The notes under the pieces were generated by a model. The model was given only the letters and a program-made list of their open reading frames with translations, had not been told where the DNA came from and did no database searches. This document shows positions 1-64,000 of a DNA stretch of 64,000 bases, piece after piece; within the stretch, counting starts at the first letter, position 1, and each line of letters starts with the position of its first letter. The translations under genes were made by a program, and so were the position numbers. Location of the stretch: contig CAACVI010000045.1 of assembly GCA_900659855.1 (NCBI GenBank), positions 186,985-250,984 of the forward strand. Reading direction: 5' to 3'. The DNA is from Candidatus Desulfarcum epimagneticum (lineage in GTDB: Bacteria; Desulfobacterota; Desulfobacteria; Desulfobacterales; CR-1).

Positions 1-930
1 CTGAGAAAAAACAGCGTCATCGAAATCATCAACGAATACAGAAAGATTCACAAAATCAAAATGGATGAAAAAATCTTTTTGTTTCTGGATGAAGTCGCCG
101 CCAAAAAAGATTTTCATATTCAGCTCAAAAATATTTATGATTCCCAAAACGCCAAAATAGTGGCCGCATCTTCCTCCGCTTCCATGCTCAGAGACCCCAA
201 GGCGCGTTTGACCGGGCGCTCCGTCACGCTGGAGATCAAACCTCTTGATATGGAAGAGTATCTGTTTTTCAAAGAAATCGAAATCAAAAAAAGAGACCGC
301 CAGCTTTTAAAATCCTACTTTCTGGATTACATCAAAGACGGCGGGCTGCCTGAAAATGTCCTGAATCCGAGCCGGGAATACCTGGTCAACCTGGTGGACG
401 ATATCATCCAGAAAGACATCGCCGCTTTTTACGGGGTGAAAAATCCCCAGGTACTACGGGATTATTTCACCCTTTTGATGGAAAGAAGCGGAAAACAGGC
501 AAGCGTGAATAAGATATCAAACATACTGGGTATATCGCCTGACACATCGAAGCGGTATTTGCATTATTTCCAGTCGGCTTATTTGGTTCACATGATTCCC
601 CGCTGGGGGAAAACCAACCAGAAAATTTTGTCGGCGAAAAAAATTTACGCGGCGGACCTTGGAATCAAACACTTGTTTGTGGGGCAAAGGGATATCGGAA
701 GTTATTTCGAAAATTATATCCACCAACTTATGAGAGACAGGCAAAGACTGTATTACCTGTATGAAAACGGCGCTGAAATCGACTTTTACACCGAAGACGG
801 CCTGCTGATCGAGTCAAAATTTTACGCGTCCCTCAATCCCAAACAGGAAAAATTATTCTTTGAATATCCCGCGAAAAAAAGATTTCTCATCGACTCCATT
901 GAAAAAACAGGAGCGTTGAATGACCTGTAA
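1..930 (+). CDS. AAA ATPase with C-terminal DUF4143 domain, 5' end outside window
   Basis: The reading frame is open from base 1, so the gene begins upstream; the first internal ATG is at 61. The visible part starts just before a Walker B-like segment (KIFLFLDEVAA), so the Walker A loop lies outside the window. The C-terminal half has the DUF4143 pattern: a winged-helix-like stretch, then a PD-(D/E)XK-like end (ENGAEIDFYTEDGLLIESKF). Proteins of this kind are common accessory ATPases of unsettled role. It stops 18 bases before the Tat ferredoxin gene but has no evident functional link to it. It is one of three DUF4143 ATPases here. Confidence 0.85.
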   Translation: MRKNSVIEIINEYRKIHKIKMDEKIFLFLDEVAAKKDFHIQLKNIYDSQNAKIVAASSSASMLRDPKARLTGRSVTLEIKPLDMEEYLFFKEIEIKKRDRQLLKSYFLDYIKDGGLPENVLNPSREYLVNLVDDIIQKDIAAFYGVKNPQVLRDYFTLLMERSGKQASVNKISNILGISPDTSKRYLHYFQSAYLVHMIPRWGKTNQKILSAKKIYAADLGIKHLFVGQRDIGSYFENYIHQLMRDRQRLYYLYENGAEIDFYTEDGLLIESKFYASLNPKQEKLFFEYPAKKRFLIDSIEKTGALNDL

Positions 931-948
931 AAATCCGGAGGAGCTCCC

Positions 949-1929
949 ATGAAACCCCTTTCCCGAAGATCTTTTTTAAAGACCGGCCTGGCCTCGGCCG
1001 GGGCCGCGGCCTCGGGCCTCATTCCCCTGGCCTCGGCCCGCGGCGCCGATCCCGGCGAGCTGGCCACTTTGATTGATATTCAAAAATGCGTCGGGTGCGA
1101 AGCCTGTGTGGACGCGTGCCAGGAGATCAACACCTCCAAATTCCCGGAGCCCGGGCGTCCGTTTCCCAAAATGTATCCCGGCCGGGTGAAAGTCGCGGAC
1201 TGGTCGGACAAACGCGATGTCCGGGACCGGCTCACCCCCTACACATGGCTCTATATCCAGCGGGCGTCCATCGCCGGGCCCGACGGCGAAAAAACCTTGA
1301 ACATTCCCAGGCGATGCATGCACTGCCAGAACCCCCCGTGCGCGGACCTGTGCCCCTGGGGGGCGGCCCGGAAGCTGAAAAACGGGATCACACGAATCCA
1401 CCCGGACATCTGCCTGGGGGGCCAGAAATGCAAAGTGGTCTGCCCCTGGCATATCCCGGAGCGCCAGACCGGGGTGGGGCTGTACCTGGATATCCTGCCT
1501 TCCCTGGCCGGAAACGGGGTCATGTTCAAATGCGACCGCTGCTATGACCGCATCGAAAAAGGAGAGCTTCCGGCGTGCGTGGAGGAATGCCCCGAAGACG
1601 TTCAGACCATCGGGCCCAGGGACGAGATCATCAAACAGGCCCATGCCGTCGCGGACGAAATCGGGGGATATATTTACGGAGAAACCGAAAACGGGGGAAC
1701 GAACACCCTGTACGTGTCCCCGGTTCCCTTTGAGACATTGACCCGGTCCATTGAAAAAGGCCCCGGGCGCCCCGGTTTTGAGCCGGTTAAGGATTCCATG
1801 GCCCATGCGGACAACCTGGCCAAGGCCATGCTCATCGCGCCCTTCGCCGGCCTGGCGGCGGGAGCGGCCCGATTTTACGGCGCCGCAAAAAAACTGGCCC
1901 GATCGGCGGGGAAAGGAGAGGGAAAATAG
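949..1929 (+). CDS. Tat-exported ferredoxin, four [4Fe-4S] clusters (HmcB/DsrO-like electron-transfer subunit)
   Basis: The 326-residue product has a twin-arginine signal (SRRSFLKTG, residues 4-12) with an Ala-rich hydrophobic stretch. Four cysteine groups follow, in the order CVGCEACVDAC, CMHCQNPPCADLC, CLGGQKCKVVC and CDRCYDRI...CVEEC, the arrangement of FdhB/HmcB/DsrO-type subunits carrying four [4Fe-4S] clusters. A hydrophobic C-terminal segment may touch the membrane. It should pass electrons in the periplasm between a membrane quinone module and the multihaem cytochrome. A GGAG ribosome site precedes the ATG. The next gene starts 2 bases after the stop, so the two are probably cotranscribed. 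Confidence 0.9.
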   Translation: MKPLSRRSFLKTGLASAGAAASGLIPLASARGADPGELATLIDIQKCVGCEACVDACQEINTSKFPEPGRPFPKMYPGRVKVADWSDKRDVRDRLTPYTWLYIQRASIAGPDGEKTLNIPRRCMHCQNPPCADLCPWGAARKLKNGITRIHPDICLGGQKCKVVCPWHIPERQTGVGLYLDILPSLAGNGVMFKCDRCYDRIEKGELPACVEECPEDVQTIGPRDEIIKQAHAVADEIGGYIYGETENGGTNTLYVSPVPFETLTRSIEKGPGRPGFEPVKDSMAHADNLAKAMLIAPFAGLAAGAARFYGAAKKLARSAGKGEGK

Positions 1930-1931
1930 AC

Positions 1932-2399
1932 ATGGAAAAAAACTTTTTCGCCAAACGCGCGCGCGTGTCCCTGGCCTATGGCCTCATCCTTTTCATGACC
2001 GCCCTTTCCGGGTTCGCCCAGATGCCCATTTTCAAGCGCTATTACATCGCCGATATCCCGGGCCTGGGCTGGCTGGCGGATTTTTTCGTCACCCACTACA
2101 TCCACTACGCCGGGGCCGCGGCGCTGTTGTTTCTTTTCGCCTATTTTTCAACGGCCTATCTTCTGGCCGGGCCGCGGCGCCCGGCCCTTTCCAGGTCGTC
2201 CTTTGCCCGGATCGCCCTTCTGGCCGCCCTCGTTCTCACCGGCGCGTTCCGGGTTTTAAAAAATCTGCCGGATGTCGTGTTCTCCCCCGGCTTCACCCTG
2301 TTCATCGACATCTCCCACATGGCCTTCGCCATGTTTTTTCTCCTGGCGATCGCGGCGTTTCGTTTGATGAAGACCGGGTGGCTGAAATCCGGGAGGTGA
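1932..2399 (+). CDS. small four-helix membrane subunit of the redox module
   Basis: This 155-residue protein has about four hydrophobic helices (roughly residues 13-30, 55-77, 90-107, 118-140). Histidines near membrane boundaries (THYIHYAG and DISHMAF) could ligate b-type haem. It is not recognised as a named family. Its position immediately after the Tat ferredoxin, and ahead of the multihaem cytochrome and cytochrome b, suggests a membrane anchor or quinone-interacting subunit. Its stop codon lies exactly where a family A repeat begins, so the 3' end may have been trimmed or redefined by that insertion. Confidence 0.75.
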   Translation: MEKNFFAKRARVSLAYGLILFMTALSGFAQMPIFKRYYIADIPGLGWLADFFVTHYIHYAGAAALLFLFAYFSTAYLLAGPRRPALSRSSFARIALLAALVLTGAFRVLKNLPDVVFSPGFTLFIDISHMAFAMFFLLAIAAFRLMKTGWLKSGR

Positions 2400-2622
2400 C
2401 GGCATCGTAAAAAATCAATTAGACGGCATCGTAAAAATTCCATATGCTAAAAAAATTGATAAACTCGTAAAAAAATCACGGGACAGCGTCGTAAAAAATC
2501 ACGGGACAGCGTCGTAAAAAATTCGATATACAAGGCGTAGTGGTTATTTTTAATTGAGGCAATACATGTAGTATGCCTCAATTAAAAATAAGCGCTGCGA
2601 CGCATTTTTTTACGGCGCTGTC
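2398..2622. repeat. family A repeat, copy 1 (composite)
   Basis: Short modules like GACGGCATCGTAAAAA and GACAGCGTCGTAAAAAAT are repeated in tandem. They are followed by a long hairpin whose apex is TTGAGGCAATACATG...TATGCCTCAA and whose far end returns as TTTTTTTACGGCGCTGTC. The terminal sequences are inverted, as in a MITE-like or palindromic intergenic element. Other copies lie near 14.6, 39.8, 50.3, 51.2 and 52.8 kb. This copy sits between the membrane subunit and the inserted ATPase. Confidence 0.85.
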
Positions 2623-2647
2623 ATATTTGTCTTGACTTTGTTGAAAA

Positions 2648-3901
2648 ATGAAAGGTAGCATGTTCATTATGCGACAAACGTCATACATCCCCCGCCCGGT
2701 TTTCGACTCCAAAATCAAACAATTCCTGGAGGAATCCCCGACCGTGATTCTTTTGGGGGCCCGGCAGGTGGGAAAAACCACCCTTGCCCGGCGTTTTTCC
2801 GACGGCCTGGACAAGGTCCATTATTTTGACCTTGAGCGGGCCGCTTCCCGCGCCGCGCTCTCAACCCCGGAGCTGACCCTTTCGGAGCTGAGCGGAACCG
2901 TCGTCATTGACGAAATCCAAAGAATGCCCCAGCTTTTTGAGACCCTTCGCCCCTTATGCGACCGTCCGGGAAACCCCGCCCGTTTCCTGCTTTTGGGAAG
3001 CGCCTCCCCGGACATCGTCAAAGGAGTTTCGGAATCCCTGGCGGGCCGGGCGCTTTTCATTAATGTGCCCGGATTTTCCCTTGGAGAGGTCGGGAATGAT
3101 TCACAAAACCCTTTATGGCTGAGGGGAGCGTTCCCCCGGTCATTTCTGGCGCCAAATGACGACGCCAGCATGCGCTGGCGCGAGGCGTTTGTCCAGACCT
3201 TCCTGGAGCGGGACATGCCCCTTCTGGGCGTGCGGACTCCCCCGGAAAGACTGCGCCGGTTCTGGATGATGGTCTCCCATTATCACGGCGCCGTATGGAA
3301 CGGCTCGGAAATCGCCCGATCGGTGGGGGTCTCCCTTCCCACGATCCGCCACTACCTGGATATACTGGCCGGTGGATACATCCTGCGCGTTCTGCCCCCC
3401 TGGTTTGAAAACATCAAAAAAAGGCAGGTCAAATCCCCGAAGGTGTATATCCGGGACACCGGGCTGCTTCATTCCATGCTGGGAATCGACTCCATGGCCG
3501 CGCTGCGTTCCCACCCCTCCTACGGCGCCTCCTGGGAGGGATTCGCCCTGGAGCAGATTCTCATTTTGTTCGGCCACCCAAATGCCTGTTACTGGCGAAC
3601 CCATCGGGGCGCCGAGCTGGATTTGATGATCTTTCACAAAGGAAAACGTCTGGGATTTGAGTTCAAATGCGCCGACGCCCCGGTCATGACCCGCTCCATG
3701 CACACGGCCCTTCGCGATCTCAAGCTGGACCGGCTCCATGTGATCTACCCGGGATCAAAATCATACCCGATCCATGAAAAGGCCCATGCGACGCCGCTTT
3801 CGCGGGCGGCTGCGCTTCTGCCCCGGGGAAACTTCACCCCAGGGGCTTTCCCACCATCCAAAAACAAAAAAGACCCCAAAAAAAAGGAGGATAACCCATG
3901 A
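2648..3901 (+). CDS. AAA ATPase with DUF4143 domain, inserted in the redox operon
   Basis: The protein has up to 417 residues. A Walker A loop (GARQVGKTT) lies near residue 40 and a Walker B (TVVIDEIQRMP) near residue 90. A DUF4143 region follows, ending in a nuclease-like fold (HRGAELDLMIFHKGKRLGFEFK). Starts at 2648, 2660 and 2669 are all possible; none has a strong ribosome site. The last 25 or so residues are low-complexity (Pro, Asn, Lys) and run into the Shine-Dalgarno region of the next gene, whose ATG overlaps the stop (ATGA). This tail looks like former intergenic DNA, suggesting the gene was inserted upstream of the cytochrome. Its role is unknown. Confidence 0.88.
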   Translation: MKGSMFIMRQTSYIPRPVFDSKIKQFLEESPTVILLGARQVGKTTLARRFSDGLDKVHYFDLERAASRAALSTPELTLSELSGTVVIDEIQRMPQLFETLRPLCDRPGNPARFLLLGSASPDIVKGVSESLAGRALFINVPGFSLGEVGNDSQNPLWLRGAFPRSFLAPNDDASMRWREAFVQTFLERDMPLLGVRTPPERLRRFWMMVSHYHGAVWNGSEIARSVGVSLPTIRHYLDILAGGYILRVLPPWFENIKKRQVKSPKVYIRDTGLLHSMLGIDSMAALRSHPSYGASWEGFALEQILILFGHPNACYWRTHRGAELDLMIFHKGKRLGFEFKCADAPVMTRSMHTALRDLKLDRLHVIYPGSKSYPIHEKAHATPLSRAAALLPRGNFTPGAFPPSKNKKDPKKKEDNP

Positions 3902-5553
3902 GATTCGCCAAAGCGCGCGGCCTTTCATGGGCCCTGGCCCTGGCGGTATGCCTGGCGCCGGCGGCCCCGGCCCTTTCGGCCGTTTCTGAAAATGACTCGG
4001 CCCCGGGCCGAAAGATGGCCCGGCAGGCTGTGGGAGAAAAAAAATCCTGGATCACGGCCGATCACTCCCAACATGACATTTTAAAACAGAAATTCACATC
4101 CGGGCCGGAGGTCACCCGGGCCTGTCTCCACTGCCACAACCAGGCGGCCGTCCAGTTTCACAAAACCATCCACTGGACCTGGATGAACCCCCTGGCCCCC
4201 AAAGAGGCGGGGCTGGGAAAAGGCGGGCTTTCCATCAACAACTTCTGAATCAACATCCAAAGCAACGAGGCTCGTTGCACATCGTGTCACGCCGGTTATG
4301 GATGGAAAGACAAAAATTTTGATTTTTCAGACCCCTCCAAAGTGGACTGCCTGGTCTGTCACGAGCAGACCGGAGCCTATAAAAAATTTCCCGCCGGCGC
4401 GGGAAATCCCGTGTCCGCGCCCAAGGTGTTTCCCGGGAACAAAAAAAAATATTTCCCGCCGGATTACAACCAGTCGGCCCGGAGCGTGGGCCGGCCCTCC
4501 CGTAAAAACTGCGGAACCTGCCATTTTTACGGCGGCGGGGGAGACGGGGTGAAACACGGCGACCTGGACTCGTCTTTGGCAAAGCCCAACAAGGCCCTGG
4601 ATGTTCACATGGGCCTGGACGGCCGGAATTTCGACTGTGTGCGCTGCCACACCACCACCCTGCACCAGGTCGCCGGGCGCCTGTACACCACCCCGGCTTT
4701 CAAGGGCCGCAAAAGCCTGGTGGAAGACGATCTGGCCTCCAAGATCACATGCGAGTCATGCCACACCGCCAAACCCCATAAAGTCAACGCCAAAGCCAAC
4801 GACCACACCGACAGGGTGGCGTGCCAGAGCTGCCATATTCCGACCTTCGCCCGGGTGAACCCCACCAAGATGTGGTGGGACTGGTCCACGGCCGGGAAGA
4901 AAAAAAACGGCAAACCCTACATGATCAAGGATGATTTTGGAAAACCCCGTTATTTCACCAAAAAGGGGGACATGCGCTGGGAGAAAAACGTCAAGCCCGA
5001 TTACTTCTGGTTCAACGGCGCCATGGAGTACATCACGGTCAAAGACACCATTGATCCGGGCCAAACGGTCCCCTTGAACCGTCCCATGGGAAGCATGGAC
5101 GATCCCAATTCCCGAATTTTCCCCTTCAAAATCCACCGGGGAAAACAGCCCTATGACAAGGTGAACAAAAACATGACCATCGTCCATCTCTTCCCCAAGG
5201 GCAAAGAGGACAAGGACGCCTACTGGAAGGGGTACGACTGGGCCAAAGCCATCGCGTTCGGAATGGATTACGCGGGCCTGCCTTTCTCCGGGGAATATGA
5301 TTTTGTGGAGACGAGCTACATGTTTCCCATCACCCATATGGTGGCGCCCAAGGAGAATGCCGTGGCCTGCTCCGAGTGCCACGCGCCTGAAAACAGCCGC
5401 CTGGCCTCTCTGGCGGGATTTTACATGCCGGGACGCGACGGCGCGGGCGTGGTGGACATCCTGGGGTGGCTCCTGGCGCTGGGCTCTTTGATCGGCGTGA
5501 TCGCGCACGGAGTGGGAAGGGTTCTGTCCGCTTCGGGAAGGAGGGAAAAATAA
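3898..5553 (+). CDS. octahaem c-type cytochrome (tetrathionate reductase/OTR family), probable selenoprotein
   Basis: Read through one in-frame TGA (4246-4248, residue 117), this is a 551-residue periplasmic cytochrome with a signal peptide (residues 1-28) and eight CXXCH haem sites. One lies before the TGA (CLHCH, 76-80) and seven after it (CTSCH, CLVCH, CGTCH, CVRCH, CESCH, CQSCH, CSECH). A C-terminal membrane helix spans roughly 520-542. The segments HWTW, NNF-stop-I, SNEARCTSCHAGYGW and GAYKKF match the octahaem tetrathionate reductase family as I remember it, where the TGA position is cysteine. Codon use and frame are intact on both sides, and a SECIS-like hairpin follows the TGA, so selenocysteine is favoured over a nonsense mutation. 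The cytochrome b gene follows 4 bases later. Likely substrates are sulfur or nitrogen oxyanions, but the true substrate is unknown. Confidence 0.85.
4246..4278 (+). promoter_or_regulatory. in-frame TGA with bacterial SECIS-like hairpin
   Basis: The TGA at 4246-4248 is followed by a perfect 7-base-pair stem, GCAACGA (4262-4268) with TCGTTGC (4272-4278), closing a GGC loop. The loop begins 20 bases after the TGA. Bacterial SECIS elements, read by SelB, lie directly downstream of the UGA, with an apical loop that carries guanine early and starts about 16-37 bases away; this hairpin meets those rules. The same bases encode the start of the second haem motif. No selA, selB, selC or selD is in the window. 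Confidence 0.75.
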
Positions 5554-5557
5554 CATC

Positions 5558-6214
5558 ATGGAAAACAAAAAAATGACCCATCTGTATCTGTATTCCCGTT
5601 ATGAGCGCTTCTGGCACTGGCTCCAGTCCCTTCTGATCCTCATTCTTCTGGCCACAGGCCTGGAAGTCAAGGGCGTTTTCACCCTCTTCGGATTCCACAG
5701 CGCGGTGAAGATTCACAATTTCACCGGGCTGTCCTGGCTGGTCGCCTTCGCCTTTTTCGTGTTCTGGATTTTCACCACCGGGGAGTGGCGCCAGTATGTC
5801 CCCACCACCCGGAAGATGCTGTCCGTGTGCCGGTATTACGCCCTGGGGATTTTTCGCGGGGAAGACCATCCGGTCCCCAAAAGAAAAGAGGCCAAGCACA
5901 ACCCCCTTCAGCGCCTCATCTACCTGGGCCTGGCCGCCCTTCTGCTGCCCATCCAGATGATCACCGGGTTTTTGTACTGGGGATACAACTCCTGGGCCGA
6001 ATGGGGCCTGGACGGGGCGCTGTCGCTGAAAGTTCTGGCCACGGTTCATGTGGCGGGGTCTTTCGCCATCCTGTCCTTTCTCATCGTTCATCTTTACATG
6101 ATCACCACCGGCCATTCCCTGGGGTCCCATGCCAAAGCCATGATCACGGGATGGGAAAGCGTGGAGGAGGGAGAAAAAATCGAAGACTGGGAAAAGGCCC
6201 GGGCCGCGCGATAA
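5558..6214 (+). CDS. membrane cytochrome b subunit
   Basis: This 218-residue protein has four or so membrane helices. Haem-ligand histidines are placed as in the thiosulfate reductase/formate dehydrogenase gamma cytochrome b family: ERFWHWLQS early, then FHSAVKIHNFTG, VHVAGSF and FLIVHLYMITTGH. It would link the quinone pool to the periplasmic ferredoxin and octahaem cytochrome encoded upstream. The ATG follows the cytochrome c stop by 4 bases. A strong hairpin follows the gene, marking the operon end. Confidence 0.88.
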   Translation: MENKKMTHLYLYSRYERFWHWLQSLLILILLATGLEVKGVFTLFGFHSAVKIHNFTGLSWLVAFAFFVFWIFTTGEWRQYVPTTRKMLSVCRYYALGIFRGEDHPVPKRKEAKHNPLQRLIYLGLAALLLPIQMITGFLYWGYNSWAEWGLDGALSLKVLATVHVAGSFAILSFLIVHLYMITTGHSLGSHAKAMITGWESVEEGEKIEDWEKARAAR

Positions 6215-6243
6215 GGCGCCCGGGAAAAAGGTCTGCCACGGCC

Positions 6244-6285
6244 TTTCCCCCCTCTCCCGGCCTTTTTCCCGGGAGAGGGGGGAAA
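6244..6285 (+). terminator. long GC-rich hairpin ending the redox operon
   Basis: TTTCCCCCCTCTCCCGG (6244-6260) pairs perfectly with its inverse at 6269-6285 around a short pyrimidine loop. The A/T flanks give only a weak U tract, so it may act as terminator or 3' stabiliser. Between here and 6668 I see no gene other than the family B repeat. Confidence 0.65.
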
Positions 6286-6493
6286 AGACTGTATTTTAAG
6301 AATTATTCACCGCCGACAGGCGCCTGAAGCGGAACCCATGTCAAGGACAATTTTCTCATAGAGTTGAGGCGCAAAAATGACTTCCACTGGACGCCGCCTG
6401 AATCCGGAGACAAAAAGCGGCCCATATCCGGAAAAGCTTGATTTCCAATAAAAAATCTTATAATAAAAAGATTTGACTCCACATGAAAAACCT

Positions 6494-6655
6494 TAGGGCT
6501 CGCTCAAAAATAACTTTACATTTTGGAAGCCAATTCATCCTGCCGGACTGCGTTATGAAAACTCGGCATATCCCGATATGCCTCAAGTTTTCACGCCTTG
6601 TCAAGCAGGCGACTTAACTCCCAAAATTGTAAACTAATTTTTGAGCGAACCCTTA
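6494..6655. repeat. family B repeat, copy 1 (162 bp)
   Basis: The ends are inverted (AGGGCTCGCTCAAAAATA against TTTTTGAGCGAACCCT) and the centre is the palindrome GGCATATCCCGATATGCC. A second copy lies at 30141-30302 in the opposite orientation and differs at about five positions by eye. It contains no gene; the whole could fold into one long hairpin. Confidence 0.9.
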
Positions 6656-6677
6656 TCTTGCATATTTTTTGACAGAC

Positions 6678-6866
6678 ATGAGAAAAAAAACACACACAAA
6701 TACCGTCATAGATGAGGCCGGAGAGAAAAGACTGGCGGAGTTGATAAAAGAGGCGGGAGAAGACGCCCGTTCGCGCAGAAAAAAAGTCATGGAAGAGCAT
6801 TATGACAAAATTCGGGCGGCGATCCGGAAAGGCGTTTCCAATCGTCAGGATTTTATCCCGGAATGA
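6678..6866 (+). CDS. small charged protein upstream of zeta toxin, probable antitoxin
   Basis: The product has 62 residues from ATG 6678, or 65 from TTG 6669. It is highly charged and probably helical, with repeated Glu/Lys/Arg and no cysteine. It overlaps the start of the zeta-like kinase gene by 4 bases. Small charged proteins in this position are typically the cognate antitoxin, so the function is inferred from context only. A family B repeat lies directly upstream and may carry or separate its promoter. Confidence 0.6.
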   Translation: MRKKTHTNTVIDEAGEKRLAELIKEAGEDARSRRKKVMEEHYDKIRAAIRKGVSNRQDFIPE

Positions 6867-7462
6867 AAGAGGCGAAAAATCCCAGGCTCATCATTGTGGC
6901 GGGTCCCAACGGATCGGGAAAAACAACCATCACCGAAAAGCTCCTGCGCCATGAATGGATGGGTGGCTGCGTTTATATCAATCCCGACATAATCGCTGAA
7001 GAAAAATTCAACGGCTGGAATTTACGGGAATCCATCATAAAAGCGGCCAATCACGCCAAAGAAATGAGGGAAGAATGTTTGTCCCGAAAAATGGATATGG
7101 CGTTTGAAACGGTCTTTTCATCTCCTGAAAAATTCGAGTTTGTAAAAAGAGCCAAAGTGGCGGGTTTTTTTTTGCGCCTGTTTTTCGTATGCACGGATGA
7201 TCCATCGATAAACGCCCGGAGAGTCGCCTCGCGCGTGATGGAAGGCGGTCATGATGTGCCGATTCCCAAAATCATCAGCCGCTACTACCGATCACTGTCA
7301 AATTGCGCGAACGCCCTGCCTTTGTTTGATCGCGCTTATTTTTACGACAATTCTTTGGAGAATGCCGACCCTGTTCTGATATTCAGAACAACCCATGGGA
7401 AGATGGCCAAGGTTTATGGCGAGGCGCCTCCATGGGCCGAGGATATAGCGAACTCGTCGTAA
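6863..7462 (+). CDS. zeta-toxin-like P-loop kinase
   Basis: This 199-residue protein has a P-loop (AGPNGSGKTTITEKL, residues 13-27), then YINPDIIAEEKFNGW and ESIIKAANHAKEMREECL, and a conserved middle (FETVFSSPEKFEFV) typical of zeta-like kinases. Zeta toxins phosphorylate UDP-N-acetylglucosamine or related substrates; here the substrate is not known. The start overlaps the small upstream gene, as in a toxin-antitoxin pair. Confidence 0.8.
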   Translation: MKEAKNPRLIIVAGPNGSGKTTITEKLLRHEWMGGCVYINPDIIAEEKFNGWNLRESIIKAANHAKEMREECLSRKMDMAFETVFSSPEKFEFVKRAKVAGFFLRLFFVCTDDPSINARRVASRVMEGGHDVPIPKIISRYYRSLSNCANALPLFDRAYFYDNSLENADPVLIFRTTHGKMAKVYGEAPPWAEDIANSS

Positions 7463-7624
7463 TTTCCAAGCGCGCAAAATCTATCGAGGTCCCGGATGGA
7501 TTTGGGCCCCCTTTCGCGTTTGTGTTCAAAACGGTCTTTGAGCCTCTGGTCATGCCTCATGACAAACGGCTTTGGAACCAATGATCCCCGAATCGGTGAA
7601 ACGGCATCCGAAAGAGAGATGGCC

Positions 7625-7927
7625 CTAAGTGGATGACGTGGCGCCTTCTTTTCTGATATTCGTCATTTTCATGACCGCCTCTTCCCAGTCGTCTGAACTG
7701 TGAATAAAGGGGCGCAATATTTTAATAAACTCTTTTCTCTTTTCGCTGGTTCTCAGCTTTTCAATGTCGATGGATGAAATATTTCGTTTCAAGTCATCAA
7801 ACGGGTAAAGCAAAAGATCCGGGAACGACGCATATTCAATGATTCTTCTCAGCCTGAATGGCTCCGTCAAATGGGTTTGCCCATCCCAGAAGTATTTATT
7901 CAGTCTTTTGTGCGGTTGTTTTGGCAT
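7625..7927 (-). CDS. 100-residue protein paired with AbiEii-like nucleotidyltransferase
   Basis: The N-terminus KRLNKYFWDGQTHL and the predicted all-helical content resemble the small 'YFWD' proteins (DUF6922-like) that accompany nucleotidyltransferase toxins. The gene overlaps the end of the nucleotidyltransferase gene by 32 bases, so translation is probably coupled. An antitoxin role is inferred from that arrangement. Confidence 0.6.
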   Translation of the reverse strand: MPKQPHKRLNKYFWDGQTHLTEPFRLRRIIEYASFPDLLLYPFDDLKRNISSIDIEKLRTSEKRKEFIKILRPFIHSSDDWEEAVMKMTNIRKEGATSST

Positions 7928-8609
7928 AATTAAAAATGTCTATGATGAGTTTCTTAATAAATAATCTGAAATCACCCATGCGAATATCATCGATCATTAA
8001 AACAGAGCCTTCCAAAAAATCTTCAGAAAATGCGATCAGAACTCCCTCATATTCCATGGGGACAATCTTATATTCAGCCCATTTCCCAATCTGTTCAAAG
8101 CTGAATTCCGGCAAAAGATAATACAGATCAATATAATCTTTCACAGTCTTCCTGTCATAAACAGCTGTTATCTTGTTTGTCACAATGTTTTCTTTCGAAT
8201 CGATCCATATTTTATTTTTCTTTGTTCTATTTCCCGGGCATTTGTAGTTTTCAAAAATAAATTCCATCTTCAAAGGCTTGGCATCCTGGTATGCCATGAT
8301 TCTTTTAAAATAATCGCCGTCAATTTGAATCTCGATGTCAAATTTATCGCCAATACGATTGAATATTTCTCGGCAGCATATGTCAAAATTTTCTTTTGGA
8401 AAATCATAGCCGTTAAAAAACAAATCAATATCATCTGAATATCGATGATTTAAGTAAAAACGGGACAAACAGGTTCCACCGCCCAAATAAAACGGGTCGG
8501 AGCCGATCAGATCAAAAATCTCATCCTGAAAAGGATATAAGAAATTTTCATAATATTCTTTATCTTCGGCGCCGGCGATTCTAATTTGATCAGGTTTTAA
8601 TTTTAACAT
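7896..8609 (-). CDS. AbiEii/AbiGii-type nucleotidyltransferase
   Basis: This 237-residue protein carries the nucleotidyltransferase signature GGGTCLSRFYLNHRYSDDIDLFF, with the two catalytic aspartates in DDIDLF. A further acidic position (KMEFIF) and a helical C-terminus follow. AbiEii proteins are toxins of type IV abortive-infection systems. The gene is clearly AT-richer than the flanking metabolic genes, suggesting transfer. Its partner here is the overlapping downstream gene rather than an upstream AbiEi. Confidence 0.8.
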   Translation of the reverse strand: MLKLKPDQIRIAGAEDKEYYENFLYPFQDEIFDLIGSDPFYLGGGTCLSRFYLNHRYSDDIDLFFNGYDFPKENFDICCREIFNRIGDKFDIEIQIDGDYFKRIMAYQDAKPLKMEFIFENYKCPGNRTKKNKIWIDSKENIVTNKITAVYDRKTVKDYIDLYYLLPEFSFEQIGKWAEYKIVPMEYEGVLIAFSEDFLEGSVLMIDDIRMGDFRLFIKKLIIDIFNYAKTTAQKTE

Positions 8610-8658
8610 TCTGAATGTTTTGCTGATTCGTTATTTTTAGTATAAATTATATGATATG

Positions 8659-8784
8659 CTACTTGTATGGCATTTTCCCCGAGTTTAGTAAGTGCAAAAA
8701 TCCTTGAAGCAAATCGGAAACTTGGCTTAAATTTTCTTCTGAAAGAGTATCAATAATGTACTGCAGAAAAGCCATTACAGTCAT
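8659..8784 (-). other. possible 41-codon open frame or gene remnant
   Basis: From the ATG at 8784 to a TAG at 8659 the minus strand reads MTVMAFLQYIIDTLSEENLS and on, a protein-like amphipathic composition. The frame stays open upstream for about a dozen more codons, beside an AGGAGGAG stretch but without an ATG. It may be a small protein or the tail of a deleted gene. No family recognised. Nothing else is visible between 8610 and 8855. Confidence 0.3.
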
Positions 8785-8855
8785 TGGAGCATAATTGTAT
8801 TCAATGTCTCCTCCTGTTTAAATGAAATACTCAAAACCCGGGAAGAACCAAGAAA

Positions 8856-9740
8856 TCAAAACGCCAGGGCCACGCTTTCCGGGTCTCCCTCCTTTTTCGC
8901 CTGCTGCAAAAAAGGAAACACGCACCCGCATTGGCCGCAATCCACATCGCGCCCGAGCACGCAGGGAAGTTTTCTCTCCAGCCGCAAATCAAGGGTCAGG
9001 GTTCGGTCGGGCATGTTGCAAAGCGCCACGCATTTTTCAGAGGAGCCGCTCATCATCAGCTCAAGGGTTCGCGCGGGATTGAAAATAAACCCCTCGTATT
9101 CCTTTTTCATCTCAAGCAGATCCTCAATGGCGCGGTCCCTCTCTTCCGGAGAAAGGGCCAGACTCTCCGCCTGCTCAGCGGTGTGCTCATACCCTTTGAC
9201 GGGGCGGTATGTTTTAAGAGGGGTGAAAAAAAGAACGCCCAGCCGGGCGTTGGGAACCCGGGACAGAATGGACACCATCTCTTTGAGATGGGGGGCGTTT
9301 TTTCGGTTGATGGTGGTAAGAAAAATCACGAGGGGCAGTTTGGCCCGCCTGACATTTTCAAGACTCTTTTCAAAGGCCCCGGCGCCCCGGATATAGTTGT
9401 GAACCTCCGGGGGGCCGTCAATGGACACGCACACAATCGCGTTGGGCAGGCGGGGAAACGGAAGGGTCCCATTGGAATAAATGGTGTTGAATTTAAAAAG
9501 CCCCGTCCCTTTTTCCAAAAGCTCCCGGCGGTATGTGGGCTCGCCCCCGCACCAGCCCATGCTCAGGATGTTGTGCCGGTCCCGAAGCGTCTCCAAACCC
9601 TCAAGAAAGGCCCCCTCCTCCATGTCCCGGCTGTCATGCTCTTCCCTGAAATAAAAGCAATGACGGCGCCTGAGATTGCATTTATCCGTGACATCGACAA
9701 TGGCGGAATGATATTGTCCCGGCTGTTTCTCTTCAAACAT
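8856..9740 (-). CDS. radical SAM/SPASM-like protein with an altered cluster motif
   Basis: The start at 9740 is chosen because GGAGG lies 7 bases upstream; a longer frame exists to 9779. The 294-residue protein has the fold signals of a radical SAM enzyme: DVTDKCNL...HCFYF, GWCGGEP, IYSNGT and VSIDGPPEVHNYIRG. A C-terminal Cys group (CVLGRDVDCGQCGC) resembles an auxiliary-cluster domain. The canonical CXXXCXXC reads CNLRRRHC, so the second Cys is Arg (codon CGC, 9666-9668), one transition from TGC. With only two of three ligands it may be inactive, or the base may be an error. The substrate is unknown. Confidence 0.82.
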   Translation of the reverse strand: MFEEKQPGQYHSAIVDVTDKCNLRRRHCFYFREEHDSRDMEEGAFLEGLETLRDRHNILSMGWCGGEPTYRRELLEKGTGLFKFNTIYSNGTLPFPRLPNAIVCVSIDGPPEVHNYIRGAGAFEKSLENVRRAKLPLVIFLTTINRKNAPHLKEMVSILSRVPNARLGVLFFTPLKTYRPVKGYEHTAEQAESLALSPEERDRAIEDLLEMKKEYEGFIFNPARTLELMMSGSSEKCVALCNMPDRTLTLDLRLERKLPCVLGRDVDCGQCGCVFPFLQQAKKEGDPESVALAF

Positions 9741-9906
9741 GGATGGCCTCCTTCCCCCTGAAATCCGGTAACCATTCACGGGGTTGAAATGGTCAATATG
9801 TGATAACCCACCGAACTGTAAGCGTTACCCACTCAAAACAGCGAAGAGCCATTTTTCTTTTTTTCCCAGGCAGGTTGACAATTTCTGTAATTTAGTGACA
9901 TCTGCT

Positions 9907-10548
9907 TCATACCATACAACCGTAGATAACTGTCAACGCCAAAGTATAGACAATAAGAGCATAAAACCATTTTCCGGCAAATTTAGACGTTCGTATAGGT
10001 GCTAAATTAAACACTGTAAGCGCCATCAATAAAGCATAAAGGACGATTGAAAAAACCGTATATTTAATAAAGCCTTCAAACAAAAACACAAAAGCAAGAA
10101 TAAGAACATTGTTGTCTAATGCCAGCCCCATGTATGTTTTATCGTCAATCAGGCCGAAAATGTTGAAATAACTCAATCTTATAGCGCTGGCGGCGACAAT
10201 AAGAAAGGCTCCCGGCAGGAACCAGGGGCTGAACTTACCATAGCTTAGAAGAAAAATAGCTGGGAATATTCCAAAACTTACAATATCTATCAACGAATCA
10301 AGCTGCCCCCCAAAAGCCCGATGGCGCTTTGTTCGTTCCGTCATTTTTCGAGCAATGATTCCGTCGGCCCAGTCAAATAAAACAGCCCACAGAACTCCAA
10401 TTATCGCAACAGGGAAATTGCCCAAAATAGCATAGTAAATACCAAGCGTCGCACATAACAAGCCTGCAAGCGAACAAATATTGGGGAGATCTCTGGCAAA
10501 AGAAAGCATTGTGGGCTGATGGGTTTGCTGAGGTTTGGAATTTGTCAT
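9907..10548 (-). CDS. CDP-alcohol phosphatidyltransferase
   Basis: This 213-residue membrane protein has about six helices and a CDP-alcohol phosphotransferase motif spread over FDWADGIIARKMTERTKRHRAFGGQLDSLIDIV, matching D-G-x2-A-R-x(8+)-G-x3-D-x3-D with a longer first spacer than usual. The family moves a phosphoalcohol from CDP-alcohol, or phosphatidyl from CDP-diacylglycerol. It follows the PLP enzyme gene after 5 bases with AAGGAAG as ribosome site. In this operon it is the likely final step, transferring a headgroup from a CDP-activated aminoalcohol to diacylglycerol (inference). Confidence 0.82.
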   Translation of the reverse strand: MTNSKPQQTHQPTMLSFARDLPNICSLAGLLCATLGIYYAILGNFPVAIIGVLWAVLFDWADGIIARKMTERTKRHRAFGGQLDSLIDIVSFGIFPAIFLLSYGKFSPWFLPGAFLIVAASAIRLSYFNIFGLIDDKTYMGLALDNNVLILAFVFLFEGFIKYTVFSIVLYALLMALTVFNLAPIRTSKFAGKWFYALIVYTLALTVIYGCMV

Positions 10549-10553
10549 TATTT

Positions 10554-11669
10554 TTATGCTTCCTTTTTTTTTAAGTTCATTACATCGATTAAAGCTGCGA
10601 CTAATTTACAATTCTCTGATTCTGTGCGGCTGGCGATCCGAATATAACGATCAGAATCTGGTTGAGTTTTACCCACACAGTCCTTTATGTACATATTATA
10701 TTCAATAAATAATTTTTTCGTGATTTCGGGAGCGCTTTGCGCATAATCAGGCAGGCGACAGAAAATAAAGTTTGCGTCAGGTTTTAAAATAGTCATCCCT
10801 TCAATACTACAAAGTTTATTATACAGGCCGTCTCTGTCGGTTCGAACTTGTTTGCAGCTTTCAATAAATTCCTGTTTGTAATCGGGTAAAAGCCGTAGAA
10901 ACTCTTCTGCAAATCCGTTAATATTCCAAATATGCACGCCGTTTCTCACGGCTTCAGCAAATTTTGGATTTGCAGTCAGCATATAACCAATCCTAAGCCC
11001 ACAAATACCATAAGCCTTGCTCATGCTTTTAAAAATCGCCATACTCGGGTGGTTTCCGATTTCTTGTTCCAAGCTTATTTGATCAGGGTTCTGCGCAAAA
11101 TCCAAAAATGATTCATCTATAATCAGCATACAGTCATGACGTTCAAGCTTTTTTGCAAGCCAAATGAGATCGGACTTGGGAATTAGCATAGATGTTGGAT
11201 TGTTAGGCGTTACTACAACAGCCACATCAGCTTTTATTCTGATTGCTTCCGCAGCAAATTTATATACATCCAGTTGGAAAGAGGGGAACTCAAGCGGAAA
11301 TTCGACTACTTGGCCTGAAGGCGCGGCATTGGCATATTCATTAAAAGAAGGCACGGGAACGATTAACTTATGTGATATGTGACTGGATATTATTTTTATT
11401 AATTCAGCCGCTCCGTTTCCCACAACAATTCTTTCCGCAGGTTGACCGATTATTTTGCCAACAAGTCCGGCAAGGGCATCTTGCGCCACCGGATAATTCA
11501 GAACAAGGTCTTGAATTTGATCTTTAAAGCTTCTGAAAATAGCCTCTGGTGGGAAATAAAGATTATAAAGATAGGCGTGATCTATAAAATCATGCCGATA
11601 GTAACCACCATGTTGACCGGAAATGAATTCGTATTTTTCGGATTGAGTCTTATAATTATCATCTGACAT
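10554..11669 (-). CDS. CobD-like fold-type I PLP enzyme (phospho-amino acid decarboxylase or aminotransferase)
   Basis: This 371-residue protein keeps the N-terminal GQHGG and the C-terminal pattern KDCVGKTQ...RYIRIASRTESENCKLVAAL of threonine-phosphate decarboxylase (CobD) and its relatives. The class I/II aminotransferase core is present: VGNGAAELI, VVTPNNPTS, IIDESFLDF, and the PLP lysine in FKSMSKAYGICGLRIGY. CobD makes aminopropanol phosphate from threonine phosphate; related enzymes use serine phosphate. Flanked by a nucleotidyltransferase and a CDP-alcohol transferase rather than cobamide genes, it may supply ethanolamine or aminopropanol phosphate. An ordinary HisC-type aminotransferase remains possible. 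Confidence 0.8.
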   Translation of the reverse strand: MSDDNYKTQSEKYEFISGQHGGYYRHDFIDHAYLYNLYFPPEAIFRSFKDQIQDLVLNYPVAQDALAGLVGKIIGQPAERIVVGNGAAELIKIISSHISHKLIVPVPSFNEYANAAPSGQVVEFPLEFPSFQLDVYKFAAEAIRIKADVAVVVTPNNPTSMLIPKSDLIWLAKKLERHDCMLIIDESFLDFAQNPDQISLEQEIGNHPSMAIFKSMSKAYGICGLRIGYMLTANPKFAEAVRNGVHIWNINGFAEEFLRLLPDYKQEFIESCKQVRTDRDGLYNKLCSIEGMTILKPDANFIFCRLPDYAQSAPEITKKLFIEYNMYIKDCVGKTQPDSDRYIRIASRTESENCKLVAALIDVMNLKKKEA

Positions 11670-11743
11670 TTAAGATGCCTTTTGCTTCCCAGAGAGAGGT
11701 TACAGCATTGCGCAAAAAATCGGGATGTGAAAGCGTAATCGTT

Positions 11744-12583
11744 TTAGTGGTTGTATGATAGCGGCGGGGAAGTGGACGTAGTCAGAGCCGCGATTCCCAG
11801 GGAGCGCAGTCGCCGGGAATCATCTGATAAGAACAGTTTCTCTGCCTCTGCCAGATCTTCAATAGTGTCTATTTCATACCATGGCTTGCCGTCAAAAGAG
11901 ACATCTTCAAAAGAGAGGCTGCCGTCAGCAATCATCTCCGCAAATATAATTTCGTAATAGTCATTTGTGTTGCCATCTGAAATATGTTTGTCTAATCTTT
12001 TTACAATTTCATTCCAGGAGTTAAGTGAAATGCTGTAAATATTAACGGTCTTGTATTTGATCTGACCAAAGGAGTCTGCGTTGGCTGCCAAAAATGCGTT
12101 AACATGGTGAGATTGATTGATTGTAACACATGTCCCATTCATCCATGGCTGCATTTTTGCAACGGCTATTCTGTTAGGATACATCATGGCATCCAGAAGT
12201 GATTCATCAAAAACAAGATCACTTTCAAGGAGCAGAAATGGTTCATTAATTATTTTACGCGCAATCCAGAGAGAATAGATATTGTTGCTCGTCTTGTATA
12301 ACGGATTGAAAACATATTCGATTTTCATTTCCCCCACCTGATCTCCCAAAAAATCTCTTATATGCTTTTCCAGATGTCCTGTAACAACGACCAGGCGTTT
12401 GAAACCATGCAGATTCAAACTGGCGGTCAGCCGTTCAAGTATCGACATGCCGCTAACTATTGTCATGCATTTTGGGGCATTTTCCGTCAAGGGATAAAGA
12501 CGGCTGCCTGTGCCGGCTGCAAGGAGTACTGCTGTGGTCACATGTTCTTTATGGCGAGAGTTATGTTTCAAATTAATTTCCAT
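11744..12583 (-). CDS. LicC/PntC-like nucleotidyltransferase (CTP:phosphoaminoalcohol cytidylyltransferase)
   Basis: This 279-residue sugar-nucleotidyltransferase-fold protein has the signature LLAAGTGSRLYPLTENAPKC (residues 20-39). NNIYSLW, LLLESDLVFD, KTVNIYSIS and YYEIIFAEMI follow; these resemble choline-phosphate and 2-aminoethylphosphonate cytidylyltransferases. It would activate a phosphorylated or phosphono-aminoalcohol as the CDP derivative. It is first in a three-gene minus-strand set; the next gene begins 75 bases on. AAAGGAAA precedes the ATG. No phosphoenolpyruvate mutase is near, so a phosphate ester substrate is more likely than a phosphonate. Confidence 0.78.
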   Translation of the reverse strand: MEINLKHNSRHKEHVTTAVLLAAGTGSRLYPLTENAPKCMTIVSGMSILERLTASLNLHGFKRLVVVTGHLEKHIRDFLGDQVGEMKIEYVFNPLYKTSNNIYSLWIARKIINEPFLLLESDLVFDESLLDAMMYPNRIAVAKMQPWMNGTCVTINQSHHVNAFLAANADSFGQIKYKTVNIYSISLNSWNEIVKRLDKHISDGNTNDYYEIIFAEMIADGSLSFEDVSFDGKPWYEIDTIEDLAEAEKLFLSDDSRRLRSLGIAALTTSTSPPLSYNH

Positions 12584-12621
12584 TTTCCTTTTTTAAAAAG
12601 TTAGGTTCTTCTCCAAATTAT

Positions 12622-12843
12622 GTGTTTGAGCTTTTCTTTCAGAATCATTACGGTATTGATGACGGCATTAAGTTCCAGAAGCTGCCTGAGATGCTTTCGA
12701 TGGAAAAGCATTGAAACGCCTTTTGGGAACAGTATCGCTTAACCAGGTCCGGGTTAATCAAGGACAGAGATTCACTGTCCCGCCGCTTAAGGTTAAAGTC
12801 AAGGAAAAAATTAATCTTTTTAAACCATTTCAATAATTTATAG
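12622..12843 (+). pseudogene. protein-like remnant interrupted by TGA
   Basis: The plus strand reads as protein from about 12622 (VFELFFQNHYGIDDG...), meets a TGA at 12712-12714, then continues open (NAFWEQYRLTRSGLIKDRDS...) to a TAG at 12841. The composition looks like the C-terminus of a real protein that has lost its front. A 6-bp hairpin (12739-12757) lies about 30 bases after the TGA, but with no N-terminal half a decayed gene is likelier than a selenoprotein. No family recognised. Confidence 0.35.
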
Positions 12844-12854
12844 TAAAATCTTTT

Positions 12855-14252
12855 TTACGGGTTTATCGGGTTTGGATCTATTTTTTTCTCCACCCGGACA
12901 TTGTGTTTTTGAAGCCGCTTGTACAAACTCACCCTGCTGATTCCTAAAATTCGAGCCGCTTGGGATTTGTTGCCCTTTGAAGATCGCAACGCCTCCATCA
13001 GCTCGCGTCTTTCCTCCCCCGGGTCCCGCCCGCGCCGGACCCTGGACATGCCGGCCAAAGGGGCCGGCCCGGCGGCCACCCGGGCGGGAAGGTGCTCCGG
13101 GAGAATTTCCTCGCCCTTGCACAGCACAAAGGCGTATTCAATGGCGTTGATCAGCTCCCGCACATTGCCGGGCCAGTCGTAGGCGCTCATCCGCTCCAGG
13201 GCCTCGTCGTTCATTCCGAAAACAGGTTTGCCGGTTCTGAGCCGGACGCGCCTGATAAAAACGCCGATCAGGGCCGGAATGTCCTCACGACGACGACGAA
13301 GCGGCGGAAGGTGAATGGGGATGACCCCGATGCGGTAATAAAGGTCCTGGCGAAACAGGCCCCGCTCCACGAGCCGGGGCAAATCCCGGTTGGTGGCGGA
13401 GATGATCCGGACATCGATGGGCGCCGGCCGGTTGTCCCCCACCTTCTCGATCTCCCTCTCCTGGAGAACCCGCAAAAGCTTGACCTGAACCGAAAGGGGA
13501 ATGTCGGCGATTTCATCCAGAAAGATATCGCCCCGGTCGGCGGCCTCAAAACGCCCGATCCGGGTGTGGCCGGCCCCGGTGAAAGCCCCTTTGACGTGGC
13601 CGAACAGCTCGCTTTCCAGAAGCGATTCGTTGAGCGCGGCGCAGTTCACCTTCACAAAGGGCCCCCGGGACCGTTTCCCGAGTTTGTGAATGGCTTCGGC
13701 CGCCAGCTCTTTCCCGGTTCCGCTTTCGCCGTAAATGATCGCCGGGGCGTCAGAAGGCGCGGCGCTTTCAATGAGATCAAAGACCCGAAGCATGGCCGGG
13801 GAAATTCCGACGATCCCGTGAAAACGGTCTTTGCCGCTCAATTCGCGCCGAAGGGTGGAAATCAGTTTCTCCCTGTCCAGAGTCTCGCTCAAATCGGTCA
13901 GGGTTTCCACTCCCCCGATGACCCCCCGGCCGTCTTTTAAAACCGAGGCGTTTTTGATGATGGGAACCGGGGTCCCGTCCTTTCTCCTGATGGCGCATTT
14001 GGCCCGCCTGATATTTTCCTTCCGGAACAGGGCGCAGTGTTTGCCCTCCCCCCGGCTCTTTTCCCCCCGGCAGATGTCGCATCCCAATATTTCGCAGGAG
14101 CTGCCCGTCAGCTCTTTTTTGCCGTAGCCGGTGAGCCGCTCCATGGCGCCGTTCACCATGACAATGAGGCCCTGGGTGTCCACCACCATCAAAGCGTCGG
14201 GCATGGTTTCAATGATGGTTTTCCAGTATGTGGTGAATGTCTCCCCGGCCAT
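12855..14252 (-). CDS. PAS-domain sigma-54-dependent transcriptional activator
   Basis: The start at 14252 follows a purine-rich AAAGGGGCGGG; a 30-residue longer frame exists but adds nothing conserved. The 465-residue protein has an N-terminal PAS domain carrying a Cys-rich insert (CEILGCDICRG...HCALF). Next comes the AAA+ sigma-54 domain with Walker A GESGTGKE, the GAFTGA loop that contacts sigma-54 and the arginine-finger region. A C-terminal Fis-type helix-turn-helix follows (SQAARILGISRVSLYKRL). The cysteines suggest redox or metal sensing (inference). It is divergent from a redox operon that has a -24/-12 promoter, its probable target. Confidence 0.92.
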   Translation of the reverse strand: MAGETFTTYWKTIIETMPDALMVVDTQGLIVMVNGAMERLTGYGKKELTGSSCEILGCDICRGEKSRGEGKHCALFRKENIRRAKCAIRRKDGTPVPIIKNASVLKDGRGVIGGVETLTDLSETLDREKLISTLRRELSGKDRFHGIVGISPAMLRVFDLIESAAPSDAPAIIYGESGTGKELAAEAIHKLGKRSRGPFVKVNCAALNESLLESELFGHVKGAFTGAGHTRIGRFEAADRGDIFLDEIADIPLSVQVKLLRVLQEREIEKVGDNRPAPIDVRIISATNRDLPRLVERGLFRQDLYYRIGVIPIHLPPLRRRREDIPALIGVFIRRVRLRTGKPVFGMNDEALERMSAYDWPGNVRELINAIEYAFVLCKGEEILPEHLPARVAAGPAPLAGMSRVRRGRDPGEERRELMEALRSSKGNKSQAARILGISRVSLYKRLQKHNVRVEKKIDPNPINP

Positions 14253-14474
14253 TTGTCCCGCCCCTTTCGTATGAAATTTTCGCATCAGCCATTTAAACGC
14301 GCCCCTCCAAATTGTAAACCTGAGACTGTTAAGCATTAACATATATCAACCGTAAACCCTTTACAAGAAAAAAAACGTCTCCCCTCTCCCTCCCGTGACG
14401 ACGCCTTTTTATCTTTTCTTTTATATTCAAAGCGTTATATTTCAAAAACGCAAAAAATCCACTTTTTTTTCAAA

Positions 14475-14490
14475 TGGCGCCGATTTTGCA
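14475..14490 (+). promoter_or_regulatory. sigma-54 (-24/-12) promoter
   Basis: TGGCGCCGATTTTGCA matches the sigma-54 consensus TGGCACG-N4-TTGC(A/T), with GG and GC exactly ten bases apart. It points toward the operon starting at 14743 and lies between that operon and the divergent sigma-54 activator. The leader would be about 240 bases and would contain a family A repeat. Confidence 0.75.
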
Positions 14491-14570
14491 TATCTATAAT
14501 CCCAACGGGCGCTCTTCTCCGGGCTCCCCAAGGGAACGAACCGAAAAAACGGCCAAACAGACAAAGTATG

Positions 14571-14722
14571 ATAAACTCGTAAAAAATGGGTCAGACGGCA
14601 TCGTAAAAATTCGATATACAAGGCATAGTGGTTTTTTGAGAGAGAGGCCATACATGTGGTATGCCGAACGAACAAAAAAACGCTATAACGCAGTAGATCG
14701 GATTTTTTACGATGTCGTCAAA
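14571..14722. repeat. family A repeat, copy 2
   Basis: It starts with ATAAACTCGTAAAAAAT and GACGGCATCGTAAAAATTCG, has a central imperfect hairpin (GGCCATACATGTGGTATGCC region) and ends CGGATTTTTTACGATGTCGTC. This copy is more diverged in the centre than those near 39.8 and 50.3 kb. It lies within the presumed leader of the sigma-54 operon. Confidence 0.8.
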
Positions 14723-14742
14723 GTATGTTCCAGGAGGCTTTT

Positions 14743-14994
14743 TTGACGCCATCCATCATTCATCATCTGGATATCCGGGGGGGCATGGCTCCCATTTCCA
14801 CCCTCAAGGCGATCCGGGCTTTCCGGGAAACCCGGACCGGGGGCATTCTCGAAATCAGGGGAGACGACTGGAGCGTGTGGGAGGACCTTTCCCGGGCCTT
14901 GAAGACCTTTCATTATCAATGGATGGTTGTGGAAAAGAAAAAAACATTTTACCGCGTTCAACTCAAAAAAACGAAAGGAGAATCAGACACATGA
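14743..14994 (+). CDS. TusA/SirA-fold protein lacking the catalytic cysteine
   Basis: TTG at 14743 is taken as start because AGGAGG (14732-14737) lies 5 bases before it; an ATG at 14725 has no ribosome site. The 83-residue protein reads HHLDIRGGMAPISTLKAIRA, then an LEIRGDDW strand and a helix-strand end, matching the TusA fold. Where TusA has the sulfur-carrying CPxP motif, this protein has MAPI, and no cysteine occurs anywhere. It therefore cannot carry a persulfide and may be structural or regulatory. The stop overlaps the flavodoxin ATG. Confidence 0.75.
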   Translation: MTPSIIHHLDIRGGMAPISTLKAIRAFRETRTGGILEIRGDDWSVWEDLSRALKTFHYQWMVVEKKKTFYRVQLKKTKGESDT

Positions 14995-15476
14995 ACTCAC
15001 TGGTGGTGTACTCAAGCAAGACCGGAAACACAAAAAAACTGGCGGACGCGCTGTTTGAAGCGCTGGAGGGGGAAAAGGAGATTTTCCCCATTGCGGACGC
15101 CCCTGATCCCGACGGATACGACCTCATCGCTGTGGGATTCTGGCTCATGGCGGGAAAACCCGATCCCCAATCCACCCAGTACCTGGAGAAAATCAGGGAA
15201 AAAAATCTGTTTCTTTTCGCCACCCACGGGGCCGCGAACAAATCCGATCATGCCCGAAACGCGCTGAAAACGGCCGGGGAGCTGGCGGCCGGGTCCAGAA
15301 TCGTCGGCTCCTATAACTGCCAGGGCGAGGTCAACCCCCGGGTTCTGGAAAAAGTCAAAGCCAAACCCAGCCCCCCGGTCTGGCTGGATGACGTCCCGGG
15401 AGCCGTCGGACATCCCGACGCATCGGACATCACCGAGATCAAACGCCTGGCGTCCTCATTGGATTTTGAAGGATAA
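14991..15476 (+). CDS. flavodoxin-like protein
   Basis: This 161-residue protein has the FMN phosphate loop VVYSSKTGNTKKLADAL (residues 5-21), FWLMAGKPD and a conserved FATHGA, as in short flavodoxin-family proteins. It probably carries electrons between the neighbouring FAD oxidoreductase and an unknown acceptor. The ATG overlaps the preceding stop (ATGA), showing translational coupling. Confidence 0.85.
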   Translation: MNSLVVYSSKTGNTKKLADALFEALEGEKEIFPIADAPDPDGYDLIAVGFWLMAGKPDPQSTQYLEKIREKNLFLFATHGAANKSDHARNALKTAGELAAGSRIVGSYNCQGEVNPRVLEKVKAKPSPPVWLDDVPGAVGHPDASDITEIKRLASSLDFEG

Positions 15477-15501
15477 TACTTTTTAAAAAGGGATATCTGA
15501 A

Positions 15502-16866
15502 ATGAAACAATCGGATGTGGTCATACTGGGCGGGCTTTCGGGCATCAGCGCCGGAATCAGCTGCCGGCGGCATTACCCGGATAAAAAAGTGACGCTGATC
15601 AGAAAAGAGGACGCCGTCCTTGTTCCGTGCGGCATTCCGTATATTTATGGAACGCTGGGGGGGCCGGAAAACAACATCGTGTCCGACAGCCCCCTGGAGT
15701 CAAACGGCATCGAGCTGATCACGGGCGAGGCCGTTGATCTGGACCGGGACAAAAAGATCATAGCGCTCAAAGACGCCCCGTCCATTGAATATGACAAACT
15801 GGTCTTCGCCACCGGGTCCCTCCCCGTCATTCCGCCCATTCCCGGCGCGGACAAAAAGAATGTCTTCGCGGTTAAAAAAGAGGTCCACTATCTCAAACGA
15901 CTTCTTGAAAAAGTCAGGGGCGCGGACAATATCGTGATCATCGGGGGCGGTTTTATCGGCATGGAATTTGCCGATGAGTGCAAAAAAGCGCGGGAGAACG
16001 CCTGTGTGACCGTGGTGGAAGCGCTGCCGAGATGCCTTCAGCTGGCCATGGATGATGAATACTGCGACGAGGCCCGGGCCGTTCTGGAAAAAACCGGGGT
16101 CCGCATATGGACGAATGAGCGGATCGTCTCCATAGACGGAGGGGAAAAAGCCGAATCCGTCACCCTGGAAGGCGGCCGGAAACTCCAGGCGGATCTGGCG
16201 CTCCTGGGCATAGGGGCGCTTCCCAACACCCGTCTGGCGGAAAAAGCCGGGCTGGAGCTGGGATTTAGAAAAGCGATTCAGGTGGACCGGTATATGCGGA
16301 CATTGACGGACAAAAACATCTTCGCCTGCGGGGACTGCGCCACCAAACAATCCTTTTTTGACGGCAGACCCTCCGGCGTGATGCTGGCCTCAGTGGCGGC
16401 TTCCGAAGCCCGGATCGCGGGGGCGAACCTTTTCTCGCCCACCCATCGTCATCACGGCGTCATCAGCGTGTTCGCCACAGTCCTCAATGGCCGGGCGTTC
16501 GGCGTGGCCGGGCTCACCGAAAGAATGGCGAGAGAGGACGGCATGGACATTGTGGCGGAGACGGCGCAGGCCCCGGACACGCATCCGGCGGGCATGCCCG
16601 GCTCCACTTTGATGAAAGTCAAACTTATTTTTTCCAGAGGCGCCGGCGCTCTTTTGGGAGGGGCGGTGTCCGGGGGCAAGTCCACAGGAGAAATGGTCAA
16701 TATGCTCAGCGCCTGCATTCTCAACCGCATGAGTGTGGACGATATGGTCAAATTCCAGATGGGAACCCACCCCGCGCTCACCCCGTCTCCCATCGCCTAT
16801 CCCATTGTCAACGCCGCCTGCCGGGCCATCGTGTCCATCCGGGGCGAGAAAGGAAAATTAAAATGA
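15502..16866 (+). CDS. FAD/NAD(P)-dependent oxidoreductase, CoA-disulfide reductase/NADH oxidase type
   Basis: This 454-residue flavoprotein has the FAD-binding start VVILGGLSGISAG (residues 6-18) and a single redox cysteine at position 43 (LVPCGIPYIYG), as in CoA-disulfide and NADH persulfide reductases. The NAD loop IIGGGFIGMEF and the second FAD motif NIFACGDCA follow, then a C-terminal dimer domain. The substrate may be a disulfide, persulfide or polysulfide. The next gene starts inside its last codons. With the flavodoxin and TusA-fold proteins it suggests a thiol or sulfur redox operon under sigma-54 control. Confidence 0.88.
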   Translation: MKQSDVVILGGLSGISAGISCRRHYPDKKVTLIRKEDAVLVPCGIPYIYGTLGGPENNIVSDSPLESNGIELITGEAVDLDRDKKIIALKDAPSIEYDKLVFATGSLPVIPPIPGADKKNVFAVKKEVHYLKRLLEKVRGADNIVIIGGGFIGMEFADECKKARENACVTVVEALPRCLQLAMDDEYCDEARAVLEKTGVRIWTNERIVSIDGGEKAESVTLEGGRKLQADLALLGIGALPNTRLAEKAGLELGFRKAIQVDRYMRTLTDKNIFACGDCATKQSFFDGRPSGVMLASVAASEARIAGANLFSPTHRHHGVISVFATVLNGRAFGVAGLTERMAREDGMDIVAETAQAPDTHPAGMPGSTLMKVKLIFSRGAGALLGGAVSGGKSTGEMVNMLSACILNRMSVDDMVKFQMGTHPALTPSPIAYPIVNAACRAIVSIRGEKGKLK

Positions 16867-17519
16867 GCCATGTGTCTTTTCAGGATATCGCCATTGTCGC
16901 GTGCGGAACCATGAGCCTTGAGCTGAGCCACTTAAAAAAGGAAGGCTTTCTGGACGCCCGCGCCATCTTCTACACAACGCCGGGGCTCCACCAGGACATC
17001 CCGGAGCTGGAGCGTCAGCTTGTGAGAAACATCAAAAGAGCCAAAGAAAAAGCGAGCAGAACCCTCGTGGTCTATGGGGAAAAATTTTGTTATGTAAACG
17101 TGGATGATCCCACGCGCGACATGAAAACAATCATCGAGGAGCAGGGCCCGGGGGTGACAAGAATCCGGGCCACCCACTGCATGGATATGCTGGCCGACGA
17201 AACGGAGCGTGAAAAAATCGCCCGTGAAATCGCGGGGGGCGAAAATGTGTGGTGGATGACGCCCGGCTGGATCAGGCATCGCGCGGAGGTGTTCAAGGGA
17301 TGGGACAAGGGAGTGGCCAATGAAAATTTTCCGCGGCATTCCGGGGGAGCGGTCGTGTTGGACGGCATTGGATATCTCGACCGCTATATGTCTGAAAAAC
17401 CTGAAGAATTCCTGGAATATTCCGACTGGATGGGCATTCCGATTCAAGCGTGTCCCATCAGCCTTGACAGATTCAAATCCCTTCTCCTGGAGCAGGCGAT
17501 GACAAAATCCGGCTCGTGA
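16863..17519 (+). CDS. DUF1638 protein
   Basis: This 218-residue protein begins VSFQDIAIVACGTMSLELSH and contains YGEKFCYVNVDD, RIRATHCMDMLAD and WWMTPGWIRH, characteristic of DUF1638. DUF1638 members are often found near corrinoid methyltransferase genes, but their reaction is not established. It overlaps the FAD oxidoreductase by 4 bases and ends the operon. Confidence 0.82.
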   Translation: MSHVSFQDIAIVACGTMSLELSHLKKEGFLDARAIFYTTPGLHQDIPELERQLVRNIKRAKEKASRTLVVYGEKFCYVNVDDPTRDMKTIIEEQGPGVTRIRATHCMDMLADETEREKIAREIAGGENVWWMTPGWIRHRAEVFKGWDKGVANENFPRHSGGAVVLDGIGYLDRYMSEKPEEFLEYSDWMGIPIQACPISLDRFKSLLLEQAMTKSGS

Positions 17520-17550
17520 GGCGTTTTTTATTCGCCATCTTCATTTCTCT

Positions 17551-17689
17551 GTCTGGATCAGGATTTTCAGGATTTCGGGATGAACAGGATGGACAGCGGC
17601 ATGAAAATCCGTTGACGCCCCTGGAAATAAAATGACAATCCCGCTCAGCATCCTGAAAATCCCGGAATCCTGAAAATCCTGATTCAGAC
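17551..17689. repeat. family C repeat, copy 1
   Basis: GTCTGGATCAGGATTTTCAGG at one end faces CCTGAAAATCCTGATTCAGAC at the other, with ATTTCGGGATGAACAGGATGG and AGCATCCTGAAAATCC between. It forms a long imperfect hairpin. Related copies lie at 37.07, 37.7 and 38.25 kb. The 17520-17825 gap otherwise holds no visible gene. Confidence 0.85.
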
Positions 17690-17825
17690 GGTTTTTGGAT
17701 TTATGAATATGAGATTGAAGTGTCACTGGAGCCAGGAGTGATCGCTCACGAAAGGACATCACTTCCGGAGGAAATTCTGTTTAAAACGCCTTGACATGGC
17801 GCCATAAAGCGCTACTATTTATTCA

Positions 17826-18080
17826 ATGAAAGCAAAACATCGGAAGACTTTGGAGGGCATTTTCGCCAAACCGACCCGGGCGAATATTAAATTCAGCGAT
17901 ATTGAATCCCTGGTCGAAGCCCTTGGCGGAGAAGTTCGACAGGGAGCCGGCTCACGGGTGGTTCTGGAACTTTCCGGAACAAGAGAATATGCCCACAGGC
18001 CTCATCCGGGAAAAGAAGCAAAAAAATATATGGTGGAAAAAATTCGCGAATGGTTGACAGATTTGGGAGTGAAGCCATGA
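17826..18080 (+). CDS. hicA: HicA-type mRNA interferase toxin
   Basis: This 84-residue protein contains the double-stranded-RNA-binding-like HicA fold: KFSDIESLVEALGGEVRQGAGSRVVLEL and a catalytic-histidine region YAHRPHPGKE. HicA toxins cut mRNA during translation. The gene overlaps hicB by 4 bases. The length is normal for the family. Confidence 0.9.
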   Translation: MKAKHRKTLEGIFAKPTRANIKFSDIESLVEALGGEVRQGAGSRVVLELSGTREYAHRPHPGKEAKKYMVEKIREWLTDLGVKP

Positions 18081-18412
18081 ACAGCATGACCTATAAGGGA
18101 TATCTCGCTAAAATAAATTTTGACGAACGTGACGGCGTCTTTTGGGGAAAAGCGCTGGGGATAAAAGACAGCGTCACCTTTGAGGGAGAAACCGTCGCGC
18201 AACTTGCCGAAGACTTTCACAACGCCATTGACCATTATCTGGATGACTGCAAAAAACAGGGGCGTCTTCCCGAAAAACCTTATTCCGGCCGGCTGACTTT
18301 GAGACTCTCCCCCGGCGCCCATGCCAAAATAGCCGCCGCCGCGGTTCATGAAGGAAAAAGTCTGAACAAATGGGTGGCGGACACGCTCGCTCAGGCGACG
18401 TATTCCCGGTGA
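18077..18412 (+). CDS. hicB: HicB-type antitoxin
   Basis: This 111-residue protein has the partial RNase H fold of HicB at its N-terminus (YKGYLAKINFDERDGVFWGKALGI...SVTFEGETVAQLAEDFHNAIDHYL). A ribbon-helix-helix DNA-binding end follows (LRLSPGAHAKIAAAAVHEGKSLNKWVADTL). It should neutralise HicA and autoregulate the pair. The ATG overlaps the toxin stop (ATGA). Confidence 0.9.
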   Translation: MNSMTYKGYLAKINFDERDGVFWGKALGIKDSVTFEGETVAQLAEDFHNAIDHYLDDCKKQGRLPEKPYSGRLTLRLSPGAHAKIAAAAVHEGKSLNKWVADTLAQATYSR

Positions 18413-18609
18413 TCGGAACTTTCTCAATGGTCAGGGAAAAAATTTCGGCCGATCCCCGTTTGACAAAATCCGCATAGCCGATCACATTGGATTCAGCTTT
18501 GATCCATTTTCCTTTTCGGCAGTCTGGGGGCGGACCAGGACAACTGTAAATTCTAAATTTCACATCCGGTATAAACGTTTTCTGGGGCTATGCCGCGATT
18601 TTTGCTTTC

Positions 18610-19053
18610 TTATCCCCAAACATCGTCCATGTCAATATTGAGGTCGTCATATCTTTGAACGGTTTCAATCCAATCGTCTTTTCTTTCTTTTATTTCAGCC
18701 TTCATCTCATCTAATTCTTCAGCGCTGACTTGACCGATTTTATTCATGTAAGAATAAAAATGTTTCAGGCTTGCAATGTTTTCTTTGATTGACGTTGGGG
18801 ATGCCCACATGGCTTTTTTGATAAACCAGTAGCCGAGAAAATAATTTAATTCCGTCACACCTTCCGCCGCCTCCTGGGGACTTTCGTACAACAAGAAATC
18901 GTTAATATAGAAATCAATGTTTCCCACATGTTTGGTTATGGTTTTCTGAGACAGTTTTTTATTTTCCAGGTAGCGTGTAAAGCCGATTATAAAGGTATGG
19001 TTTTCATTCTTGCGTTTTTCACATTCCGCCTCAAACTTTTCGTAGTCATCCAT
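18610..19053 (-). CDS. small recombinase-like protein (phage integrase N-terminal SAM-like domain)
   Basis: GGAGG lies 7 bases before the ATG at 19053. The 147-residue protein is all helical: FIIGFTRYLENKKLSQKTITKHVGNIDFYINDFL resembles the core-binding domain of tyrosine recombinases, but no catalytic Arg/His/Tyr domain follows. Stand-alone proteins of this size are common and of unknown role. Between 18413 and 18609 I see only a weak minus-strand GTG frame that runs into hicB. Confidence 0.65.
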   Translation of the reverse strand: MDDYEKFEAECEKRKNENHTFIIGFTRYLENKKLSQKTITKHVGNIDFYINDFLLYESPQEAAEGVTELNYFLGYWFIKKAMWASPTSIKENIASLKHFYSYMNKIGQVSAEELDEMKAEIKERKDDWIETVQRYDDLNIDMDDVWG

Positions 19054-19092
19054 TGTCAAACCTCCAATGTCACTACTTTTAATTCTGAAACA

Positions 19093-19127
19093 AAAAAGGG
19101 CCGCCTGTTCATCCGGCGACCCTTTTT
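19093..19127. terminator. bidirectional intrinsic terminator after fadA
   Basis: AAAAAGGG (19093-19100) pairs with CCCTTTTT (19120-19127), with an inner GCC/GGC stem. T runs follow on both strands. It lies just past the fadA stop and before the small recombinase-like gene. Confidence 0.8.
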
Positions 19128-19147
19128 CAGTTCAAACAAACGATCTT

Positions 19148-20326
19148 TTAGTCACACAGCTCAAACAGCGCCGCGGCTCCCATTCCTCCGCCGATGCACA
19201 TGGACTCCACGCCGTACTTGACGCCCTTTGTCCGCATGTTGGCCAGAAGGGTGGCGCAGAGTTTGGCGCCCGTGCATCCCAGGGGATGGCCCAGGGCGAT
19301 GGCGCCGCCGTGGATGTTCACCTTCTCATTGTCGATGCCCAGCTCCCGCACACTGTAAAGCGCCTGGGAGGCGAAGGCCTCGTTGATCTCGAAAAGGCCC
19401 ACATCCTCCAGTTTCACGCCGGTCTGCTCCATGAGCTTGGGAATGGCGTACCGGGGGCCCACGCCCATTTCATCGGGACGGCAGCCCACGGTGGTGTATC
19501 CCGCGATCCTGGCGATGGGTTTGACGCCGAATTCTTTGACCTTGTCCTCACTCATGATGACCGAAACAGCGGAGCCGTCTGTGGTCTGGGAGGAGTTCCC
19601 GGCCGTGACGGTTCCACCGGCGGCGAACACGGGATTGAGCTTGGCCAGACCCTCAACCGTGGTGGTCTCCCGGATGCCGTCGTCGAAATCCTGCATGAAG
19701 GTCTCTTTTTTCATGGTTCCGTCCGCCTGCTCCACAAACTTGGCGGCCGGGGTGGGAACCAGCTCGGTGAAGAGTTTTTCCGCCTTGGCTTTGGCGGCCT
19801 TCATCTGGGAATTGTAGGCGAACTCATCCTGCTCCTCCCGGGAGACATTGTAGCGGTTGGCCACGTTCTCCGCCGTGATGCCCATGGACACGTAAAGGTC
19901 GGGATGCTCAATGGTGTGCTCGGGATGAGGGCGGGGAAGATATCCGCCCATGGGCACGTAGGTCATGGACTCGATGCCGCCGCCGATGACCACGTCGGAC
20001 CATCCGGCCATGACCCTTAAGCTGGCCAGGGCGATGGCCTCAAGTCCCGAGGAGCAGAACCGGTTGACCGTGGCGCCGGACACCTCGATGGGAAATCCCG
20101 CGATCTGAAGGGCCAGCCTTCCGATGTTGAGCCCCTGCTCGGCCTCGGGAAAGGAGCACCCGATCATGGCGTCCTGGACATCTTTCTTTTCCAGATTGTC
20201 TGTTTTTTCAACGGCCTTGTTTAAAATGAAGGACAAAAGGTCCTCCGGCCGGGTGTCTTTAAAGGCCCCCTTGTTTCTCCTGCAGCCGGGGGTCCTCACG
20301 GATGTGACGATATATGCGTCTCTCAT
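19148..20326 (-). CDS. fadA: acetyl-CoA acyltransferase (thiolase)
   Basis: Start 20326 has AAGGAG 10 bases upstream. The 392-residue protein has the thiolase residues: acylated Cys in [25 protein letters not shown] with the catalytic His, and a C-terminal CIGGGMGAA Cys. It cleaves 3-ketoacyl-CoA in beta-oxidation. It lies 56 bases after the multifunctional dehydrogenase/hydratase gene, so the two make an operon for fatty-acid degradation. Confidence 0.93.
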
Positions 20327-20382
20327 GACAATATTCTCCTTAAATCGAATTTTTGCGGCGCCGTCCAAATGGATGCGGCGTC

Positions 20383-22791
20383 TTAGTTCCGAAGCGGCTT
20401 GCCTGTCTTCATCATATGCTCGACCCGGGCCACTGTCTTTTCCTCTTTCCAGAAATCCACGAAAGCCTCGCGCTCAAGGGCCAGTATGGCCTCTTCCTCG
20501 ACCTCGCTGTTGGCCCTGGCTGTTCCGCCGCTGACGACAAAGGCGATCCGTTTGGCCAGAAAGGCGTCGTATTCGCTCAAAAATTTTCCGCTGAGCATGT
20601 TGGAGATTTCCGCGTTCACCATGCCTGCGGCCGATTCTCCGAAGACCCGAATTTTTTCCTTCGGCGGCGGAGCGTATCCCTCGTCCACCATTTTCAGAAC
20701 CTCTTTTTTGGCCTCTCCGATCTGGTAATCCCGGTTGAAGACGATCCGGTCATTGGGTCCCAGGAAACCGTTGGCCCGGGCCTGGGCCGCCGACATGGAG
20801 ACCTTGGCCATGGCGATGGACATGAACACCGGCAGGAAAAAGCTCGCGAGATTCACGTCTTTCACCGGCGCGGGAATGGTGGAAACGAACTTCTTCCACA
20901 GGTTCAGGCATCCGCCGCCCGCAGGCAGAAGGCCCACGCCGATTTCAACCAGACCCATGTAAAGCTCGCAGTGGGCCACGATCTTGTCCGCCGCGCCCAA
21001 ACACACCTCGCAGCCGCCGCCCAGGGCCATGCCGTAGGGGGCCGCCACCACAGGAATGGCGGAGTAGCGGATGTTCTGCATGCCGTCCTGGGCCGATTTG
21101 AGGAAAGAATCGATCTCGGAGTATTTCTTCTCTTTGGCCAGACCCGCCATGAAAGCCAGGTCGCCGCCGGCTGAAAAAGCGCCGGGCATTCCGCCGGCCT
21201 GGTTGCCGATGACCAGCCCCACGCCGTTTTGGTCCACAAATTCCATGGCGTCGCGCATGGTCTCCACGATCTCGCCGTTGATGGCGTTCATCTTGGTGTG
21301 GAACTCGCAGCAGAAAACGCCGTCTCCCAAATCGATGAGGGAGGCGGAGTTGTTGGACAAAGCCACCTTGCCGTCTGCTCTCAATCCGGCCAGGGAGACG
21401 ATGGCGTCGCTGACCTGGACCTCTTTGTAGGACTTGGAGGCGAAATCATAATAATGCCGTTTGCCGCTCTCCACTTTGTAGAAAGAGGCGTTTCCGGCGG
21501 CCAGCATGTCCAGGATGGGGGCCGGAACGTCCAGGCCGTCGGCCTTCATCTTCTCCACCGACTTTTCAAGGCCGATGGCGTCCCAGGACTCAAAGGGCCC
21601 CATCTCAAAGTTGAATCCCCATTTCATGGCGTTGTCGATCTCAACGATGGTGTCGGAGATCTCCGGAATCCGGTTGGCCGCGTAAATCAGGTTGTCGGAC
21701 ACGGCCTTCCAGGCGAACTTGGCCCCCCGGTCGTCGCCGTACACCACGGCCCGCATTCTCTCGGGCAGGCTTTTGGCCTTTTTCGCCGCGGCCAGGCACG
21801 GAAATTCCGCCCGCTCATACTCGCTGTACTCCAGAGTCGCGGGGTCGATGACCTTGCGGACTTTCTTCCATTCCGGGGTCAGGTCCGTTTTGTAAAAACC
21901 GCTCTTGGTTTTGGAGCCCAAAAGTTTTTTCTCGATCATGGAGTTCACGAAATCAGGCATGACAAAACTGTCCCGGGCCTCGTCGCCTTCGATGAGCTCA
22001 TAGGTGTTGGCGGCCACATGCACCAGGGTGTCCAGACCCACGATGTCCGCCGTTTTGAACATGGCGGTCTTGGGCCGTCCCAGGGCGACGCCGAACATGG
22101 CGTCGGCCTCGGGAATGGTGAAGCCTTCCTCAATCATGAGCTGCATGGTTTTCACCATGCCCTGGACCCCGATCCGGTTTCCCACGAAGTTGGGGGTGTC
22201 CTTGGCCCACACGATCCCCTTGCCCAGGACTCTTTCGCCGAAATCGGCCATGAAATCCAGAACGTCGGAATCCGTGTCCTCGCCGGGGATGATTTCCAGA
22301 AGCTTCATGTAGCGGACGGGGTTGAAAAAATGGGTGCCCAGGAAGTTTTTTCGAAAATCATCGGAAAGGCCCTGGGACATGCTTTTTAAGGGAATGCCGG
22401 ACGTGTTGGAAGACACGATGGTCCCGGGTTTGCGGATTCCGTCGATGCGCTTGAACAGCTCCTGCTTGATTTTGAGATTCTCCACCACCACTTCGACGAT
22501 CCAGTCGCAGTCCGCGATTTTGTCGAAATCATCGTCCATGTTGCCGATTTCAATCAGATTCGCGTCTTTTTTCTGCATAAGCAAAGCCGGCCTGGATTTC
22601 ATGACAGCGTCCATCCCGGCCTTCACAATTCGATTTCGGGCCGCCGGGTCGTTTTTTTCGTCATCTTTCAAATCAAATGGAACGATGTCCAAAAGCAACG
22701 TTTTGACGCCGACGCCGGCGAGAAGCGCCGCTATGCCGCCTCCCATGACGCCGGAGCCGATAACCGCGGCCTTCCTGATCTTTCTAATCAT
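20383..22791 (-). CDS. fadN: 3-hydroxyacyl-CoA dehydrogenase/enoyl-CoA hydratase (FadN-like)
   Basis: GGAGGG precedes the ATG at 22791. The 802-residue protein has the NAD domain first (AVIGSGVMGGGIAALLAG, from residue 8), then HADH C-terminal domains (THFFNPVRYMKLLEII; NFVGNRIGVQGMV). A crotonase domain lies near residues 490-700 (SAGGDLAFMAG; MALGGGCEVCLGAADKI; LVEIGVGLLPAGGG). This dehydrogenase-first order is that of Bacillus FadN rather than E. coli FadB. It carries out hydration and oxidation in beta-oxidation. FadR-like palindromes lie upstream. Confidence 0.93.
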   Translation of the reverse strand: MIRKIRKAAVIGSGVMGGGIAALLAGVGVKTLLLDIVPFDLKDDEKNDPAARNRIVKAGMDAVMKSRPALLMQKKDANLIEIGNMDDDFDKIADCDWIVEVVVENLKIKQELFKRIDGIRKPGTIVSSNTSGIPLKSMSQGLSDDFRKNFLGTHFFNPVRYMKLLEIIPGEDTDSDVLDFMADFGERVLGKGIVWAKDTPNFVGNRIGVQGMVKTMQLMIEEGFTIPEADAMFGVALGRPKTAMFKTADIVGLDTLVHVAANTYELIEGDEARDSFVMPDFVNSMIEKKLLGSKTKSGFYKTDLTPEWKKVRKVIDPATLEYSEYERAEFPCLAAAKKAKSLPERMRAVVYGDDRGAKFAWKAVSDNLIYAANRIPEISDTIVEIDNAMKWGFNFEMGPFESWDAIGLEKSVEKMKADGLDVPAPILDMLAAGNASFYKVESGKRHYYDFASKSYKEVQVSDAIVSLAGLRADGKVALSNNSASLIDLGDGVFCCEFHTKMNAINGEIVETMRDAMEFVDQNGVGLVIGNQAGGMPGAFSAGGDLAFMAGLAKEKKYSEIDSFLKSAQDGMQNIRYSAIPVVAAPYGMALGGGCEVCLGAADKIVAHCELYMGLVEIGVGLLPAGGGCLNLWKKFVSTIPAPVKDVNLASFFLPVFMSIAMAKVSMSAAQARANGFLGPNDRIVFNRDYQIGEAKKEVLKMVDEGYAPPPKEKIRVFGESAAGMVNAEISNMLSGKFLSEYDAFLAKRIAFVVSGGTARANSEVEEEAILALEREAFVDFWKEEKTVARVEHMMKTGKPLRN

Positions 22792-22821
22792 AGCATACCC
22801 TCCAAAATAATGTTTTAAATC

Positions 22822-22847
22822 GATAAATGAATGAAGATTCATTTATC
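22822..22847. promoter_or_regulatory. FadR-like operator upstream of fadN
   Basis: GATAAATGAAT (22822-22832) and ATTCATTTATC (22837-22847) form a perfect 11-bp inverted repeat around GAAG. It resembles the Bacillus FadR (TetR family) box TGAATGA-N-TA-N-TCATTCA. A TTGACA read on the minus strand (22868-22873) places it over the presumed -10/start region, so it should repress fadN-fadA when acyl-CoA is low. The regulator gene is not in the window. Confidence 0.75.
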
Positions 22848-23004
22848 TATCAAAGAAAATATGACACTGTCAAGTAAATTAAAATTCGGGGCTTTTGCCG
22901 GACGGATTTTTATAATGATGTTATTTCAAATAATTATGATTTTGATGCCTATTTTCAGGCGCTTTTTCATTGAAACGGGAAAATATTTTCCGGGCCGGGG
23001 TCAA

Positions 23005-23022
23005 AATGAATCAAGATTCATT
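23005..23022. promoter_or_regulatory. second FadR-like operator
   Basis: AATGAAT-CAAG-ATTCATT is a perfect 7-bp inverted repeat with the same half-site as the fadN operator. It lies between fadN and the rightward promoter at 23052. Confidence 0.7.
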
Positions 23023-23051
23023 CAGCATGAAAAAAAAATCTAATATTTTTC

Positions 23052-23097
23052 TTGACAAACTGAATCCTTCCAATTTATAAAGGTGAATTCGATTCAC
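23052..23097 (+). promoter_or_regulatory. sigma-70 promoter with operator at the start site
   Basis: TTGACA (23052-23057) and TATAAA (23076-23081) are 18 bases apart. GTGAATTCGATTCAC (23083-23097), an inverted GTGAAT/ATTCAC, covers the predicted start near 23088. The half-site recalls the nearby FadR-like boxes, so the same or a related regulator may act here. Confidence 0.65.
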
Positions 23098-23174
23098 GAG
23101 CACACGACTATCTAATTATTGCGAAAACCCCCGCCTGCCCATTTCCGAGACTGGGCAAATGAGGGGTTTTTTTT
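23088..23174 (+). ncRNA. candidate small RNA, about 87 nt
   Basis: A predicted transcript from the 23052 promoter would end at a strong terminator: AAAACCCC (23124-23131) pairs with GGGGTTTT (23163-23170), an inner TGCCCA/TGGGCA stem sits inside, and the U run extends to 23174. EF-G has a separate promoter after this terminator, so the unit appears self-contained. No convincing open frame lies inside it. It could instead be an attenuated EF-G leader. Confidence 0.5.
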
Positions 23175-23194
23175 ATCATTGGGCATTTTTTTTT

Positions 23195-23223
23195 TTGCCA
23201 TTTGGCGTCCTGCCCTTTATAAT
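23195..23223 (+). promoter_or_regulatory. sigma-70 promoter for EF-G
   Basis: TTGCCA (23195-23200) and a perfect TATAAT (23218-23223) are separated by 17 bases. It lies downstream of the terminator at 23174 and 53 bases before the EF-G start codon. Confidence 0.7.
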
Positions 23224-23275
23224 ACCCTTTAAACAGCCCTGGAGAGCGGGCCATCAAAAAAAAGCGTTTGAAAGC

Positions 23276-25375
23276 ATGAAAAATCACATTTCAAAATTGA
23301 GGAACATCGGCATCAGCGCCCACATCGACGCCGGAAAGACCACCCTGACCGAAAGGATTCTGTTCTACACCAAAAGAATTCACTCCATCCATGACGTCAA
23401 AGGCAAAGACGGGGTCGGCGCCACCATGGATTTTATGGAGCTGGAAAAGGAGCGGGGCATCACCATCGCCTCCGCCGCCACTTACTGCCGGTGGAACGAC
23501 CATGAAATCAACATCATCGACACCCCGGGCCACGTGGATTTCACCATCGAGGTGGAGCGTTCCCTGAGGGTGCTGGACGGCGCCGTGCTGGTGCTGTGCG
23601 CCGTGGGAGGGGTGCAGTCCCAGTCCATCACGGTGGACCGCCAGATGGCCCGGTACAAGGTGCCCTGCATCGCCTTTGTCAACAAATGCGACAGAAGCGG
23701 GGCCAATCCATTCAAGGTCATCGACCAGCTTAAGGAAAAACTGGGCCACAACGCCGTGGCCATGCAGATTCCCATCGGACTGGAGGCGGACCTGGAGGGC
23801 CTGGTGGACCTGGTTTCCATGAAAGCCGTTTATTTTGACGGACCCAGCGGGGAGGACATCCGTGTTGAGGACATTCCCGAAAGCCTCGCGGCCGAAGCCG
23901 AGGCCAGACGGGAAGAGCTGATTGACGCGGCCTCCATGTTTTCCGAGGAGCTGATGGAGGCGGCCCTGGAAGAGCGGATCACCGAAGACCTGATTATCTC
24001 GGCGGTCCGCCAGGCGGCCCTGGAGCGCCTCATCACCCCTGTGTTCATGGGCTCGGCCTATAAAAACAAGGGGGTCCAGCCCCTTCTGGACGCCGTCACC
24101 CAACTGCTCCCGTGCCCCGCCGACATTCAGAACCAGGCCCTTGACGCCGATGACGAGGACCGGGCTGTGGACCTGGTCTCGAACGACCAAAGCCCCCTGG
24201 TGGCGCTGGCCTTCAAACTGGAGGACGGCCAGTACGGCCAGCTCACCTATATCCGGGTGTACCAGGGGACCCTGTCCTCGGGAAGCGTCGTGATCAACTC
24301 CCGGACGGGAAACAAGGTGAAAATCGGACGGGTGGTCCGGCTCCACGCCAGCCAGATGGAGGACATCAACGCCATCCCCGCCGGCCACATCGGGGCGCTG
24401 TTCGGCATCGACTGCGCCTCCGGAGACACCTTCACGGAAAAGGGCATGGGCCTGACCATGACGTCCATGTATGTCCCGGAGCCGGTCATCTCCATCGCGG
24501 TGCGGGCCGAAACCTCCGCGGACGAAGTCCACATGTCCAAGGCCCTTTCCCGTTTCACCAAGGAAGACCCCACATTCAAAACCCATGTGAGCCCCGAAAC
24601 CGGCGACACCCTCATATCCGGGATGGGGGAGCTTCACCTTGAGGTGTACATCGAAAGAATGCGCCGGGAATACAACGCCAATGTCGTCACCGGAAGGCCC
24701 AAGGTGTCTTACCGGGAAACCATCACCCGGAAGGCGGCGTTTAATTATACCCATAAAAAACAGACCGGGGGCGCGGGCCAGTTCGGACGCGTGGCCGGAT
24801 ATATGGAGCCGATTTCCGACGAGGAGTTTGTCTTTGAAAACAAAATCACCGGCGGCTCCATCCCCACGCAGTACATTCCGTCTTGCGAAAAAAGCTTTCA
24901 GAAATGCATGGCGAAAAGCCCCAAAATGGAATTTCCCATCACCGGGGTCAAAATTCTCATTGACGACGGCGCCTATCATGCTGTGGACTCATCGGAAATG
25001 GCTTTCCAGGCGGCGGCCCGCGGGGCCTTTCTGGAGGGATTCGCCAGGGCCGCGCCCATCATCCTTGAGCCGGTGATGAAAGTGGTGGTGGAGACCCCGC
25101 CGGAATTCCAGGGCGCCGTCATGGGGCTGATCAACCAGCGCCGGGGCGTCATATCCAGCTGCCAGGACGAGGGAACCGTGTGCATCATCGAGTCCGCCGT
25201 TCCTCTGGCCGACATGTTCGGCTACGCCACCTTTCTCCGGTCATCCACCCAGGGAAAGGCCCAGTTCACCATGGAATTCGACGCCTACAAACAGGTTCCC
25301 GCAGCCGTGGCCGAGGAAATCCGAAAAGATCAAAAGGAGAAAAAAAACCCGGGGTCCGGCGCAAAGAAAAAGTAA
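23276..25375 (+). CDS. fusA: elongation factor G, mitochondrial-EFG1/spdEFG1 type
   Basis: ATG 23276 is chosen because the family begins [20 protein letters not shown]; the upstream frame runs through the terminator hairpin. The 699-residue protein has the GTPase motifs [17 protein letters not shown] and NKCDRSG, then EF-G domains II-V ([24 protein letters not shown]). [20 protein letters not shown] and [17 protein letters not shown] match mitochondrial EFG1 more closely than ordinary EF-G. Deltaproteobacteria, spirochaetes and planctomycetes carry such spdEFG paralogues for translocation. A second EF-G probably exists elsewhere. Confidence 0.9.
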
Positions 25376-25453
25376 TCCATTCACACATTAAAAAACAGAC
25401 AAACCCGTGAAAAACGGAATCGTATAAAAGAAAAGAAATAAGGAGTCTTGATT

Positions 25454-26146
25454 ATGACACAACCAAAGCCCGCCTCGAGCAATCCCCTGGCGCTTCTGGG
25501 GCTTGACTCCGAGGACATGTTCGCAAAAGGCGGATTCGGCGTGGTCTTTTCCCGCGCCGGCGTGGGCAAAACCGCGTTCCTGGTTCAGCTGGCCATCAAC
25601 GCCATGGCCGCCGGAAAAAGGGCCCTGCACATCAGCCTCAACGACCCGGTGAGCAAGATCAACCTCTGGTACAAAGAAGTCTCCGGGAACGCCGCCGGAT
25701 CATTCATCGACATGACCGGCGACGATCTGTTTGAAACCATCCAGTCCCGCCGGTTTATCATGACGTTCAAACCCGAGGAGTTCGGGGCCGCCAAACTGGA
25801 GGAGCGCGTGGCCGAGCTGGCCGATCAGAACATTTTTTCCCCGGACATCATCGCCATTGACGGCGTTCGATTTGACGAAGGGGCCGACGGCCTTTTGTCG
25901 GACCTGAAAGCCGTTTCGGAAAAACGCCGGGTCCCCATGTGGCTCACCATGCGCACGCACCGACAGGAAAGCGGGGACAAAAGCCAGGCGCTCAAACCCT
26001 TTTCCGATTTCGCCCATCTGTTCGATGTGGCGGTTCAGCTGTATCCCGAGGGCAAAAACATCATCGTCAGGCGAGTCAAAGGGGGCGACGGCGTCCAGGC
26101 GCTTCTGGACCCCGCCACCATGCTCGTCAAAAAAGCGGACCGATAA
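25454..26146 (+). CDS. RecA/KaiC-fold P-loop ATPase
   Basis: ATG 25454 has AAGGAG 8 bases upstream. The 230-residue protein has Walker A SRAGVGKTAFLVQLA (about residues 33-47), LHISLNDPVSKINLWY and Walker B DIIAIDGVRF. It is about the length of a single KaiC/RadA-like domain with no extra DNA-binding segment. The role is unknown. It follows EF-G by 78 bases in the same direction and may be cotranscribed. Confidence 0.7.
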   Translation: MTQPKPASSNPLALLGLDSEDMFAKGGFGVVFSRAGVGKTAFLVQLAINAMAAGKRALHISLNDPVSKINLWYKEVSGNAAGSFIDMTGDDLFETIQSRRFIMTFKPEEFGAAKLEERVAELADQNIFSPDIIAIDGVRFDEGADGLLSDLKAVSEKRRVPMWLTMRTHRQESGDKSQALKPFSDFAHLFDVAVQLYPEGKNIIVRRVKGGDGVQALLDPATMLVKKADR

Positions 26147-26159
26147 AGCCCCGCCGGCG

Positions 26160-28442
26160 TCACGCCTTCCGATCCCGGACCGAGGCCCCCATCTCCTCAA
26201 GCCTCGCCCGGATCCGGTCGGCGGTCTCCCAGTCCCGGCGGCGCCTGGCCGCCTCCCGTTCGTCCATGAGCCCCCGGATTTCGGAATCGGCGGATTCTTT
26301 GTCGAAATCAATGACGCCGATCACGGAGTCCACCTTCCTTAAGGCGTCGATGATTTTCGCGGCGGCGCCGGCGCCCATGCGGCCCTCGCCCACCCGGATA
26401 TTGATTCTTTTCACCACCCCGAACACGGCGGCCATGGCCGCTGAAATATTGAAATCGTCGTCCATGGCGTTGATAAATCCCTGTTTGATGTCATAGGCGA
26501 ACTGGTCGGAGTCCGGCTCCGGGTCCGGGGCGTCGGGGGGAATGTTTTTCAGCGACTCCACGCAGCGGTCGATGCGGGCGATGGCCCGCCCGGCGGCCTT
26601 AAGCCCCTCTTCCCGGTATGACAGCGGTTTGCGGTAATGGGTGGACATGAGCCAGCGCCGGATCTGCCGGCCGGAAAACCCCTTGTCCAGCAGAAACGGA
26701 ACCGTCAGGCCGGGCATTTCCTCCTCGGCCTTTTTTCCCCGGACCAAAACCCGGTCGCAGTGGAGCCAGAACCGGGCCAGGGGGTTTCCGGAGCAGGCCG
26801 ATGAGATGGCCATGACGTTTTCATGGTGGGGGAAGACCAGCGCCCGCCCGCCGGAGTGAATGTCAAAGGTCTCGCCTAAGTGTTTCATGGACATGGCGGC
26901 GCACTGGATGTGCCAGGAGGGCCGGACATTGCCCCATTCGGTGGGGAAGAAAAGGCCCCGTTTAAGCTCGGAGAGTTTGGCGCGCTTAAAAAGCGTGAAA
27001 TCCCCGGGGCTGTCCTTTTCATAATCGTCCATGTCCACCGTGGCGCCCATCCTCATTTTTTTCGTGTCCATCCCGGACAAACGGCCGTATCCCGACACCC
27101 GGGAAATATCAAAGTAAAGGGACCTGAGCTTTTCATAGGCCAGGCCTTTGCGCGACAGCTTTTCAGACAGGGCGATCATGTCGTCGATGTGCTCGCTGGC
27201 CCGGGGATAGGCCGAGGCCTCCTCAATCCCGAGGGTCCTCAAATCCTCCATGATCCGCTCAATGTTTTGGTCGGCGAACGCCTTGAGATCCATGCCGGCC
27301 GCGTCGGCGCCGGCTATGGTGTTGTCGTCGTAATCCGTGATGTTCATCACATGCCGCGTCTCGTATCCCCTCAGCCGGAAATACCGCGCCGCCATGTCCG
27401 AAAACACAAAGCGCCGGCATTCGCCGATGTGCGTCCGGGCATGCGCCGTGGGGCCGCAGGAGTACATGGAGACTTTGCCCGGCTCCAGGGGGGAGAAGCT
27501 CTCCATGGATTTGGACAGGGTGTTGAACACCCGGATGGGCGAAGGCGTCTGCTCCACGAAAAGGGGCGTGCTCAAATAACGCTCGCCGCCGTCCGGGAAG
27601 AGGGTCGTCACGGTCCCCTCTTTCATGGACATGGCGATTTTGGCGGCCACAAACATGGCGGCGCCGCTGCTCATGCCCACAAAAAGCCCCTCCTCCCGGG
27701 CCAGGCGCCGGGTCATCTCAAAGGCGTCCTCGTCATCAATCTTGATTTTCTCGTCCAGGCAGTCCTTGTCGAAAATCTCGGGCCGGTAGGCCTCTTTGAG
27801 ATTTTTCAGCCCCTGGATTTTATGCCCCCGGTAGGGCTCCACCCCGATGATCCGGATATCGGGACTGAGTTCCTTGAGCTTTCGGGAAAGGCCCACCACC
27901 GTGCCCGTGGTGCCGATGGTCGCCACCACCACGTCCGTCTTTCCCCCGGTCTGCTCCCATATCTCCGGGGCCGTATGCTCATAGTGGGCCCTCCAGTTGG
28001 CCTCGTTGTTGAACTGGTCCGTCATGAAATAAGCGTCGGGCTTTTCCCGGCAGAGCTGGTACACCTTTTCGATGGCGCCGTCGGTGCCCAGACGTCCGGG
28101 GGTCAGCAGAATCTCGGCCCCCCGGGCCTTGAGTATTTTCCGGCGCTCCACGCTGGCGGATTCCGACATCACCAGAAGCAGGCGGTATCCCTTCACCGCG
28201 CAGACCATGGCCAGACCGATGCCGGTGTTTCCGCTGGTGGCCTCGATGACGGTCTTGTCCGGGGTCAGCGCGCCGGTTTTTTCCCCGGTCTCGATCATAA
28301 AAAGCGCGGGCCGGTCCTTGATGGAGCCCCCGGGGTTGAGACACTCCATCTTGGCCAGTATCCGAACAGCGGGATTGGGGTTGAGCTTTTTGATTTCCAC
28401 CATCGGGGTGTTTCCGACGGCGTCCAGTATGGAAGGGATCAT
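26160..28442 (-). CDS. cysteine synthase fused to a cysteinyl-tRNA synthetase-like domain
   Basis: In this 760-residue protein residues 1-305 are a cysteine synthase/CBS-type PLP domain: PLP lysine in NPGGSIKDRPA, TSGNTG and GTTGTVVGL. Residues 315-760 are a class Ia CysRS. It keeps zinc-site residues (MYSCGPT, WHIQCAAM, FPHHEN) and the DALR-like end. The HIGH motif reads HIGE, and KMSKS is replaced by KKAEE in VLVRGKKAEEEMPG. Both halves handle cysteine, so channelling is plausible, but loss of KMSKS argues against normal aminoacylation. Alternatives are a cysteine-activating ligase or a persulfide-forming enzyme. A canonical cysS is expected elsewhere. Confidence 0.88.
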   Translation of the reverse strand: MIPSILDAVGNTPMVEIKKLNPNPAVRILAKMECLNPGGSIKDRPALFMIETGEKTGALTPDKTVIEATSGNTGIGLAMVCAVKGYRLLLVMSESASVERRKILKARGAEILLTPGRLGTDGAIEKVYQLCREKPDAYFMTDQFNNEANWRAHYEHTAPEIWEQTGGKTDVVVATIGTTGTVVGLSRKLKELSPDIRIIGVEPYRGHKIQGLKNLKEAYRPEIFDKDCLDEKIKIDDEDAFEMTRRLAREEGLFVGMSSGAAMFVAAKIAMSMKEGTVTTLFPDGGERYLSTPLFVEQTPSPIRVFNTLSKSMESFSPLEPGKVSMYSCGPTAHARTHIGECRRFVFSDMAARYFRLRGYETRHVMNITDYDDNTIAGADAAGMDLKAFADQNIERIMEDLRTLGIEEASAYPRASEHIDDMIALSEKLSRKGLAYEKLRSLYFDISRVSGYGRLSGMDTKKMRMGATVDMDDYEKDSPGDFTLFKRAKLSELKRGLFFPTEWGNVRPSWHIQCAAMSMKHLGETFDIHSGGRALVFPHHENVMAISSACSGNPLARFWLHCDRVLVRGKKAEEEMPGLTVPFLLDKGFSGRQIRRWLMSTHYRKPLSYREEGLKAAGRAIARIDRCVESLKNIPPDAPDPEPDSDQFAYDIKQGFINAMDDDFNISAAMAAVFGVVKRINIRVGEGRMGAGAAAKIIDALRKVDSVIGVIDFDKESADSEIRGLMDEREAARRRRDWETADRIRARLEEMGASVRDRKA

Positions 28443-28504
28443 TTTCTTCGTCCTGTCCTGAAAGTGGGTTTGATAAACGCGTCAGGCCTGAATTCTTTTT
28501 GGGA

Positions 28505-29182
28505 TCATGCCGTCAGCCCCTCCAGCGCCGCTTCAATCTGCCTGAAAACGCCCGCCTGATCCGCAAGGGCGTCGATGACAAAAAAACGCCGGGGCTCCGC
28601 AACCGCCAGTTTGAGGTAGCCCTCCCGAACTTTTTCGTGAAACGCCAGGGCCTCTTTTTCAAAACGGGTCTCATCCCCCTGCCCCAGCGCGGCCCGGCCC
28701 CGGTCCCGTTTAAGGGCCCGTTTAAGGCCCTCCTTTGGGGAAAGGTCCAGAAGAAAAGTGGCGTCAGGCGTCAAATCCCCCACCGAGCGGCGGAAAAGCT
28801 CCCGAATCCAGTCCGGGTCGATCCCCCGGGCGAATCCCTGGTAGGCCAGGGTGGCGTCGAAATAACGGTCGCAGATCACCGACTTCCCCGAGGCCAGCGC
28901 CGGGCGAATCAGGCGCGCGGCGTGCTGGGCCCGGTCCGCCATGTAAAGAAGAAGCTCGGCGTCGGAATCGAGAGGCTCGCCGTCCGGGTCCAGAAGGATG
29001 TCCCTGATTTTCATCCCCGCGCCGGTCCCCCCGGGCTCCCGGGTGACCACGCACCGGCGGCCTTTTTTTTCCAGAAACCGGGACATGGGGCCCGCCTGGG
29101 AGGTCTTGCCCGATCCCTCCACGCCCTCAAGGGTGATGAACAAGGGCCCGGGTCCGGTTTTCAAATCATGATTCCGGGACAT
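28505..29182 (-). CDS. tmk: thymidylate kinase
   Basis: Start 29182 gives a 225-residue protein; upstream codons would extend further into the preceding gene. The P-loop is TLEGVEGSGKTSQ, followed by TREPGGTGAG and CDRYFDATLAYQG, all dTMP kinase motifs. It phosphorylates dTMP to dTDP. The start overlaps the end of the YhaM-like gene, so the two are coupled. Confidence 0.92.
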   Translation of the reverse strand: MSRNHDLKTGPGPLFITLEGVEGSGKTSQAGPMSRFLEKKGRRCVVTREPGGTGAGMKIRDILLDPDGEPLDSDAELLLYMADRAQHAARLIRPALASGKSVICDRYFDATLAYQGFARGIDPDWIRELFRRSVGDLTPDATFLLDLSPKEGLKRALKRDRGRAALGQGDETRFEKEALAFHEKVREGYLKLAVAEPRRFFVIDALADQAGVFRQIEAALEGLTA

Positions 29183-30113
29183 AGAAATGCCGCTCCAAAA
29201 GCCTGTGGTAAGGGGTCCATGACTCATCCGGGTCCTGTTTCATGATAAATTCCCGGACCCCGTTCATCTTGGCGTCCATGTCGTCCACCATATGAAGCAA
29301 AAGGGCCTCCAGGGTCTTGGGCGGCTCCGGGGACCCGAATTCCCGGGAGCCGTGGTGGGCGGCCACCATGTGTCTGAGCAAAACCGCGTCTTTTTCCGGG
29401 AAATCCCCGGCCCGGGCGATTCTCTCATCGATCATGGCGCATCCCATGATGATGTGGCCCACCAGACGCCCCTTGTCGGAATAGTCGATGCGGGTCGTCC
29501 ATTCAAACTCCCGGATTTTCCCGATATCGTGAAGCGCGGCCCCGACCAGGAGAAGGTCCGTGTTGATCCCGGCGTAGTGCCGGCCTATTTTATCGATGAG
29601 AAGGCACATGGACAGGGTGTGCTCCAAAAGCCCCCCGATATAGGCGTGGTGCATACTTTTGGCGGCCGGCGCCGCCTTGAAAACCGGCGCGAAGTCCTCG
29701 TCTTCAAAAAACGCGTCCAGCAGTCTTTTGAAATGGGGGGTCTCAATGGCCGACAGAACTTTTTTGAGCCTTGAAAACATGGCCTCAATGTCCTTGTCGG
29801 TGGCGGGGAGGAAATCCGCCGGGTCCCGGTCGTACGGGGAGGCGGCCTTCATGTCCGCGACCACCGCCTGGAGGCTTCCCCGGTACTCCGAGACGCGGCC
29901 TGTCACAAACACGATGTCTCCGGAGGAAACCGCGTCCCGAATCTCCGCCACATTGTCCCAGGCCACGCCCTTAAGCGTCCCGGTCCGGTCCGACAGGGTC
30001 ACATTCAGGTAGGGCTCCCCGTCCTTTTTCCTCAAAAGATTCTTTTCGGAAAGCGCGAACACGTCCCCTAAGGAGTCTCCGGCTTTGAGCTGGTCGATGA
30101 ACTGTTTTTTCAT
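29166..30113 (-). CDS. YhaM-like HD-domain protein, probable 3'-5' exoribonuclease
   Basis: This 315-residue protein has an N-terminal OB-fold (YLNVTLSDRTGTLKGVAWDN...GDIVFVTGRVSEYRGSLQAVV). An HD phosphohydrolase domain follows (HHAYIGGLLEHTLSM, GAALHDIGKIREF, RHMVAAHHGSREFGSPEPP). This is the architecture of YhaM, which degrades RNA and single-stranded DNA. tmk follows and overlaps. A family B repeat lies upstream. Confidence 0.87.
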   Translation of the reverse strand: MKKQFIDQLKAGDSLGDVFALSEKNLLRKKDGEPYLNVTLSDRTGTLKGVAWDNVAEIRDAVSSGDIVFVTGRVSEYRGSLQAVVADMKAASPYDRDPADFLPATDKDIEAMFSRLKKVLSAIETPHFKRLLDAFFEDEDFAPVFKAAPAAKSMHHAYIGGLLEHTLSMCLLIDKIGRHYAGINTDLLLVGAALHDIGKIREFEWTTRIDYSDKGRLVGHIIMGCAMIDERIARAGDFPEKDAVLLRHMVAAHHGSREFGSPEPPKTLEALLLHMVDDMDAKMNGVREFIMKQDPDESWTPYHRLLERHFYVPES

Positions 30114-30140
30114 GCTCCCCTTTTTTATTCTCTATTTTGA

Positions 30141-30302
30141 TAAGGGTTCGCTCAAAAATTAATTTACAATTTTGGGAGTTAAGTCGCCTGTCTGACAAGG
30201 CGTGAAAACTTAAGGCATATCGGGATATGCCGAGTTTTCATAACGCAGTCAGGCAGGATGAATTGGCTTCCAAAATGTAAAGTTATTTTTGAGCGAGCCC
30301 TA
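30141..30302. repeat. family B repeat, copy 2 (162 bp)
   Basis: This is the inverse-orientation partner of 6494-6655, with the same terminal inverted repeats (TAAGGGTTCGCTCAAAAAT ... TTTTTGAGCGAGCCCTA) and the central GGCATATCGGGATATGCC. About five substitutions separate the copies. It sits between divergently transcribed genes. Confidence 0.9.
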
Positions 30303-30483
30303 ACCTTGCGACCTGATTTCCCCGCTTTATTAACACACCTGGCTTTCCAAGGCAAGAGAACCGTGGATTTGGGCGGGAAAAAACTTCTTTTAAAACCGGG
30401 CGGTTTCTGATAATGGCTGGCATGTCTTTTTCAACATCCCACCGCGCCTTTGAGGCGCGAAACCCCAAAAAAAGAGGCGGACC

Positions 30484-31263
30484 ATGATCGGCATATTCGA
30501 TTCGGGCATCGGCGGGCTCACAGTGGCGCGCGCCGTCAAACAAACCCTTCCCCGGCGCGACATCATTTACCTGGGGGACACGGCCCGAACCCCATACGGA
30601 AACAAAACCGCGAAAACCGTGGTCAAGTACGCGCTTGAAAACACCGAATTTTTAATGAGACAGGGCGCCAAAATCATCGTCATGGCCTGCAACACCGCCT
30701 CCAGCGTGGCGTTTGAGGCCGTCCGGGAAGAGTTCGACGCGCCTGTGTTTGAAGTCATCTCCCCGGCCGTGGAGGCGGCGCTTGAGGCCTCCCGGAAAGG
30801 CGCCATCGGCGTCATCGGCACCCGGGCCACCATTCGAAGCGGCGTGTACGAAAAAATGATCAAAGCCCGGCTCCCGGACGCCGGGGTCCATTCGGCGCCG
30901 TGCCCCCTGCTGGTTCCCCTGGTGGAGGAAGGGTGGCTGAAAAAGCCGGAGACCGCCATGATCGTGAAAAAATATCTCCATCCCTTGAAAACCCGCCAGA
31001 TCGACACCCTGATACTGGGCTGCACCCATTACCCGGTTTTAAAGGATCTCATCCAAAGAAAAATAGGCAAACGGGTCCGGGTCATCGACTCCGCCGAATC
31101 ATCGGCCCGGTCCATCGCCCGGACCCTTGAGGAAAACCCGGACCTGGCCGCCCGGCTGGGAAAAAACGGGACGCTGCGCGTCTGCGTCTCGGATTTGACC
31201 GAACAGTTTAAAAAAACGGCCAGGGGGCTTCTTAAGATGAACGTTTCCTTTGAGACGGTTTGA
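30484..31263 (+). CDS. murI: glutamate racemase
   Basis: This 259-residue protein has IGIFDSGIGGLTVARAV, YLGDTARTPYGNKT, the first catalytic cysteine in VMACNTASS and the second in LGCTHYPVL. It makes D-glutamate for peptidoglycan. AAGAGGCGG precedes the ATG. It appears monocistronic. Confidence 0.95.
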   Translation: MIGIFDSGIGGLTVARAVKQTLPRRDIIYLGDTARTPYGNKTAKTVVKYALENTEFLMRQGAKIIVMACNTASSVAFEAVREEFDAPVFEVISPAVEAALEASRKGAIGVIGTRATIRSGVYEKMIKARLPDAGVHSAPCPLLVPLVEEGWLKKPETAMIVKKYLHPLKTRQIDTLILGCTHYPVLKDLIQRKIGKRVRVIDSAESSARSIARTLEENPDLAARLGKNGTLRVCVSDLTEQFKKTARGLLKMNVSFETV

Positions 31264-31325
31264 CGGCGCCGGACCTTTTCGTGACGATTTTTGGCTTGAC
31301 AATGCGCCTTTGATGAAATAAATAT

Positions 31326-31377
31326 AACGCCAGGGGTGTTACACGCAAGGTGTAAAATATTTTACACCAAAGGCGTT
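31326..31377. promoter_or_regulatory. nested palindromic operator
   Basis: GGTGTAAAATATTTTACACC (31349-31368) is a perfect 20-base palindrome. It is enclosed by AACGCC (31326-31331) and GGCGTT (31372-31377), and further GTGTTACAC and AAGTGTAAAA half-sites lie on each side. It precedes the ATPase at 31454 by about 75 bases and is probably a repressor binding region. Confidence 0.65.
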
Positions 31378-31453
31378 ACCCGTCAAGTGTAAAAATCGCT
31401 TCGCCCATTCCTCCCCCCAAACAAAGGAAAACGTCAAAAAAACGGAGCCGAAT

Positions 31454-32578
31454 ATGAAAAATCCATTCGCCTACAGCCATTACGTCACCGGCGATTCCTT
31501 CTGCAACCGGAAAAAAGAGCTGTCGGAAATCATGAAATACATCGAGGGCTCCCAGAACGCGATTCTGTATTCCCACCGGCGATACGGGAAAAGCTCCCTC
31601 ATCCGGCAGGCGTTTCGCCAAATCCGGGAAACCAAAATGGATATCGGGACCGTTTATGTGGAGCTTTACGGCGCCACATCCGAAAAAGATTTCATCTTAA
31701 GCTCGTTCCACGCCCTGACCCGTCTGGAGTCCAGCCTGGAGCGGCTGGTCAAATTTTTCAGCCAGGCCGCGAAAAACATCCGCCTCAATCTCAGCGTGGA
31801 CCCCATGTCCGGGGAAACATCCATCTCCCCCTCCTTTGATCCCTTTGACGAAAAAATCGCGCTGGAAGAGCTGATGGGCGCCATTGAGAGGTATTCCGAA
31901 AAACGAAAACTCGCCATCGCCTTTGACGAATTCCAGGAGACGGGTCAGTTCGGCGGGGAAGGCTTTGAAAAGCGCCTGCGCTCCTTTATCCAGGGCCATG
32001 AAAACGTCTGCTACATCTTTTCAGGCAGCCGGCGGCGCCTGCTGGCCGACATGTTCAACTCCAGCGGCCGGGCGTTTTACAAAATGGCCGACAGCCTCCC
32101 CCTGGAGCGCATCGGGACCCGAAGCTACCTCCCCTGGATCGACGGCCTGTTCAGGCGAAAAGACGTCCGCCTGCCCCGGAGCCTGATGGAGGAAATCGTG
32201 GCCCGGTTTGAAAACCACCCCATGCACATCCAGAATTTTTTGTTCCACCTGTGGGAGGAGATTCCCGGCCGGGACGCGTCCCTTGAAACCATTGACCGGG
32301 TCGAGAGGGAGATGATCCAGCGAAAAAACACGGAATACGCCACCCTGTGGGAGACGCTGACCCTGAATCAGAAAAAAACCTTAAAACTCATCATCAGAAA
32401 CCGGGGCGCCGGTCTTTTCACCGCCGAGTCCCTCCAGTCCGTGGGGCTTAAAACCGGCTCGGCCGCGTCCAAGGCCATCGCGGCGCTTTCTGAAAAAGAG
32501 ATCATCTTAAAAAACGGCGTGTGGAAAATCCAGGACATCGTGTTCAAAAAATGGCTCCAAAAGACCCTGTCCATGTAA
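31454..32578 (+). CDS. AAA ATPase of the archaeal-ATPase/STAND-like group
   Basis: This 374-residue protein starts NPFAYSHYVTGDSFCNRKKEL, with a P-loop variant YSHRRYGKSSLIRQ near residue 37 and Walker B LAIAFDEFQE near 155. FSGSRRRLLADMF follows, then a winged-helix C-terminus. Proteins of this type are accessory ATPases of uncertain function. A palindromic operator sits upstream, hinting at tight or autogenous repression. Confidence 0.8.
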   Translation: MKNPFAYSHYVTGDSFCNRKKELSEIMKYIEGSQNAILYSHRRYGKSSLIRQAFRQIRETKMDIGTVYVELYGATSEKDFILSSFHALTRLESSLERLVKFFSQAAKNIRLNLSVDPMSGETSISPSFDPFDEKIALEELMGAIERYSEKRKLAIAFDEFQETGQFGGEGFEKRLRSFIQGHENVCYIFSGSRRRLLADMFNSSGRAFYKMADSLPLERIGTRSYLPWIDGLFRRKDVRLPRSLMEEIVARFENHPMHIQNFLFHLWEEIPGRDASLETIDRVEREMIQRKNTEYATLWETLTLNQKKTLKLIIRNRGAGLFTAESLQSVGLKTGSAASKAIAALSEKEIILKNGVWKIQDIVFKKWLQKTLSM

Positions 32579-32589
32579 AAAAGGCCGGT

Positions 32590-33750
32590 CTAACGCGCCA
32601 CATGGACAGGCGGCGCGGGCCGGCCGTGCAGGGCGCTCATCGAAGTCGCCAGGTACGCGCCCGTCCGGCAAAACACGACGGTGTCCCCCGGCCTCAGACC
32701 GGGCAGCGCGACCGATTCCCGAATGACGTCCAAAGGGGAGTTGGTCAAACCCGTCAACGTGTGAAAAACGGACGCCTTTCCCGAAACCGGCGCCATGTCC
32801 GCCCCTTTTCCCCTTAAAACCGCCACAGGGTAAGGCAGCCCGGGCGACGGAACCGGCGCGGCGGTGTTTAAAACAGCCACAACCCCGCCTTTGGCCCCCG
32901 GCTTTAAAACCGCCGCCTCAGCGGCCCAGTATCCGCAGCCCGACGCCGCGAAGGCCCCCGGCTCCACGGCGATTTCCCCGGCGAATCCCGCCGCTTTCAA
33001 AGGCCCGGCGACACGTGTCTCAAACGCCCCGGCGATCCGGTCCGGCGTCATGTTTTCCCGTTTTTTGCCGAAAGCCGGCCAGCCGCCCCCCAGGTTGACG
33101 CGCTCCAGGCCCCCCATCGCGTCCCCGAGATGGGTCGACAGGGTCTCAAGAAAGGGAAGATATTCCCGGGCCAGGTCCCCGGGGGTCTGGCCCTCATGCT
33201 CAAAATGAACATGGACCCCGGCCAGACGGGCCTTGGCGGCCCGAATTTTTTCAAGGGCCGCCGGAAGCTCCCGGACCCCGATTCCGAATTTGTTCAAATA
33301 ATAAAAATCCCGCCCCGCTTTGAGCCTTAAGGACACCGGCCGGCCGGGAAGCCGGGAGAGCCACTGGTCCAGCTCCTGAATGGAATCCAGGTTGACCCAG
33401 GCGCCCGCCGCCGCCATGCGCGTCATGAGGCCGGGCTCCAACGCCACCCCGGTGTGGCTGATCCGGGCGCCGGGAATCCCGGTCTTTCGCGCCATCTCAA
33501 ATTCCTGGGGCGAGCACACATCCAGCCCCGCGCGCCGGCCCGCCGCGGCCTTGAGCATTTCAGGATGGGGATTGCACTTGACCGGGAAAAAACAGGCGTC
33601 AAAGGCCCGGACCATGCGCCGGACCGAGCGCTCAAACGACGGCAGGTCATAGACCACGCAAGGCGCGCCGACGCGCCGGATCACATCCAGGACATGTTCG
33701 GGAATCAGCGGGGCGGGCGGGTCGCTTTGGGTATGGGTTTTTTTATCCAT
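32590..33750 (-). CDS. fold-type III PLP decarboxylase-like enzyme
   Basis: This 386-residue protein has the alanine racemase-like barrel of diaminopimelate/ornithine decarboxylases. The PLP lysine lies in FFPVKCNPHPEML, HVHFEHEGQT carries the stacking histidine, and RVNLGGGWP and IAVEPGAF give the phosphate-binding glycines. The usual Cys-x3-Asp motif of the partner active site is not clear near FHTLTGLTNSPLDVI, so the substrate cannot be named. Its start overlaps the stop of the DUF4143 ATPase gene by 8 bases. Confidence 0.78.
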   Translation of the reverse strand: MDKKTHTQSDPPAPLIPEHVLDVIRRVGAPCVVYDLPSFERSVRRMVRAFDACFFPVKCNPHPEMLKAAAGRRAGLDVCSPQEFEMARKTGIPGARISHTGVALEPGLMTRMAAAGAWVNLDSIQELDQWLSRLPGRPVSLRLKAGRDFYYLNKFGIGVRELPAALEKIRAAKARLAGVHVHFEHEGQTPGDLAREYLPFLETLSTHLGDAMGGLERVNLGGGWPAFGKKRENMTPDRIAGAFETRVAGPLKAAGFAGEIAVEPGAFAASGCGYWAAEAAVLKPGAKGGVVAVLNTAAPVPSPGLPYPVAVLRGKGADMAPVSGKASVFHTLTGLTNSPLDVIRESVALPGLRPGDTVVFCRTGAYLATSMSALHGRPAPPVHVAR

Positions 33751-35080
33751 TTGGCGGCGTCTTTTGCGTTATGTCCAGAAATTGCGCCAGAATGCCCAGG
33801 GCATACAGCGGGAGATTCAAAATTTTTCCATCTTTTTTTAAATTCAAAAGCGTGGTCCTGAAAAGATCAGGCGGGGAAAACTGCGAATCGTATGAGCGCA
33901 GGCTCTTGCTCCGGGGATTCACGCCGGCTTTCACCTCAAGAGGAAAAATCCGGCCCTTAAGGCGGCATAAAAAATCCAGCTCCGCCCTTCCCCCTTTGCT
34001 TCTCCAGTAATAAAGCGGCCGCTGGAAGTGGGAGACCAGCTGCTGGGCCGCGTAATTTTCAACAAACGCGCCCCCATACTCATTAAACAGCCGGTTTCCC
34101 TGGGCCGGAATCTCCGCCGGCGTCCCCGACATGGCGCCCAAAAGACCCACATCCAGGGCGTACACCTTGAAACATCCGCTGTCCGCGTAATACTTCAAAG
34201 GATGCCTGGGAGTTTCCGCCACTATGGCCCGATGAATCAGGCCGGCGTCCTCCAGCCACACCAGCGCGCTTTCATATTCCCTGGCGCGGGCCCCTTTTTT
34301 GACGGCGCTGAAAACGAATTTTTTGTTTTCCCTGGCCAAATGCCCGGGGATGGAGTCCCAAATGAGCGTCAGCTTGGGGATGTCGAAAGCCGGGGCGTGT
34401 TTTGCGAAATCCATGACATAAGAGGTGACAATCTCTTCCTGCGCCCGCCGGGTCTGTCTTGCGTCCCCGGTTTCAAAAAAAACCCTGACGGCTTCCGGCA
34501 TGCCGCCGGAAAAATAATATTTTCGAAGCAAATCAATCAGATGGGAATGAAACGCCTCTGAAAGAGGCTCCGGGTCCCGGAGGCCTTCCAGCAGCTTCCG
34601 ATACCGGGACTCTCCCATGGCGTCCAGAAACTCCATAAATGTCATGGGAAAAAGATTCAGGAAATTCACCTTTCCCACCGGAAACGATCCCGGCTCGGAA
34701 AGTTTGATCCCAAGGAGGGAGCCCGCCGCTATGATGTGGATATCGTTTCTTTTTTCCTGGAAATATTTCAGCGAATTCAAAGCCGCGTTGGAGGTCTGTA
34801 TCTCATCAAAGACCACCAGGTCAACGCCGGGTCGAATCCTGTGGCCATAGTAGAGGGAAAGCTCATTCAAAATCCGGTCCGGATTCAAATCGCGCTGAAA
34901 AAATTCGCCGAGATAGGGATCCTCCTCAAAGTTTCCATACACCATCTTTTCATACTCATTTCGGCCGAACTTCTGGATGATGTAAGTTTTCCCGGTTTGA
35001 CGCGCGCCTCTCAGCAAAAGGGGCTTTCGCCCAAAAGAAGATTTCCATTCCGACAGCCGCTGATATATATCTCTTTTCAT
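33743..35080 (-). CDS. AAA ATPase with DUF4143 domain
   Basis: ATG 35080 is chosen because the family begins MKRDIYQRL; a 41-residue upstream frame crosses the CRP-like sites. The 445-residue protein has Walker A LLRGARQTGKTYII, Walker B LVVFDEIQ, AAGSLLG and a DUF4143 end with SKGGRAELDFLCRLKGRIFPLEVK. The role is unknown. It is divergent from vapBC and shares their intergenic region, so both may answer to one regulator. Confidence 0.87.
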   Translation of the reverse strand: MKRDIYQRLSEWKSSFGRKPLLLRGARQTGKTYIIQKFGRNEYEKMVYGNFEEDPYLGEFFQRDLNPDRILNELSLYYGHRIRPGVDLVVFDEIQTSNAALNSLKYFQEKRNDIHIIAAGSLLGIKLSEPGSFPVGKVNFLNLFPMTFMEFLDAMGESRYRKLLEGLRDPEPLSEAFHSHLIDLLRKYYFSGGMPEAVRVFFETGDARQTRRAQEEIVTSYVMDFAKHAPAFDIPKLTLIWDSIPGHLARENKKFVFSAVKKGARAREYESALVWLEDAGLIHRAIVAETPRHPLKYYADSGCFKVYALDVGLLGAMSGTPAEIPAQGNRLFNEYGGAFVENYAAQQLVSHFQRPLYYWRSKGGRAELDFLCRLKGRIFPLEVKAGVNPRSKSLRSYDSQFSPPDLFRTTLLNLKKDGKILNLPLYALGILAQFLDITQKTPPNG

Positions 35081-35134
35081 GGAAGATAAAATGCCATATC
35101 CGAACCCGGATGTCAACGTCTTACGAGCGGATAA

Positions 35135-35182
35135 TGTGAGTTCAATCACATTTTTCGCGCGAATAATGTGAGCATAATCACA
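35135..35182. promoter_or_regulatory. two tandem CRP-like sites
   Basis: TGTGA-GTTCAA-TCACA (35135-35150) and TGTGA-GCATAA-TCACA (35167-35182) are both perfect matches to TGTGA-N6-TCACA, the core of the CRP consensus. Their centres are 32 bases apart, about three helical turns. They lie between the divergent DUF4143 ATPase and vapBC. Confidence 0.8.
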
Positions 35183-35216
35183 AAAACCGACTGAATGGCC
35201 CATTTTTTTCCGCCGG

Positions 35217-35245
35217 TTGACAGGGTATGCATGAAATGCTATTTT
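35217..35245 (+). promoter_or_regulatory. vapBC promoter
   Basis: TTGACA (35217-35222) and TATTTT (35240-35245) are separated by 17 bases. The predicted start is near 35252, just before AAGGAGG and the vapB ATG. The CRP-like sites centre near -109 and -77. Confidence 0.6.
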
Positions 35246-35267
35246 TATTCGTCAAAGGAGGCTTATC

Positions 35268-35465
35268 ATGAGAACAACGCTTGATCTTCCCGAAAAATTA
35301 TTGACCGAAGTCATGCGGGTCACCCACTCCAAGACCAAAACAAAAGCCATTGTCACCGCCATGGAGGAGATGATTCGAAAATCCAAAGTCGCCGAGCTGA
35401 AAGACTTCAAGGGAAAAGTGGATCTGGAAATGGATTTAAACGTCATACGGGGCCGGCAATGTTGA
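35268..35465 (+). CDS. vapB: VapB-type antitoxin
   Basis: This 65-residue protein has a ribbon-helix-helix N-terminus (MRTTLDLPEKLLTEVMRVTHSKTKTKAIVTAMEEMI). A short acidic tail follows, as in VapB antitoxins of the AHPKT/RHH type. It overlaps vapC by 7 bases. AAGGAGG lies before the ATG. Confidence 0.85.
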   Translation: MRTTLDLPEKLLTEVMRVTHSKTKTKAIVTAMEEMIRKSKVAELKDFKGKVDLEMDLNVIRGRQC

Positions 35466-35836
35466 TTTTAGTGGACTCTTCTGTCTGGATCGATTATTTC
35501 CGAAGCGGAGAAAAATCCGAAAAACTTGATCTCATCATTGATGAGAATCTTGTGGCGATCAACGATTTAATTCTCGCCGAGCTGATTCCTTTCCTTAGAG
35601 TTCGAAACGAAAGAAAAATAATCCGCCTTCTAAACGCCATCTGCAAATTGCCGTTATCAATTCAGTGGGGACGGGTGATTGAATGGCAATATGAATGTTT
35701 GAAAAATGGTTTCAATGGAATCGGCATACCCGACTTGATCATCGCCCAAAATGCCGAACAAAATCAATGCCAAATCTACTCTCTGGATAACCATTTCAAA
35801 CTAATGAAGAATATCTTCAGGATAGAATTGATTTGA
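35459..35836 (+). CDS. vapC: VapC-type PIN-domain ribonuclease toxin
   Basis: This 125-residue protein has the PIN-domain acidic residues: ILVDSSVWIDYF near the start, LILAELIPFL in the middle and IGIPDLIIAQNA near residue 93. It would cut RNA when freed from VapB. It is AT-richer than neighbouring housekeeping genes. Confidence 0.88.
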   Translation: MLILVDSSVWIDYFRSGEKSEKLDLIIDENLVAINDLILAELIPFLRVRNERKIIRLLNAICKLPLSIQWGRVIEWQYECLKNGFNGIGIPDLIIAQNAEQNQCQIYSLDNHFKLMKNIFRIELI

Positions 35837-35895
35837 CGGTGTGACCGGGCAGGATTCATCCGAAACATGCGACGCAAGGAGGCCCCAAAAAAACC

Positions 35896-36717
35896 ATGAG
35901 CCGGACAAATAAAACCCAGGATTTTTCATTCGCCACCCTGCCCACGCTCGAAAAAAAAGCGTTCAGGATGGGCGTGGCCGGGAACTACGGAATCGACTCC
36001 TCAGACATCCGCTGGGCCGCGGAACACGGGGCCAACTACTGGCTCTGGGGCCTGCGTTTTAACAAAGTCGCCGAAGGGATTCGGGATGTCATCGCGAAAG
36101 ACCGGGACAGGCATGTGGTGGCGTTTCTCGGATGGGGACTCTCCGGCCGCCAGGTCCGCCGGGGCGTTGAAAAGGCCCTTTCCAGGCTGAACACCGACTA
36201 CCTGGATGTGTTCAAACTGGGCTGGCTGGGCCGGACATCGGTTTACACCCGGAACGTGACGGATTCGCTTCTCAAACTCAAACAGGAAGGCAAGATCAAG
36301 GCCATCGGGACCAGTATTCACGACCGGGAGCGGGCCGGGCGTCTGGCGCTGGACCCGAAGATGGATCTTTTGATGATTCGCTACAACGCCAAGCACACCG
36401 GCGCCGAGGAGGATATTTTCCCCCATTTAAAAGAGCGCGGCCCCGCGGTGGTGGGATACACGGCCCTGGCCTGGGGCCAGCTGATCAAACCCTTGAAAAA
36501 AATCGACGCCCCTCCCCTCACGCCCGGGCTGTGCTACCGCTTCGCCCTGTCCAGCCCCCATGTCCACGTGGTCCTCACCGGCCCCCGGAACAGGGAACAG
36601 CTCAGGGCCAATTTTCAGGCGCTGGAACAAGGCCCCCTGGACCCCCATGAGATGGAGCGGGTCCGGCGATACGGAAAACAGATCAAGGCCAAACGGAGAC
36701 TGGATTACATTCGGTAG
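35896..36717 (+). CDS. aldo/keto reductase family protein
   Basis: This 273-residue protein has the barrel pattern of aldo/keto reductases: RMGVAGNYGIDSSDIRWAAEHG, LSRLNTDYLDVFKLGWLG, LLKLKQEGKIKAIGTSIH and HVHVVLTGPRNREQLRANFQAL. The usual catalytic Asp/Tyr/Lys/His set is not obvious; GANYWLWG replaces the typical DTA.YG. It is probably a divergent NADPH reductase. No partner genes. Confidence 0.75.
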   Translation: MSRTNKTQDFSFATLPTLEKKAFRMGVAGNYGIDSSDIRWAAEHGANYWLWGLRFNKVAEGIRDVIAKDRDRHVVAFLGWGLSGRQVRRGVEKALSRLNTDYLDVFKLGWLGRTSVYTRNVTDSLLKLKQEGKIKAIGTSIHDRERAGRLALDPKMDLLMIRYNAKHTGAEEDIFPHLKERGPAVVGYTALAWGQLIKPLKKIDAPPLTPGLCYRFALSSPHVHVVLTGPRNREQLRANFQALEQGPLDPHEMERVRRYGKQIKAKRRLDYIR

Positions 36718-36755
36718 GGGACGGTTTGAATTCCACGTAAATCCGTGATCCCGGG

Positions 36756-37001
36756 TTATGAGCCGATAATCAAAAGCGCGATGTAAGGCACAAGGTTAAA
36801 AACCAGGAAAAAAATTTTATACAGCCCCACGAACGAGTAAATGACCACGCCGAAGGTTTCCCGGGGCATGGGAAACCACATGCTCTGGATGCGATAGACC
36901 AGGCCCGGGGCCAGCATGCACAGCAGGGACCAGATCACAAGCAGACTACCATTTATGATGGAACACCACATGAAAAACGCGGTCAGGGTCTCAATGTCCA
37001 T
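36756..37001 (-). CDS. small two- or three-helix membrane protein (DUF6868-like)
   Basis: This 81-residue protein has hydrophobic helices at about residues 6-31 and 49-80 and a conserved-looking middle (YRIQSMWFPMPRETFGVVIYSFVG), recalling DUF6868. AAGGAGGAGC lies before the ATG. Function unknown. Confidence 0.75.
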   Translation of the reverse strand: MDIETLTAFFMWCSIINGSLLVIWSLLCMLAPGLVYRIQSMWFPMPRETFGVVIYSFVGLYKIFFLVFNLVPYIALLIIGS

Positions 37002-37067
37002 GACGCTCCTCCTTTTTTAATTGTTTATGGCGTCAAAAACGCCCGGCGCGGGCCATTTAACCGTCAG

Positions 37068-37195
37068 AATCAGGATTTCAGGATGAACAGGATGGACCGC
37101 GGAGGTTTTTGTAGGGGCGGACCCCTGTGTCCGCCCTTGTCGTCAAACCCCGACCTGGATATTATTATATTGTAGAGACGCGCGGCGCGCGTCTC
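37068..37195. repeat. cluster of short repeats (family C fragment and two hairpins)
   Basis: AATCAGGATTTCAGGATGAAC (from 37068) is a degenerate family C piece. GGGCGGACCCCTGTGTCCGCCC (37115-37136) and GAGACGCGCGGCGCGCGTCTC (37175-37195) are compact hairpins of the kind scattered through many bacterial intergenic regions. No gene is seen from 37002 to 37217. Confidence 0.7.
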
Positions 37196-37217
37196 CAACG
37201 GCCAACCACGCGCTTCC

Positions 37218-37547
37218 CTACCTGCCCACCATCACATACGGAGACCAGAATTCAGGATCACGGTATTTTATGTCTTTGTGGCGGATAAAATGCAACCGTG
37301 TCCGGCGCATGGCCTCGCCGGGGGTCATCTGTGGGGTGGAGGAAAGCCATGTGTCGTGAAATTTCACCATAAAGTCCTTCGCCGATTCATCCAAAACCGG
37401 GCTCAAGGTCATCAGGATCGACCGGGCGCCCGCCGTCCGAAAGGCCCGGACCAGGCCGTAAACCCCTTCGGAATAATCCACCACGCCCCGGGGGAAAAAA
37501 CAAAACACGCCATTGGCTGGCATTTGAATCATCCAGTCATTCATCAA
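37218..37547 (-). pseudogene. C-terminal fragment of a CHAT-domain protease
   Basis: The 109 codons read EGVYGLVRAFRTAGARSILMTL...VLDESAKDFMVKFHDTWL...GEAMRRTRLHFI...PEFWSPYVMVGR, the end of a caspase-like CHAT domain. The upstream half, including the catalytic His and the Cys region, is missing, and the first residues look like fused intergenic sequence. It is a truncated remnant rather than a working protease. Confidence 0.75.
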
Positions 37548-37709
37548 TATTCATATTAATGGATCGGGTATTGAGGGTCAAGCGTTAAAAAAAAGGGCTT
37601 ATGCCATCAAAAACGCCTTGCGGGCCGGACTCTTTTTAGGGTTGACATCGTCGGGTTCGGCCAGTACGTTTCTTTGGGAAAAAATGCTGGAGATGGGGCT
37701 TTTTTAACC

Positions 37710-37819
37710 GGTCTGAATCAGGATTTTCAGGATTTCGGGATGAACAGGATGAAAAAAAAATGACAACCCCGCGCGTCATCCTGAAAATCCTGAAATCCTG
37801 AAAATCCTGATTCAGACAG
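37710..37819. repeat. family C repeat, copy before GxxExxY gene
   Basis: TCTGAATCAGGATTTTCAGG at the left faces CCTGAAAATCCTGATTCAGA at the right, with ATTTCGGGATGAACAGGAT and GCGTCATCCTGAAAATCC inside. It forms a near-perfect long hairpin. The 37548-37875 gap holds this repeat and no gene. Confidence 0.88.
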
Positions 37820-37875
37820 GGAAAGAAGATGAATGTTCAAGTCGATTTAAGAATCATCAGGAAAGGAAGGAAAGG

Positions 37876-38295
37876 ATGGACAGCGGAGGCTTAAACAACA
37901 TCACATACAGAATAAACGGCTGCGCCATGAAAGTCCACAACGCCCTTGGAAATGGTTTTCAGGAGGTGATTTACCAGCGGTGTCTGGCCATTGAGCTAAA
38001 AAAGGAAGGCCTTGCTTTCGTCCGGGAACAGGAACATCCCATCTATTACGACGGAATAAAAGTGGGAACGAGGAGAGCCGATCTTGTGGTGGCGGACCGG
38101 GTGGTCGTCGAGTTGAAGGCGTTGATCCATTTAGAAGATGTCCATCTCGCCCAGGCCAAAAATTATGTGACGGCATACCGTAAACCCGTGGGCCTGCTCA
38201 TCAATTTCGGAGCGAAGAGTTTACAGTTCAAAAAAATTTACAACCCCGCGTGTCATCCTGAAAATCCTGATCCAGCCAGGGAAAGAAACCATTAA
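37876..38295 (+). CDS. GxxExxY protein
   Basis: This 139-residue protein starts NNITYRINGCAMKVHNALGNGFQEVIYQRCLAIEL, containing the G-x2-E-x2-Y motif (GFQEVIY). IYYDGIKVGTRRADLVV, VVVELKAL and QAKNYVTAYRKPVGLLINFG follow: a PD-(D/E)XK-like nuclease fold of unknown role. The last 17 or so residues (NPACHPENPDPARERNH) are encoded by a family C repeat segment, so the natural end was probably earlier. Another family C copy lies upstream, framing the gene. Confidence 0.85.
   Translation: MDSGGLNNITYRINGCAMKVHNALGNGFQEVIYQRCLAIELKKEGLAFVREQEHPIYYDGIKVGTRRADLVVADRVVVELKALIHLEDVHLAQAKNYVTAYRKPVGLLINFGAKSLQFKKIYNPACHPENPDPARERNH
38241..38288. repeat. family C fragment inside the end of the GxxExxY gene
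   Basis: CAACCCCGCGTGTCATCCTG continues as AAAATCCTGATCCAGCCAGGG, closely matching the right half of the copy at 37.77-37.82 kb. Together the two copies bracket the GxxExxY gene. Confidence 0.75.
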
Positions 38296-38298
38296 AAC

Positions 38299-39006
38299 AT
38301 GAAAAAAATCACCGTAAGCGGCGTGCCCATTGACGTGGTCCGCAAGAATATCAAAAACATAAATCTTTCGGTGTCCCCTCCGAATGGCCGGGTTCGAATC
38401 TCCGCCCCCTTAAGAATCCCGGATGACGCCATTCGACTGTTCGCTGTCTCAAATCTGGGCTGGATTCAAAAAAACCGGGAAAAATTTAAAAACCGGGAGC
38501 GCACGGCCCCAAAAGAATTCAAAGACACGGAAACCCACTATTTCCAGGGCAGGCGATATGGCCTGCGGGTGAGGGAAATCGCGAGAGGCGGAAGAGTCGA
38601 GCTGAGCGAAAAAGACGGTCTGACGCTGTATGTCAAACCCGGATCAAGCGTTGAATACAGGCGTCGCGTTTTCCAGGAATGGCGACGCCGGGAGCTTAAA
38701 AAAACAATCCCCGAAATGCTGGCCCATTGGGAAAAGAAGATGAATGTTCAAGTTCATTTCTGGGGCGTCAAGCGGATGAAGACCAAATGGGGCTCGTGCA
38801 ATATTTTGCGAAAACGAATCTGGCTCAATCTGGAACTGGCAAAAAAACCCGTCCAGCTCCTGGAATACGTGCTGGTCCATGAAATGACGCATCTTTTGGA
38901 AAGACGCCACAACGCCGAATTTAAAGCCTGGATGGACCATTTCCTGCCCGGCTGGAGAACGCTCAAAGACGCGCTCAACAAAACGCCGATTGGGTATGAA
39001 GACTGA
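38299..39006 (+). CDS. YgjP-type zinc metallopeptidase (M48/SprT-like)
   Basis: This 235-residue protein has the family layout: an N-terminal strand region (VSPPNGRVRISAPLRIPDDAI), TKWGSCN and the zinc motif VLVHEMTHLLERRHNAEF (HExxH plus a downstream His). YgjP-like proteins often follow restriction or other defence genes. Here the neighbours are GxxExxY and HigBA. AAACATG precedes the start without a strong ribosome site. Confidence 0.88.
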   Translation: MKKITVSGVPIDVVRKNIKNINLSVSPPNGRVRISAPLRIPDDAIRLFAVSNLGWIQKNREKFKNRERTAPKEFKDTETHYFQGRRYGLRVREIARGGRVELSEKDGLTLYVKPGSSVEYRRRVFQEWRRRELKKTIPEMLAHWEKKMNVQVHFWGVKRMKTKWGSCNILRKRIWLNLELAKKPVQLLEYVLVHEMTHLLERRHNAEFKAWMDHFLPGWRTLKDALNKTPIGYED

Positions 39007-39079
39007 CGGCGAGCCGGCCCGCTCCCTTTAATCGCGCGCGCCACACAAAAACCGCCGCTTATCCGGGCGATTTTTGTGG

Positions 39080-39108
39080 TTGACATTTGTAACCTAAAGG
39101 GTTACATT
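39080..39108 (+). promoter_or_regulatory. higBA promoter and operator
   Basis: TTGACA (39080-39085) and TACATT (39103-39108) are 17 bases apart. The perfect inverted repeat GTAACC-TAAAG-GGTTAC (39089-39105) lies between and over the -10, the usual place for autorepression by HigA or the HigBA complex. Confidence 0.75.
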
Positions 39109-39117
39109 TAAGGTGTC

Positions 39118-39396
39118 ATGATCAAATCATTTAAACATAAAGGGCTTGAAATTTTTTTTTATGATGGAATCAAAAAAGGAATCCGACCGGAACATGCGGA
39201 TAAAATATCCAGAATTTTAGACCGTCTCAACGCCGCGAATGACATTATGGATATGAATTATCCCGGGTCTTATCTCCATAAACTTTCAGGAAAACTGAAA
39301 AATCAATTTTCTGTAAGGGTTTCAAAAAACTGGCGTATATTTTTCAAGTTTATGGATGGCGACGCATATGTCGTTGACTATGACGATTATCACTGA
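39118..39396 (+). CDS. higB: HigB-type (RelE-superfamily) toxin
   Basis: This 92-residue protein reads MIKSFKHKGLEIFFYDGIKKGI...YLHKLSGKLKNQFSVRVSKNWRIFFKF, typical of HigB mRNA interferases. Toxin precedes antitoxin, as usual for hig. An autoregulatory palindrome lies upstream. Confidence 0.92.
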   Translation: MIKSFKHKGLEIFFYDGIKKGIRPEHADKISRILDRLNAANDIMDMNYPGSYLHKLSGKLKNQFSVRVSKNWRIFFKFMDGDAYVVDYDDYH

Positions 39397-39407
39397 AGGA
39401 TCAAATG

Positions 39408-39725
39408 ATGAAAAGAATGAAGCGAAAACCCAGTCATCCCGGATGCATACTAAGAGAAGATTATATTAAACCACTGGCGATAACGGTGACGGAAATGGCT
39501 TTCCAATTGGGTGTGTCCAGGAAAACGCTTTCCAAAATACTCAACGAGAAAGGGTCCGTGACACCGGACATGGCTTTGCGGCTTTCAAGGGCATTGAACA
39601 CCACGCCGGAACTGTGGGTGAATTTACAGAAAACCTTTGACCTTTGGGAAGCGGAAAACTCATCCACCGACTGGCGTCGCGTTCGTTCGCTTACTGAAAA
39701 CGTCTTGAGCCCCGGCCGTTTGTAG
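39408..39725 (+). CDS. higA: HigA-type antitoxin
   Basis: This 105-residue protein starts RKPSHPGCILREDYIKPLAITVTEMAFQLGVSRKTLSKILNEKGSV, an XRE helix-turn-helix of the HigA/VapI type. A dimer helix follows (TPELWVNLQKTFDLWEAE). ATG 39405 is equally possible. It binds HigB and represses the pair. Confidence 0.92.
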   Translation: MKRMKRKPSHPGCILREDYIKPLAITVTEMAFQLGVSRKTLSKILNEKGSVTPDMALRLSRALNTTPELWVNLQKTFDLWEAENSSTDWRRVRSLTENVLSPGRL

Positions 39726-39789
39726 GAGCGGCCCTTGCGGCCGCCCTTTTCGGCGAGCCGGCCCATCCAAGAAAGGCGCCGGGATACGG

Positions 39790-39914
39790 GACGGCATCGT
39801 AAAAATTCGATATACAAGGCGCGGCGCTTATTTTTAATTGAGGCAATACTGTAGTATGCCTCAATTAAAAATAAGCGCCGCAACGCCGTAGATCGGATTT
39901 TTTACGACGCCATC
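39790..39914. repeat. family A repeat, copy 3
   Basis: GACGGCATCGTAAAAATTCG at one end and CGGATTTTTTACGACGCCATC at the other enclose a hairpin, TTTTTAATTGAGGCAATAC against GTATGCCTCAATTAAAAATA. It is one of the cleanest copies, about 125 bp, between higA and aspS. A short GC hairpin (near 39724-39747) precedes it. Confidence 0.9.
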
Positions 39915-39918
39915 AAAA

Positions 39919-41707
39919 TTATTCGTCCAGCTTATTGACCTGAATGGAAAGCTCGTCCAGCTGTTCTTTCACCGCCTCCGAAGGGGCGTCCGTGAGGAGA
40001 CAGGAGGCCTTCTGGGTCTTGGGGAAGGCGATGACGTCGCGTATGGAGGACTGGCCGCGGATGAGCATGGCCAGCCGGTCAAACCCGAAGGCGATGCCCC
40101 CGTGGGGGGGGGGCCCCGGACTCCAGGGCGGAGAGGAGGAAGCCGAATTTCTCCTCATACACCTCCCGCTCAATGCCCAGGGTTTCAAAGACTTTTTCCT
40201 GCACATCCCTCAAATGGATACGAATGCTGCCCCCCCCGATCTCGCAGCCGTTGAGCGCCAGGTCATAGGCCCGGGACCTCACCGACTCGGGATCGGAATC
40301 GAGTTTGTCATAATCCTCCTCCAAAGGCGCGGTGAAGGGATGGTGAACCGCCTGGTAACGCTTCTGGGTCTCGTCGTATTCCAGCAGGGGGAAATGGGTG
40401 ACCCACAGGAATTTGAACTCGTCTTTGTTGATGAGGCCCAGTTTGTCGGCGATGTGGTTTCGCAGGTTGCCCAGGGCCTCATTGACGATTTTTTTCTGAT
40501 CGGCCACGAAAAACACAATGTCGCCAGGCTCCATGTCCAGGCGTCCGGCCATTTCCTGTTTTTCAGCGTCGGTGAAAAACTTGGCGATGGGAGACTGCCA
40601 CTTGTCCTCTTTGACCTTGATCCAGGCCAGCCCCCGGGCCTTGTAGATGGCGACAAAATCGGTGAGGTCGTCGATTTCCTTTCTGGAAAAAAACGCCGCG
40701 CCCTTGGCGTTGAGCGCCTTGACCATTCCCCCCTTCTTCACGACGTTTGCGAACACCTTGAACCCGGAGCCGGCCACAATGTCTGAGATTTCTTTCAGCT
40801 CCAGGTCGAACCGGGCGTCGGGTTTATCCAGGCCGAAACGGTCCATGGCCTCGTCATAGGTCAGGCGCTGAAATGGAAGCGCCGGCTCTTTTCCCAGCAG
40901 GTCCTTAAACAGCTTGCTTATCATGCCCTCGGACAGGGCCATGATGTCATCTTCCCCCACAAAGGACAGCTCCATATCCACCTGGGTGAACTCGGGCTGA
41001 CGGTCGGCCCTTAAGTCTTCGTCCCGGAAACAGCGGACAATCTGGAAATAGCGGTCAAAACCCGACACCATCAGAAGCTGCTTGAAAAGCTGGGGCGACT
41101 GGGGAAGGGCGTAAAAACGGCCGGGATTGACCCGGCTGGGAACCAGGTAGTCCCGGGCGCCCTCGGGCGCGCTCTTGGTCAGAAAAGGGGTCTCGATTTC
41201 TAAAAACCCGTTTTCGTTGAGATATTCCCGCATGGACCAGGAGGCTTTATGCCGGGCGATGATGTTTTGGGCGAGCCGGGGCCGCCTGAGATCAATGTGC
41301 CGGTTTTTGAGGCGGATGGTTTCTGAGACATCCAGATCGTCCTCGATCTGGAAAGGGGGCGTGGCGGCTCTGTTGAGAACTTTAAGCTCAGAAACCGTCA
41401 CCTCTACGGCCCCGGTGGCCAGGTTCGGGTTCACCATGCCCTCGGGCCTGGGGTCCACCTTTCCCCGGACCGCGATGACATATTCGCTTCGAATGGAATG
41501 GGCCTTCTCATGGACCCGGGGGTTGATCCCGGGGTTGAACACCACCTGTGTGATCCCTTCCCTGTCCCTCAAATCCACAAATATGACGCCGCCGTGGTCC
41601 CGGCGCCGCTGGACCCAGCCCATCAAAACCACTTCGGCTCCCAGATCGTCCGCGCCAAGGTCCCGGCAGCTGTGGGTTCTTCTCATGTCTCCCAGATTGT
41701 CACTCAA
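39919..41707 (-). CDS. aspS: aspartyl-tRNA synthetase, with an apparent one-base frameshift
   Basis: The start is TTG 41707 with AAGGAG 9 bases upstream (ATG 41686 also possible). The N-terminal OB domain and class II motifs are present ([45 protein letters not shown]). Frame 1 runs to 40079 and ends [12 protein letters not shown]; the continuation [17 protein letters not shown] with the motif 3 arginine is in the next frame to 39919. A run of ten G (plus strand, 40104-40113) has one base too many; nine would restore GAPPHGG. An essential gene with one homopolymer slip suggests a sequencing error. The catalytic end is otherwise intact. Confidence 0.9.
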
Positions 41708-41722
41708 TTTTTCAAACTCCTT

Positions 41723-42997
41723 TCAACGGATTTCGTTTTTGCCCAGGCCCAGGGCTGATTCCACGTTTTCCACGATCCCCTCAAGGGGAATGGAAACCTG
41801 GGAGCCGGCGGCCATGTTTCTCAATATGACCTGGCCTTTTTCAAGTTCGTCATCGCCCAGGATCATCACATGCAAAGCCCCGAGCCGGTTGGCCAGTTTC
41901 ATCTGACTTTTCAGACTTCTTCCGGAAAAATCCGCCTCGGCCCGGATCCCCCGGGCCGCGAAGCGGCATGACAGGTCGGAGGCCTTTTCCACGCACGCCT
42001 CTCCCATGGCCGCGATGAACACATCAGGGGATTTAAGACAGTCGGCGGCGCTCAGGCCCGAGATGGCGGCCAGGCGGTCAAAGCCCACGGCAAAACCGGC
42101 GCCCGGGGTGTCCGGCCCGCCCAGCGCCCGGATCAGCCCGTCATAGCGGCCCCCGCCCGCCACCGCGTTCTGGGCGCCCAGGGAGCCGGCATGGACCTCA
42201 AAGGTCGTGCGTGTGTAATAATCCAGCCCCCTCACCAGCTTTTTGTCCTGAACAAAGGCGATGCCCAGAGCGTCAAGACGACGGATCAGCGCGTCGAAAT
42301 GGGTCTGGCACCCGGCGCATAAAAAATCCGTCAACGCCGGGGCGCCTTCCATCGCCTCTTTGCAGGACGGGACTTTGCAGTCCAGGGTTCTTAATGGATT
42401 TTTTTCGCTTCTTTTCCGACAGTCGGCGCAAAGGGCCTCTTTTTGGGGCTCAATGCGCGCCTTGAGCGCTTCGGAAAACGCCGGGCGGCAGGACGGACAG
42501 CCCAGGGAATTGAGGTGGATGACCACATCGCCCGCCATAACACGCTCCAGAAAGGCGCTGAGCATGAAAATCAGGCCCGCGTCCGTCAAGGGGGAGGCCG
42601 AGCCGATGACTTCGGCGTTGATCTGGTAAAACTGGCGATGCCGGCCTTTCTGGGGACGCTCTCTCCTGAACATGGGGCCGATGGTGTAAAATTTGCGAAC
42701 CTGGCCGTCCCCATGCATCTTATGCTGAATGTAGGACCGGGCGATGGAGGCGGTGGCCTCGGGCCGCAGGGTGATCAGGTCCTTTCCCCGGTCCGAAAAC
42801 GAATACATCTCTTTTTCAACAATATCCGTGTCTTCCCCGATGCTCCGGGCAAAAAGCTCGGCGCGCTCCATAATGGGCAGCCGTATCTCCTTAAACCCGA
42901 AATCCTCAAACAGGTCCGACGCCGTTCGCTCCACATGGCGCCAAAGCTCCGTCTCTCCCGGCAGTATATCCTTAAAACCCCGAATGGACTGTATCAT
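41723..42997 (-). CDS. hisS: histidyl-tRNA synthetase
   Basis: This 424-residue protein begins IQSIRGFKDILPGE, then RLPIMERAELFARSIG, TLRPEATASIARSY, FRRERPQKGRHRQFYQINAE (motif 2) and LVRGLDYYTRTTFEVH, all HisRS signatures. The C-terminal anticodon domain is present. A Cys-rich insert (CPSCRPAF...CADCRKRS...CAGCQ) suggests a bound metal, as in many bacterial HisRS. aspS starts 15 bases after its stop, so they form an operon. Confidence 0.95.
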   Translation of the reverse strand: MIQSIRGFKDILPGETELWRHVERTASDLFEDFGFKEIRLPIMERAELFARSIGEDTDIVEKEMYSFSDRGKDLITLRPEATASIARSYIQHKMHGDGQVRKFYTIGPMFRRERPQKGRHRQFYQINAEVIGSASPLTDAGLIFMLSAFLERVMAGDVVIHLNSLGCPSCRPAFSEALKARIEPQKEALCADCRKRSEKNPLRTLDCKVPSCKEAMEGAPALTDFLCAGCQTHFDALIRRLDALGIAFVQDKKLVRGLDYYTRTTFEVHAGSLGAQNAVAGGGRYDGLIRALGGPDTPGAGFAVGFDRLAAISGLSAADCLKSPDVFIAAMGEACVEKASDLSCRFAARGIRAEADFSGRSLKSQMKLANRLGALHVMILGDDELEKGQVILRNMAAGSQVSIPLEGIVENVESALGLGKNEIR

Positions 42998-43165
42998 ATC
43001 AACCGTTTATCCTTTGAGTGGCGATTGTTTTAACGTCTCGTTTTTATTAAGCCATCAATATCTATCTCAACAATGATCGGTTCGTCAACCCTAATGTTTG
43101 ACTTGACATCCGCCCCCCCAGACTATACACCGTAATGAATACAAATAAGGAGGGACATCGTCATC

Positions 43166-43954
43166 ATGGGAACGCAAATCACTGTCACAAAGCTTTTCCA
43201 AATGAAGGAAAAAGGCGAAAAGGTGGTCGCGCTCACCGCCTATGACTTTCCGTTCGCCCGAATTGTCGACCAGGCCGGGGCCCACATGATCCTGGTGGGA
43301 GACTCCCTGGGCATGGTGGTCCAGGGAAAAACCAGCACCCTGCCGGTTTCCATGGAAGAGATGCTCTACCACACCGAAATAGTTTCCCGCAGTGTTCAAA
43401 GCGCCATGGTGATCGGCGACATGCCGTTCATGTCCTACCAGACCAGCCTGCGGGAAGCCGTGGCCAACGCCGGTCTCTTTCTGAAAAAAGCCGGCGCCCA
43501 GGCCGTGAAGCTGGAGGGAGGCGCCTCGGTTTCAGACACCATCCGGGCCATCTCCGAATCCGGCGTTCCCGTCCAGGCCCATATCGGGCTGACACCCCAG
43601 TCCGTCCATCAGATGGGGGGATACCGGGTCCAGCGGGACGAGGACCGCCTTTTGGACGACGCCCGAAAAGTGGAGGAGGCCGGGGCCTTTTCCGTCGTCC
43701 TGGAGGGCATTCCCGCCGACATCGCCGAAAAAATCACCCAGGCCCTTAAAATCCCCACCATCGGCATCGGCGCGGGACCTCGATGCGACGGCCAGATACT
43801 GGTGCTCCACGATCTTTTGGGATTGAACGACCGGCGGGTCCCCAAATTCGCCAAACAGTTCGCCGACCTGGGACAGGCCGCCGCCGAAGGCGTGGGGCGC
43901 TATGTCCGGGAGGTTCGGGACGGGGAGTTTCCCGGCCCGGATCACTGTTACTGA
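43166..43954 (+). CDS. panB: 3-methyl-2-oxobutanoate hydroxymethyltransferase
   Basis: This 262-residue protein has [28 protein letters not shown], the metal-binding [18 protein letters not shown] and [22 protein letters not shown], all PanB signatures. It makes ketopantoate for CoA synthesis. AAGGAGGG precedes the ATG. Its stop overlaps the next start (TGATG). Confidence 0.95.
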
Positions 43955-44829
43955 TGGCGCCCTCGCTTGCCGTTGTGGGATGCGGCAAGGTGGGCTTTGC
44001 CCTGGGCACATGGCTGGGCGAATGCGGATACCGGCTCGCCGGATTTTGCGGCAGACGCGTCGAATCGGCGAAAAAAGCCGCCGGCCGGGCTGGATGCGAC
44101 ATGTTTACGGACCATCCGCCGGACGTGACAAAAGAGGCGGACATCGTCTTTATCACCACGCCGGACGGCGTCATCGGGGAGGTCTGCGCCCGAATCGCGG
44201 ACCAGGACGGATTTAAAAAAGGCGCCTCGGTTCTTCACTGCAGCGGCGCCCTGCCCTCCACCGTCATGGAGCCGGCCGTCCGGAGCCGGGGGGCGTTTTC
44301 GGGCTCCCTTCATCCCCTTCAGAGCTTCGCCTCCCGCGAGTTTGAAAAAAACCCCTTTTCCGGGATCATCGCGGCCATCGAGGGAACGGGGCCGGCGGCC
44401 GAAACGGCCCGGGCCGCGGCCAAAGCCCTGGGCGCCCGGCCCATCGACATTCGGACCGACTGCAAGACTCTGTACCACGCCTCGGCCGTGGTGGCGTCCA
44501 ATTATCTTGTGACGCTTCTGGATTTCGCCTTCGCGCTCATGGAAAAGGCCGGCGTGCCGCAAAAGGACGCGCCGGACGTGCTCAAGCCGCTGATCAACGG
44601 CACCCTGGCCAATATCAAAAAATCCGGCGTGGAAAAGGCCCTCACCGGCCCCATCGCCCGGGGCGACTCGGCCACGGTGGAGCGGCATTTGAAGGAAATC
44701 GGAAAAAAAACCCCGAAACTTCTGGGCCTTTACAAAACGCTGGGCCGCCACACTGTTGAGCTGGCAAAGGCCGGAAGCGCCCTTTCCGAATCGGCTGAAA
44801 AAAAACTCAAAGCCCTCACCGGGGACTGA
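43954..44829 (+). CDS. Rossmann/DUF2520 oxidoreductase, possible ketopantoate reductase
   Basis: This 291-residue protein has the NADP-binding start LAVVGCGKVGFALGTWL, FITTPDGVIGEVC and ASVLHCSGALPS. It ends in a helical DUF2520 domain (LYHASAVVASNYLVTLLDFAFALMEKAG). The overlap with panB suggests it reduces ketopantoate, replacing PanE; this is an inference from context. No panC or panD is nearby. Confidence 0.85.
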   Translation: MAPSLAVVGCGKVGFALGTWLGECGYRLAGFCGRRVESAKKAAGRAGCDMFTDHPPDVTKEADIVFITTPDGVIGEVCARIADQDGFKKGASVLHCSGALPSTVMEPAVRSRGAFSGSLHPLQSFASREFEKNPFSGIIAAIEGTGPAAETARAAAKALGARPIDIRTDCKTLYHASAVVASNYLVTLLDFAFALMEKAGVPQKDAPDVLKPLINGTLANIKKSGVEKALTGPIARGDSATVERHLKEIGKKTPKLLGLYKTLGRHTVELAKAGSALSESAEKKLKALTGD

Positions 44830-44888
44830 CGCCGTCTCTTTCACGCCTTCCCGCGTCCCCGGGTTTTTTTTCTTTTTGTTTTGGCGCG

Positions 44889-45428
44889 CTACGTTTCCCG
44901 GGCGATCTTTCGACCCGCCTCCAAAGCCTCCATGTTCAAAGGGATCAGCTTGGGCTTTTTTGAAAACTCATGTTTGACCGCCTCGGTCAAAATGTCAAAA
45001 TCCACAATGCCGCTTTTTTCCACAAACGCGGCCAGCGCCACGATATTGGCGGCCTTGACGTTTCCAAGGGACTTGGCCGTCTCCGTGGTGAAGGCCTTGA
45101 CTTCCACCACGTCGTCCCTTCCGGAATCCACGGAAATCAGGGAGGCGTTGATTAAAATCACACCGCCGGGCTTGACCACCGGCGCGAACTTTTCCAGCGA
45201 CGGCCGGTTCATGGCCACCAGGTGCCGGGGATTTCGTATGATGGGCGATCCGATGGGCCGGTCGCCGATCACCACCGTGCAGTAAGCGGTCCCGCCGCGC
45301 ATCTCAGGCCCGTATGAAGGCACCCACGCCACTTCAAAATCCTGCTCCATGGCCGCGTGCGCCAGCAATTTTCCGATCAAAAGTATTCCCTGCCCGCCGA
45401 ATCCGGCGAACATCACTTCGCTTTGCAT
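44889..45428 (-). CDS. 2-oxoacid:ferredoxin oxidoreductase, gamma subunit
   Basis: Start 45428 has AGGAGG just upstream. The 179-residue protein reads SEVMFAGFGGQGILLIGKLLAHAAM, YGPEMRGGTAYCTVVIGDRPIGSP and LIPLNMEALEAG, the gamma subunit of VOR/KOR/IOR enzymes. It is last of a D-alpha-beta-gamma operon on the minus strand. Confidence 0.92.
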   Translation of the reverse strand: MQSEVMFAGFGGQGILLIGKLLAHAAMEQDFEVAWVPSYGPEMRGGTAYCTVVIGDRPIGSPIIRNPRHLVAMNRPSLEKFAPVVKPGGVILINASLISVDSGRDDVVEVKAFTTETAKSLGNVKAANIVALAAFVEKSGIVDFDILTEAVKHEFSKKPKLIPLNMEALEAGRKIARET

Positions 45429-45448
45429 GCTTCCTCCTGACCCAGGCA

Positions 45449-46186
45449 TTATTCAGGGAGCTTGAGGTCCCCCAGCTCGTAATAACTCAGCAGATCGTCC
45501 TCCGCCCACTTCACGGCGTCGGCCGCCGACATGCCCCAGTTGGTGGGGCATGTGCTGACCACCTCCACCAGGCTGAAGCACTTGTTGTCTTTCTGATACT
45601 CAAACGCCTGTTTGATGGCTTTTTTGGCTTTTTTGATATATTTGGGTTTAATCACGGTCTGGCGGGTGATGAAGGCCGGGGTTTGAAGGGCCGCGATCAG
45701 CTCCGCCACCTTGATGGGCATGCCCACATCCGACGTGTCCCGCCCGGCCGGGGAGGTGGTGGTGCGCTGCCCCGGCATGGTGGTGGGCGCCATCTGGCCG
45801 CCGGTCATGCCGTACACCGCGTTGTTCACAAAAATCGTGGTGAACTTTTCCCCCCGGTTGGCGGCGTGGATAATCTCGCCCATTCCGATGCTGGCCAAAT
45901 CCCCGTCCCCCTGGTATGTGAACACCATGAGATCGGGCCGGACCCGCTTAATGCCGGTGGCCATGGCCGGGGCCCTTCCGTGGGCCGCCTCCTGGAAATC
46001 GAACGTGAAATAATTATAAGCCAGAACCGCGCAGCCCACCGGGGCGATCCCCACTGTTCGCCCGCGTATCCCCAGCTCGTCGATGGTCTCGGCCACGAGC
46101 CTGTGGATCACGCCGTGCGTGCAGCCCGGGCAGTAATGTGTGTCCCTGTCGGAAAGGGCTTCGGGTCTTTGAAATGTCTTCCCCAT
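45449..46186 (-). CDS. 2-oxoacid:ferredoxin oxidoreductase, beta (TPP) subunit
   Basis: The start at 46186 has AAGGAG 8 bases upstream; an ATG two codons earlier is too close to it. The 245-residue protein contains YCPGCTHGVIHRLV, the TPP-binding GDGDLASIGMGEIIHAANRGE and FVNNAVYGMTGGQMAPT. It decarboxylates a 2-oxoacid with CoA, reducing ferredoxin. Confidence 0.93.
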   Translation of the reverse strand: MGKTFQRPEALSDRDTHYCPGCTHGVIHRLVAETIDELGIRGRTVGIAPVGCAVLAYNYFTFDFQEAAHGRAPAMATGIKRVRPDLMVFTYQGDGDLASIGMGEIIHAANRGEKFTTIFVNNAVYGMTGGQMAPTTMPGQRTTTSPAGRDTSDVGMPIKVAELIAALQTPAFITRQTVIKPKYIKKAKKAIKQAFEYQKDNKCFSLVEVVSTCPTNWGMSAADAVKWAEDDLLSYYELGDLKLPE

Positions 46187-46215
46187 TGTCATCGCTCCTT
46201 CGATTTTTCGCTTTT

Positions 46216-47283
46216 TTAAACGCGGCTTTTGATAAACTCGATGATCTCTTCCGGCGTGGGTATCTCGCCCCCGCATTTGCCGAACCACTGAACGGGCCGC
46301 GCCCCGAGAACGCTTCGCTCCACGTCCTCCACCATCTGGCCCATGCTCATCTCAATGCTGGCGACCTCTTTGCAGCTGTCTTTCAAAGACGCCTGGCGCA
46401 CGGCCTCTTCCGGGAAGGGGAAAAGGGTCTGGGGCCGGATCATGGCCACCTCTTTTCCCTCTTCTTTCAGTTGGTCGATGGCCGTCCGGCAAACCCGGCT
46501 CATGGTGCCGTAGCTGACAATCAAAAACTCATAGTCACAATCCGTGTTGTAGGCCTCAAAGAGGACTTCCTCTTTTTTCATTCGCTCATATTTGGCTTTT
46601 AATTCCAGATTGTTGCCGTTAAGCTCCTCGGGGTCGAGAAAAAGGGATCTCACCAGGTTGCGCTGGTCGCTTTTCCGTTTGTCCATGCCGCTGCTGGCCC
46701 AGTCGTCCTTGTTGGACGGAACGGATTTCAAATCCTCCGGGAACTCCACCGGCTCCATCATCTGGCCAATAAGACCGTCTCCCATGATCATCACCGGGTT
46801 TCGGTATTTCTCGGCCAGGGGAAAGGCCTTCATGACCATCTCCACCGCCTCCTGGACGCTGGCCGGGGCGAAGACCAGAAGACGGTAATCGCCGTGGCCC
46901 CCGCCCTTGGTGGCCTGGAAGTAATCGGCCTGGGACGGAAGTATGCCCCCGAGGCCCGGCCCTCCCCGGACAATATTGACAAACACCGCCGGGCACTGGG
47001 CCGCGGCGATATAGCTGATTCCTTCGCTCATCAGGCTGATCCCGGGGCTGGAAGAGGTGGTGAACACCCGTTCCCCGCACCCGGCGGCCCCAAAAATCAT
47101 ATAGGCCACAGCCACTTCGCTTTCCCCCTGCAAAAAGACGCCGTCCACTTCCGGCATCCGTTTGGAAAGGTATTCCGCCACCTCGGACTGGGGCGTGATA
47201 GGATAGGCAAAATAATTCAGGCACCCGGCCATGATGGCGGCCTCTCCTATCGCTTCATTTCCTTTCATCAACACCTTGCCCAT
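46216..47283 (-). CDS. 2-oxoacid:ferredoxin oxidoreductase, alpha subunit (VorB/KorA type)
   Basis: This 355-residue protein starts KVLMKGNEAIGEAAIMAGCLNYFAYPITPQSEVAEYL. FLQGESEVAVAYMIFGAAGCGERVFTTSSSPGISLMSEG and RPQTLFPFPEEAVRQ follow. The family accepts branched-chain 2-oxoacids (VOR) or 2-oxoglutarate (KOR); length and wording fit VorB slightly better, but the substrate is not certain. Confidence 0.92.
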   Translation of the reverse strand: MGKVLMKGNEAIGEAAIMAGCLNYFAYPITPQSEVAEYLSKRMPEVDGVFLQGESEVAVAYMIFGAAGCGERVFTTSSSPGISLMSEGISYIAAAQCPAVFVNIVRGGPGLGGILPSQADYFQATKGGGHGDYRLLVFAPASVQEAVEMVMKAFPLAEKYRNPVMIMGDGLIGQMMEPVEFPEDLKSVPSNKDDWASSGMDKRKSDQRNLVRSLFLDPEELNGNNLELKAKYERMKKEEVLFEAYNTDCDYEFLIVSYGTMSRVCRTAIDQLKEEGKEVAMIRPQTLFPFPEEAVRQASLKDSCKEVASIEMSMGQMVEDVERSVLGARPVQWFGKCGGEIPTPEEIIEFIKSRV

Positions 47284-47301
47284 TGATATCCTCCGTTATT
47301 C

Positions 47302-47532
47302 TCAAGCCGCTGAACTCTCGGCGTTTTCGGTGATTGTGATGGCCACGTCAGGACACATGACACAGCATGTGGCGCAAAAAACGCAGTCTTCCGGCCTTGC
47401 CTGGAAAGCCGGGAAATATCCCTTTGCGGTGACTTCCCCGGCGATGTCCAGAACCTTTTTGGGGCAAACGGTCACGCACAGGCCGCAGCCTTTGCATCTG
47501 TCTTTGTCGATCACATAGCGGTATGATGACAT
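47302..47532 (-). CDS. 2-oxoacid:ferredoxin oxidoreductase, delta (2x[4Fe-4S]) subunit
   Basis: This 76-residue ferredoxin has two CxxCxxCxxxCP groups (CKGCGLCVTVCPKKV and CVFCATCCVMCPDVA). It is the electron-accepting subunit encoded directly before the alpha subunit. The second group has an extra cysteine. Confidence 0.93.
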   Translation of the reverse strand: MSSYRYVIDKDRCKGCGLCVTVCPKKVLDIAGEVTAKGYFPAFQARPEDCVFCATCCVMCPDVAITITENAESSAA

Positions 47533-47564
47533 GATTTACGCTCCTTTTGTTTGACTTTTTTCTA

Positions 47565-48272
47565 TCACGACGCGCGTTTCTTCCAGGGAAAGGACGCCTG
47601 CGTGTCCAGGGGCATCAGCGGGCATGAAAAACGCCCGGGGTCCAGCTCCGGAATCAGGCGCGACGGGGCCGTGACAAAGGCGACGGGAATGCCGGTTTTT
47701 TTCGAAAGGGCCTGAACAAATTCATGCCCCTCGTATATATGCCCGGGATCGGTCTCCTCCATAAGGTTGGCGTTTCCCGCGAACCCGGTCACACGAAGCC
47801 CCGACGCCTTTTCGATCCGGCGCATGACCCGGACGCAGGCCTCCTGAGAACGGGTCATGGGCCTTAAGTGGCTCACCACCATAAGGGTATGGACGTTTTT
47901 GCCTTTCAACGCCCGGTTTTTTAACACATGGGACAGGGAGGCCAGGACAGTGGAGCCGGCGTCGTCGCCCCCGGCGTCCAGAATCACCACTCCTCCCCGG
48001 GGGTCCTGGATGGCCCCGGCCGCGGCGGGGTCCAGAATAGGAAGGTCCGCGTGAAAATACTTCAGCGGGGGAATCACCACCCCGATTCCTTTGGATGTCA
48101 GAAGGTCACAGGCCTCCCGGACCCTGAAATAGGGGTTGACCAAATCCAGGTCCACCACCCGAACGTCGGCCCCCTGGCGTTTTTTCATCAGGGCCAGGTG
48201 GATGGAAACCTGCGTTTTGCCGCTTCCGTAATTTCCGACGATGACCACAATCCCGTCGAGATTGATCTCCAC
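47565..48272 (-). CDS. MinD/ParA-like P-loop ATPase heading the oxidoreductase operon
   Basis: This 235-residue protein has a deviant P-loop VIVGNYGSGKTQVSIHLAL, VRVVDLDLVNPYFRVREAC and VVILDAGGDDAGST. It resembles CobQ/MinD-type nucleotide-binding proteins. It starts the operon that encodes the four oxidoreductase subunits (33 bases to the ferredoxin gene), so a role in cluster assembly or regulation of that complex is likely but unproven. Confidence 0.78.
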   Translation of the reverse strand: MEINLDGIVVIVGNYGSGKTQVSIHLALMKKRQGADVRVVDLDLVNPYFRVREACDLLTSKGIGVVIPPLKYFHADLPILDPAAAGAIQDPRGGVVILDAGGDDAGSTVLASLSHVLKNRALKGKNVHTLMVVSHLRPMTRSQEACVRVMRRIEKASGLRVTGFAGNANLMEETDPGHIYEGHEFVQALSKKTGIPVAFVTAPSRLIPELDPGRFSCPLMPLDTQASFPWKKRAS

Positions 48273-48360
48273 TTTCGTCTTTCAGCCTTTTTTAAAAATT
48301 TTGTTTAACTCCGGGCAAAAATGGATAAGTATAGACCCAAAGCGCTGATGTGTCAAGCCA

Positions 48361-49290
48361 TTAAATCGGCCGGTCTGCCCGGGGATTCAAAACCCGGGAC
48401 TCGGCCACCAGGGCCTCGATGCGCCGGTCTTTCTCCTCCCACAGGTCATTGAGCCACTTTTGGAAATGAGCGCGAAAATCCCGGTCGTCCACGTAATCTC
48501 CCACCAGGTCCTTTGAGATATGGATGGATTTCACCTTGACTTTGATGTCGCCGAGCCTGCCGCAGAGAAAATTCCAGAAATTGTTTTTCACGCCTTCGGG
48601 GTACACAATGGTCACATCCAGAATCCGCTTCAATCGGCCTTCCATGGCCATGATGACATGGGCGATTCCCCCGGCCCGGGGATTTAAAAGGTGGCGGTAT
48701 TGGGAATCCTGTTCCTTTCGCTTTTTCTTTGAAAACCGGGTGCCCTCCACAAAATTCATGATGGAGATGGGAATGTGTTTGAATTTTTCGCAGGCCCGCC
48801 GGGTAATCTCCATGTCTTTGCCCTTAAGATGGGGATATTTTTCCAGAAATTTTCGGGAATAGCGTTTCATAAAAGGAAAATCAAGCGCCCACCATGTCTG
48901 GCCCAGCAGCGGAATCCAGAACAGCTCTTTTTTGATAAAAAACTTTAAAAAAGGAATTTTGCCTGAAAACACATTCTGCAAAACCAGGATGTCCACCCAT
49001 GACTGGTGATTGGAAAGAACCAGGCTCCATTCTTTTTTCTTGATCCGGTCCAGCCCCCTGACGTCCAGCCGGACCCGGCCCAGTATCCGCTGATTCATTT
49101 TGTTGATTTTGACCCAGGTTCCGGCCAGGCCGTTGAGAATCTTGTCGCAGATCCGACGCCAGAAAGACACAGGGAAAATAAGTTTCAGCATGGCGGTCCC
49201 CAAAATCGGAATGGCGCAGACCACGGTGTTGACGGCATAAACCAGCAAGGTGAAGGAGCCCCGAACAGGCCCGGTCAAAATTTTTTTCAT
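48361..49290 (-). CDS. PlsC-like acyltransferase (YihG type)
   Basis: This 309-residue membrane-linked protein has an N-terminal hydrophobic helix and the acyltransferase motif LVLSNHQSWVDILVLQ (the NHxxxxD box). Next come IPLLGQTWWALDFPFMKRYS, the FVEGTRFSKKK block and VTIVYPEG. It probably acylates lysophospholipid. The gene stands alone, downstream of no obvious operon. Confidence 0.88.
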   Translation of the reverse strand: MKKILTGPVRGSFTLLVYAVNTVVCAIPILGTAMLKLIFPVSFWRRICDKILNGLAGTWVKINKMNQRILGRVRLDVRGLDRIKKKEWSLVLSNHQSWVDILVLQNVFSGKIPFLKFFIKKELFWIPLLGQTWWALDFPFMKRYSRKFLEKYPHLKGKDMEITRRACEKFKHIPISIMNFVEGTRFSKKKRKEQDSQYRHLLNPRAGGIAHVIMAMEGRLKRILDVTIVYPEGVKNNFWNFLCGRLGDIKVKVKSIHISKDLVGDYVDDRDFRAHFQKWLNDLWEEKDRRIEALVAESRVLNPRADRPI

Positions 49291-49478
49291 TCGATTAAAT
49301 CCTTTTTTGTCTAAAACCCCTTTTCTTTAACAGGGTCGCGCTTAAACGGTGAATATGAAAAGGGTCCCGCAAAAATAAGGCGCGGGGACCCCGCCAAAGC
49401 GTGATTTTTTAGTATTTTTTTAATATAACCATATTCCGGCCATTTGACAAACATTTTTTTCATCCCCCTTCTCCCGAC

Positions 49479-49507
49479 TTGACAATCCGTCCATAATGTC
49501 ATACAAA
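49479..49507 (+). promoter_or_regulatory. promoter of the cobalamin riboswitch transcript
   Basis: TTGACA (49479-49484) and TACAAA (49502-49507), 17 bases apart, lie immediately upstream of the riboswitch. Confidence 0.6.
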
Positions 49508-49514
49508 CATGAAA

Positions 49515-49690
49515 AAAAGGCGCCTGAAAAGGCTTAATAGGGAATCCCGTTTAAATCGGGAACGGTCCCGCCGCTGTGACTCCGAATAACAAAACCCTTC
49601 AGACATGCTCATCGCCACTGTCCCGGGTCCACCGGGATGGGAAGGCCGTCTGAAAGAGCGGAGAAGTCAGAAGACCTGCCTTTTTCCAAA
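49515..49690 (+). promoter_or_regulatory. cobalamin (AdoCbl) riboswitch aptamer
   Basis: The landmarks of the cobalamin aptamer occur in order: AGGGAATCCCGTTTAAATCGGGAA, GGTCCCGCCGCTGTGACTCC, TCATCGCCACTGTCCCGG and the 3' conserved GAAGTCAGAAGACCTGCC. Spacing is normal. Binding of coenzyme B12 usually favours the downstream terminator, found at 49765. Confidence 0.93.
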
Positions 49691-49764
49691 CACCGTGAAC
49701 GCCTGCGACGCGACAGGGGAAACGGAATATTTCAAAGCGAAAGGGTCAAGAAAACTGGGTGCAG

Positions 49765-49801
49765 CCCTTTAAGCCGGTCGTCGGTTTAAAGGGTTTTTTT
49801 G
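49765..49801 (+). terminator. riboswitch-controlled terminator
   Basis: CCCTTTAAGCCG (49765-49776) pairs with CGGTTTAAAGGG (49782-49793) with one G-U pair, followed by eight T. It lies between the aptamer and the only gene of the unit. Confidence 0.88.
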
Positions 49802-49862
49802 TTTTTCGCCGACGCCGGCCCGCCGGACACAGGTCGGATCAAAAAGGGAGGTGAGGCGAAAC

Positions 49863-50123
49863 ATGAAAACCGGCGTGATTGTTTACATCGCGGGATCAGA
49901 CGACTCAGAGTTGCGGACGGACTGGGATGCCGAGGTTGAAAAGCTGGAGATTGAGGCCGATATGGTGGAAACCATATCCCCGACATCCGGGCATTTCGAC
50001 ATTCCGGACGCCTGGCTGGCCATGACCGTCAAGGGCATGCATCGAATCGAGTGCATGGTGGCCGAGCGCGCGGGGTCCGGAGGTTTAAGGCTCCAGGACA
50101 AGAGACTGCGCCTGTGCGGCTGA
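49863..50123 (+). CDS. 86-residue protein under cobalamin riboswitch control, function unknown
   Basis: GGGAGG lies about 10 bases before the ATG. The protein begins MKTGVIVYIAGSD and is acidic and soluble. It has a possible Cys in RIECMVAER and a C-terminal ELRL-type strand ending LRLCG. There is no signal peptide, membrane helix or family I recognise. It is the only gene between the riboswitch terminator and a following terminator, so cobalamin control is aimed at it alone. A role in cobamide handling or as a partner of a B12-dependent methyltransferase is plausible but unproven. Confidence 0.85.
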   Translation: MKTGVIVYIAGSDDSELRTDWDAEVEKLEIEADMVETISPTSGHFDIPDAWLAMTVKGMHRIECMVAERAGSGGLRLQDKRLRLCG

Positions 50124-50160
50124 CGGTCTTTTGAGCCCTTTGAATTCATTTTAAACCGAA

Positions 50161-50195
50161 ACGGCGGGGAAACGCGTGTCCCCGCCGTTTTTTTT
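50161..50195 (+). terminator. intrinsic terminator after the riboswitch gene
   Basis: ACGGCGGGGA (50161-50170) pairs with TCCCCGCCGT (50179-50188), followed by a run of T to 50195. Confidence 0.9.
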
Positions 50196-50212
50196 GGGCC
50201 ATCAAAAAAAAC

Positions 50213-50375
50213 AAACTCGTAAAAAAGCTTGGGATGGCTAAGTTAAAAATTCCATGTGCTAAAATTTAAGCCACAAGGCGTAGCGCTTATTTTGAATTGA
50301 GGCAATACATGTAGTATGCCTCAATTCAAAATAAGCGCTGCAACACAGTAGATCGGATTTTTTACGACGCCATCA
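50213..50375. repeat. family A repeat, copy 4
   Basis: This copy starts with AAACTCGTAAAAAAG, has the hairpin CGCTTATTTTGAATTGAGGC against GCCTCAATTCAAAATAAGCG, and ends GGATTTTTTACGACGCCATCA. It is immediately upstream of sfsA; the AAAGGAG ribosome site of sfsA begins 6 bases after it. Confidence 0.9.
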
Positions 50376-50390
50376 AAAAAAGGAGTTCGG

Positions 50391-51110
50391 ATGAAACAAA
50401 ATCCGGAAACGGGCCTGGCATGGCCCAGGCTTTTCAAAGGAACGCTGATTAAACGATACAAGCGTTTTTTGGCCGACGCAAAACTGGAAAACGGCGAGGT
50501 CGTGGTCGCCCACTGCCCCAACCCCGGGAGCATGCGCGCCTGCTGCGAGCCCGGACGGACTGTGTATCTTTCATTTCACGACAACCCCAAACGCAAGCTC
50601 AAATACACCTGGGAGATGATCGAGATGCCCGCGTCCCTTGTGGGGGTCAACACCCTGGTTCCCAACCGGCTGGTGAAAAAATCCCTGGAAAACGGCATGA
50701 TCCCGGAAATCAGCTCCCACACCCGGATTCGGTCCGAGGTCCGGGTGTCGAAGTCGTCCCGCCTGGATTTTGTGGCGGAAAAAGAAAACGGGGAAAAATG
50801 CTTTGTGGAGGTGAAAAACTGCGCGCTCGTGGAAAACGGCGCGGCCTCTTTCCCGGACGCGGTCACGGAGCGGGGAAAAAAACACCTGGTCGAGCTTCAA
50901 GAACTGGTCAAAAAAGGGAGCCGGGGCGTGATTTTTTTCCTGATCCAGCGAATGGACGCCGAATCCTTCGCCCCGGCGGCCGACATCGACCCCGCTTACG
51001 CCCGCGAGTTTGAAAAGGCCGTTGAAAACGGCGTGGAGCCGCTGGTGTACGACGTTCAGATCGACCTTTCGGGGATCTCGCTGGGCAAACGAATTTTGAC
51101 AGCATCGTAA
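50391..51110 (+). CDS. sfsA: SfsA DNA/RNA nuclease family protein
   Basis: This 239-residue protein has the family blocks KGTLIKRYKRFLADAKLENGE, AHCPNPGSMRACCEPG, RLDFVAEKENGEKCFVEVKNC (nuclease core), FPDAVTERGKKHL and FFLIQRMDAESFAPA. SfsA was named for sugar fermentation stimulation and later linked to nuclease activity. The stop codon lies inside a family A repeat (GCATCGTAA), so the last residues may come from the repeat. Confidence 0.93.
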   Translation: MKQNPETGLAWPRLFKGTLIKRYKRFLADAKLENGEVVVAHCPNPGSMRACCEPGRTVYLSFHDNPKRKLKYTWEMIEMPASLVGVNTLVPNRLVKKSLENGMIPEISSHTRIRSEVRVSKSSRLDFVAEKENGEKCFVEVKNCALVENGAASFPDAVTERGKKHLVELQELVKKGSRGVIFFLIQRMDAESFAPAADIDPAYAREFEKAVENGVEPLVYDVQIDLSGISLGKRILTAS

Positions 51111-51270
51111 AAAATCCGATCTACTGTGTTCCAGCGCTTATTTTGAATTGAGGCATACTACATGTATTGCCTCAATTCAAAATAAACGCTGCGCCTTGTA
51201 TATCGAATTTTTACGACGCTGTCCCGTGATTTTTTGCGACGCTGTCCCGTGATTTTTTGCGACGCTGTCA
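51099..51270. repeat. family A repeat, copy 5 (inverted relative to copy 4)
   Basis: It begins GACAGCATCGTAAAAAATCCG and contains GCGCTTATTTTGAATTGAGGC with its inverse. It ends with tandem TTTTTGCGACGCTGTC units, the mirror of the tandem modules in copy 1. With copy 4 it brackets sfsA. Confidence 0.9.
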
Positions 51271-51273
51271 ATT

Positions 51274-52008
51274 TTATGACCCGGCCTCGGCCACATCCCC
51301 CCGCTTGCCCACCACGATCTCCCTGACGGGAATGTCTTTGCCCGCTTTTTCCATGCCTTTTTTCACGATGGCGGGAAACGCCGAGCAGCAGGGCACCTCC
51401 ATCATGGCGCAGGTCACGCTTTTGACGCCGGCCTTTGAGAAAATATCGGCGAGCTTGTCGATATGGGCCTGGGCGTCATCGAATTTGGGGCACCCGATCA
51501 TCACGACCTTGCCCGCCATGAGGTCCCGGTGAATGGAGGGATGCGCCACCGGGACGCAGTCGGCCATGACCAGAAGATCGGCGCCCTTTAAAAACGGCGC
51601 GTCCGGAGACACCAGACGGATCTTCACCGGCCAGTGAGACAGCGCCGAGGGGCCGCCGCTTCCGGCCGGGCCTTCGGGCGCCGCGTGGGGAGGCGCTCCC
51701 AGGATTTCCATGTGGCCGGACGGGCATCCGCATTCCAGGGGCTTTTTTGATTTTCGGGCTTCCATCCCGGCGAGATGCTTTTCCACCGCCTCTTCGTCGA
51801 ATTCTTCGGTTTCTTTGTCCACAATGGCAAGGGCCCCCTGGGGGCATTCTCCCATACAGGCGCCCAGGCCGTCGCACAGGTGGTCGGAAATCACTTTCGC
51901 CTTGCCGTCCACGATTTCAAGCGCCCCCTCGGCGCAGGCCATGAGGCACTCACCGCATCCGTCGCAAAGGTCCTCGTCTATTTCGATTATTTTTCGAAGG
52001 GTTTTCAT
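51274..52008 (-). CDS. 4Fe-4S ferredoxin-domain protein
   Basis: Start 52008 (MKTLRKIIEIDEDLCDGCGECL) is preferred over upstream codons. The 244-residue protein has two CxxCxxCxxxC groups (CDGCGECLMACAEGA; CDGLGACMGECPQGA), then ECGCPSGHMEILG and a C-terminal domain with CVPVAHPS, IGCPKFDD and PCCSAFPAI. The last part resembles Fe-S proteins that accompany heterodisulfide-type or hcp genes. It lies downstream of the HD gene and hcp on the same strand, suggesting a nitrosative-stress link. Confidence 0.82.
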   Translation of the reverse strand: MKTLRKIIEIDEDLCDGCGECLMACAEGALEIVDGKAKVISDHLCDGLGACMGECPQGALAIVDKETEEFDEEAVEKHLAGMEARKSKKPLECGCPSGHMEILGAPPHAAPEGPAGSGGPSALSHWPVKIRLVSPDAPFLKGADLLVMADCVPVAHPSIHRDLMAGKVVMIGCPKFDDAQAHIDKLADIFSKAGVKSVTCAMMEVPCCSAFPAIVKKGMEKAGKDIPVREIVVGKRGDVAEAGS

Positions 52009-52027
52009 ATTCAGCCCTATCCTTTCT

Positions 52028-52789
52028 CTAATCGTTTGCTTTCTGCGAATCATCCAAAAGAACGTTTCTCGCCTCTTTCTTCCCGGATTCGGTCAGGAAG
52101 CTTTTTTCAATGATTTTTTCAACGCGGTCTCTCTCAATGGGGCTCTCATCATTTTTTTCGGCAAGATTCACAATCAGGTCCGCGTCATGCACACACTTGA
52201 AATTCACGGACTCGTCAGGGCCGGGATGGTGATGCCGGCCCACGATGTCGCAGACCTCCTCAATCAAGTCTTTGGGCGCCCCCAGGTTTTCAAGAATCCC
52301 CCGGGCGATGGGGGGGCCCTCTTTTTCCTGGTATTTCGGGGCCGCGGAGCCGTGTTTTTCCTCGGCCGCCGGAATCCCGATGTCATGGAGATAGGCGGCC
52401 GCGAGAATGACGGCCATATTGCCCCGCTCCTTTTTCCCGATTCGCTCGGCATGACGGGCCACCCGCATGGCGTGGCCGATGCGTTTGAAATCCTGTTTGA
52501 AACTCTTTTTCATCTCAATGGCCACCCGGTCCTTGAGGGTGTCCCGGAGGATATCCGCCCGCTGGGCCAGGGCCTCCGGGGGAAAGGTCCCCAGGCACTC
52601 CTCGGCGTACTGGCAGTAGGAGGCGCACCCGAAATCCAGATTCGGGTTGATCAGCCGATGGCCGCATTGGCGGCATTTCCGGTGGGTGTCGTCTTTGAAA
52701 AATTCCACGCCCGAGCCGCATTCAGGGCATTTCGCCTCGAATATGGCCCCGGGCTTCCAGTATTGGGTGTCCTGACCGGGGCATTTCAT
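52028..52789 (-). CDS. HD-domain phosphohydrolase with zinc-ribbon start
   Basis: This 253-residue protein has an N-terminal zinc ribbon (CPECGSGVEFF...CRQCGHRLI) and a CASYCQYAEEC group. The HD domain follows (GHAMRVARHAERIG, AAAYLHDIGIP, DIVGRHHHPGPDES, HDADLIVNLAE). The substrate is unknown. It lies 19 bases before the ferredoxin-like gene and about 100 bases after hcp, in the same direction. Confidence 0.83.
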   Translation of the reverse strand: MKCPGQDTQYWKPGAIFEAKCPECGSGVEFFKDDTHRKCRQCGHRLINPNLDFGCASYCQYAEECLGTFPPEALAQRADILRDTLKDRVAIEMKKSFKQDFKRIGHAMRVARHAERIGKKERGNMAVILAAAYLHDIGIPAAEEKHGSAAPKYQEKEGPPIARGILENLGAPKDLIEEVCDIVGRHHHPGPDESVNFKCVHDADLIVNLAEKNDESPIERDRVEKIIEKSFLTESGKKEARNVLLDDSQKAND

Positions 52790-52805
52790 GATATCTTCCT
52801 TTTTT

Positions 52806-52868
52806 GGGGGCGGCGTCGTAAAAAATCCGATCCACTGCGTGGTCTATCGAATTTTTACGACGCCGTTT
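52806..52868. repeat. family A repeat, short copy 6
   Basis: GGCGTCGTAAAAAATCCGATC and ATCGAATTTTTACGACGCCG form an inverted pair with almost no centre. The hairpin core of the family has been lost. It lies between hcp and the HD gene. Confidence 0.8.
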
Positions 52869-52889
52869 AAGCGATCTCTTGTGAAACGT

Positions 52890-54530
52890 CTATCCCAAAA
52901 TCTCCTTCAAATCCTCGTCCGGGGATTTGATGGGCATGATGTTGAATTTCTCCACCAGCACATTCAGCACATTGGGCGACACAAAAGCGGGCAGACTGGG
53001 CCCCAGCCGTATGTCCTGAATGTTCAAGTAAAGCAGGGTCAGCAAAATGGCCACGGCTTTCTGCTCGTACCAGGACAGGACCATGGACAACGGCAGGTCG
53101 TTCACCCCGCATTCAAAGGCCTCCGCCAGGGCCGAGGCGATCTGGATGGCCGAATAGGCGTCGTTGCACTGTCCCACGTCCAGAAGCCGCGGAATGCCCC
53201 CGATGTCTCCCAGGTCCTGGTCGAAAAACCGAAACTTGCCGCAGGCAAGCGTCAGGACCACACAGTCTTTGGGGACCTTCTCCACAAACTCGGTGTAGTA
53301 GTTTCGGCCGGGCTTGGCGCCGTCGCATCCGGCCACCAGGAAGAAATGGCGGATGTCCTTGTTTTTCACCGCCTCGATGACCTTTCCGGCCACGCCCATG
53401 ACCGCGTTACGGGCAAAGCCCGCCATCACGGTCTTTCCCTCCCGGTCTTCAGGAAAGCCGGGCGCCGCCAGCGCCCTTTCAATGACCTGGGAAAAATCGC
53501 CGTTCGGAACATGGGCCACGCCGGGCCACCCCACCAGGCCGGTGGTGAAAATGTTTTCCAGGTAGGCGTCTTTCGGTTTCTGAATGCAGTTGGTGGTCAT
53601 CAGGATGGCGCCGGGAAACTCAGCGAACTCCTTTGCCTGGTTCTGCCAGGCGGTTCCGTAATGGCCGTAAAAATGGGAATGCTTTTTGAGCCCCGGGTAG
53701 CCGTGGGCCGGGAGCATTTCGCCGTGGGTGTAAACCGTGATTCCTTTTCCGGCGGTCTGCTCCAGCAGGTCTTCCAGGTCTTTGAGATCATGGCCGGACA
53801 CCAGGATGGCCTTTCCTTTCTTCACGCCCAAAGGAACCGGCGTGGGAACAGGATGGCCGTAAGCGGAGGTGTTGGCCGCGTCCAGAAGCTCCATGGCCAG
53901 CAGGTTGATTTCCCCGCACTTCATGTTCAGACCCACCAGATCGTCCACTCCCATGGCGGGGTCCAGAACGGCGGCCAGGGCCTCGTAAACAAAGGCGGCG
54001 ACGCGCCCGTCCGTCCTGCCGAGAATCCGGGCATGATCGGCGTAGGCGGCCACGCCCTTGACGCCGTAGGTCAGCAGCTCTTTTAAGGACACGATATCGG
54101 GGTCCGTCCCGGCATAGGGGCCCTTGTCCGATTTGATCCCGACTCCCTGCCCCTGCCGGACCAGGCCTTCCAAATCGCCGGCCGGCTCAAAATCCCCCGG
54201 CCCCGGTCCGAAATCCGTCTCCCCCCCGGCCGCCGCCACTTTGGCTTTCAAGGATTCCCGGACCTCCACGCATTCGGCGATGAGGGCCTTCAAACGCGCG
54301 GGATCAAAGTCCACGTTGGTCAATGTGGAAAAAATGGCCTTGAAGGCAAAGGCGTCCGCGTCCTCATCGATGACGCCGACTTTCCGGCCCTCATGGCCCG
54401 CCAGCGCCAGCCCCTTGACCGCGTAGAGCAAAAGATCCTGCAAAGACGCCGCCTCCTCCGTCTTTCCGCATACCCCTATTTTTGAGCATCCCTCTCCCTT
54501 TGCCGTCTGTTCGCACTGAAAACAAAACAT
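52890..54530 (-). CDS. hcp: hybrid cluster protein (hydroxylamine reductase)
   Basis: Start 54530 has AAGGAGGA upstream. The 546-residue protein begins MFCFQCEQTAKGEGCSKIGVC, the N-terminal cysteine motif of class I Hcp. Later come LVAGCDGAKPGRNYYTEF, DCVVLTLACGKFRF and PLSMVLSWYEQKAV, which carry hybrid-cluster ligands. Hcp removes nitric oxide and hydroxylamine and acts in protein S-nitrosylation. An HcpR-type box lies just upstream. Confidence 0.95.
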   Translation of the reverse strand: MFCFQCEQTAKGEGCSKIGVCGKTEEAASLQDLLLYAVKGLALAGHEGRKVGVIDEDADAFAFKAIFSTLTNVDFDPARLKALIAECVEVRESLKAKVAAAGGETDFGPGPGDFEPAGDLEGLVRQGQGVGIKSDKGPYAGTDPDIVSLKELLTYGVKGVAAYADHARILGRTDGRVAAFVYEALAAVLDPAMGVDDLVGLNMKCGEINLLAMELLDAANTSAYGHPVPTPVPLGVKKGKAILVSGHDLKDLEDLLEQTAGKGITVYTHGEMLPAHGYPGLKKHSHFYGHYGTAWQNQAKEFAEFPGAILMTTNCIQKPKDAYLENIFTTGLVGWPGVAHVPNGDFSQVIERALAAPGFPEDREGKTVMAGFARNAVMGVAGKVIEAVKNKDIRHFFLVAGCDGAKPGRNYYTEFVEKVPKDCVVLTLACGKFRFFDQDLGDIGGIPRLLDVGQCNDAYSAIQIASALAEAFECGVNDLPLSMVLSWYEQKAVAILLTLLYLNIQDIRLGPSLPAFVSPNVLNVLVEKFNIMPIKSPDEDLKEILG

Positions 54531-54615
54531 GATGGTCCTCCTTATATGATTTGGGTGATGATTTTTTGGTTCTTTCCCTTGCCTCATGATTTATTCCAAA
54601 CAAAAGCAAAGCGCA

Positions 54616-54629
54616 TTGACATAAGTCAA
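54616..54629. promoter_or_regulatory. HcpR-type operator between hcp and its regulator
   Basis: TTGACATAAGTCAA is a perfect inverted TTGAC/GTCAA repeat, the FNR-like box known for HcpR in sulfate reducers. It lies 86 bases from the hcp start and 60 from the divergent regulator start. Confidence 0.85.
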
Positions 54630-54688
54630 GAAACGGCGCTATTTTTTAAAAAAAACGCTTTTTTTTAAAAAAAGAACAAAAGGAATCC

Positions 54689-55366
54689 ATGAAAAAACCA
54701 CCTCTCGACATCATCTCCATGACCCCGCTTTTCAACGGACTGTCCCGGGACGAGCTTGAAAAAATCAGCGAAATCGCCGTTTACCGGGATTTTCAAAAAA
54801 ACGCCCCCATCTTCTGGGAGGGCGATCCGGCGGACGGATTTTTCATTGTGGCCGAAGGCCGGGTCAAGGTGTTTAAATCCTCGGGGGACGGCAAAGAGCA
54901 GATTCTCCACATACTGGGGCCCGGGGAGCCCTTTGGAGAGGTTCCCGTGTTTTCAGGCGGGTCCTTTCCCGCCGGCGCCCAGTCCATGCCCGACGCCCGG
55001 ACCCTTTTTATCAAGCGGGCCTCGTTTCTGGACCTCATCTCGAAAAACCCCTCCCTGGCCATGAACATGCTGGGGGTTCTGGCCCTTCGGCTCCGGCAGT
55101 TCACGGTCCAGGTGGAAAATCTCTCTCTTAAGGAAGTCCCCGGCAGACTGGCCGCCTACCTGGCGTATCTGTCGGAAAAAGAAAACAACGCCGTCGCGGT
55201 CCGGCTGGACATCTCAAAGGGCCAGCTCGCCGGTCTTCTGGGAACCATTCCCGAAACCCTTTCAAGGATCTTTTCCAAAATGACCCAAAGCGGCCTGATC
55301 CGGGTCCGGGGATCGGACATCGAAATCCTGGATATGGAGGGGCTCCGCCAAAAGGCCGGGTTATGA
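54689..55366 (+). CDS. hcpR: Crp/Fnr-family regulator, HcpR-like
   Basis: This 225-residue protein has an effector domain (FWEGDPADGFFIVAEGRVKVFKSS...GPGEPFGEVPVF) and a C-terminal winged helix whose recognition segment is KGQLAGLLGTIPETLSRIFSKM. It is divergent from hcp across an FNR-like box, the arrangement of HcpR, which activates hcp in response to nitric oxide. AAAAGGAATCC precedes the ATG. Its end overlaps the convergent MFS gene by 6 bases. Confidence 0.88.
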   Translation: MKKPPLDIISMTPLFNGLSRDELEKISEIAVYRDFQKNAPIFWEGDPADGFFIVAEGRVKVFKSSGDGKEQILHILGPGEPFGEVPVFSGGSFPAGAQSMPDARTLFIKRASFLDLISKNPSLAMNMLGVLALRLRQFTVQVENLSLKEVPGRLAAYLAYLSEKENNAVAVRLDISKGQLAGLLGTIPETLSRIFSKMTQSGLIRVRGSDIEILDMEGLRQKAGL

Positions 55367-56680
55367 GCCCTTTTGGGAAAAGGTTTCTTTCATAAAAAAG
55401 ACGCACCCGACCGCCGCGCCCGAGGCCGCCAGGAGAACGGCGATCACGGCGCCGTAAGCCTCTTCGGGGAGCGCGCCGCCGGATCTGGGGTAAAAATCCA
55501 GGACCCCTCCCAAAAGGGGCATGAACACCGCGCCGCCCAGGAACGGAAACAGGTTCACGGCGCCGATGGACGCCCCGGCGATGCTCACCGGAAACATCTC
55601 CTTGGCCATGGTGAACCCGATGACCACAATGGAAGAGGAGCAGATGGAAAAAAGGAAGAAAAACGCGTAGAGCGCGGCCGGGGGCAGGCCCGCCGGAAAC
55701 AGTTTTAAGAACAGAAGCTGGACGAAAAGCAAAACAGAGCAAAGGAGAAAGACTTTTTTCCGGCTTTTTAAAACCCGGTCGGACAAAAAGCCCAGAAAAG
55801 GGCTTCCCAGGATCATTCCCCAGGCGATCATGCTTAAAACCGAGCCCGCCTGGGACCTTGCCATGCCGTACACGTCCATGAGATAGGGCCCGGCCCAAAG
55901 GGCCCCGAAACCGAAAAAAACGCCGCAGTCAAAAAAGAACCACACCGCCAGGGGCCAGAAATATTTCTCGGACACCACCCGGCGCGCCCCCTCCAAAAGC
56001 CCGATTTTTGCCTCATCCTTCCCGGGGTCCTTTCCCGACCGATTGTTTTGAACGGTTTCGTCTCCTCCGAAAAGGGCCGCCCGCTCCGCCTTCCCGGGCC
56101 GGTCCCGCACGATCATCCAGGCCAGAAGGGAAATGACGATAGTGCAGGCGCCGATGAGGGCGAATGACAGGCGCCATCCCAGGGACTCGGCCATGAGCGC
56201 CAGCGCCCAGGTGGCCGCCAGGACCCCGGCGCCGCCCACGGCGTTTAACACGCCGGCCATGGTGGCGAACTCGTCGGCCTTGAACCACTGGGAAAAAATT
56301 TTCATGGCCGGCACAAAGACCATGGCCACCCCGAGCCCCACCAGGACTCTTCCGGCAAAGGCCGTCTCCATGTTGGGGGAAAAGGCGAACACAACGCTTC
56401 CCAAAGAGGCGATGATCAGAAAAAAAGCCACGGTCTTTCGCGGGCCCAGGGAATCGGACAAAAGGCCCGAGGGAAACTGCATGAGCGCGTAGCAGTAAAA
56501 ATAGAGCGAGCCCAGAAGGCCGATGGCCCCCGCCGAGGCGGAAAATTCCCGGGCCAGCTCGTCCGCCACCACGGACAGCGACAATCGGTGAAAATACACA
56601 AAAAAATAGGCCAGGGCCAAAACCCACAGGATCAGCCGCCTGGCGCGAAACGCAGGGTTTCCGGGGGGGGAATTCATCAT
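55361..56680 (-). CDS. MFS transporter
   Basis: ATG 56680 follows AAGGAA; upstream codons are not transporter-like. The 439-residue protein has about twelve helices and the family signature between helices 2 and 3 (GLLSDSLGPRKTVAF), repeated after helix 8 (GFLSDRVLKSRKKVF). The substrate is unknown; it resembles anion or small-acid transporters. Confidence 0.9.
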   Translation of the reverse strand: MMNSPPGNPAFRARRLILWVLALAYFFVYFHRLSLSVVADELAREFSASAGAIGLLGSLYFYCYALMQFPSGLLSDSLGPRKTVAFFLIIASLGSVVFAFSPNMETAFAGRVLVGLGVAMVFVPAMKIFSQWFKADEFATMAGVLNAVGGAGVLAATWALALMAESLGWRLSFALIGACTIVISLLAWMIVRDRPGKAERAALFGGDETVQNNRSGKDPGKDEAKIGLLEGARRVVSEKYFWPLAVWFFFDCGVFFGFGALWAGPYLMDVYGMARSQAGSVLSMIAWGMILGSPFLGFLSDRVLKSRKKVFLLCSVLLFVQLLFLKLFPAGLPPAALYAFFFLFSICSSSIVVIGFTMAKEMFPVSIAGASIGAVNLFPFLGGAVFMPLLGGVLDFYPRSGGALPEEAYGAVIAVLLAASGAAVGCVFFMKETFSQKGS

Positions 56681-56762
56681 GAGCGGGTTCCTTAAACGTA
56701 TAAAATACAAGAACATTGAGCGATTTTTTGCAAAAATATTCGCGTTTTTCCCCTGGTATTTT

Positions 56763-57230
56763 TTACTGAAGCGCTGTTTTAAGAAGGTTGGAAACCGTCT
56801 GCCCTCCATTGGATTTGGCATAGTTCAAAATAAGAGGGATAAATTGCCCTACCGCGCCTTTGCTCAACCCAAGCTTGGAAAAAGAATCATACAAACCGGC
56901 CATTTTTCCCAGGGAGCCGGTATGCTTGCTTAGCATGGAAGAAAATCCTCCCAGGGCGCCTGAGCCTTTTTCAATTTTCGGAGCGGCAGCCATAAGGGAT
57001 TCAACCTCCGGCATGGCGGTTGTGACTTTTGAAAAATCTTTAACCCCCATACTCTGCTTTGCGACATTAAAAATAGAGCCCGCGCCTCCTTGTGCCTGCT
57101 GAGTTGTAACGCCTATGTTTTTCACCAGCATTTCCACAAGTCCCAATTCTTGAGCAAAAATGGGCGCTGCCAGCCCCCATAAAAAAAAGACCCCTGCCAT
57201 TAAAGCAATCAAACATGCGCGTGTTTTCAT
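56763..57230 (-). CDS. exported DUF2780 protein
   Basis: This 155-residue protein has a signal peptide (residues 1-26, ending PIFAQE). A DUF2780-like region follows (GVTTQQAQGGAGSIFNVAKQSMGVKDFSKVTTAMPEVESLM ... FIPLILNYAKSNGGQTVSNLL). The function is unknown. It follows the membrane-anchored gene at 57276 by 45 bases on the same strand. Confidence 0.85.
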   Translation of the reverse strand: MKTRACLIALMAGVFFLWGLAAPIFAQELGLVEMLVKNIGVTTQQAQGGAGSIFNVAKQSMGVKDFSKVTTAMPEVESLMAAAPKIEKGSGALGGFSSMLSKHTGSLGKMAGLYDSFSKLGLSKGAVGQFIPLILNYAKSNGGQTVSNLLKTALQ

Positions 57231-57275
57231 TTTTTTCTCCCTGGTAAATGGTTTTAATAAAAAAACCGCCCATCA

Positions 57276-57932
57276 TTATTTTTTCAGAGTGATTTTCATC
57301 TGGCCCTCTTCCACGCGGATATTCTTCACCCCTTCCGAAAAACTCTTCCAGAAGCCTTGCTCGTCGCCGAATTTACTTGCCAGATCCACATTCTTCAAAT
57401 TGCCCAGCCAGACATTGGGTATAGGCGCGCCCCACAGGCTCACGCCTTTTAATCTGACTATGGGTTTGCCATTTTTGTAGGCCAGCTCCACGCCGGCATT
57501 CACACGAATGGTCTTGCCGCCCAGTATTGGAAAATCCGGTTCCATGGGGATGAGCAACTTGGCGCTCACCAGGTCATTTGCCAGATCAATGGCCAATTTC
57601 TTTCCCAGGTTGGTGTTTTTTGCCAGAAGCGCGTTCACTTCTCTTTCATTGAAACTAATCTCGCCGCCGGCGCCTTTTTCGCTGTAGGGTTGGGGAATCA
57701 GATATTCATCTTCTTTGATTTTTAAGGGCTCGCTCTTTCTGGAGCGGGAACCCGCTTCCCCCATATCAACTCCAACCGCTTTCAACTTGGCGTCAAGGAC
57801 TCGCTTTTCTTTGGCGCTCAACTCATGGGGTTCAAATTCCTTGACAAACACATAGGAGGATAGCGCCCAGTAGGCGGCCCCCGCCGTGACAGCCATGGCA
57901 ATAACAATAATCAGCAGAATTCGCGGCCACAA
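57276..57932 (-). CDS. membrane-anchored protein of unknown function
   Basis: The start is taken as TTG 57932 (no ATG in the frame; AAAGGA lies about 13 bases upstream). The 218-residue protein has one N-terminal membrane helix (residues 4-25), then a soluble part with FNEREVNALLAKNTNLGKKLAIDLANDLVSAKLLIP and GKTIRVNAGVELAYKNGKPIVRLKGVSLWG. The latter is a beta-rich domain like LmeA/DUF-type lipid-binding folds. No known family is certain. Confidence 0.7.
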   Translation of the reverse strand: MWPRILLIIVIAMAVTAGAAYWALSSYVFVKEFEPHELSAKEKRVLDAKLKAVGVDMGEAGSRSRKSEPLKIKEDEYLIPQPYSEKGAGGEISFNEREVNALLAKNTNLGKKLAIDLANDLVSAKLLIPMEPDFPILGGKTIRVNAGVELAYKNGKPIVRLKGVSLWGAPIPNVWLGNLKNVDLASKFGDEQGFWKSFSEGVKNIRVEEGQMKITLKK

Positions 57933-58138
57933 AAGAAATGAACGGGTCCTTTCAAAAAAGGGTTTTTTGTGATTGCCAAGTGATCATTTTTGACAATTTT
58001 CGGATTTGTATTCATGGACAAAATGTCGCCAAAATGTGACAGAATGTCAACATTTTTTTATTTCCGCGATATTTTCCCATGTATTTTTTTACTGGCCGCC
58101 ATGAGATGGGGTCCGCCAGAACATTTTTCAACGGGCTC

Positions 58139-59044
58139 TTAGAGGGTGTTTACCGGTTTCCACACATTGTCATAATTTCTGACTCTGGAAATTTTCTCTC
58201 CGAAAGGCAGCGTCTCATGCCGGGAAGCGCTTGTCTCAATGGCCTCTTTTTTATCTTGATACATGTCATCCCAGGGCATGAGGATCACTGATCCCCCTTC
58301 GGAGACGACCAGGCGGGGCAGTATGGGCTCCCCCCATGTCCGGTCGGCCATGGCTGTTTTCAGTTCATGGATGGAGGGAAATGACAGAAGCTCATGCAGG
58401 GTCAAAAGCGTGGGCGGGCTCAGGGGAATATCTCCATTGAGGTTTCCGGAAAGGCCGTTTTCCGGTTCGATCCATATGCCCCGGACGGCTTCATTTAAAT
58501 CCGGCGAGAATGTTTCATCCCCGGAAACAAGGGTTATGAAAAACCGGGTGTCATAACGCCTGGGCATCCGCTCAGGGGTGATCCAGCGCGACCACCTGAA
58601 AAGCGGCGACAGGTCCGGCAAACCGGAAAGCGGCGCCGCCCTCTTTTTCAGCCAGCCCCGGGAAAGCCCCCCGGACATTCTGGCCTTTTCCAGCGCCTCC
58701 CAATCCCCGGCAAGGGCTCCCAGACTTCCGCGAAACGCCCCGGCCTCCTCGAAATTCTCCCGAACAGCGGCCACGCAATAGGCCACGGCCTCCCCCGGGG
58801 AGAGGTCCCCGCCGAAACGCTCCGAAATCTTTTCCGGTGGCATGTCCAGGCGCCGGAGCCAGAAATCCGAATCGCGGTCCTCCGGGTCCAGTCCTCCGCC
58901 GGGGAAGACATACTTTCCGGCCATAAAACCGCTTTTCTCGTTTCTTTTCAGCAGATAGGTCTGGAGCTTTCCCTGTTTTTCCCGGACAAAAATCGTGGTG
59001 GCCGCGGCCCGGGGGGCGGCCGGCGTCTTTTTTTCCCGGCTCAA
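58139..59044 (-). CDS. NUDIX hydrolase, NUDT19-like
   Basis: TTG 59044 is preferred, with AAAGGAGAGG a few bases upstream and pyrE ending 26 bases before; a longer ATG frame overlaps pyrE. The 301-residue protein has KYVFPGGGLDPEDRD, a long insert, then AVAYCVAAVRENFEEAGAF, the split NUDIX box of NUDT19/RP2-like CoA or nucleotide diphosphatases. The substrate is inferred only from that insert. The 57960-58138 stretch holds only AATGTGACA-like repeats. Confidence 0.82.
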   Translation of the reverse strand: MSREKKTPAAPRAAATTIFVREKQGKLQTYLLKRNEKSGFMAGKYVFPGGGLDPEDRDSDFWLRRLDMPPEKISERFGGDLSPGEAVAYCVAAVRENFEEAGAFRGSLGALAGDWEALEKARMSGGLSRGWLKKRAAPLSGLPDLSPLFRWSRWITPERMPRRYDTRFFITLVSGDETFSPDLNEAVRGIWIEPENGLSGNLNGDIPLSPPTLLTLHELLSFPSIHELKTAMADRTWGEPILPRLVVSEGGSVILMPWDDMYQDKKEAIETSASRHETLPFGEKISRVRNYDNVWKPVNTL

Positions 59045-59070
59045 TGGCCCTCTCCTTTTGGGATGAATCC

Positions 59071-59622
59071 TTACATCCGTTTCAAATGGTCCGTCAGCTC
59101 GGTTCGGGTGATCAGCGCCCATGCCCGGGGCGCATGGTCGCGGATATTGTCCATCCCCCCCTCCTGGCGGTCCACCAGGATCACGGCGGCCTCCACCTCC
59201 AGGCCCTCCAGACGGGCGCGCTCAATGGCTTTGACGGTGGAGCCCCCGGTGGTGGCCACGTCGTCGATGATGACCACCCGGTCCCCGGCCTTGAGGTCCC
59301 CCTCCATCCACCGGGCGCCGGGCGCCTTTTCCTTTTTGAGGGAAAAGGCCTTCACGGGCTTTTTTTTAAGCCCGGAGACAAAGGCCGCGGCGATGGCGAT
59401 GGGATCGGCGCCGAAGGTGAGCCCTCCGACCCCGGCGGGCTTCAAATCCGCGATCCGGTCGAAAACCAGGCTCCCGGCCAGAAACATGCCTTCAGGGCTG
59501 AGAACCGCCGGCCGGCAGTTGACATAATACCGGCTGAGTCTGCCGGAGGCCAGTTTGAACACCGGCTCGTCTTCGCATTGGAAGGAGACGCGGCAAAGCA
59601 TATCGATCAATTTTTGTTTCAT
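59071..59622 (-). CDS. pyrE: orotate phosphoribosyltransferase
   Basis: This 183-residue protein has [35 protein letters not shown] and the PRPP-binding [19 protein letters not shown]. It makes OMP in pyrimidine synthesis. A terminator separates it from acsE upstream, so it has its own transcription start. Confidence 0.93.
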
Positions 59623-59649
59623 GAAAAAAACCCGGGCGCGTTAAAACAA

Positions 59650-59688
59650 AAAAGCCCCGCCCTTGGAAACAGGGAAGGGCTTTTTGGT
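59650..59688. terminator. bidirectional terminator between acsE and pyrE
   Basis: AAAAAAGCCC at the left and AGGGCTTTTT at the right form a hairpin with inner GCCCT/AGGGA pairing and A/T tracts on both sides. It should end acsE transcripts. Confidence 0.8.
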
Positions 59689-59703
59689 TTGAATGAAAAA
59701 AAT

Positions 59704-60624
59704 CTATATCTCAAGCCATGAATCGGAGTACAGGGCTCTTCCGAGGATCACGTTCACGGTTTTGGCATAATCCTGCATCTCCTTTGAAAGGGAGGCGATA
59801 TCAGGCTCATCTCCCCCCGCTCCCGGATCCGTGGGATCATCGCCCAGCATGCCGTAAATCAGGTCCACGATGTCCTGGCGCTGACCCTTGGCGATGGAGG
59901 CGAGCGTGTCATCCAGGGGATCCGCGATCACCGAATACATTCCGTATTTTTCCAGCATCACCATATAGGCGCAGTTCAAAATGGAGCGCAGATGGTCCGG
60001 GGGACCGTTGGAGATGTTGGACAGGCCGCATGTGCTCTTGGCGCCGGGCGCCATGTCCTGGAGCATGGCCATGAACTGCATCAAACAGATGAGCTGGGGC
60101 TGCTGGATATTGACCGGGGTGACGATGCCGTCCACCCATATTTTTTCGTTGGGGATGCCGGCTTCGTTGGCAAAGTAAAGCAGCTCCACGCAAAGCGCGG
60201 CCCGCTCATTCTCGTCCCGGGGAAGCCCGTCCGGGCCCCAGAGGAGGGCGATGAAATCGGCGCCGTGCTCGGCCGCCATGGGAACCATCTTTTCATAGCG
60301 CTCGGGACGGCACATGATGGAATTGATCAGAGGCGGCCCCGCCTTGTCGCTCTTGTACACCTTCAAAGACGCCTCAATGGCGTCGATGTTGGAGGTGTCC
60401 AGCGCCAGCGGGATGTCATCCACCACTTCCTGAACCGTCTGGACCACCCAGGGCATCAGCTCATGGCCGTCTTTTTTGGCGGGCCCCAAATTGATGTCAA
60501 TGTAATCCATCTTTTTTTCCTTCTGGAAAAGGGCCTCTTCCTGGATCGGTTTGGGATCGCGCTCTTTGAACGCTTTGCCGATTTTTTTGGATATCACATT
60601 TAAACTCTCGCCTATCAGTAACAT
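59704..60624 (-). CDS. acsE: methyltetrahydrofolate:corrinoid methyltransferase
   Basis: This 306-residue protein has the dihydropteroate-synthase-like barrel: LLIGESLNVISKKIGKAF, YIDINLGPAKKDG, IPLALDTSNIDAIEASLK, PLINSIMCRPER, CGLSNISNGPPDHLRS and DPLDDTLASIA. It moves the methyl group from methyl-H4folate to the corrinoid Fe-S protein. It follows acsC after a terminator-like hairpin, which may lower its expression relative to acsC and acsB. Confidence 0.95.
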   Translation of the reverse strand: MLLIGESLNVISKKIGKAFKERDPKPIQEEALFQKEKKMDYIDINLGPAKKDGHELMPWVVQTVQEVVDDIPLALDTSNIDAIEASLKVYKSDKAGPPLINSIMCRPERYEKMVPMAAEHGADFIALLWGPDGLPRDENERAALCVELLYFANEAGIPNEKIWVDGIVTPVNIQQPQLICLMQFMAMLQDMAPGAKSTCGLSNISNGPPDHLRSILNCAYMVMLEKYGMYSVIADPLDDTLASIAKGQRQDIVDLIYGMLGDDPTDPGAGGDEPDIASLSKEMQDYAKTVNVILGRALYSDSWLEI

Positions 60625-60650
60625 GCAACCCCCTTATTTTTAATATCAAA

Positions 60651-60699
60651 TAAAAAAAAGAGCCGGACGGGGGCGCCCTCGCGCTTGATCCATCCGGCC
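60651..60699 (-). terminator. intrinsic terminator or attenuator between acsC and acsE
   Basis: On the minus strand GGCCGGA pairs with TCCGGCT around an inner GCGCGAGGGCGC loop, followed by a run of eight U. Partial read-through would set acsE levels. Confidence 0.75.
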
Positions 60700-60740
60700 C
60701 GATGTGCGCGCTTTTCCGCCGCGATATCGCTTGCCGAAAG

Positions 60741-62081
60741 CTACCTGGCCTTCAAAAACGCGGGGATGTGCGCGGCGTCCCTGGGTCCCACCGTGATGGT
60801 CCAGTCCGGAAGCTCCTCTTCCACGTCGCCGGCGATGGCCGCCGCGTAACCGGGAATGATCAGCTCCTTGTGGCCGACCTTGTCGGCGATGCCCGATTTC
60901 TTGACGAAAAGGCCCACGTCGTCCCCGGAGAATTTCCCGGCCGCCCATGCCGTCATGACGGACAGTCCTTCGGAGTCCTTGATCAACAGCCACGTGGGAA
61001 CCCGGCTGCCCTCGATTTCGCCGGACACGATGAAGTAGGTGAGGGCGAAATTGGTGGTGACCAGAACCGGGGAATTTTCATCGGGAGAGCCGATTTCGTA
61101 AATGCCCTCGGTCACGGTCATGGGGCGCTGGGGATCCGTGTAGATGTTGAGCCTTTCGAGAAGAAGCGGAAAAAGAGACTCGCCGGTAAAATCGGACAGA
61201 ATCGAGATGGCGCCGTACTTGGCGATCTGCATGCCGGCGATGAGGGTCTCCATGTCGAGATTGTCGGCCATTTCGCACGGGAAAGTGATGACCGGGAAAC
61301 CCACTGAACGGTTTCCGTCCTTCAAAGAGGCGCGCCGGATGGCCACCAGATCTTCCAGAGACTGTTTGAGTTCCCTGGAGCCCGGATCAAGCACAATGTC
61401 TTTGAGTCCCATGCCTATGAGCTGGTCCGCCAGGGCCGCCGCGGCTTCCACGGAATCGGCCTTGAACGCGATAGGCAGATCGTTTTCCCTGGCGATCTCG
61501 CCAAAGGCCTCGATTTTGTCCGCCGCGGACGCGTAGACCAGGGGGCGTTTGAAGCCGCAGGCCTCCACGCCGGCCTTCATGACCTCGGGGTCCCCGCTCA
61601 TCAAAACCACGTTGAACTCCGAGGTTTCGGCGATGGTTTTGGCGGTTTGGGCAAACGCGGCCGCGTCCTGATTCACATCCTTCACGGCCACCAGCTCGGG
61701 CCGCAGATTCAGGCCCACACGCTCAAACTGAAACGCGTTCCACATTTTGAGCTTGGCTTCAAGGTCCGAATCGGAAATATCGGACGCGACCAAAGCGCCC
61801 AGGAGGGTGGGATTGTAAAAGGTTTTTTCATGCCTGTACTGAACCGTCTCCCCTCCCACGGTCTTGGCCCGGACGCCTTTTCCAATGAGAACCGGGCGGA
61901 TGGGCGGAGCCGAGGCTTCGGAGAGCTGCTCTCTGGCCTCGTCCGACACATACGGGCAGCTGTCCAGCTCGGCCTTGCCCGACGCCAGGTTCATGGCGAA
62001 CGCCAGGCATGTCGGGACGCCGCACTCCTTGCAGTTGGTCTTGGGCAGGAGTTTAAAAATCTGAATACCGGTTAATGCCAT
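60741..62081 (-). CDS. acsC: corrinoid/iron-sulfur protein, large (gamma) subunit
   Basis: This 446-residue protein begins GIQIFKLLPKTNCKECGVPTCLAFAMNLASGKAELDSCP, the four-cysteine [4Fe-4S] motif of the CFeSP large subunit. A TIM barrel and a C-terminal corrinoid domain follow. It carries the methyl group to acetyl-CoA synthase. GGAGAT precedes the ATG. Confidence 0.95.
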   Translation of the reverse strand: MALTGIQIFKLLPKTNCKECGVPTCLAFAMNLASGKAELDSCPYVSDEAREQLSEASAPPIRPVLIGKGVRAKTVGGETVQYRHEKTFYNPTLLGALVASDISDSDLEAKLKMWNAFQFERVGLNLRPELVAVKDVNQDAAAFAQTAKTIAETSEFNVVLMSGDPEVMKAGVEACGFKRPLVYASAADKIEAFGEIARENDLPIAFKADSVEAAAALADQLIGMGLKDIVLDPGSRELKQSLEDLVAIRRASLKDGNRSVGFPVITFPCEMADNLDMETLIAGMQIAKYGAISILSDFTGESLFPLLLERLNIYTDPQRPMTVTEGIYEIGSPDENSPVLVTTNFALTYFIVSGEIEGSRVPTWLLIKDSEGLSVMTAWAAGKFSGDDVGLFVKKSGIADKVGHKELIIPGYAAAIAGDVEEELPDWTITVGPRDAAHIPAFLKAR

Positions 62082-62107
62082 TTTTATCTCCTTTAATCCG
62101 CCTTAAT

Positions 62108-62191
62108 GCCGGCAAACAGTCCCTGGGGACCGTTTGCCGGCGCAAGCGCGGATAAGTCTGTTTTTAAAAGCGGGCGCCGGAAACCGGCGCC
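62108..62191. other. two strong hairpins between acsB and acsC
   Basis: GCCGGCAAAC (62108-62117) pairs with GTTTGCCGGC (62132-62141), with an inner GTCC/GGAC stem. GGCGCCGG (62173-62180) pairs with CCGGCGCC (62184-62191). Neither has a U run, so they look like RNA stabilisers or processing sites in the acs transcript. Confidence 0.65.
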
Positions 62192-62211
62192 TCAGGCTTT
62201 GTTCAATTTTC

Positions 62212-64000
62212 TCAACCGATAATGGGATCCATGGAAAGCGCCGGATGACCCTTTTCCTGGAGCCAGGGAAGAATCTCTTCCTCGGTGATCCCGACGGTCT
62301 CGTCGGCGATCTTGTCGTACAGATCCGGAACGCCCAGCGCCGCGCCGCGCTTCTCCAGCCTTTCCTTGATCTCTTCTTTCAATATTTTGGGCATCCACAC
62401 CATTCTCAAAAGTCCGCCGTCGCCCTTGACAAATTTGCCCTGGGTGACATTGAACTTTGAATGTCCCACGAATCCGGGCGAAGAGGCCCCCCCGCCCATG
62501 ACGCCGGCCAGGGTGGTGAACTTCATGCCGCAGGGCGTCTCGCCCGTGTAATCCCGGTTCACGGTCATAATGCCGTTGCAGGACGGAAGCATGGCCGCGA
62601 TGCATTCGCAGCATCCGCAGGTGGTCATGGGATCGGTGACCATGGAGTAGAAATTGTAATGGGTCACCGCGCCCCTGGAGGCCTTTTGAATAAAATCATT
62701 CACGCCCTTCCACTGGCCCAGGACAGGATCGATGCACTCGCCTTTTTCAATGGGCTGGTTGGGGCCGGTGGGGTTGATCTCAAAGGAGGCCTTGCAGTCC
62801 ATCCAGTTGTAGGCGCCGCACAGACCGGTTCTTTCCGGGCTGACGGAGCAGACATGGTTGGGGGCGAATGACTGGCACAGGGTGCAGGAGTAGTAGGTCT
62901 CCACATCCTCGTCCTCCATCTTCTCCACCCGCTCGTCCCGCATTCTGTATTCGGCGCGGGCCCTCTTGGTCAGCGCGTCCACATCTTTTTTATTGGTGTA
63001 AAGCGTGACCTGAACCTTGTCCAGTATCTTTCCGAAATCCTGATGGAATTTGGCGTGCAGCACCACCCCGATGTCTTTTAAGGTAAAGCCTTTTTCCACC
63101 GCCGCCTTGCTGATCCGGACCCATGAGATATCTCTTTGTCCGATGTGCATGATTCCCTGGATGTAGTTGATCAGATGATGAATCTGGCGTTCGATAATCG
63201 GCTCGAAATCCGTCTGGAACTCGCGGCCGGCGATCTGGACATAGATGCCCAGGGGAAAAGTCTCGCCTTCCTTGATTTCGCCCAGATCCGGTCCCACGAT
63301 CTCGACCTTGGCGTCTTCGATGTCATTCATCTCAGCCATTTTGCAAAGCTCGGTGCACTGGGTTTTTCCGCCGCCGGTCTGGCAGTAAAGGTCCGCGCCC
63401 CTCACCCGCTCGCCCTCATAGGCCGGGCCGAAGGAGCAGGGAATCTCGATTTCGGACACGATGGTTTTAAGACCCCGGATTTCCACCGATTTCTGGCACA
63501 TTTCCTCGTGGGTGACATTGGCCACCACGTGCTCGTAGGTGCATATTCCGGTGGGAAGAATCTCCGGGATGTCCGTGTCGGCCAGGGTCGGGAAACCCCA
63601 GTTCACGCAGCCCGCCGCGGCGGCGGCCCACTCGGTGCCCACATCGCCCAGCGCGTTGACAAAGGCGAAAACCCTTTCCTTGTTGTACAGAAGGATTTTT
63701 TTGTAATCGCCCGGCTGCACGCCGCCGAAGGCCATGGCGGCCCGGTTGGCGAAGCCCAGGGCGAAAACGGCCGAGGAGATGTCCGGCCCGAAGGGCACGA
63801 TCCGGGTGTTCCATCCGATCTGGACGCCCGCTTCAATGAGCTGGTTGATGACGGTTTTGCCGTTGTGCTCGGCCGCGCAGAAGATGTACAGGCTCCTTCT
63901 CTGGTACTCTTCCACAATATCCTTGGCGATTTCGGCGTTCGGGGCCGCGCCCACGATGGCCGCGAAACCCGGGGCCGATCCGTCCACGAACTCCACGCCC
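62212..64000 (-). CDS. acsB: CO-methylating acetyl-CoA synthase, 5' end outside window
   Basis: The frame is open to the window edge and about 595 C-terminal residues are visible of roughly 730 in the family. The A-cluster cysteines are present: CTLCQSFAPNHVCSVSPERTGLC and later TTCGCCECI, which carries the Cys-Gly-Cys pair of the distal nickel. The domain order fits AcsB. It condenses CO, methyl-CFeSP and CoA, or runs backward to oxidise acetyl-CoA. acsC follows. The CO dehydrogenase gene is not in the window and is expected upstream. Confidence 0.95.
   Translation of the reverse strand, partial: GVEFVDGSAPGFAAIVGAAPNAEIAKDIVEEYQRRSLYIFCAAEHNGKTVINQLIEAGVQIGWNTRIVPFGPDISSAVFALGFANRAAMAFGGVQPGDYKKILLYNKERVFAFVNALGDVGTEWAAAAAGCVNWGFPTLADTDIPEILPTGICTYEHVVANVTHEEMCQKSVEIRGLKTIVSEIEIPCSFGPAYEGERVRGADLYCQTGGGKTQCTELCKMAEMNDIEDAKVEIVGPDLGEIKEGETFPLGIYVQIAGREFQTDFEPIIERQIHHLINYIQGIMHIGQRDISWVRISKAAVEKGFTLKDIGVVLHAKFHQDFGKILDKVQVTLYTNKKDVDALTKRARAEYRMRDERVEKMEDEDVETYYSCTLCQSFAPNHVCSVSPERTGLCGAYNWMDCKASFEINPTGPNQPIEKGECIDPVLGQWKGVNDFIQKASRGAVTHYNFYSMVTDPMTTCGCCECIAAMLPSCNGIMTVNRDYTGETPCGMKFTTLAGVMGGGASSPGFVGHSKFNVTQGKFVKGDGGLLRMVWMPKILKEEIKERLEKRGAALGVPDLYDKIADETVGITEEEILPWLQEKGHPALSMDPIIG

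Follow-up and report, generated by a model that had tools for sequence, protein, structure and literature searches.

An in-frame UGA, very probably read as selenocysteine, in an octahaem cytochrome c gene of the tetrathionate reductase family

In a 64-kb window, by which we mean the whole stretch of DNA that was analysed, a 551-codon frame (3898-5553, + strand) is open except for a TGA at 4246-4248, which is codon 117. Does this codon end the gene, or is it read as an amino acid, and what might that residue do in the protein? An earlier note on this DNA had described an in-frame TGA in an intact 551-codon gene with eight CXXCH sites and had proposed that it encodes selenocysteine (Sec); the same coordinates were recovered here.

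The gene, its in-frame UGA and the decoding machinery

A Shine-Dalgarno-like AGGAGG stands 7 nt 5' of the frame. The gene was translated with TGA read as U, and the read-through protein matched TIGR04315, the tetrathionate reductase family of octaheme c-type cytochromes (PMC13188914), over positions 1-440 of the 440-position model, with a score of 636.2 bits against a cut-off of 375. It also matched the octahaem tetrathionate reductase (OTR) of Shewanella (PDB 1SP3) in a phmmer comparison (6.9e-127). Eight CXXCH motifs were counted, and the aligned haem sites are invariant among homologues. An AlphaFold2 model built from 12 sequences was poor, with a mean pLDDT of 52.9 and residues 114-137 below 50. 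The sequence features identify the product as a predicted periplasmic, membrane-anchored octahaem cytochrome of the OTR family (Table 1).

Table 1. Features of the Sec-OTR locus, with positions in the window
Feature	Position	Strand	Evidence
HmcB/HybA-like 4Fe-4S protein with TAT export; may serve accessory electron transfer	949..1929	+	Profile matches; recurrence near OTR
Small membrane protein of no known family	1932..2399	+	Accompanies the Fe-S gene
Octahaem c-type cytochrome of the OTR family, predicted to contain Sec; N-terminal signal, 8 CXXCH, C-terminal TM helix	3898..5553	+	TIGR04315, 1SP3 match, translation
UGA codon 117, very probably read as Sec; aligns with Cys64 of 1SP3	4246..4248	+	Cys/TGA only in 188 homologues
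Putative bSECIS hairpin, class A: stem 4262-4268 / 4272-4278, loop GGC 4269-4271	4262..4278	+	Nucleotide-fixed in 21/22 class A Sec homologues
CTSCH haem 2 binding motif, residues 127-131	4276..4290	+	Invariant in 188 homologues; 1SP3 alignment
Lys219, equivalent by counting to Lys153 of 1SP3, the active-site haem-ligating lysine	4552..4554	+	Alignment, 188 homologues
Hydrophobic helix at the C-terminus (residues 517-548), probably a membrane anchor	5446..5541	+	Sequence; helix in low-confidence model
Membrane subunit of cytochrome b561 type, probably a quinol oxidase partner	5558..6214	+	PF01292, 1.2e-26

The set of homologues was drawn from genome contigs, 96 whole genomes (the organism's own and others of its order), 395 genomes of the phylum and further stretches of DNA. 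Among 189 non-duplicate places that align to codon 117, 136 carry TGC or TGT, 52 carry TGA and 1 is a misaligned paralogue. The 188 aligned homologues have Cys (136) or TGA (52) at this site and nothing else, as the earlier note had anticipated in placing a Cys at the fourth position of NNF-x-I in this family; in the window's protein the motif reads NNF-U-I. By a hand count of chain positions, residue 117 aligns with Cys64 of 1SP3, the residue the note had named; the CXXCH of haem 2 follows ten residues later. The search for related TGA genes that the note had suggested yielded 52 distinct loci with TGA at this codon, from many independent assemblies. One of the TGA loci, L027, belongs to Salidesulfovibrio brasiliensis, which has been cultured. 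Within the phylum sample, the TGA form occurs in 29 of the 68 genomes that have an above-cut-off OTR.

The genome of the organism itself, a bacterium resembling sulfate reducers, contains selA, selB, selC (tRNA-Sec) and selD, each above its curated cut-off, which answers the note's call for a check of the Sec machinery. Across the family, selA was present in 39 of 42 genomes with the Sec form and in 36 of 38 with the Cys form; its presence is consistent with the Sec reading but is no guide to which form a genome carries. The three genomes that have the Sec form and lack selA are drafts, 81-90% complete. The organism's own SelD gene (G000:C12:51993-52922, L128) also has one in-frame TGA, and SelD is probably a selenoprotein too.

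A hairpin in two registers and repeated exchange of Sec and Cys

The hairpin 3' of the TGA has the sequence GCAACGA-GGC-TCGTTGC, and its 3' arm (4272-4278) includes the codon for the first cysteine in the haem 2 motif. The perfect 7-bp stem and the GGC loop agree with the earlier note, which had the hairpin begin 20 bases after the TGA; the stem in fact starts at 13 nt, and it is the loop that starts at 20 nt. Under the bacterial SECIS rules as printed in PMC13188914, the hairpin passes (7 bp, loop GGC, 20 nt), in agreement with the note. Taken alone, the 17-nt hairpin folds at -7.5 kcal/mol, exactly at the bSECIS limit, and the 45-nt fold reaches -10.2. The latter has a z score of -1.77, with 14 of 200 shuffles equally stable, and 649 of 20,000 synonymous recodings (3.2%) reach the bSECIS threshold. 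By itself, the window's own hairpin is modestly unusual. The rules were passed by all 52 TGA genes and by 6 of the 136 Cys genes. The hairpin is therefore found far more often than chance would give, and this family-wide comparison of sequences is, in our reading, decisive for Sec. When the 64-kb window was scanned for other TGA codons followed by a bSECIS-like hairpin, 11 candidates were returned, none of which looked coding-like by eye.

The 52 Sec-gene hairpins fall into two classes. In class A (22 genes, including that of the window) the loop lies 20 nt after the UGA, and in class B (30 genes) it lies 24 nt after it. Codons +6 to +10 of class A are AAC GAG GCT CGT TGC in 21 of 22 genes, with TCT for GCT in the other. 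Class A proteins are as little as about 42% identical to the window's protein, yet the hairpin codons are fixed at synonymous sites. The class B hairpin is CTGGTGC-AGGT-GCACCAG with small variants and encodes N-W-C-R/S-C. Cys homologues with the same or similar peptides use mixed synonymous codons at the hairpin positions. Pairing covariation is uninformative for class A, since its stems are identical in nucleotide sequence; class B contains one two-sided change at the base of the stem, where L142 has U-A in place of C-G, as well as G-U variants. The existence of two registers suggests that the hairpin arose at least twice, or that one hairpin slid.

The residue under the loop differs with the form of the gene. 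Residue +8 is Pro in 73 of the 136 Cys homologues and in none of the 52 Sec homologues, in which it is Ala (21), Cys (30) or Ser (1). The simplest reading of this pattern is that the RNA loop would dictate residue +8. All 30 class B Sec proteins (for example, L044, L179 and L184) have an extra Cys at +8 that is absent in the 136 Cys homologues. This Cys may be forced by the RNA loop, or it may have a redox role as a selenenylsulfide partner.

Sec and Cys also appear, from the trees, to have been exchanged repeatedly at residue 117 within the family. A FastTree tree was built from 188 proteins with Sec entered as an unknown residue; on it, the Sec/Cys label requires no fewer than 8 changes, of which starred branches force 6. 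A quick IQ-TREE tree of 66 proteins gave 10 changes, 8 of them forced. The counts on both trees are undirected and do not distinguish Sec-to-Cys from Cys-to-Sec changes.

One locus appears to preserve such a change. In L010 (JABDRH010000194.1), from a Desulfatitalea MAG whose OTR is 69% identical to the window's protein, a TGT stands at 5070 and the class A hairpin is intact at 21 of 21 positions. The next best match among Cys homologues is 18 of 21, and Cys homologues with Asn-Glu average 14.8. IQ-TREE places L010 as sister to the window's protein (support 88); the placement differs in the FastTree tree, in which two Cys rows stand beside the Sec clade. A recent one-base change from Sec to Cys, before the hairpin had decayed, fits these sequences best, and an assembly error producing a TGT above an intact hairpin in this single MAG is possible.

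These data bear on whether codon 117 is decoded at all. A real stop, which would leave a truncated gene or a decaying pseudogene, is highly improbable. TGA does end other genes of the window, such as 1932-2399 and 2648-3901, but the codon at 4246-4248 is followed by 434 open, conserved codons with seven of the eight haem sites, which bears out the note's description of an undecayed flanking frame. Moreover, 52 homologues have TGA at the same codon together with a conserved hairpin, and selA to selD are present. This reading was rejected on all three grounds. A sequencing or assembly error for TGC or TGT deserves still less credence: Cys codons are one base away from TGA, but the same TGA occurs, always with the hairpin, in dozens of independently assembled genomes, and an error at 4246-4248, contradicted by these homologues, is therefore excluded. 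Equally negligible, and likewise rejected, is reassignment of TGA to another amino acid such as tryptophan, for which no support was found in the organism; the homologues have Cys and never Trp at the site, TGA still terminates genes of the window, and tRNA-Sec, SelA and SelB are present. The three findings that the note had named as fatal to its proposal, namely, missing Sec machinery, homologues without Cys and a sequencing error, were each looked for, and none emerged. We conclude that codon 117 is almost certainly decoded as Sec. Its presence in the 3898-5553 product is very well supported, and we infer the selenium in the protein from the DNA.

Genomic setting, active site and proposed mechanism

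The cytochrome b561 gene lies directly 3' of the OTR gene in the window, and a homologue has the same place in 77 of 80 related loci, whether these carry Sec or Cys. This neighbour and the C-terminal membrane helix together point to a membrane-anchored, quinol-fed complex. The HmcB/HybA-like Fe-S gene is close upstream of OTR in L016, L021 and L025 and elsewhere in the locus in several others. It is paired with the small membrane protein, which had no Pfam or NCBIfam match, in L016, L021, L025, L040, L041 and others. In the window, genes for DUF4143/AAA_14 ATPases (61-930 and 2648-3901) flank this pair. The second of them precedes the OTR gene, overlaps its start by four bases (ATGA) and had no tblastn match in the 80 related loci.

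Several further observations were made in these sequences. A thirteen-haem branch of the family (L130-L140 and L143, class A; L222 and L223) has five N-terminal CXXCH motifs joined to the OTR domain, with Sec at the same codon, and the gene of L223 adjoins HmcB-like Fe-S and NrfD-like genes. Elsewhere in the window are a radical SAM protein (8856-9779, - strand) with the motif CNLRRRHC, in which the middle Cys of CX3CX2C is apparently missing; a zeta-toxin-like/AAA kinase-fold protein of 199 aa (PF06414; 6863-7462, + strand); and a cobalamin riboswitch (RF00174; 49501-49697, + strand; 95 bits), the sole Rfam report in the window.

Lys219 and the cysteines and histidine of the haem 2 motif are invariant in the 188 homologues. 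We take haem 2 to be the catalytic haem of OTR, and Cys64 and Lys153 of 1SP3 are presumably located at the lysine-ligated active-site haem. Lysine ligation of the OTR active-site haem has been described (PMC12285233). As judged from the alignment, it is very likely that Sec117 sits at the catalytic site, replacing a conserved Cys beside lysine-ligated haem 2. Sec is not needed for the fold or the basic function, since most homologues manage with Cys.

We propose the following sequence of events. UGA117 is very probably decoded by means of the 4262-4278 hairpin and SelA, SelB, SelC and SelD. Electrons from quinol would pass through the adjacent cytochrome b561 and along the chain of haems to haem 2. 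At this haem, the selenolate would attack tetrathionate, or a similar sulfur-sulfur substrate, at its central S-S bond, freeing one thiosulfate and leaving a seleno-sulfur adduct, from which two haem electrons would then free the second product. These chemical steps follow what has been proposed for the active-site cysteine of TsdA: the cysteine attacks tetrathionate, one thiosulfate leaves, and the other stays bound as an S-thiosulfonate and is set free by two haem electrons (PMC5146829). The TsdA cysteine cycle with selenium in place of sulfur would thus be the leading model for Sec-OTR. The analogy is loose, because the TsdA cysteine ligates the haem iron and OTR uses a lysine for this. The joint explanation, comprising a Sec-OTR, its decoding by SECIS and Sel proteins, Sec at haem 2 and a selenolate mechanism, has in our judgment a high probability. 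Its parts vary in strength: we are evenly divided on whether Sec117 is the catalytic nucleophile, and we hold only tentatively that tetrathionate is the main natural substrate.

The strongest alternative, which we rate slightly below even, keeps Sec catalytic and makes the natural substrate nitrite, hydroxylamine or another reduced sulfur species. Tetrathionate and nitrite reduction have been measured for a Beggiatoaceae OTR, and characterised OTRs reduce nitrite and hydroxylamine besides tetrathionate (PMC6449678). The organism's genome, which contains dsrA and in which NrfA had no match above cut-off, would also suit such a substrate. Against this, a nucleophilic selenol would be expected to suit S-S cleavage better than the six-electron reduction of nitrite.

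Somewhat less probable, though still a serious candidate, is that Sec is inserted without being a nucleophile and has a protective or redox-tuning role near haem 2, for example, against irreversible oxidation. Protection from overoxidation has been proposed for the Sec of [NiFeSe] hydrogenase (PMC13188914), and such a role would accord with the repeated switching at this site and with the 136 of 188 homologues in which Cys serves there. However, a site that is always Cys or Sec argues for a chemical role of the thiol or selenol, and the TsdA precedent favours catalysis. The catalytic selenolate can also be put in its most specific form, in which the selenol acts directly at a lysine-ligated c-haem, through a covalent Se-S adduct or a transient Se-Fe contact during turnover, is supplied through at least two SECIS designs and has been repeatedly exchanged with Cys. 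In that full form the proposal is speculative, and we give it roughly one chance in three.

Prior knowledge and comparison with known systems

Sec-containing OTR is already known at the annotation level. A 2026 review lists the TIGR04315 family among GenBank-annotated prokaryotic selenoproteins, with one Sec, the motif given as not available and WP_331457571.1 as the accession, and it gives neither a SECIS element nor a function for Sec-OTR (PMC13188914). The novelty implied by the earlier note was too high in this respect. Our literature search, which had most subscription journals outside its range, returned no paper on the Sec site, the SECIS classes or Sec/Cys switching and no match for Cys64 of OTR. 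Within that range, the location of the Sec, the pair of SECIS registers and the repeated exchange of Sec and Cys appear to be new to the literature.

If the proposal is true, the enzyme would place selenium next to a catalytic haem, an unusual chemistry. The family offers natural Cys/Sec pairs, including close relatives, with which the contribution of selenium can be probed. It is also a compact record of Sec/Cys exchange, with two registers, a residue apparently dictated by the loop and a Cys gene with an intact hairpin. Genome annotation can easily cut Sec-OTR genes short at the TGA or divide them there.

The nearest known system is the Sec form of TIGR04315 (WP_331457571.1), which shares with the window's protein its family and one Sec per protein. 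Shewanella oneidensis OTR (1SP3) is homologous over the whole domain and likewise has eight CXXCH motifs, the NNF-C/U-x motif and the active-site lysine. It has Cys at position 64 and is described as soluble, whereas the window's protein very probably has Sec there, together with a membrane helix at its C-terminus and cytochrome b561 as its probable partner. ExtKL (NF040886) is another multihaem c-type cytochrome listed as a selenoprotein (PMC13188914), but it belongs to a different family, and the window's protein had no NCBIfam match to NF040886. TsdA, a dihaem thiosulfate dehydrogenase/tetrathionate reductase, supplies the mechanistic comparison, as its catalytic Cys at a c-haem forms an S-thiosulfonate (PMC5146829); unlike the window's protein, it has an unrelated dihaem fold, a Cys that ligates the haem iron and no Sec.

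Follow-up and report, generated by a model that had tools for sequence, protein, structure and literature searches.

We propose, with a probability of about 0.5, that three adjacent genes in a 64,000-nucleotide stretch of the Candidatus Desulfarcum epimagneticum genome (as a whole, the window) form a horizontally spread module that would make an aminoalcohol phosphate headgroup, leading from O-phosphoserine through CDP-ethanolamine to a lipid. The set, located on the minus strand, begins with a LicC-like cytidylyltransferase (11744..12583, 279 aa), continues with a CobD-like PLP enzyme (10554..11669, 371 aa), a predicted phosphoserine (or CMP-phosphoserine) decarboxylase, and ends with a CDP-alcohol phosphotransferase (9907..10548, 213 aa) resembling CDP-diacylglycerol-serine O-phosphatidyltransferase (PSS). 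Adjacency and common orientation had already been reported in the first-pass annotation of this DNA, and each gene product matched its Pfam family above the cut-off (NTP_transferase, 44.1 bits; Aminotran_1_2, 99.3 bits; CDP-OH_P_transf, PF01066, 42.8 bits). According to the coordinates, 74 bp separate the cytidylyltransferase and PLP genes from stop to start and 5 bp the PLP and phosphotransferase genes, and the G+C content of the three genes is 39-42% compared with 54.5% for the window. As also noted previously, no PEP mutase or cobamide gene was detected by profile searches among the neighbours examined.

According to the proposed route, the LicC-like enzyme would use CTP and the CobD-like PLP enzyme would remove CO2, together converting O-phospho-L-serine into CDP-ethanolamine. 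This could proceed either by decarboxylation followed by activation or, in the FrbH-type order, via a CMP-phosphoserine intermediate. With CDP-ethanolamine as the donor, the PSS-like membrane enzyme would then pass phosphoethanolamine on to a lipid, for which the simplest candidates are diacylglycerol in bacterial hosts and archaeol in archaeal ones, and in some hosts the product of a fourth gene adjoining the set (ATP-grasp ligase-like or SAM methyltransferase) would alter the free amine.

The recurrence of the trio, which the first-pass annotation had suggested checking, was evident. The scan of genome contigs for relatives of the PLP gene yielded 157 stretches, of which the best 80, representing 79 loci, were kept; across these loci the PLP identity was 72-89%. 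The order cytidylyltransferase, PLP enzyme, phosphotransferase was complete in 71 of the 79 loci. Among the eight incomplete ones, three start at most 181 bp before the PLP gene and three stop at most 190 bp after it, at contig edges, and the genuine exceptions are two loci (L042 and L043), both without the third gene. The trio arrangement is not due to chance. Its hosts belong to many bacterial phyla and to the Methanosarcinales archaea, among them the cultured Methanococcoides seepicolus LLY (L030), although records titled 'Deltaproteobacteria' carry a Myxococcota label in the taxonomy, so that label changes there overstate transfer. The pairwise distances of the three proteins correlated with r values from 0.73 to 0.86, whereas the maximum in 999 permutations was 0.15; this test included 60 of the 80 sets (79 loci and the window), leaving out loci lacking three full-length frames and one locus with two copies (L025). 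At the same time, the occurrence of the set was patchy. In an even draw of genomes from the organism's own phylum, trio-level identity was found in 2 of 395, its own genome included, and in a draw around another host (G049) in 1 of 395, which was G049 itself. In the order of a further host (G016), identity of at least 75% was observed in 21 of 185 genomes, with 22 full-length matches as one genome (G012) has two copies, and one additional genome carried a 128-residue fragment at 73%. The high similarity over great phylogenetic distances, combined with this patchy occurrence, indicates that the set has spread as one unit by horizontal transfer, also between the domains. The genes and their adjacency were correctly recognised earlier, but the mobility across domains was missed.

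Contamination of metagenome-assembled genomes was rejected as the source of the wide spread, since in three genomes (G519, G529 and G569) the contig that holds the set spans the whole genome, and the flanks differ. Phage carriage was likewise discarded: viral contigs contained no relative by peptide patterns, and four Listeria phage records matched at 27% only. Plasmid carriage fared no better, as the relatives in 16 plasmid records were all below 60% identity. The search for terminal repeats of an insertion around the set revealed none that was convincing.

The closest solved relative of the cytidylyltransferase was LicC (1jyk, E 5e-15), and its GTGSR-X8-PK stretch agrees with the LicC/PntC signature GXG(T/S)R-X4-8-PK given in section 9 of PMC6697681, which bears out its earlier assignment as LicC/PntC-like. 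Residues G24, G26, R28, P37 and K38 were unchanged in 23 of 23 aligned cytidylyltransferases, and NN.YSL was present in 71 of 72 trio enzymes, as in LicC. We predict that the window enzyme uses CTP on an aminoalcohol phosphate.

The PLP enzyme is probably a phosphoserine (or CMP-phosphoserine) decarboxylase. It reached the cut-off of neither the CobD profile (TIGR01140, 169.6 bits against 290.55) nor the hisC profile (TIGR01141, 125.0 against 276.55); on the protein of the window, the CobD profile led by 45 bits. Both phmmer and Foldseek identified SMUL_1544 (6oux, 28-29% identity), the L-serine-phosphate decarboxylase of Sulfurospirillum with a norcobamide role, as the closest solved relative. 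However, the VIA-align scores of CobD (30.1), SMUL_1544 (29.8) and HisC (29.7-29.8) were tied, so that fold cannot tell a decarboxylase from an aminotransferase. In a tree of 45 rows the trio PLP enzymes grouped with cytidylyltransferase-linked PLP enzymes (support 100/100), which are fused to or located beside cytidylyltransferases and include those of rhizobial phosphonate clusters. The clustering with HisC that the first-pass annotation had named as counter-evidence was absent, as HisC branched off apart (100/99). The clade containing the trio was distinct from CobD (100/100) on a long stem of 2.88 changes per column, while the monophyly of CobD was weak (75/58). This tree took in 13 of the 14 CobD-profile loci (L123 had no usable frame); of the 14, 5 exceeded the CobD cut-off. 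FrbH, SMUL_1544 and Cj1436 were not among its rows. SxSK and the PNNP loop were both present in 78 of 78 full-length PLP members; we take the SxSK lysine to be the PLP lysine and the loop likewise to be a feature of fold type I enzymes of the CobD/HisC kind. A cobamide role was rejected, given that the genome encodes another CobD homologue on a different contig (C12, 272.4 bits) and that the examined neighbours include no cobamide gene. If our reading is correct, it defines a PLP subfamily whose members automatic annotation names histidinol-phosphate aminotransferase, and it accounts for them through the cytidylyltransferase partner.

A decarboxylase of this kind could instead act on L-threonine phosphate, yielding an (R)-1-amino-2-propanol phosphate headgroup and an aminopropanol phospholipid. 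The CobD profile, which describes an enzyme acting on threonine phosphate, scored highest, and in the structural comparison CobD with its substrate was tied for first rank (Z 30.1), but the best match by sequence and by Foldseek is to a serine-phosphate decarboxylase. Moreover, phosphothreonine requires a dedicated kinase, and none is encoded by the genes adjacent to the set. We thus consider this substrate unlikely. Still less probable is that the PLP enzyme is an aminotransferase, with a reaction such as the formation of serinol phosphate from dihydroxyacetone phosphate, and with serinol or another amino sugar alcohol as the headgroup. The tied HisC fold would permit it, and Campylobacter Cj1437 forms (S)-serinol-P by transamination (PMC11800397). 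According to the same paper, Campylobacter Cj1436 decarboxylates L-serine phosphate to ethanolamine-P, which favours our main reading. Against an aminotransferase, the lead of the CobD over the hisC profile, the separate HisC branch and the first rank of a decarboxylase in phmmer all weigh in; HisC itself, or an amino-sugar aminotransferase, was ruled out by profile and tree despite the fold scores.

The third enzyme is of the PSS type by both sequence and fold, in line with the earlier claim of a CDP-alcohol phosphotransferase. Structure comparison of its model (pLDDT 86.1) gave Z 19.8 with M. jannaschii PSS (rmsd 2.5 over 177 residues), compared with Z 10.7 for DIPP synthase and 7.1-10.5 for cholinephosphotransferases. 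It contains the family motif DxxDGxxAR(nx)GxxxDxxxD as presented in PMC8633023; D59, D62, G63, A66, G80, D84 and D88 were unchanged in 44 of 44 third enzymes and R67 in at least 90%. Nevertheless, it remained under the PssA cut-off (TIGR00473, 71.7 of 107 bits). All 70 trio enzymes have RL[ST]YF and none RLARF, with Tyr in the place of M. jannaschii PSS Arg104 in all 70, whereas RLARF occurs in M. jannaschii PSS and in this genome's PssA; RLSYF was found in both enzymes (2/2) of cytidylyltransferase-bearing phosphonate clusters. The difference in this motif hints that the trio enzyme and PSS do not use the same substrate. The closest relatives of the third enzyme use a CDP-lipid donor and a free alcohol acceptor, the reverse of our proposal.

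The occurrence of the set in bacteria and archaea, whose lipids are wholly different, could reflect an acceptor other than a membrane diacyl or diether glycerol, namely a polyprenol, glycolipid, surface polymer or small polar alcohol, in which case the pathway would modify the cell surface or yield a soluble phosphodiester serving as a compatible solute. The cytidylyltransferase also resembles the inositol-phosphate cytidylyltransferase/DIPP synthase profile (70.9 bits), and at the Methanosarcinales locus L116 a fused relative is found next to a CDP-glycerol glycerophosphotransferase (PF04464). However, the third enzyme is nearest to PSS and far from DIPP synthase, and M. jannaschii PSS itself takes CDP-archaeol and CDP-DAG alike (PMC8633023), so that a PSS-type enzyme can function in either domain. 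We therefore regard such an acceptor as rather unlikely. The set might also handle phosphonoalanine and 2-aminoethylphosphonate and make a phosphonolipid. Three rhizobial plasmids encode distant PLP relatives (37-42% identity) within gene clusters that also contain aepX, a cytidylyltransferase gene and an aminotransferase gene, joined in 2 of 3 by a CDP-alcohol phosphotransferase gene, and PEP mutase is present on all three plasmids. Among the 49 genomes of the 79 loci surveyed for PEP mutase (TIGR02320) and psd, PEP mutase scored above the cut-off in 5 but not in the other 44, which are drafts of unstated completeness. In this genome PEP mutase was judged on PF13714, the sole match to which reads EDQKRPRRCGH, presumably the form of methylisocitrate-lyase-like enzymes, and lacks EDK-X5-NS, which we take to be the PEP mutase motif. 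In addition, trio cytidylyltransferases have NN where PntC and 3 of 3 rhizobial phosphonate-cluster enzymes have TGS. The trio thus occurs independently of PEP mutase, and the phosphonate neighbourhood named earlier as counter-evidence is absent for the trio itself and present for its distant relatives. A phosphonate role was rejected as highly improbable, and a phosphate ester appears likelier, PEP mutase being missing from most trio genomes. The linked PLP clade does include real phosphonate clusters, an observation that, like the five PEP mutase-positive genomes, runs against our main reading.

The CDP-aminoalcohol route is the best reading of the SMUL_1544, LicC and PSS-type likenesses, but the bypass of the CDP-diacylglycerol/phosphatidylserine pathway that the first-pass annotation attached to it has to be abandoned: the genome-wide check revealed psd and pssA side by side in this genome, and psd in 41 of the 49 trio genomes. 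The module would consequently be redundant if its product were plain phosphatidylethanolamine; the product and its benefit to the cell are both putative. A fourth gene may modify the amine in some hosts. Among 58 loci with at least 1300 bp after the set, 16 had an ATP-grasp (amino-acid-ligase-like) gene or remnant, 9 a SAM methyltransferase gene and none both; the exclusion is weak (Fisher P = 0.04, related loci), and we rejected it as a firm pattern. Both genes are absent beside the window copy. More tentatively, and on balance doubtfully, the set could be a mobile cassette of sediment bacteria of many phyla, methanogens and ANME archaea, giving bacterial and archaeal lipids, despite their different chemistry, one shared unusual headgroup by an undescribed order, with CMP-phosphoserine formed first and then decarboxylated to CDP-ethanolamine, and finishing the amine alternatively by amino-acid ligation or N-methylation.

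Polar lipids of marine methanogens and ANME archaea serve as biomarkers. If correct, the aminoalcohol phosphate route would give a concrete lipidomics prediction for these archaea, a lipid-headgroup gene set that crosses the lipid divide between bacteria and archaea through gene transfer, and a microbial, serine-based counterpart of the Kennedy pathway without the need for free ethanolamine or ethanolamine kinase. A route that links an activated ethanolamine-type group to a membrane lipid is known for animal cells and hardly described in microbes. Our literature search found no description of this enzyme combination, the only match being a review (PMC8027125).

As in the eukaryotic Kennedy (CDP-ethanolamine) pathway, CTP would activate an aminoalcohol phosphate and a CDP-alcohol phosphotransferase would transfer it. 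However, that pathway is supplied by free ethanolamine and a kinase, whereas the trio would draw on phosphoserine via a PLP decarboxylase, and its last enzyme is less like cholinephosphotransferases than like PSS, with which it shares the fold and metal-binding residues while differing in the sub-cut-off pssA score and the Tyr for Arg104. SMUL_1544 and Cj1436, the latter with ethanolamine-P as its product, are CobD-like PLP enzymes as in the trio but serve cobamides and capsule amidation, respectively, whereas a cytidylyltransferase and a transferase of the lipid type accompany the trio enzyme from host to host. In FR-900098 biosynthesis, FrbH resembles the first two trio enzymes in combining a cytidylyltransferase with a PLP decarboxylase, its second half, on one amino acid, and fused relatives of the FrbH type join the trio PLP enzymes in the tree. 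The cytidylyltransfer by FrbH and the PntC substrate, 2-aminoethylphosphonate, are both stated in PMC6697681. FrbH is a single fused protein acting on a phosphonate, while the trio has two genes, no PEP mutase and an added membrane transferase. PntC, too, places a LicC-family cytidylyltransferase beside a PLP enzyme, but in 6pd1 the PLP portion carries the name class V aminotransferase, unlike that of the trio.

The trio described in the first-pass annotation was present as three co-oriented neighbouring genes on the minus strand (12583-9907), encoding a nucleotidyltransferase of 279 aa (12583-11744), a PLP enzyme of 371 aa (11669-10554) and a CDP-alcohol phosphotransferase of 213 aa (10548-9907). 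The G+C content of these genes was 39-42%, compared with 54.5% in the window and 55% and 59% in the immediate neighbours. The trio is flanked by a sigma-54 activator upstream and a radical SAM protein downstream, neither of which was represented in the 45 largest clusters of neighbouring genes at the other loci. More foreign-looking genes lie close to the trio at 6863-8609: one is zeta-toxin-like, and another, 34% in G+C, encodes an AbiEii-like nucleotidyltransferase and has a small gene as its partner.

A collection of genome contigs was scanned with the PLP protein, and the best 80 of 157 stretches, corresponding to 79 loci, were kept. The PLP identity among these loci was 72-89%, and the trio was complete and in the same order in 71 of them, which bears out its recurrence; of the eight exceptions, six are truncated at a contig edge, whereas L042 and L043 lack the third gene. 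According to the record titles, the hosts included Desulfobacteraceae, Bacteroidota, Spirochaetota, Chlorobiota, Calditrichota, Zixibacteria, Planctomycetota, Acidobacteriota, Gammaproteobacteria and Methanosarcinales, among others. The 11 archaeal rows grouped together (support 98) in an 83-row tree, adjoining bacterial rows, and the 16 phylum labels required 28 changes (minimum 15). These changes overstate transfer in part, as "Deltaproteobacteria" titles were labelled Myxococcota by the taxonomy. Among 395 genomes sampled from the organism's own phylum, 2 carried a PLP enzyme at trio-level identity (the organism's own genome counted); the same was true of 1 of 395 genomes sampled around G049 (the centre genome itself) and of 21 of 185 genomes in the order to which a Methanococcoides genome belongs. 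The distances of the three proteins were concordant over 60 loci (r 0.76, 0.86 and 0.73). We infer that the trio has been transferred repeatedly as a whole. Binning error does not account for this spread, because in the archaeal genomes G519, G529 and G569 the trio sits on a contig of whole-genome length. On one Methanosarcina contig (C18 of G012; locus L120, 5829-12151) the trio was found in two tandem copies whose PLP genes score alike.

At some loci an ATP-grasp protein weakly similar to the amino-acid ligases LdmS and BesA, or a SAM methyltransferase, is encoded beside the trio (16 and 9, respectively, of 58 loci with enough sequence; both together in none). Several of the ATP-grasp copies are remnants, and neither gene accompanies the trio in the window. 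Both enzyme types often act on amines, which would agree with a free amine in the trio product. In G529 (L118, 3363-8956) an opposite-strand 313 aa gene without an assigned family intervenes between the trio and a nearby ATP-grasp gene.

The window's PLP enzyme scored 169.6 bits with the CobD profile and 125.0 bits with the HisC profile, both below the cut-off, and all 44 aligned members matched both profiles (best E-values 5.5e-56 and 4.9e-43). SMUL_1544 was the top relative in phmmer. In structural comparison, SMUL_1544 was also the best match in Foldseek, and in VIA-align CobD, SMUL_1544 and HisC tied near Z 30 against the PLP model (mean pLDDT 80.5). In a 45-row tree the trio PLP enzymes grouped with cytidylyltransferase-adjacent or -fused PLP enzymes (support 100/100), on a long joint stem for which the tree programme warns of long branches. 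CobD was separate, and the clustering with HisC that would have spoken against the original proposal was not seen, HisC splitting off at 100/99.

The nearest structure to the third enzyme, compared as a predicted model (mean pLDDT 86.1), was M. jannaschii PSS, with Z 19.8 and an rmsd of 2.5 A across 177 residues, ahead of the next family at Z 12.4. The metal-binding aspartates and the equivalents of PSS Asp62, Ser63, Asp66, Arg101 and Phe105, numbered as in PMC8633023 and transferred by alignment with PSS, were kept in all 44 sequences. The Arg104 position is Tyr in the trio enzymes (RL[ST]YF in 70/70). RLSYF also occurs in both CDP-alcohol phosphotransferases of cytidylyltransferase-bearing rhizobial phosphonate clusters, a small sample (n=2), and the genome's own PssA, unlike the trio enzymes, reads RLARF. 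That PssA (126.8 bits, cut-off 107) is encoded side by side with psd on contig C51, and psd was present in 41 of 49 trio genomes; thus, the suggestion that the trio bypasses the CDP-diacylglycerol/phosphatidylserine pathway is not supported.

The first enzyme, whose nearest solved protein is LicC (1jyk), followed by PntC, bears on whether the headgroup is a phosphonate or a phosphate ester. The LicC-like NN.YSL was found in 71 of 72 trio cytidylyltransferases, and TGS stood at this position in PntC and in all three cytidylyltransferases of rhizobial phosphonate clusters. Of 49 trio genomes, 5 had a PEP mutase scoring above the cut-off, and the sole PF13714 match of the window's genome lacked the PEP-mutase motif. 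Together with NN.YSL, this argues for a phosphate ester.

PLP relatives at 37-42% identity occur on rhizobial plasmids, clustered with PEP mutase, an aminotransferase and a cytidylyltransferase. Three other records, P. megaterium pBM700, Erwinia pERA55 and pNGR234a, have long or fused relatives but no PEP mutase (for the last, Pfam recognised only the aminotransferase half). Next to the cytidylyltransferase-PLP fusion gene of pBM700 (NC_014023.1, about 143-151 kb; L088, 2862-10966) lie genes for an N-monooxygenase-like protein, an AAC(3) acetyltransferase, two ATP-grasp proteins and an additional DXR; such a set would be expected for making an N-acyl-N-hydroxy DXR inhibitor. Fosfoxacin, which corresponds to fosmidomycin in phosphate form, is known as a natural product (PMC9782300). 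The cluster is a candidate for making a phosphate DXR inhibitor similar to fosfoxacin or fosfocytocin, together with self-resistance. In the Methanosarcinales genome G594 (L116, 5580-9647), a fused gene adjoins CDP-glycerol glycerophosphotransferase family and ornithine-cyclodeaminase family genes, perhaps for a surface polymer bearing aminoalcohol phosphate. Across these relatives, the cytidylyltransferase-PLP pair would provide a CMP-activated aminoalcohol for various users.

The trio is a real, conserved and mobile set, and it probably constitutes a CDP-ethanolamine route from serine phosphate to a lipid headgroup. No published description of this combination or its cross-domain spread was found in a literature search that reached only a minority of subscription papers; taken singly, the chemistry of each enzyme has precedent.

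Follow-up and report, generated by a model that had tools for sequence, protein, structure and literature searches.

A cysteine synthase fused to a cysteinyl-tRNA synthetase-like module with degenerate ATP motifs: a candidate tRNA-responsive enzyme of Desulfobacterota

Why should an enzyme that makes cysteine be joined, in one polypeptide, to a relative of the enzyme that activates it, and what might the second half do? The question is raised by a gene at positions 26160-28442 (-) of the window, by which we mean the whole 64,000-nucleotide stretch of Candidatus Desulfarcum epimagneticum DNA that was analysed. The first-pass annotation had read it as one polypeptide made of a cysteine synthase and a half resembling cysteinyl-tRNA synthetase (CysRS). 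This was borne out by the open reading frame, which falls exactly at these positions and encodes 760 residues with a CysM-type synthase (residues 1-298) followed by a full-length CysRS-like module (302-760), by its homologues, and by the Pfam matches, which include a complete CysRS architecture (PALP 5-284, tRNA-synt_1e 316-617, DALR_2 656-710 and CysS_C 720-759). The cysteine synthase domain, of PLP fold type II, occupies 27549-28442 (-) (PF00291, and TIGR01136 above the cut-off). It is followed by the CysRS-like catalytic domain (residues 302-617, 26592-27539 (-); PF01406 and the structural superposition given below), a DALR helical bundle domain (residues 656-710, 26313-26477 (-); PF09190) and an anticodon-binding domain (residues 713-760, 26163-26306 (-); PF23493, match 720-759). 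A chance frame or an assembly-artefact fusion is ruled out, since the frame is open in more than 100 genomes and its products form one clade. The AF2 model of the fusion (mean pLDDT 85.6) has a pTM of 0.60, so that the orientation of its two halves towards each other is unreliable. Residues 1-292 of the model match CysK/CysM structures, and its CysRS module superposes on the CysRS structures 8qhp, 1u0b and 1li5 (Z 47-49), the whole module matching the tRNA-bound 1u0b_B over 434 aligned residues (Z 48, rmsd 3.8).

In the synthase half, the core residues of the SIKDR, TSGNTG, GTTGT and SSGA segments, which hold the PLP lysine and the phosphate and substrate loops, are invariant across 97 homologues; the PLP-binding lysine is Lys42 in NPGGSIKDR (28317-28319 (-), 97/97), and the PLP active site is likewise invariant in 140 aligned fusions. 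The protein exceeds the NCBIfam cut-off of the cysKM subfamily (364.5 vs 344.15 bits) and falls below those of the narrower cysK and cysM equivalogs. A lysine is also present in all 140 fusions at position 213 (27804-27806 (-)), which we take to align with Arg220 of M. tuberculosis CysM. That arginine binds the phosphate of O-phosphoserine, and Lys213 is compatible with O-phosphoserine use by the fusion; E. coli CysM presumably also has an arginine at this position, so that a basic residue there is no proof of such use. The sulfur donor of M. tuberculosis CysM is the CysO thiocarboxylate, which is unlikely in sulfide-rich cells; sulfide is abundant in sulfate reducers.

Both ATP motifs of the CysRS half are degenerate. 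As the first-pass annotation had it, HIGH has become HIGE (H338-I-G-E341, 27420-27431 (-)), and a first His combined with a last His or Asn is found at this position in only 1 of the 140 fusions. The KMSKS loop had been read as KKAEE; its degeneracy holds, while the register was one residue early, the position that aligns with the motif of the genome's canonical CysRS being KAEEE (residues 571-575, 26718-26732 (-)). A KMSKS-like loop occurs in eight of the 140 fusions, all of them deep members that retain KMSRS, and one of these also has HLGN. Otherwise the loop is hypervariable, so that KKAEE is not conserved among fusion homologues. The KMS state changes at least eight times over the fusion tree, and loss of the ATP motifs is spread across it. 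The degenerate loop had been taken to indicate a new reaction; its hypervariability points instead to loss of the ATP step. Loss of KMSKS alone is no proof of a dead enzyme, because the E. coli CysRS variants K266A and K269A retain translation activity in a cell-free assay (PMC5660078).

A second, canonical cysS, for which a search had been suggested, was found in the same genome (3.26 Mb, 99.7% complete; G000, C1:110005-111411) with HIGH and KMSKS intact. Hence the fusion is a paralogue and not the housekeeping synthetase, and the idea that it is the sole essential CysRS was rejected. By manual count, 33 of the 36 same-order carriers also have a separate CysRS; the three that lack one (G031, G033 and G036) are incomplete genomes, and a CysRS*-like gene occurs in G033. 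In that genome the product of L175 (G033:C79), which has KMSKS, HVGN and RHHDYN and apparently no anticodon domain, looks like the published CysRS*. We also observed, in several fusion genomes, another type of canonical CysRS (L125, L176-L179 and L181-L184), in which HIGN, KMAKS and HVHHTNE replace HIGH, KMSKS and FPHHENE.

The residues predicted to read the anticodon have been kept. E. coli CysRS recognizes G34 of tRNA-Cys by hydrogen bonds from Arg427 and Asp436, by stacking of Trp432 and by a water-mediated contact of Arg423 (PMC12684709). The corresponding residues of the fusion are R729, R733, W738 and D742 (E. coli R423, R427, W432 and D436; 26217-26258 (-)), and among the 140 fusions the pattern is R/R/W-F-Y/D in 137, one of which is truncated before D742, and R/K/F-Y/D in 3. 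The most conserved positions of the anticodon domain are R729, D742, R745 and D757. The variability of each motif was compared with that of random sets drawn from the positions that canonical CysRS keeps invariant. The G34 readers together proved less variable than such sets (P 0.02-0.04); HIGH (P 0.02-0.03) and KMSKS (P of about 0.001 or below) proved more variable. Taken alone, the result for the G34 readers is modest; it gains weight because the readers persist in a clade that has neither the zinc cysteines nor the ATP motifs. Furthermore, the fusions have new invariant residues of their own (R344, S441, L493, T468, T375 and K605), which argues that the module evolves under selection of its own and is no decaying relic. 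The conserved anticodon-reading residues thus point to tRNA binding and regulation, and from these four to six residues we infer that the CysRS half probably still binds tRNA-Cys.

The zinc site, which in CysRS holds the cysteine, had been described as kept. This applies to Cys329 (E. coli Cys28; 27456-27458 (-); Cys in 122/140), Cys514 (Cys209; 26901-26903 (-); 121/140) and His539 (His234; 26826-26828 (-); His in 140/140), and not to the fourth ligand, the glutamate (E. coli Glu238), which is replaced by Val543 (26814-26816 (-); Glu in 108 of 140 fusions and Val in 17). The window copy therefore has three of four ligands (C-C-H-V). The complete CCHE set is present in 99 of the 140 fusions and W510 is invariant; in about 30%, the window copy included, the set is incomplete, so that cysteine sensing cannot be universal among the fusions. 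In one divergent clade both zinc cysteines are gone, and this clade retains every G34-reading residue. Zinc loss alongside extra CysK genes amounts to one independent event on the tree.

No CysE was found in the window genome, its four weak matches being, when the sequences were read by eye, other left-handed-helix acyltransferases; the genome has three PALP genes, of which the fusion alone is of the CysK class. CysE is absent from 59 of 117 fusion genomes, vs 35 of 180 non-carriers. No CysK-class enzyme other than the fusion occurs in 29 of 48 CysE-less carriers, the window genome among them; the same holds for 0 of 28 CysE-bearing carriers. In addition, CysE and an extra CysK were gained or lost jointly in six of eight independent tree pairs, with none opposed (p = 0.03). 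This co-occurrence suggests that CysE pairs with stand-alone CysK and that the fusion works without CysE. As a separate observation, the CysE-like genes of the Desulfobacterota genomes fall into two classes, one above the TIGR01172 cut-off (61 genomes) and one, in many other genomes, scoring about 165 bits in frames of 300-350 residues; the latter is perhaps a distinct long serine acetyltransferase, and in G003 one such gene adjoins a stand-alone cysK.

The neighbours of the fusion gene are housekeeping genes (surE, an HD-domain protein, tmk, RNase J and ftsK) and give no regulatory hint; the upstream tmk (thymidylate kinase, 28505-29227 (-)) adjoins it in most relatives, as determined by neighbour clustering. 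No tRNA genes were found in 34 relative loci, and no Rfam element near the fusion gene. Convergent to it lies a frame at 25448-26146 (+) for a 232-residue P-loop protein, RecA/KaiC-like by eye and without a Pfam match; in the neighbour clustering, 41 of 81 loci show next to the fusion an antisense-strand cluster that overlaps with this place. In 62 of 81 loci (e.g., L028:2893-3879), though not in the window, the gene immediately downstream of the fusion encodes a protein of some 330 residues without a Pfam family. A cobalamin riboswitch (95 bits) is located at 49501-49697 (+) of the window.

We propose that the gene encodes a CysE-independent CysM-type synthase, possibly using O-phosphoserine, whose dead CysRS half is a regulator that docks tRNA-Cys; judged from the sequences, the chances for and against this reading appear about equal. 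The synthase half would make cysteine without CysE, possibly from O-phosphoserine. The CysRS half would no longer make Cys-AMP, its anticodon domain would dock tRNA-Cys, and its zinc could, in most lineages, hold cysteine. The charging of tRNA-Cys, free cysteine, or both might then switch the synthase up or down, and cysteine supply would thereby track the demand of translation. Control exerted on the synthase itself would make sense because the usual feedback point is missing without CysE. The more specific proposal, that the charging state of tRNA-Cys directly controls cysteine production, at the protein level, through a fused ATP-dead CysRS that reads its anticodon, is tentative and somewhat less probable than its negation. 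The use of O-phosphoserine is a guess, and CysE might be replaced by an unrecognised acetyltransferase.

Several other roles for the CysRS half have to be weighed. In favour of the suggestion that the fusion is a cysteine ligase like MshC is the fact that MshC is itself a CysRS paralogue, the structures of which match the AF2 model at Z 41-43, although only to residue 712. A ligase would need ATP activation of cysteine, and the HIGH and KMSKS motifs are lost or variable across the fusions, so that this reading is unsupported; moreover, the fusion misses the NCBIfam MshC equivalog cut-off by far (172.5 vs 485.1 bits), and MshC lacks the C-terminal anticodon domain that the fusion has (PF23493 at 720-759). 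The related suggestion of cysteine persulfide formation fits an activity that CysRS can have, but that synthesis requires the PLP-carrying lysines of KIIK and KMSK (PMC5660078). The window copy has NTIA and KAEE there, and the second lysine of each is mostly lost in the family, leaving the published route without support; we regard a ligase or persulfide synthase as highly improbable. An active, unusual auxiliary CysRS, fed cysteine directly by the fused synthase, would account for the full CysRS architecture with its tRNA-reading part, for the deep members described above and for a score just short of the NCBIfam cysS equivalog cut-off (336.6 vs 340 bits). However, most lineages have lost both ATP motifs and conserve no replacement for them, and nearly all carriers retain a canonical CysRS, which makes this role improbable.

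Among the readings that dispense with ATP, the CysRS half could be a HisZ-like module that senses only free cysteine and perhaps a nucleotide, with the anticodon residues serving as structural or dimer contacts and tRNA uninvolved. The complete zinc set of most fusions, the invariance of H539 and W510, the lack of any other feedback where CysE is absent and the HisZ precedent (PMC9437257) would fit such a sensor. On the other side stand the clade with neither zinc cysteine but with all G34 readers, the missing glutamate of the window copy, and the presence of charged RNA-contact residues, beyond core hydrophobics, among the conserved anticodon-domain positions; we consider it unlikely. The CysRS half could also be a passive scaffold for oligomerisation, stability or docking to, e.g., the canonical CysRS, as its faster divergence would allow (42% average identity between pairs of a thinned set, vs 63% for the CysM half), but the selective retention of tRNA-reading residues and the new invariant positions render this improbable. 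Finally, a PLP enzyme and a tRNA-Cys reader on one chain recall RNA-dependent cysteine synthesis, known in archaea and some bacteria (PMC5424206), and the synthase might act, in a SepCysS-like manner, on a precursor attached to the tRNA-Cys held by the CysRS half. Yet SepRS was not found in the genome (best match 28.7 bits vs a cut-off of 381), the canonical CysRS is present, and the synthase half structurally resembles enzymes of free amino acids, all of which make this reading very improbable. The tRNA-Cys-docking regulator remains the reading that we prefer.

Whole or partial copies of the fusion were detected in 117 of 297 Desulfobacterota genomes, at identities down to 43%, and in 36 of 40 genomes of the same order. 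When 54 fusions and 22 stand-alone CysRS were placed in one tree, a single well-supported branch separated the two groups, and one origin of the fusion is enough. Outside the phylum, a search of the plasmid collection gave one place with full coverage, in the clostridium Acetoanaerobium noterae; it was rejected as a fusion, since it consists of three separate genes, cysK-cysE-cysS. The fusion might have arisen from an operon of adjacent genes of this kind. No description of a cysteine synthase-CysRS fusion was found in a literature search conducted mostly outside subscription journals, and a review on duplicated synthetases names, for CysRS, only CysRS* and MshC (PMC9437257). NCBI-style models can mislabel the fusion proteins as CysRS or as plain cysteine synthase. 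If the proposed role is correct, more than one third of the sampled Desulfobacterota would use direct control of an enzyme by tRNA, and in CysE-less bacteria tRNA gating would replace the usual CysE feedback. The fusion suggests a route by which such bacteria may make and regulate cysteine.

The proposed arrangement can be compared with several known systems. Cystathionine beta-synthase and similar PLP fold-II enzymes have a catalytic PLP domain followed by a C-terminal ligand-binding regulatory domain, as the fusion would, but their regulatory part is of the CBS/ACT type and that of the fusion is a synthetase. M. tuberculosis CysM, an O-phosphoserine sulfhydrylase whose sequence is 40% identical to the synthase half, stands alone, whereas the synthase of the fusion is joined to a CysRS module. 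The SepRS-SepCysS system likewise couples PLP chemistry for cysteine to tRNA-Cys, with other folds (that of CysK is not known to be related to SepCysS) and with a requirement for SepRS, which this genome lacks. MshC, the cysteine:GlcN-Ins ligase of mycothiol synthesis, is a CysRS paralogue with the same catalytic fold and a role outside translation; it differs in being ATP-dependent, in having no C-terminal anticodon domain and in not being fused to CysK, while the ATP motifs of the fusion are lost. The same order has another CysRS-like protein besides the canonical one, the CysRS* of Desulfobacterales that is coupled to SelC*/SelB*, but it is active, has no anticodon domain, charges SelC* and is unfused (PMC9437257). 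In function the fusion would resemble HisZ, the HisRS-like regulatory subunit of the ATP phosphoribosyltransferase HisG, in which a synthetase-derived protein unable to adenylate serves to make the amino acid of its parent synthetase (PMC9437257); a regulatory role of the fusion would follow this precedent. HisZ is a class II, separate subunit that acts at the first step of its pathway, the fusion is class I, fused and at the last step, and, as the two are not homologous, the likeness would be functional only. In addition, we found no claim of retained anticodon reading for HisZ (PMC9437257), in contrast to the fusion, which retains the anticodon-reading residues. If our reading is correct, the fusion would be the cysteine counterpart of HisZ, in which the tRNA-reading surface was apparently kept after the ATP chemistry had been lost.

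Follow-up and report, generated by a model that had tools for sequence, protein, structure and literature searches.

Why should a cobalamin riboswitch stand in front of a single gene for an 86-residue protein? The question arises in the 64,000-nucleotide stretch of the Candidatus Desulfarcum epimagneticum genome analyzed here (the window), where the product of a small riboswitch-headed gene had been described in an initial annotation as a protein with no recognized domain. That description stood: we found no significant match to the protein in Pfam, NCBIfam, or PHROGs. Much is known about how B12 reaches the periplasm and passes BtuCD; to our knowledge, the intracellular handling of scarce corrinoid, on its way from importer to adenosyltransferase, is poorly known. 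The riboswitch class and B12-uptake operons themselves are already known, as set out in passages of two earlier studies (PMC545781, PMC3766115). From the unit in the window, its homologues, and their gene neighborhoods, we argue that the small protein is very probably an unrecognized part of B12 acquisition or handling in sulfate-reducing and related bacteria.

Results

A riboswitch and one small gene form a closed unit in the window

The only Rfam match in the window is a cobalamin (coenzyme B12) riboswitch aptamer, RF00174, at 49501 to 49697 on the forward strand. With cmscan it scored 95.1 bits (E value 2e-22; gathering score, 31.5 bits) and covered the model from end to end (1-189/189), so the covariance model bears out the full adenosylcobalamin aptamer that had been read from the letters. 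The B12 box, AGTCAGAAGACCTGCC, lies within the aptamer at 49665 to 49680 (forward strand). By eye, a possible sigma-70 promoter can be read on the same strand as TTGACA (49479 to 49484), a 17-nt spacer, and TACAAA (49502 to 49507); this plausible candidate is unproven and is absent from a consensus promoter scan, which requires the second hexamer to end in T.

Between the aptamer and the gene, an intrinsic terminator at 49763 to 49800 (forward strand; a 15-pair stem and a T run) would serve as the expression platform, and its hairpin, with inverted-repeat arms at 49765 to 49776 and 49782 to 49793, is present in the minimum-energy structure. A possible antiterminator, AAAGGG at 49740 to 49745 (forward strand, picked out by eye), complements CCCTTT in the 5' arm of this terminator (49765 to 49770). 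The gene itself follows on the forward strand, with a Shine-Dalgarno sequence, GGGAGGTGA, readable at 49847 to 49855 (forward strand), 7 nt before the ATG at 49863; its 86 codons translate into 86 amino acids, and the stop codon ends at 50123 (gene, 49863 to 50123). A second intrinsic terminator at 50159 to 50195 (forward strand), in which arms that are 94% complementary (50159 to 50174 and 50175 to 50190) precede a T run, ends the one-gene unit. Since neither flanking gene is a B12 gene (a YihG-family acyltransferase lies upstream on the opposite strand and sfsA downstream), the riboswitch and small gene are a closed unit here, as first described.

Given this anatomy and the standard behavior of RF00174, we infer that the small gene is repressed by B12. 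With adenosylcobalamin or another corrinoid in short supply, the terminator behind the aptamer would stay unformed and the 86-residue protein would be made; when corrinoid is plentiful, the aptamer would be bound and transcription would halt.

Two further repeats were seen nearby. An imperfect inverted repeat (80%; 49796 to 49810 and 49855 to 49869) could let the segment just past the first terminator base-pair with the small gene's start codon and may be a second, translational layer of control or a chance pairing. Downstream, 118-nt inverted repeats that are 91% complementary (50261 to 50378 and 51094 to 51211) flank sfsA (50391 to 51110); this palindromic repeat has about 40 copies in the genome at 91 to 98% identity and resembles a MITE or REP element.

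The small protein belongs to a conserved family that follows RF00174

Homologues of about 86 residues, with 30 to 57% identity, occur in many genomes. Among 96 sampled genomes of the same order, the family was present in 23, the host included (24 matches were obtained, from which L024 was discarded as a weak match inside an 825-residue frame), and a profile search across the phylum found it in 47 of 395 genomes. A species-level collection yielded 12 loci, some of them on the same contigs as in the same-order search, and wherever their titles were informative they were deltaproteobacterial or Desulfobacterales; tblastn of plasmids found no copy of the gene. The family is missing from most relatives and is therefore an accessory, nonessential part. 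Pfam searches with 29 homologues returned nothing significant, and a sequence search of the PDB with the family profile gave a single match, which we judged to be chance. An alignment of 60 members shows two invariant glycines, G4 and G58, and near-invariance at I6, Y8, D33, A50, W51, and L84; no His or Cys is invariant (Cys64, 70%; Cys85, 67%; His44, about 37%).

In 56 of 59 loci, the small gene is preceded on its own strand by an RF00174 match, which lies within 400 nt in 43 of them; because a few contigs entered the set twice (for example, L060/L069), the independent loci are slightly fewer. Each exception has its own circumstances: in L003/L026 the riboswitch, 2.6 kb upstream, heads an operon of outer-membrane protein, CbiK, and small gene; L062 keeps a decayed match of 15 bits at the expected position and orientation, where the B12 box can still be read; and L007 begins at a contig edge, 127 bases before the small gene. 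In L011, L020/L058, L053, L055, and L064, the small gene or the operon that holds it has two cobalamin riboswitches in tandem ahead of it. The host genome has only two cobalamin riboswitches in 3.26 million bases, and hence the association with the small gene is not chance.

These observations bear on the most deflationary reading of the locus, that the frame is a chance ORF, a leader peptide, or what is left of a decayed operon behind a riboswitch. Its lone position between two terminators in the window would suit such a reading, to which we nevertheless assign next to no probability: about 60 homologues keep a near-constant length and the invariant G4 and G58, and stand-alone and operon copies alike retain the protein sequence. 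With homologues at 30 to 57% identity in many genomes, nearly all behind RF00174, a chance ORF is excluded, and family conservation led us to reject the leader peptide and the degraded unit as well. The initial annotation had named in advance, as the outcome that would overturn it, a frame lacking homologues in a degraded unit; the conserved homologues refute that outcome instead. The 86-residue protein is a real conserved family.

The recurrent neighbors are B12-uptake and salvage genes

In relatives, the small gene is often found in B12 operons. It is first in, or lies within, operons with a signal-bearing CbiK, FecCD, an ABC ATPase, Peripla_BP_2, and a CobB/CbiA-type protein (L025, L027, L050, L051, L061, and L067); it stands ahead of a TonB-dependent receptor in L045, L056, L057, L064, and several others; and it lies immediately 3' of CbiK in L069, L073, L074, L076, L077, and L088. 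Upstream of it are CobT in L052 and, judged by sequence appearance, BtuR-like and CbiB-like proteins in L055 and L057, respectively. The Pfam families recovered among neighbors were CbiK, FecCD, ABC ATPase, Peripla_BP_2, TonB receptor, CobQ/CobB-type, and CobT, where Pfam was applied to representatives and the remaining neighbors were identified by sequence similarity or appearance. Elsewhere the gene stands alone, as in the window, and many Desulfobacterales loci are unlinked to uptake genes or CbiK. The neighboring CbiK carries an apparent N-terminal signal, as in the CbiKP type, in L025, L027, L050, L061, L067, L069, L073, L074, L076, L077, and L088.

The riboswitch had been taken as dedicated to a single protein. 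This is true of the window but not in general, as many relatives have the gene with B12-uptake or salvage operons, and because the small gene shares operons with such genes, the target of the riboswitch probably belongs to the usual functional class. Among the roles initially put forward, salvage or corrinoid handling is favored by gene context, whereas nothing was found to support an anti-activator, including one acting on Acs proteins, which we rejected. A link to corrinoid methyl transfer through acsC/acsE, as first proposed, likewise gained no support, the recurring neighbors being uptake and salvage genes instead. The same neighbors weigh against the idea of a B12-sparing factor that replaces or modulates a B12-dependent enzyme when B12 runs short. 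RF00174-family riboswitches do control B12-independent isozymes such as NrdDG and MetE in delta-proteobacteria, according to passages of PMC545781 and PMC11124144, but the small gene's neighbors are not isozymes, and its product has only 86 residues and belongs to no enzyme family; we hold this role to be very improbable.

The main rival to a corrinoid carrier is an adaptor that binds proteins of the uptake machinery: a regulator or assembly factor that binds no corrinoid and acts as adaptor or inhibitor of BtuCD, the TonB system, or CbiK. A small single-domain protein, importer genes and CbiK as recurrent neighbors, and invariant residues that include no metal-ligand set are all what such a factor would show. 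Set against it, the small gene is unlinked to importer genes or CbiK in the window and in many Desulfobacterales loci, and the host genome has no CbiK, which therefore cannot be the general partner. We regard this reading as unlikely, if still a serious contender.

The host is probably a corrinoid salvager

A family-by-family search of the host genome (99.7% complete) found no match to CbiC, CbiK, or CbiX; the genome has CobS and two BtuR-type adenosyltransferases. Of its two cobalamin riboswitches, one heads the small gene and the other an uptake operon, TonB receptor-ExbB-(BtuF+CbiZ)-BtuF-FecCD. The riboswitch regulon of the host thus consists of uptake and salvage genes and, by position, the small gene. 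With no match to the three synthesis families, but with CobS, the adenosyltransferases, and CbiZ in its uptake operon, the host probably obtains its corrinoids by salvage. Within that operon, a fusion at L135:6366-8405 joins a periplasmic binding protein domain to CbiZ, an adenosylcobinamide amidohydrolase, which suggests corrinoid remodeling.

Across the 96 genomes, CbiC, our marker of de novo synthesis, was present in 13 of 23 family carriers versus 37 of 73 noncarriers (Fisher P = 0.64), and we rejected a link between the family and de novo synthesis. Taken with the salvage profile of the host, this independence from CbiC places the small protein in uptake or salvage rather than in ring synthesis or the insertion of cobalt. 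Gene context gives the salvage assignment strong support.

A possible weak resemblance of the predicted fold to class II chelatases

AlphaFold2 predicted, fairly confidently, a b-a-b-a-b-b fold both for the window protein (pLDDT 84, pTM 0.76) and for a second family member (pLDDT 88). With VIA-align, the top 11 rows for the window model were all class II sirohydrochlorin chelatases (SirB/CbiX/CfbA), at Z values of 4.5 to 5.3 that are below the safe threshold of 8. For the second model, CfbA was among the best rows, tied with pyruvate kinase and other unrelated folds. Profile comparison by hhalign aligned the family to the C-terminal domain of CbiK (P = 0.02; 1 of 150 column shuffles scored as high), a domain that hhalign itself picked from a stretch covering nearly the whole mature protein; its probability for chelatase similarity, 1 to 2%, is below the safe threshold. 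A similarity to the CbiX profile was rejected, as 21 of 150 shuffles reached its score. The catalytic histidines of class II chelatases (the GHG motif and a second His) have no counterpart in the family: no His is conserved in 60 homologues, and the alignments place other residues at the GHG position. We treat the models and profiles as a weak lead toward a noncatalytic, chelatase-like scaffold, and we do not claim chelatase membership.

A miniature class II chelatase, working as a homodimer to put cobalt or another metal into a tetrapyrrole or take it out, would draw on the structural rows for the window model, the slight similarity of the family profile to the C-terminal domain of CbiK, and the frequent adjacency of CbiK to the small gene. 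We consider it very improbable, since the catalytic histidines have no counterpart, chelatases do not stand out for the second model, and the family occurs in genomes without corrin-ring synthesis.

Discussion

The explanation we prefer is that of a B12-repressed corrinoid-salvage gene that encodes a cytosolic corrinoid carrier, and taken as a whole we give it an even chance. No signal peptide or lipobox was seen by eye, the MKTGVIVY start forming the first beta strand, and the small protein is thus apparently cytosolic. It would act in the cytosol, in the uptake and salvage arm and outside corrin-ring synthesis, where it would bind corrinoid arriving via a BtuCDF-type importer and pass it to enzymes of adenosylation and loop assembly (BtuR, CobS, and others). 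For this binding and hand-over we put the probability somewhat short of even; without an invariant His or Cys there is no obvious cobalt ligand, which counts against a carrier. The carrier scaffold might perhaps derive distantly from a class II chelatase half-domain. The fuller proposal, in which a carrier dedicated to corrinoid in the cytosol arose from such a half-domain, with the catalytic histidines lost and the tetrapyrrole-binding cleft kept, seems to us quite unlikely.

A riboswitch-linked, apparently cytosolic salvage protein in Desulfobacterota, a group with many corrinoid-dependent pathways, would make the step between importer and adenosyltransferase testable. A gene family missed by the protein libraries used here would also be assigned to a pathway.

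Several known systems offer comparisons. The btuCDF/cbiK operons of delta-proteobacteria have the same riboswitch class and are the same operons that host the small gene in relatives; the B12 passages in the main text of PMC545781, where they are described, make no mention of the gene, and we found no description of the family in the open-licence literature. The class II chelatases CbiK (PF06180), CbiX (PF01903), SirB, and CfbA share with the small protein a possible weak likeness in predicted fold and, in many relatives, a neighborhood, with CbiK next to the small gene. They differ in length (about 120 or 260 residues versus 86) and in their catalytic histidines, the sequence similarity is nonsignificant, and the small family is found in genomes without corrin synthesis. 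A further comparison is with BtuG and BtuH of Bacteroides, accessory B12-binding surface lipoproteins in riboswitch-controlled loci that are needed for efficient B12 acquisition (PMC6143338, PMC8941943). Like the small protein, they are extra proteins, initially of unknown function, in B12-riboswitch uptake loci; unlike it, they are exported to the cell surface and belong to another phylum, whereas the 86-residue protein has no visible signal peptide and, in the window, has a riboswitch unit of its own.
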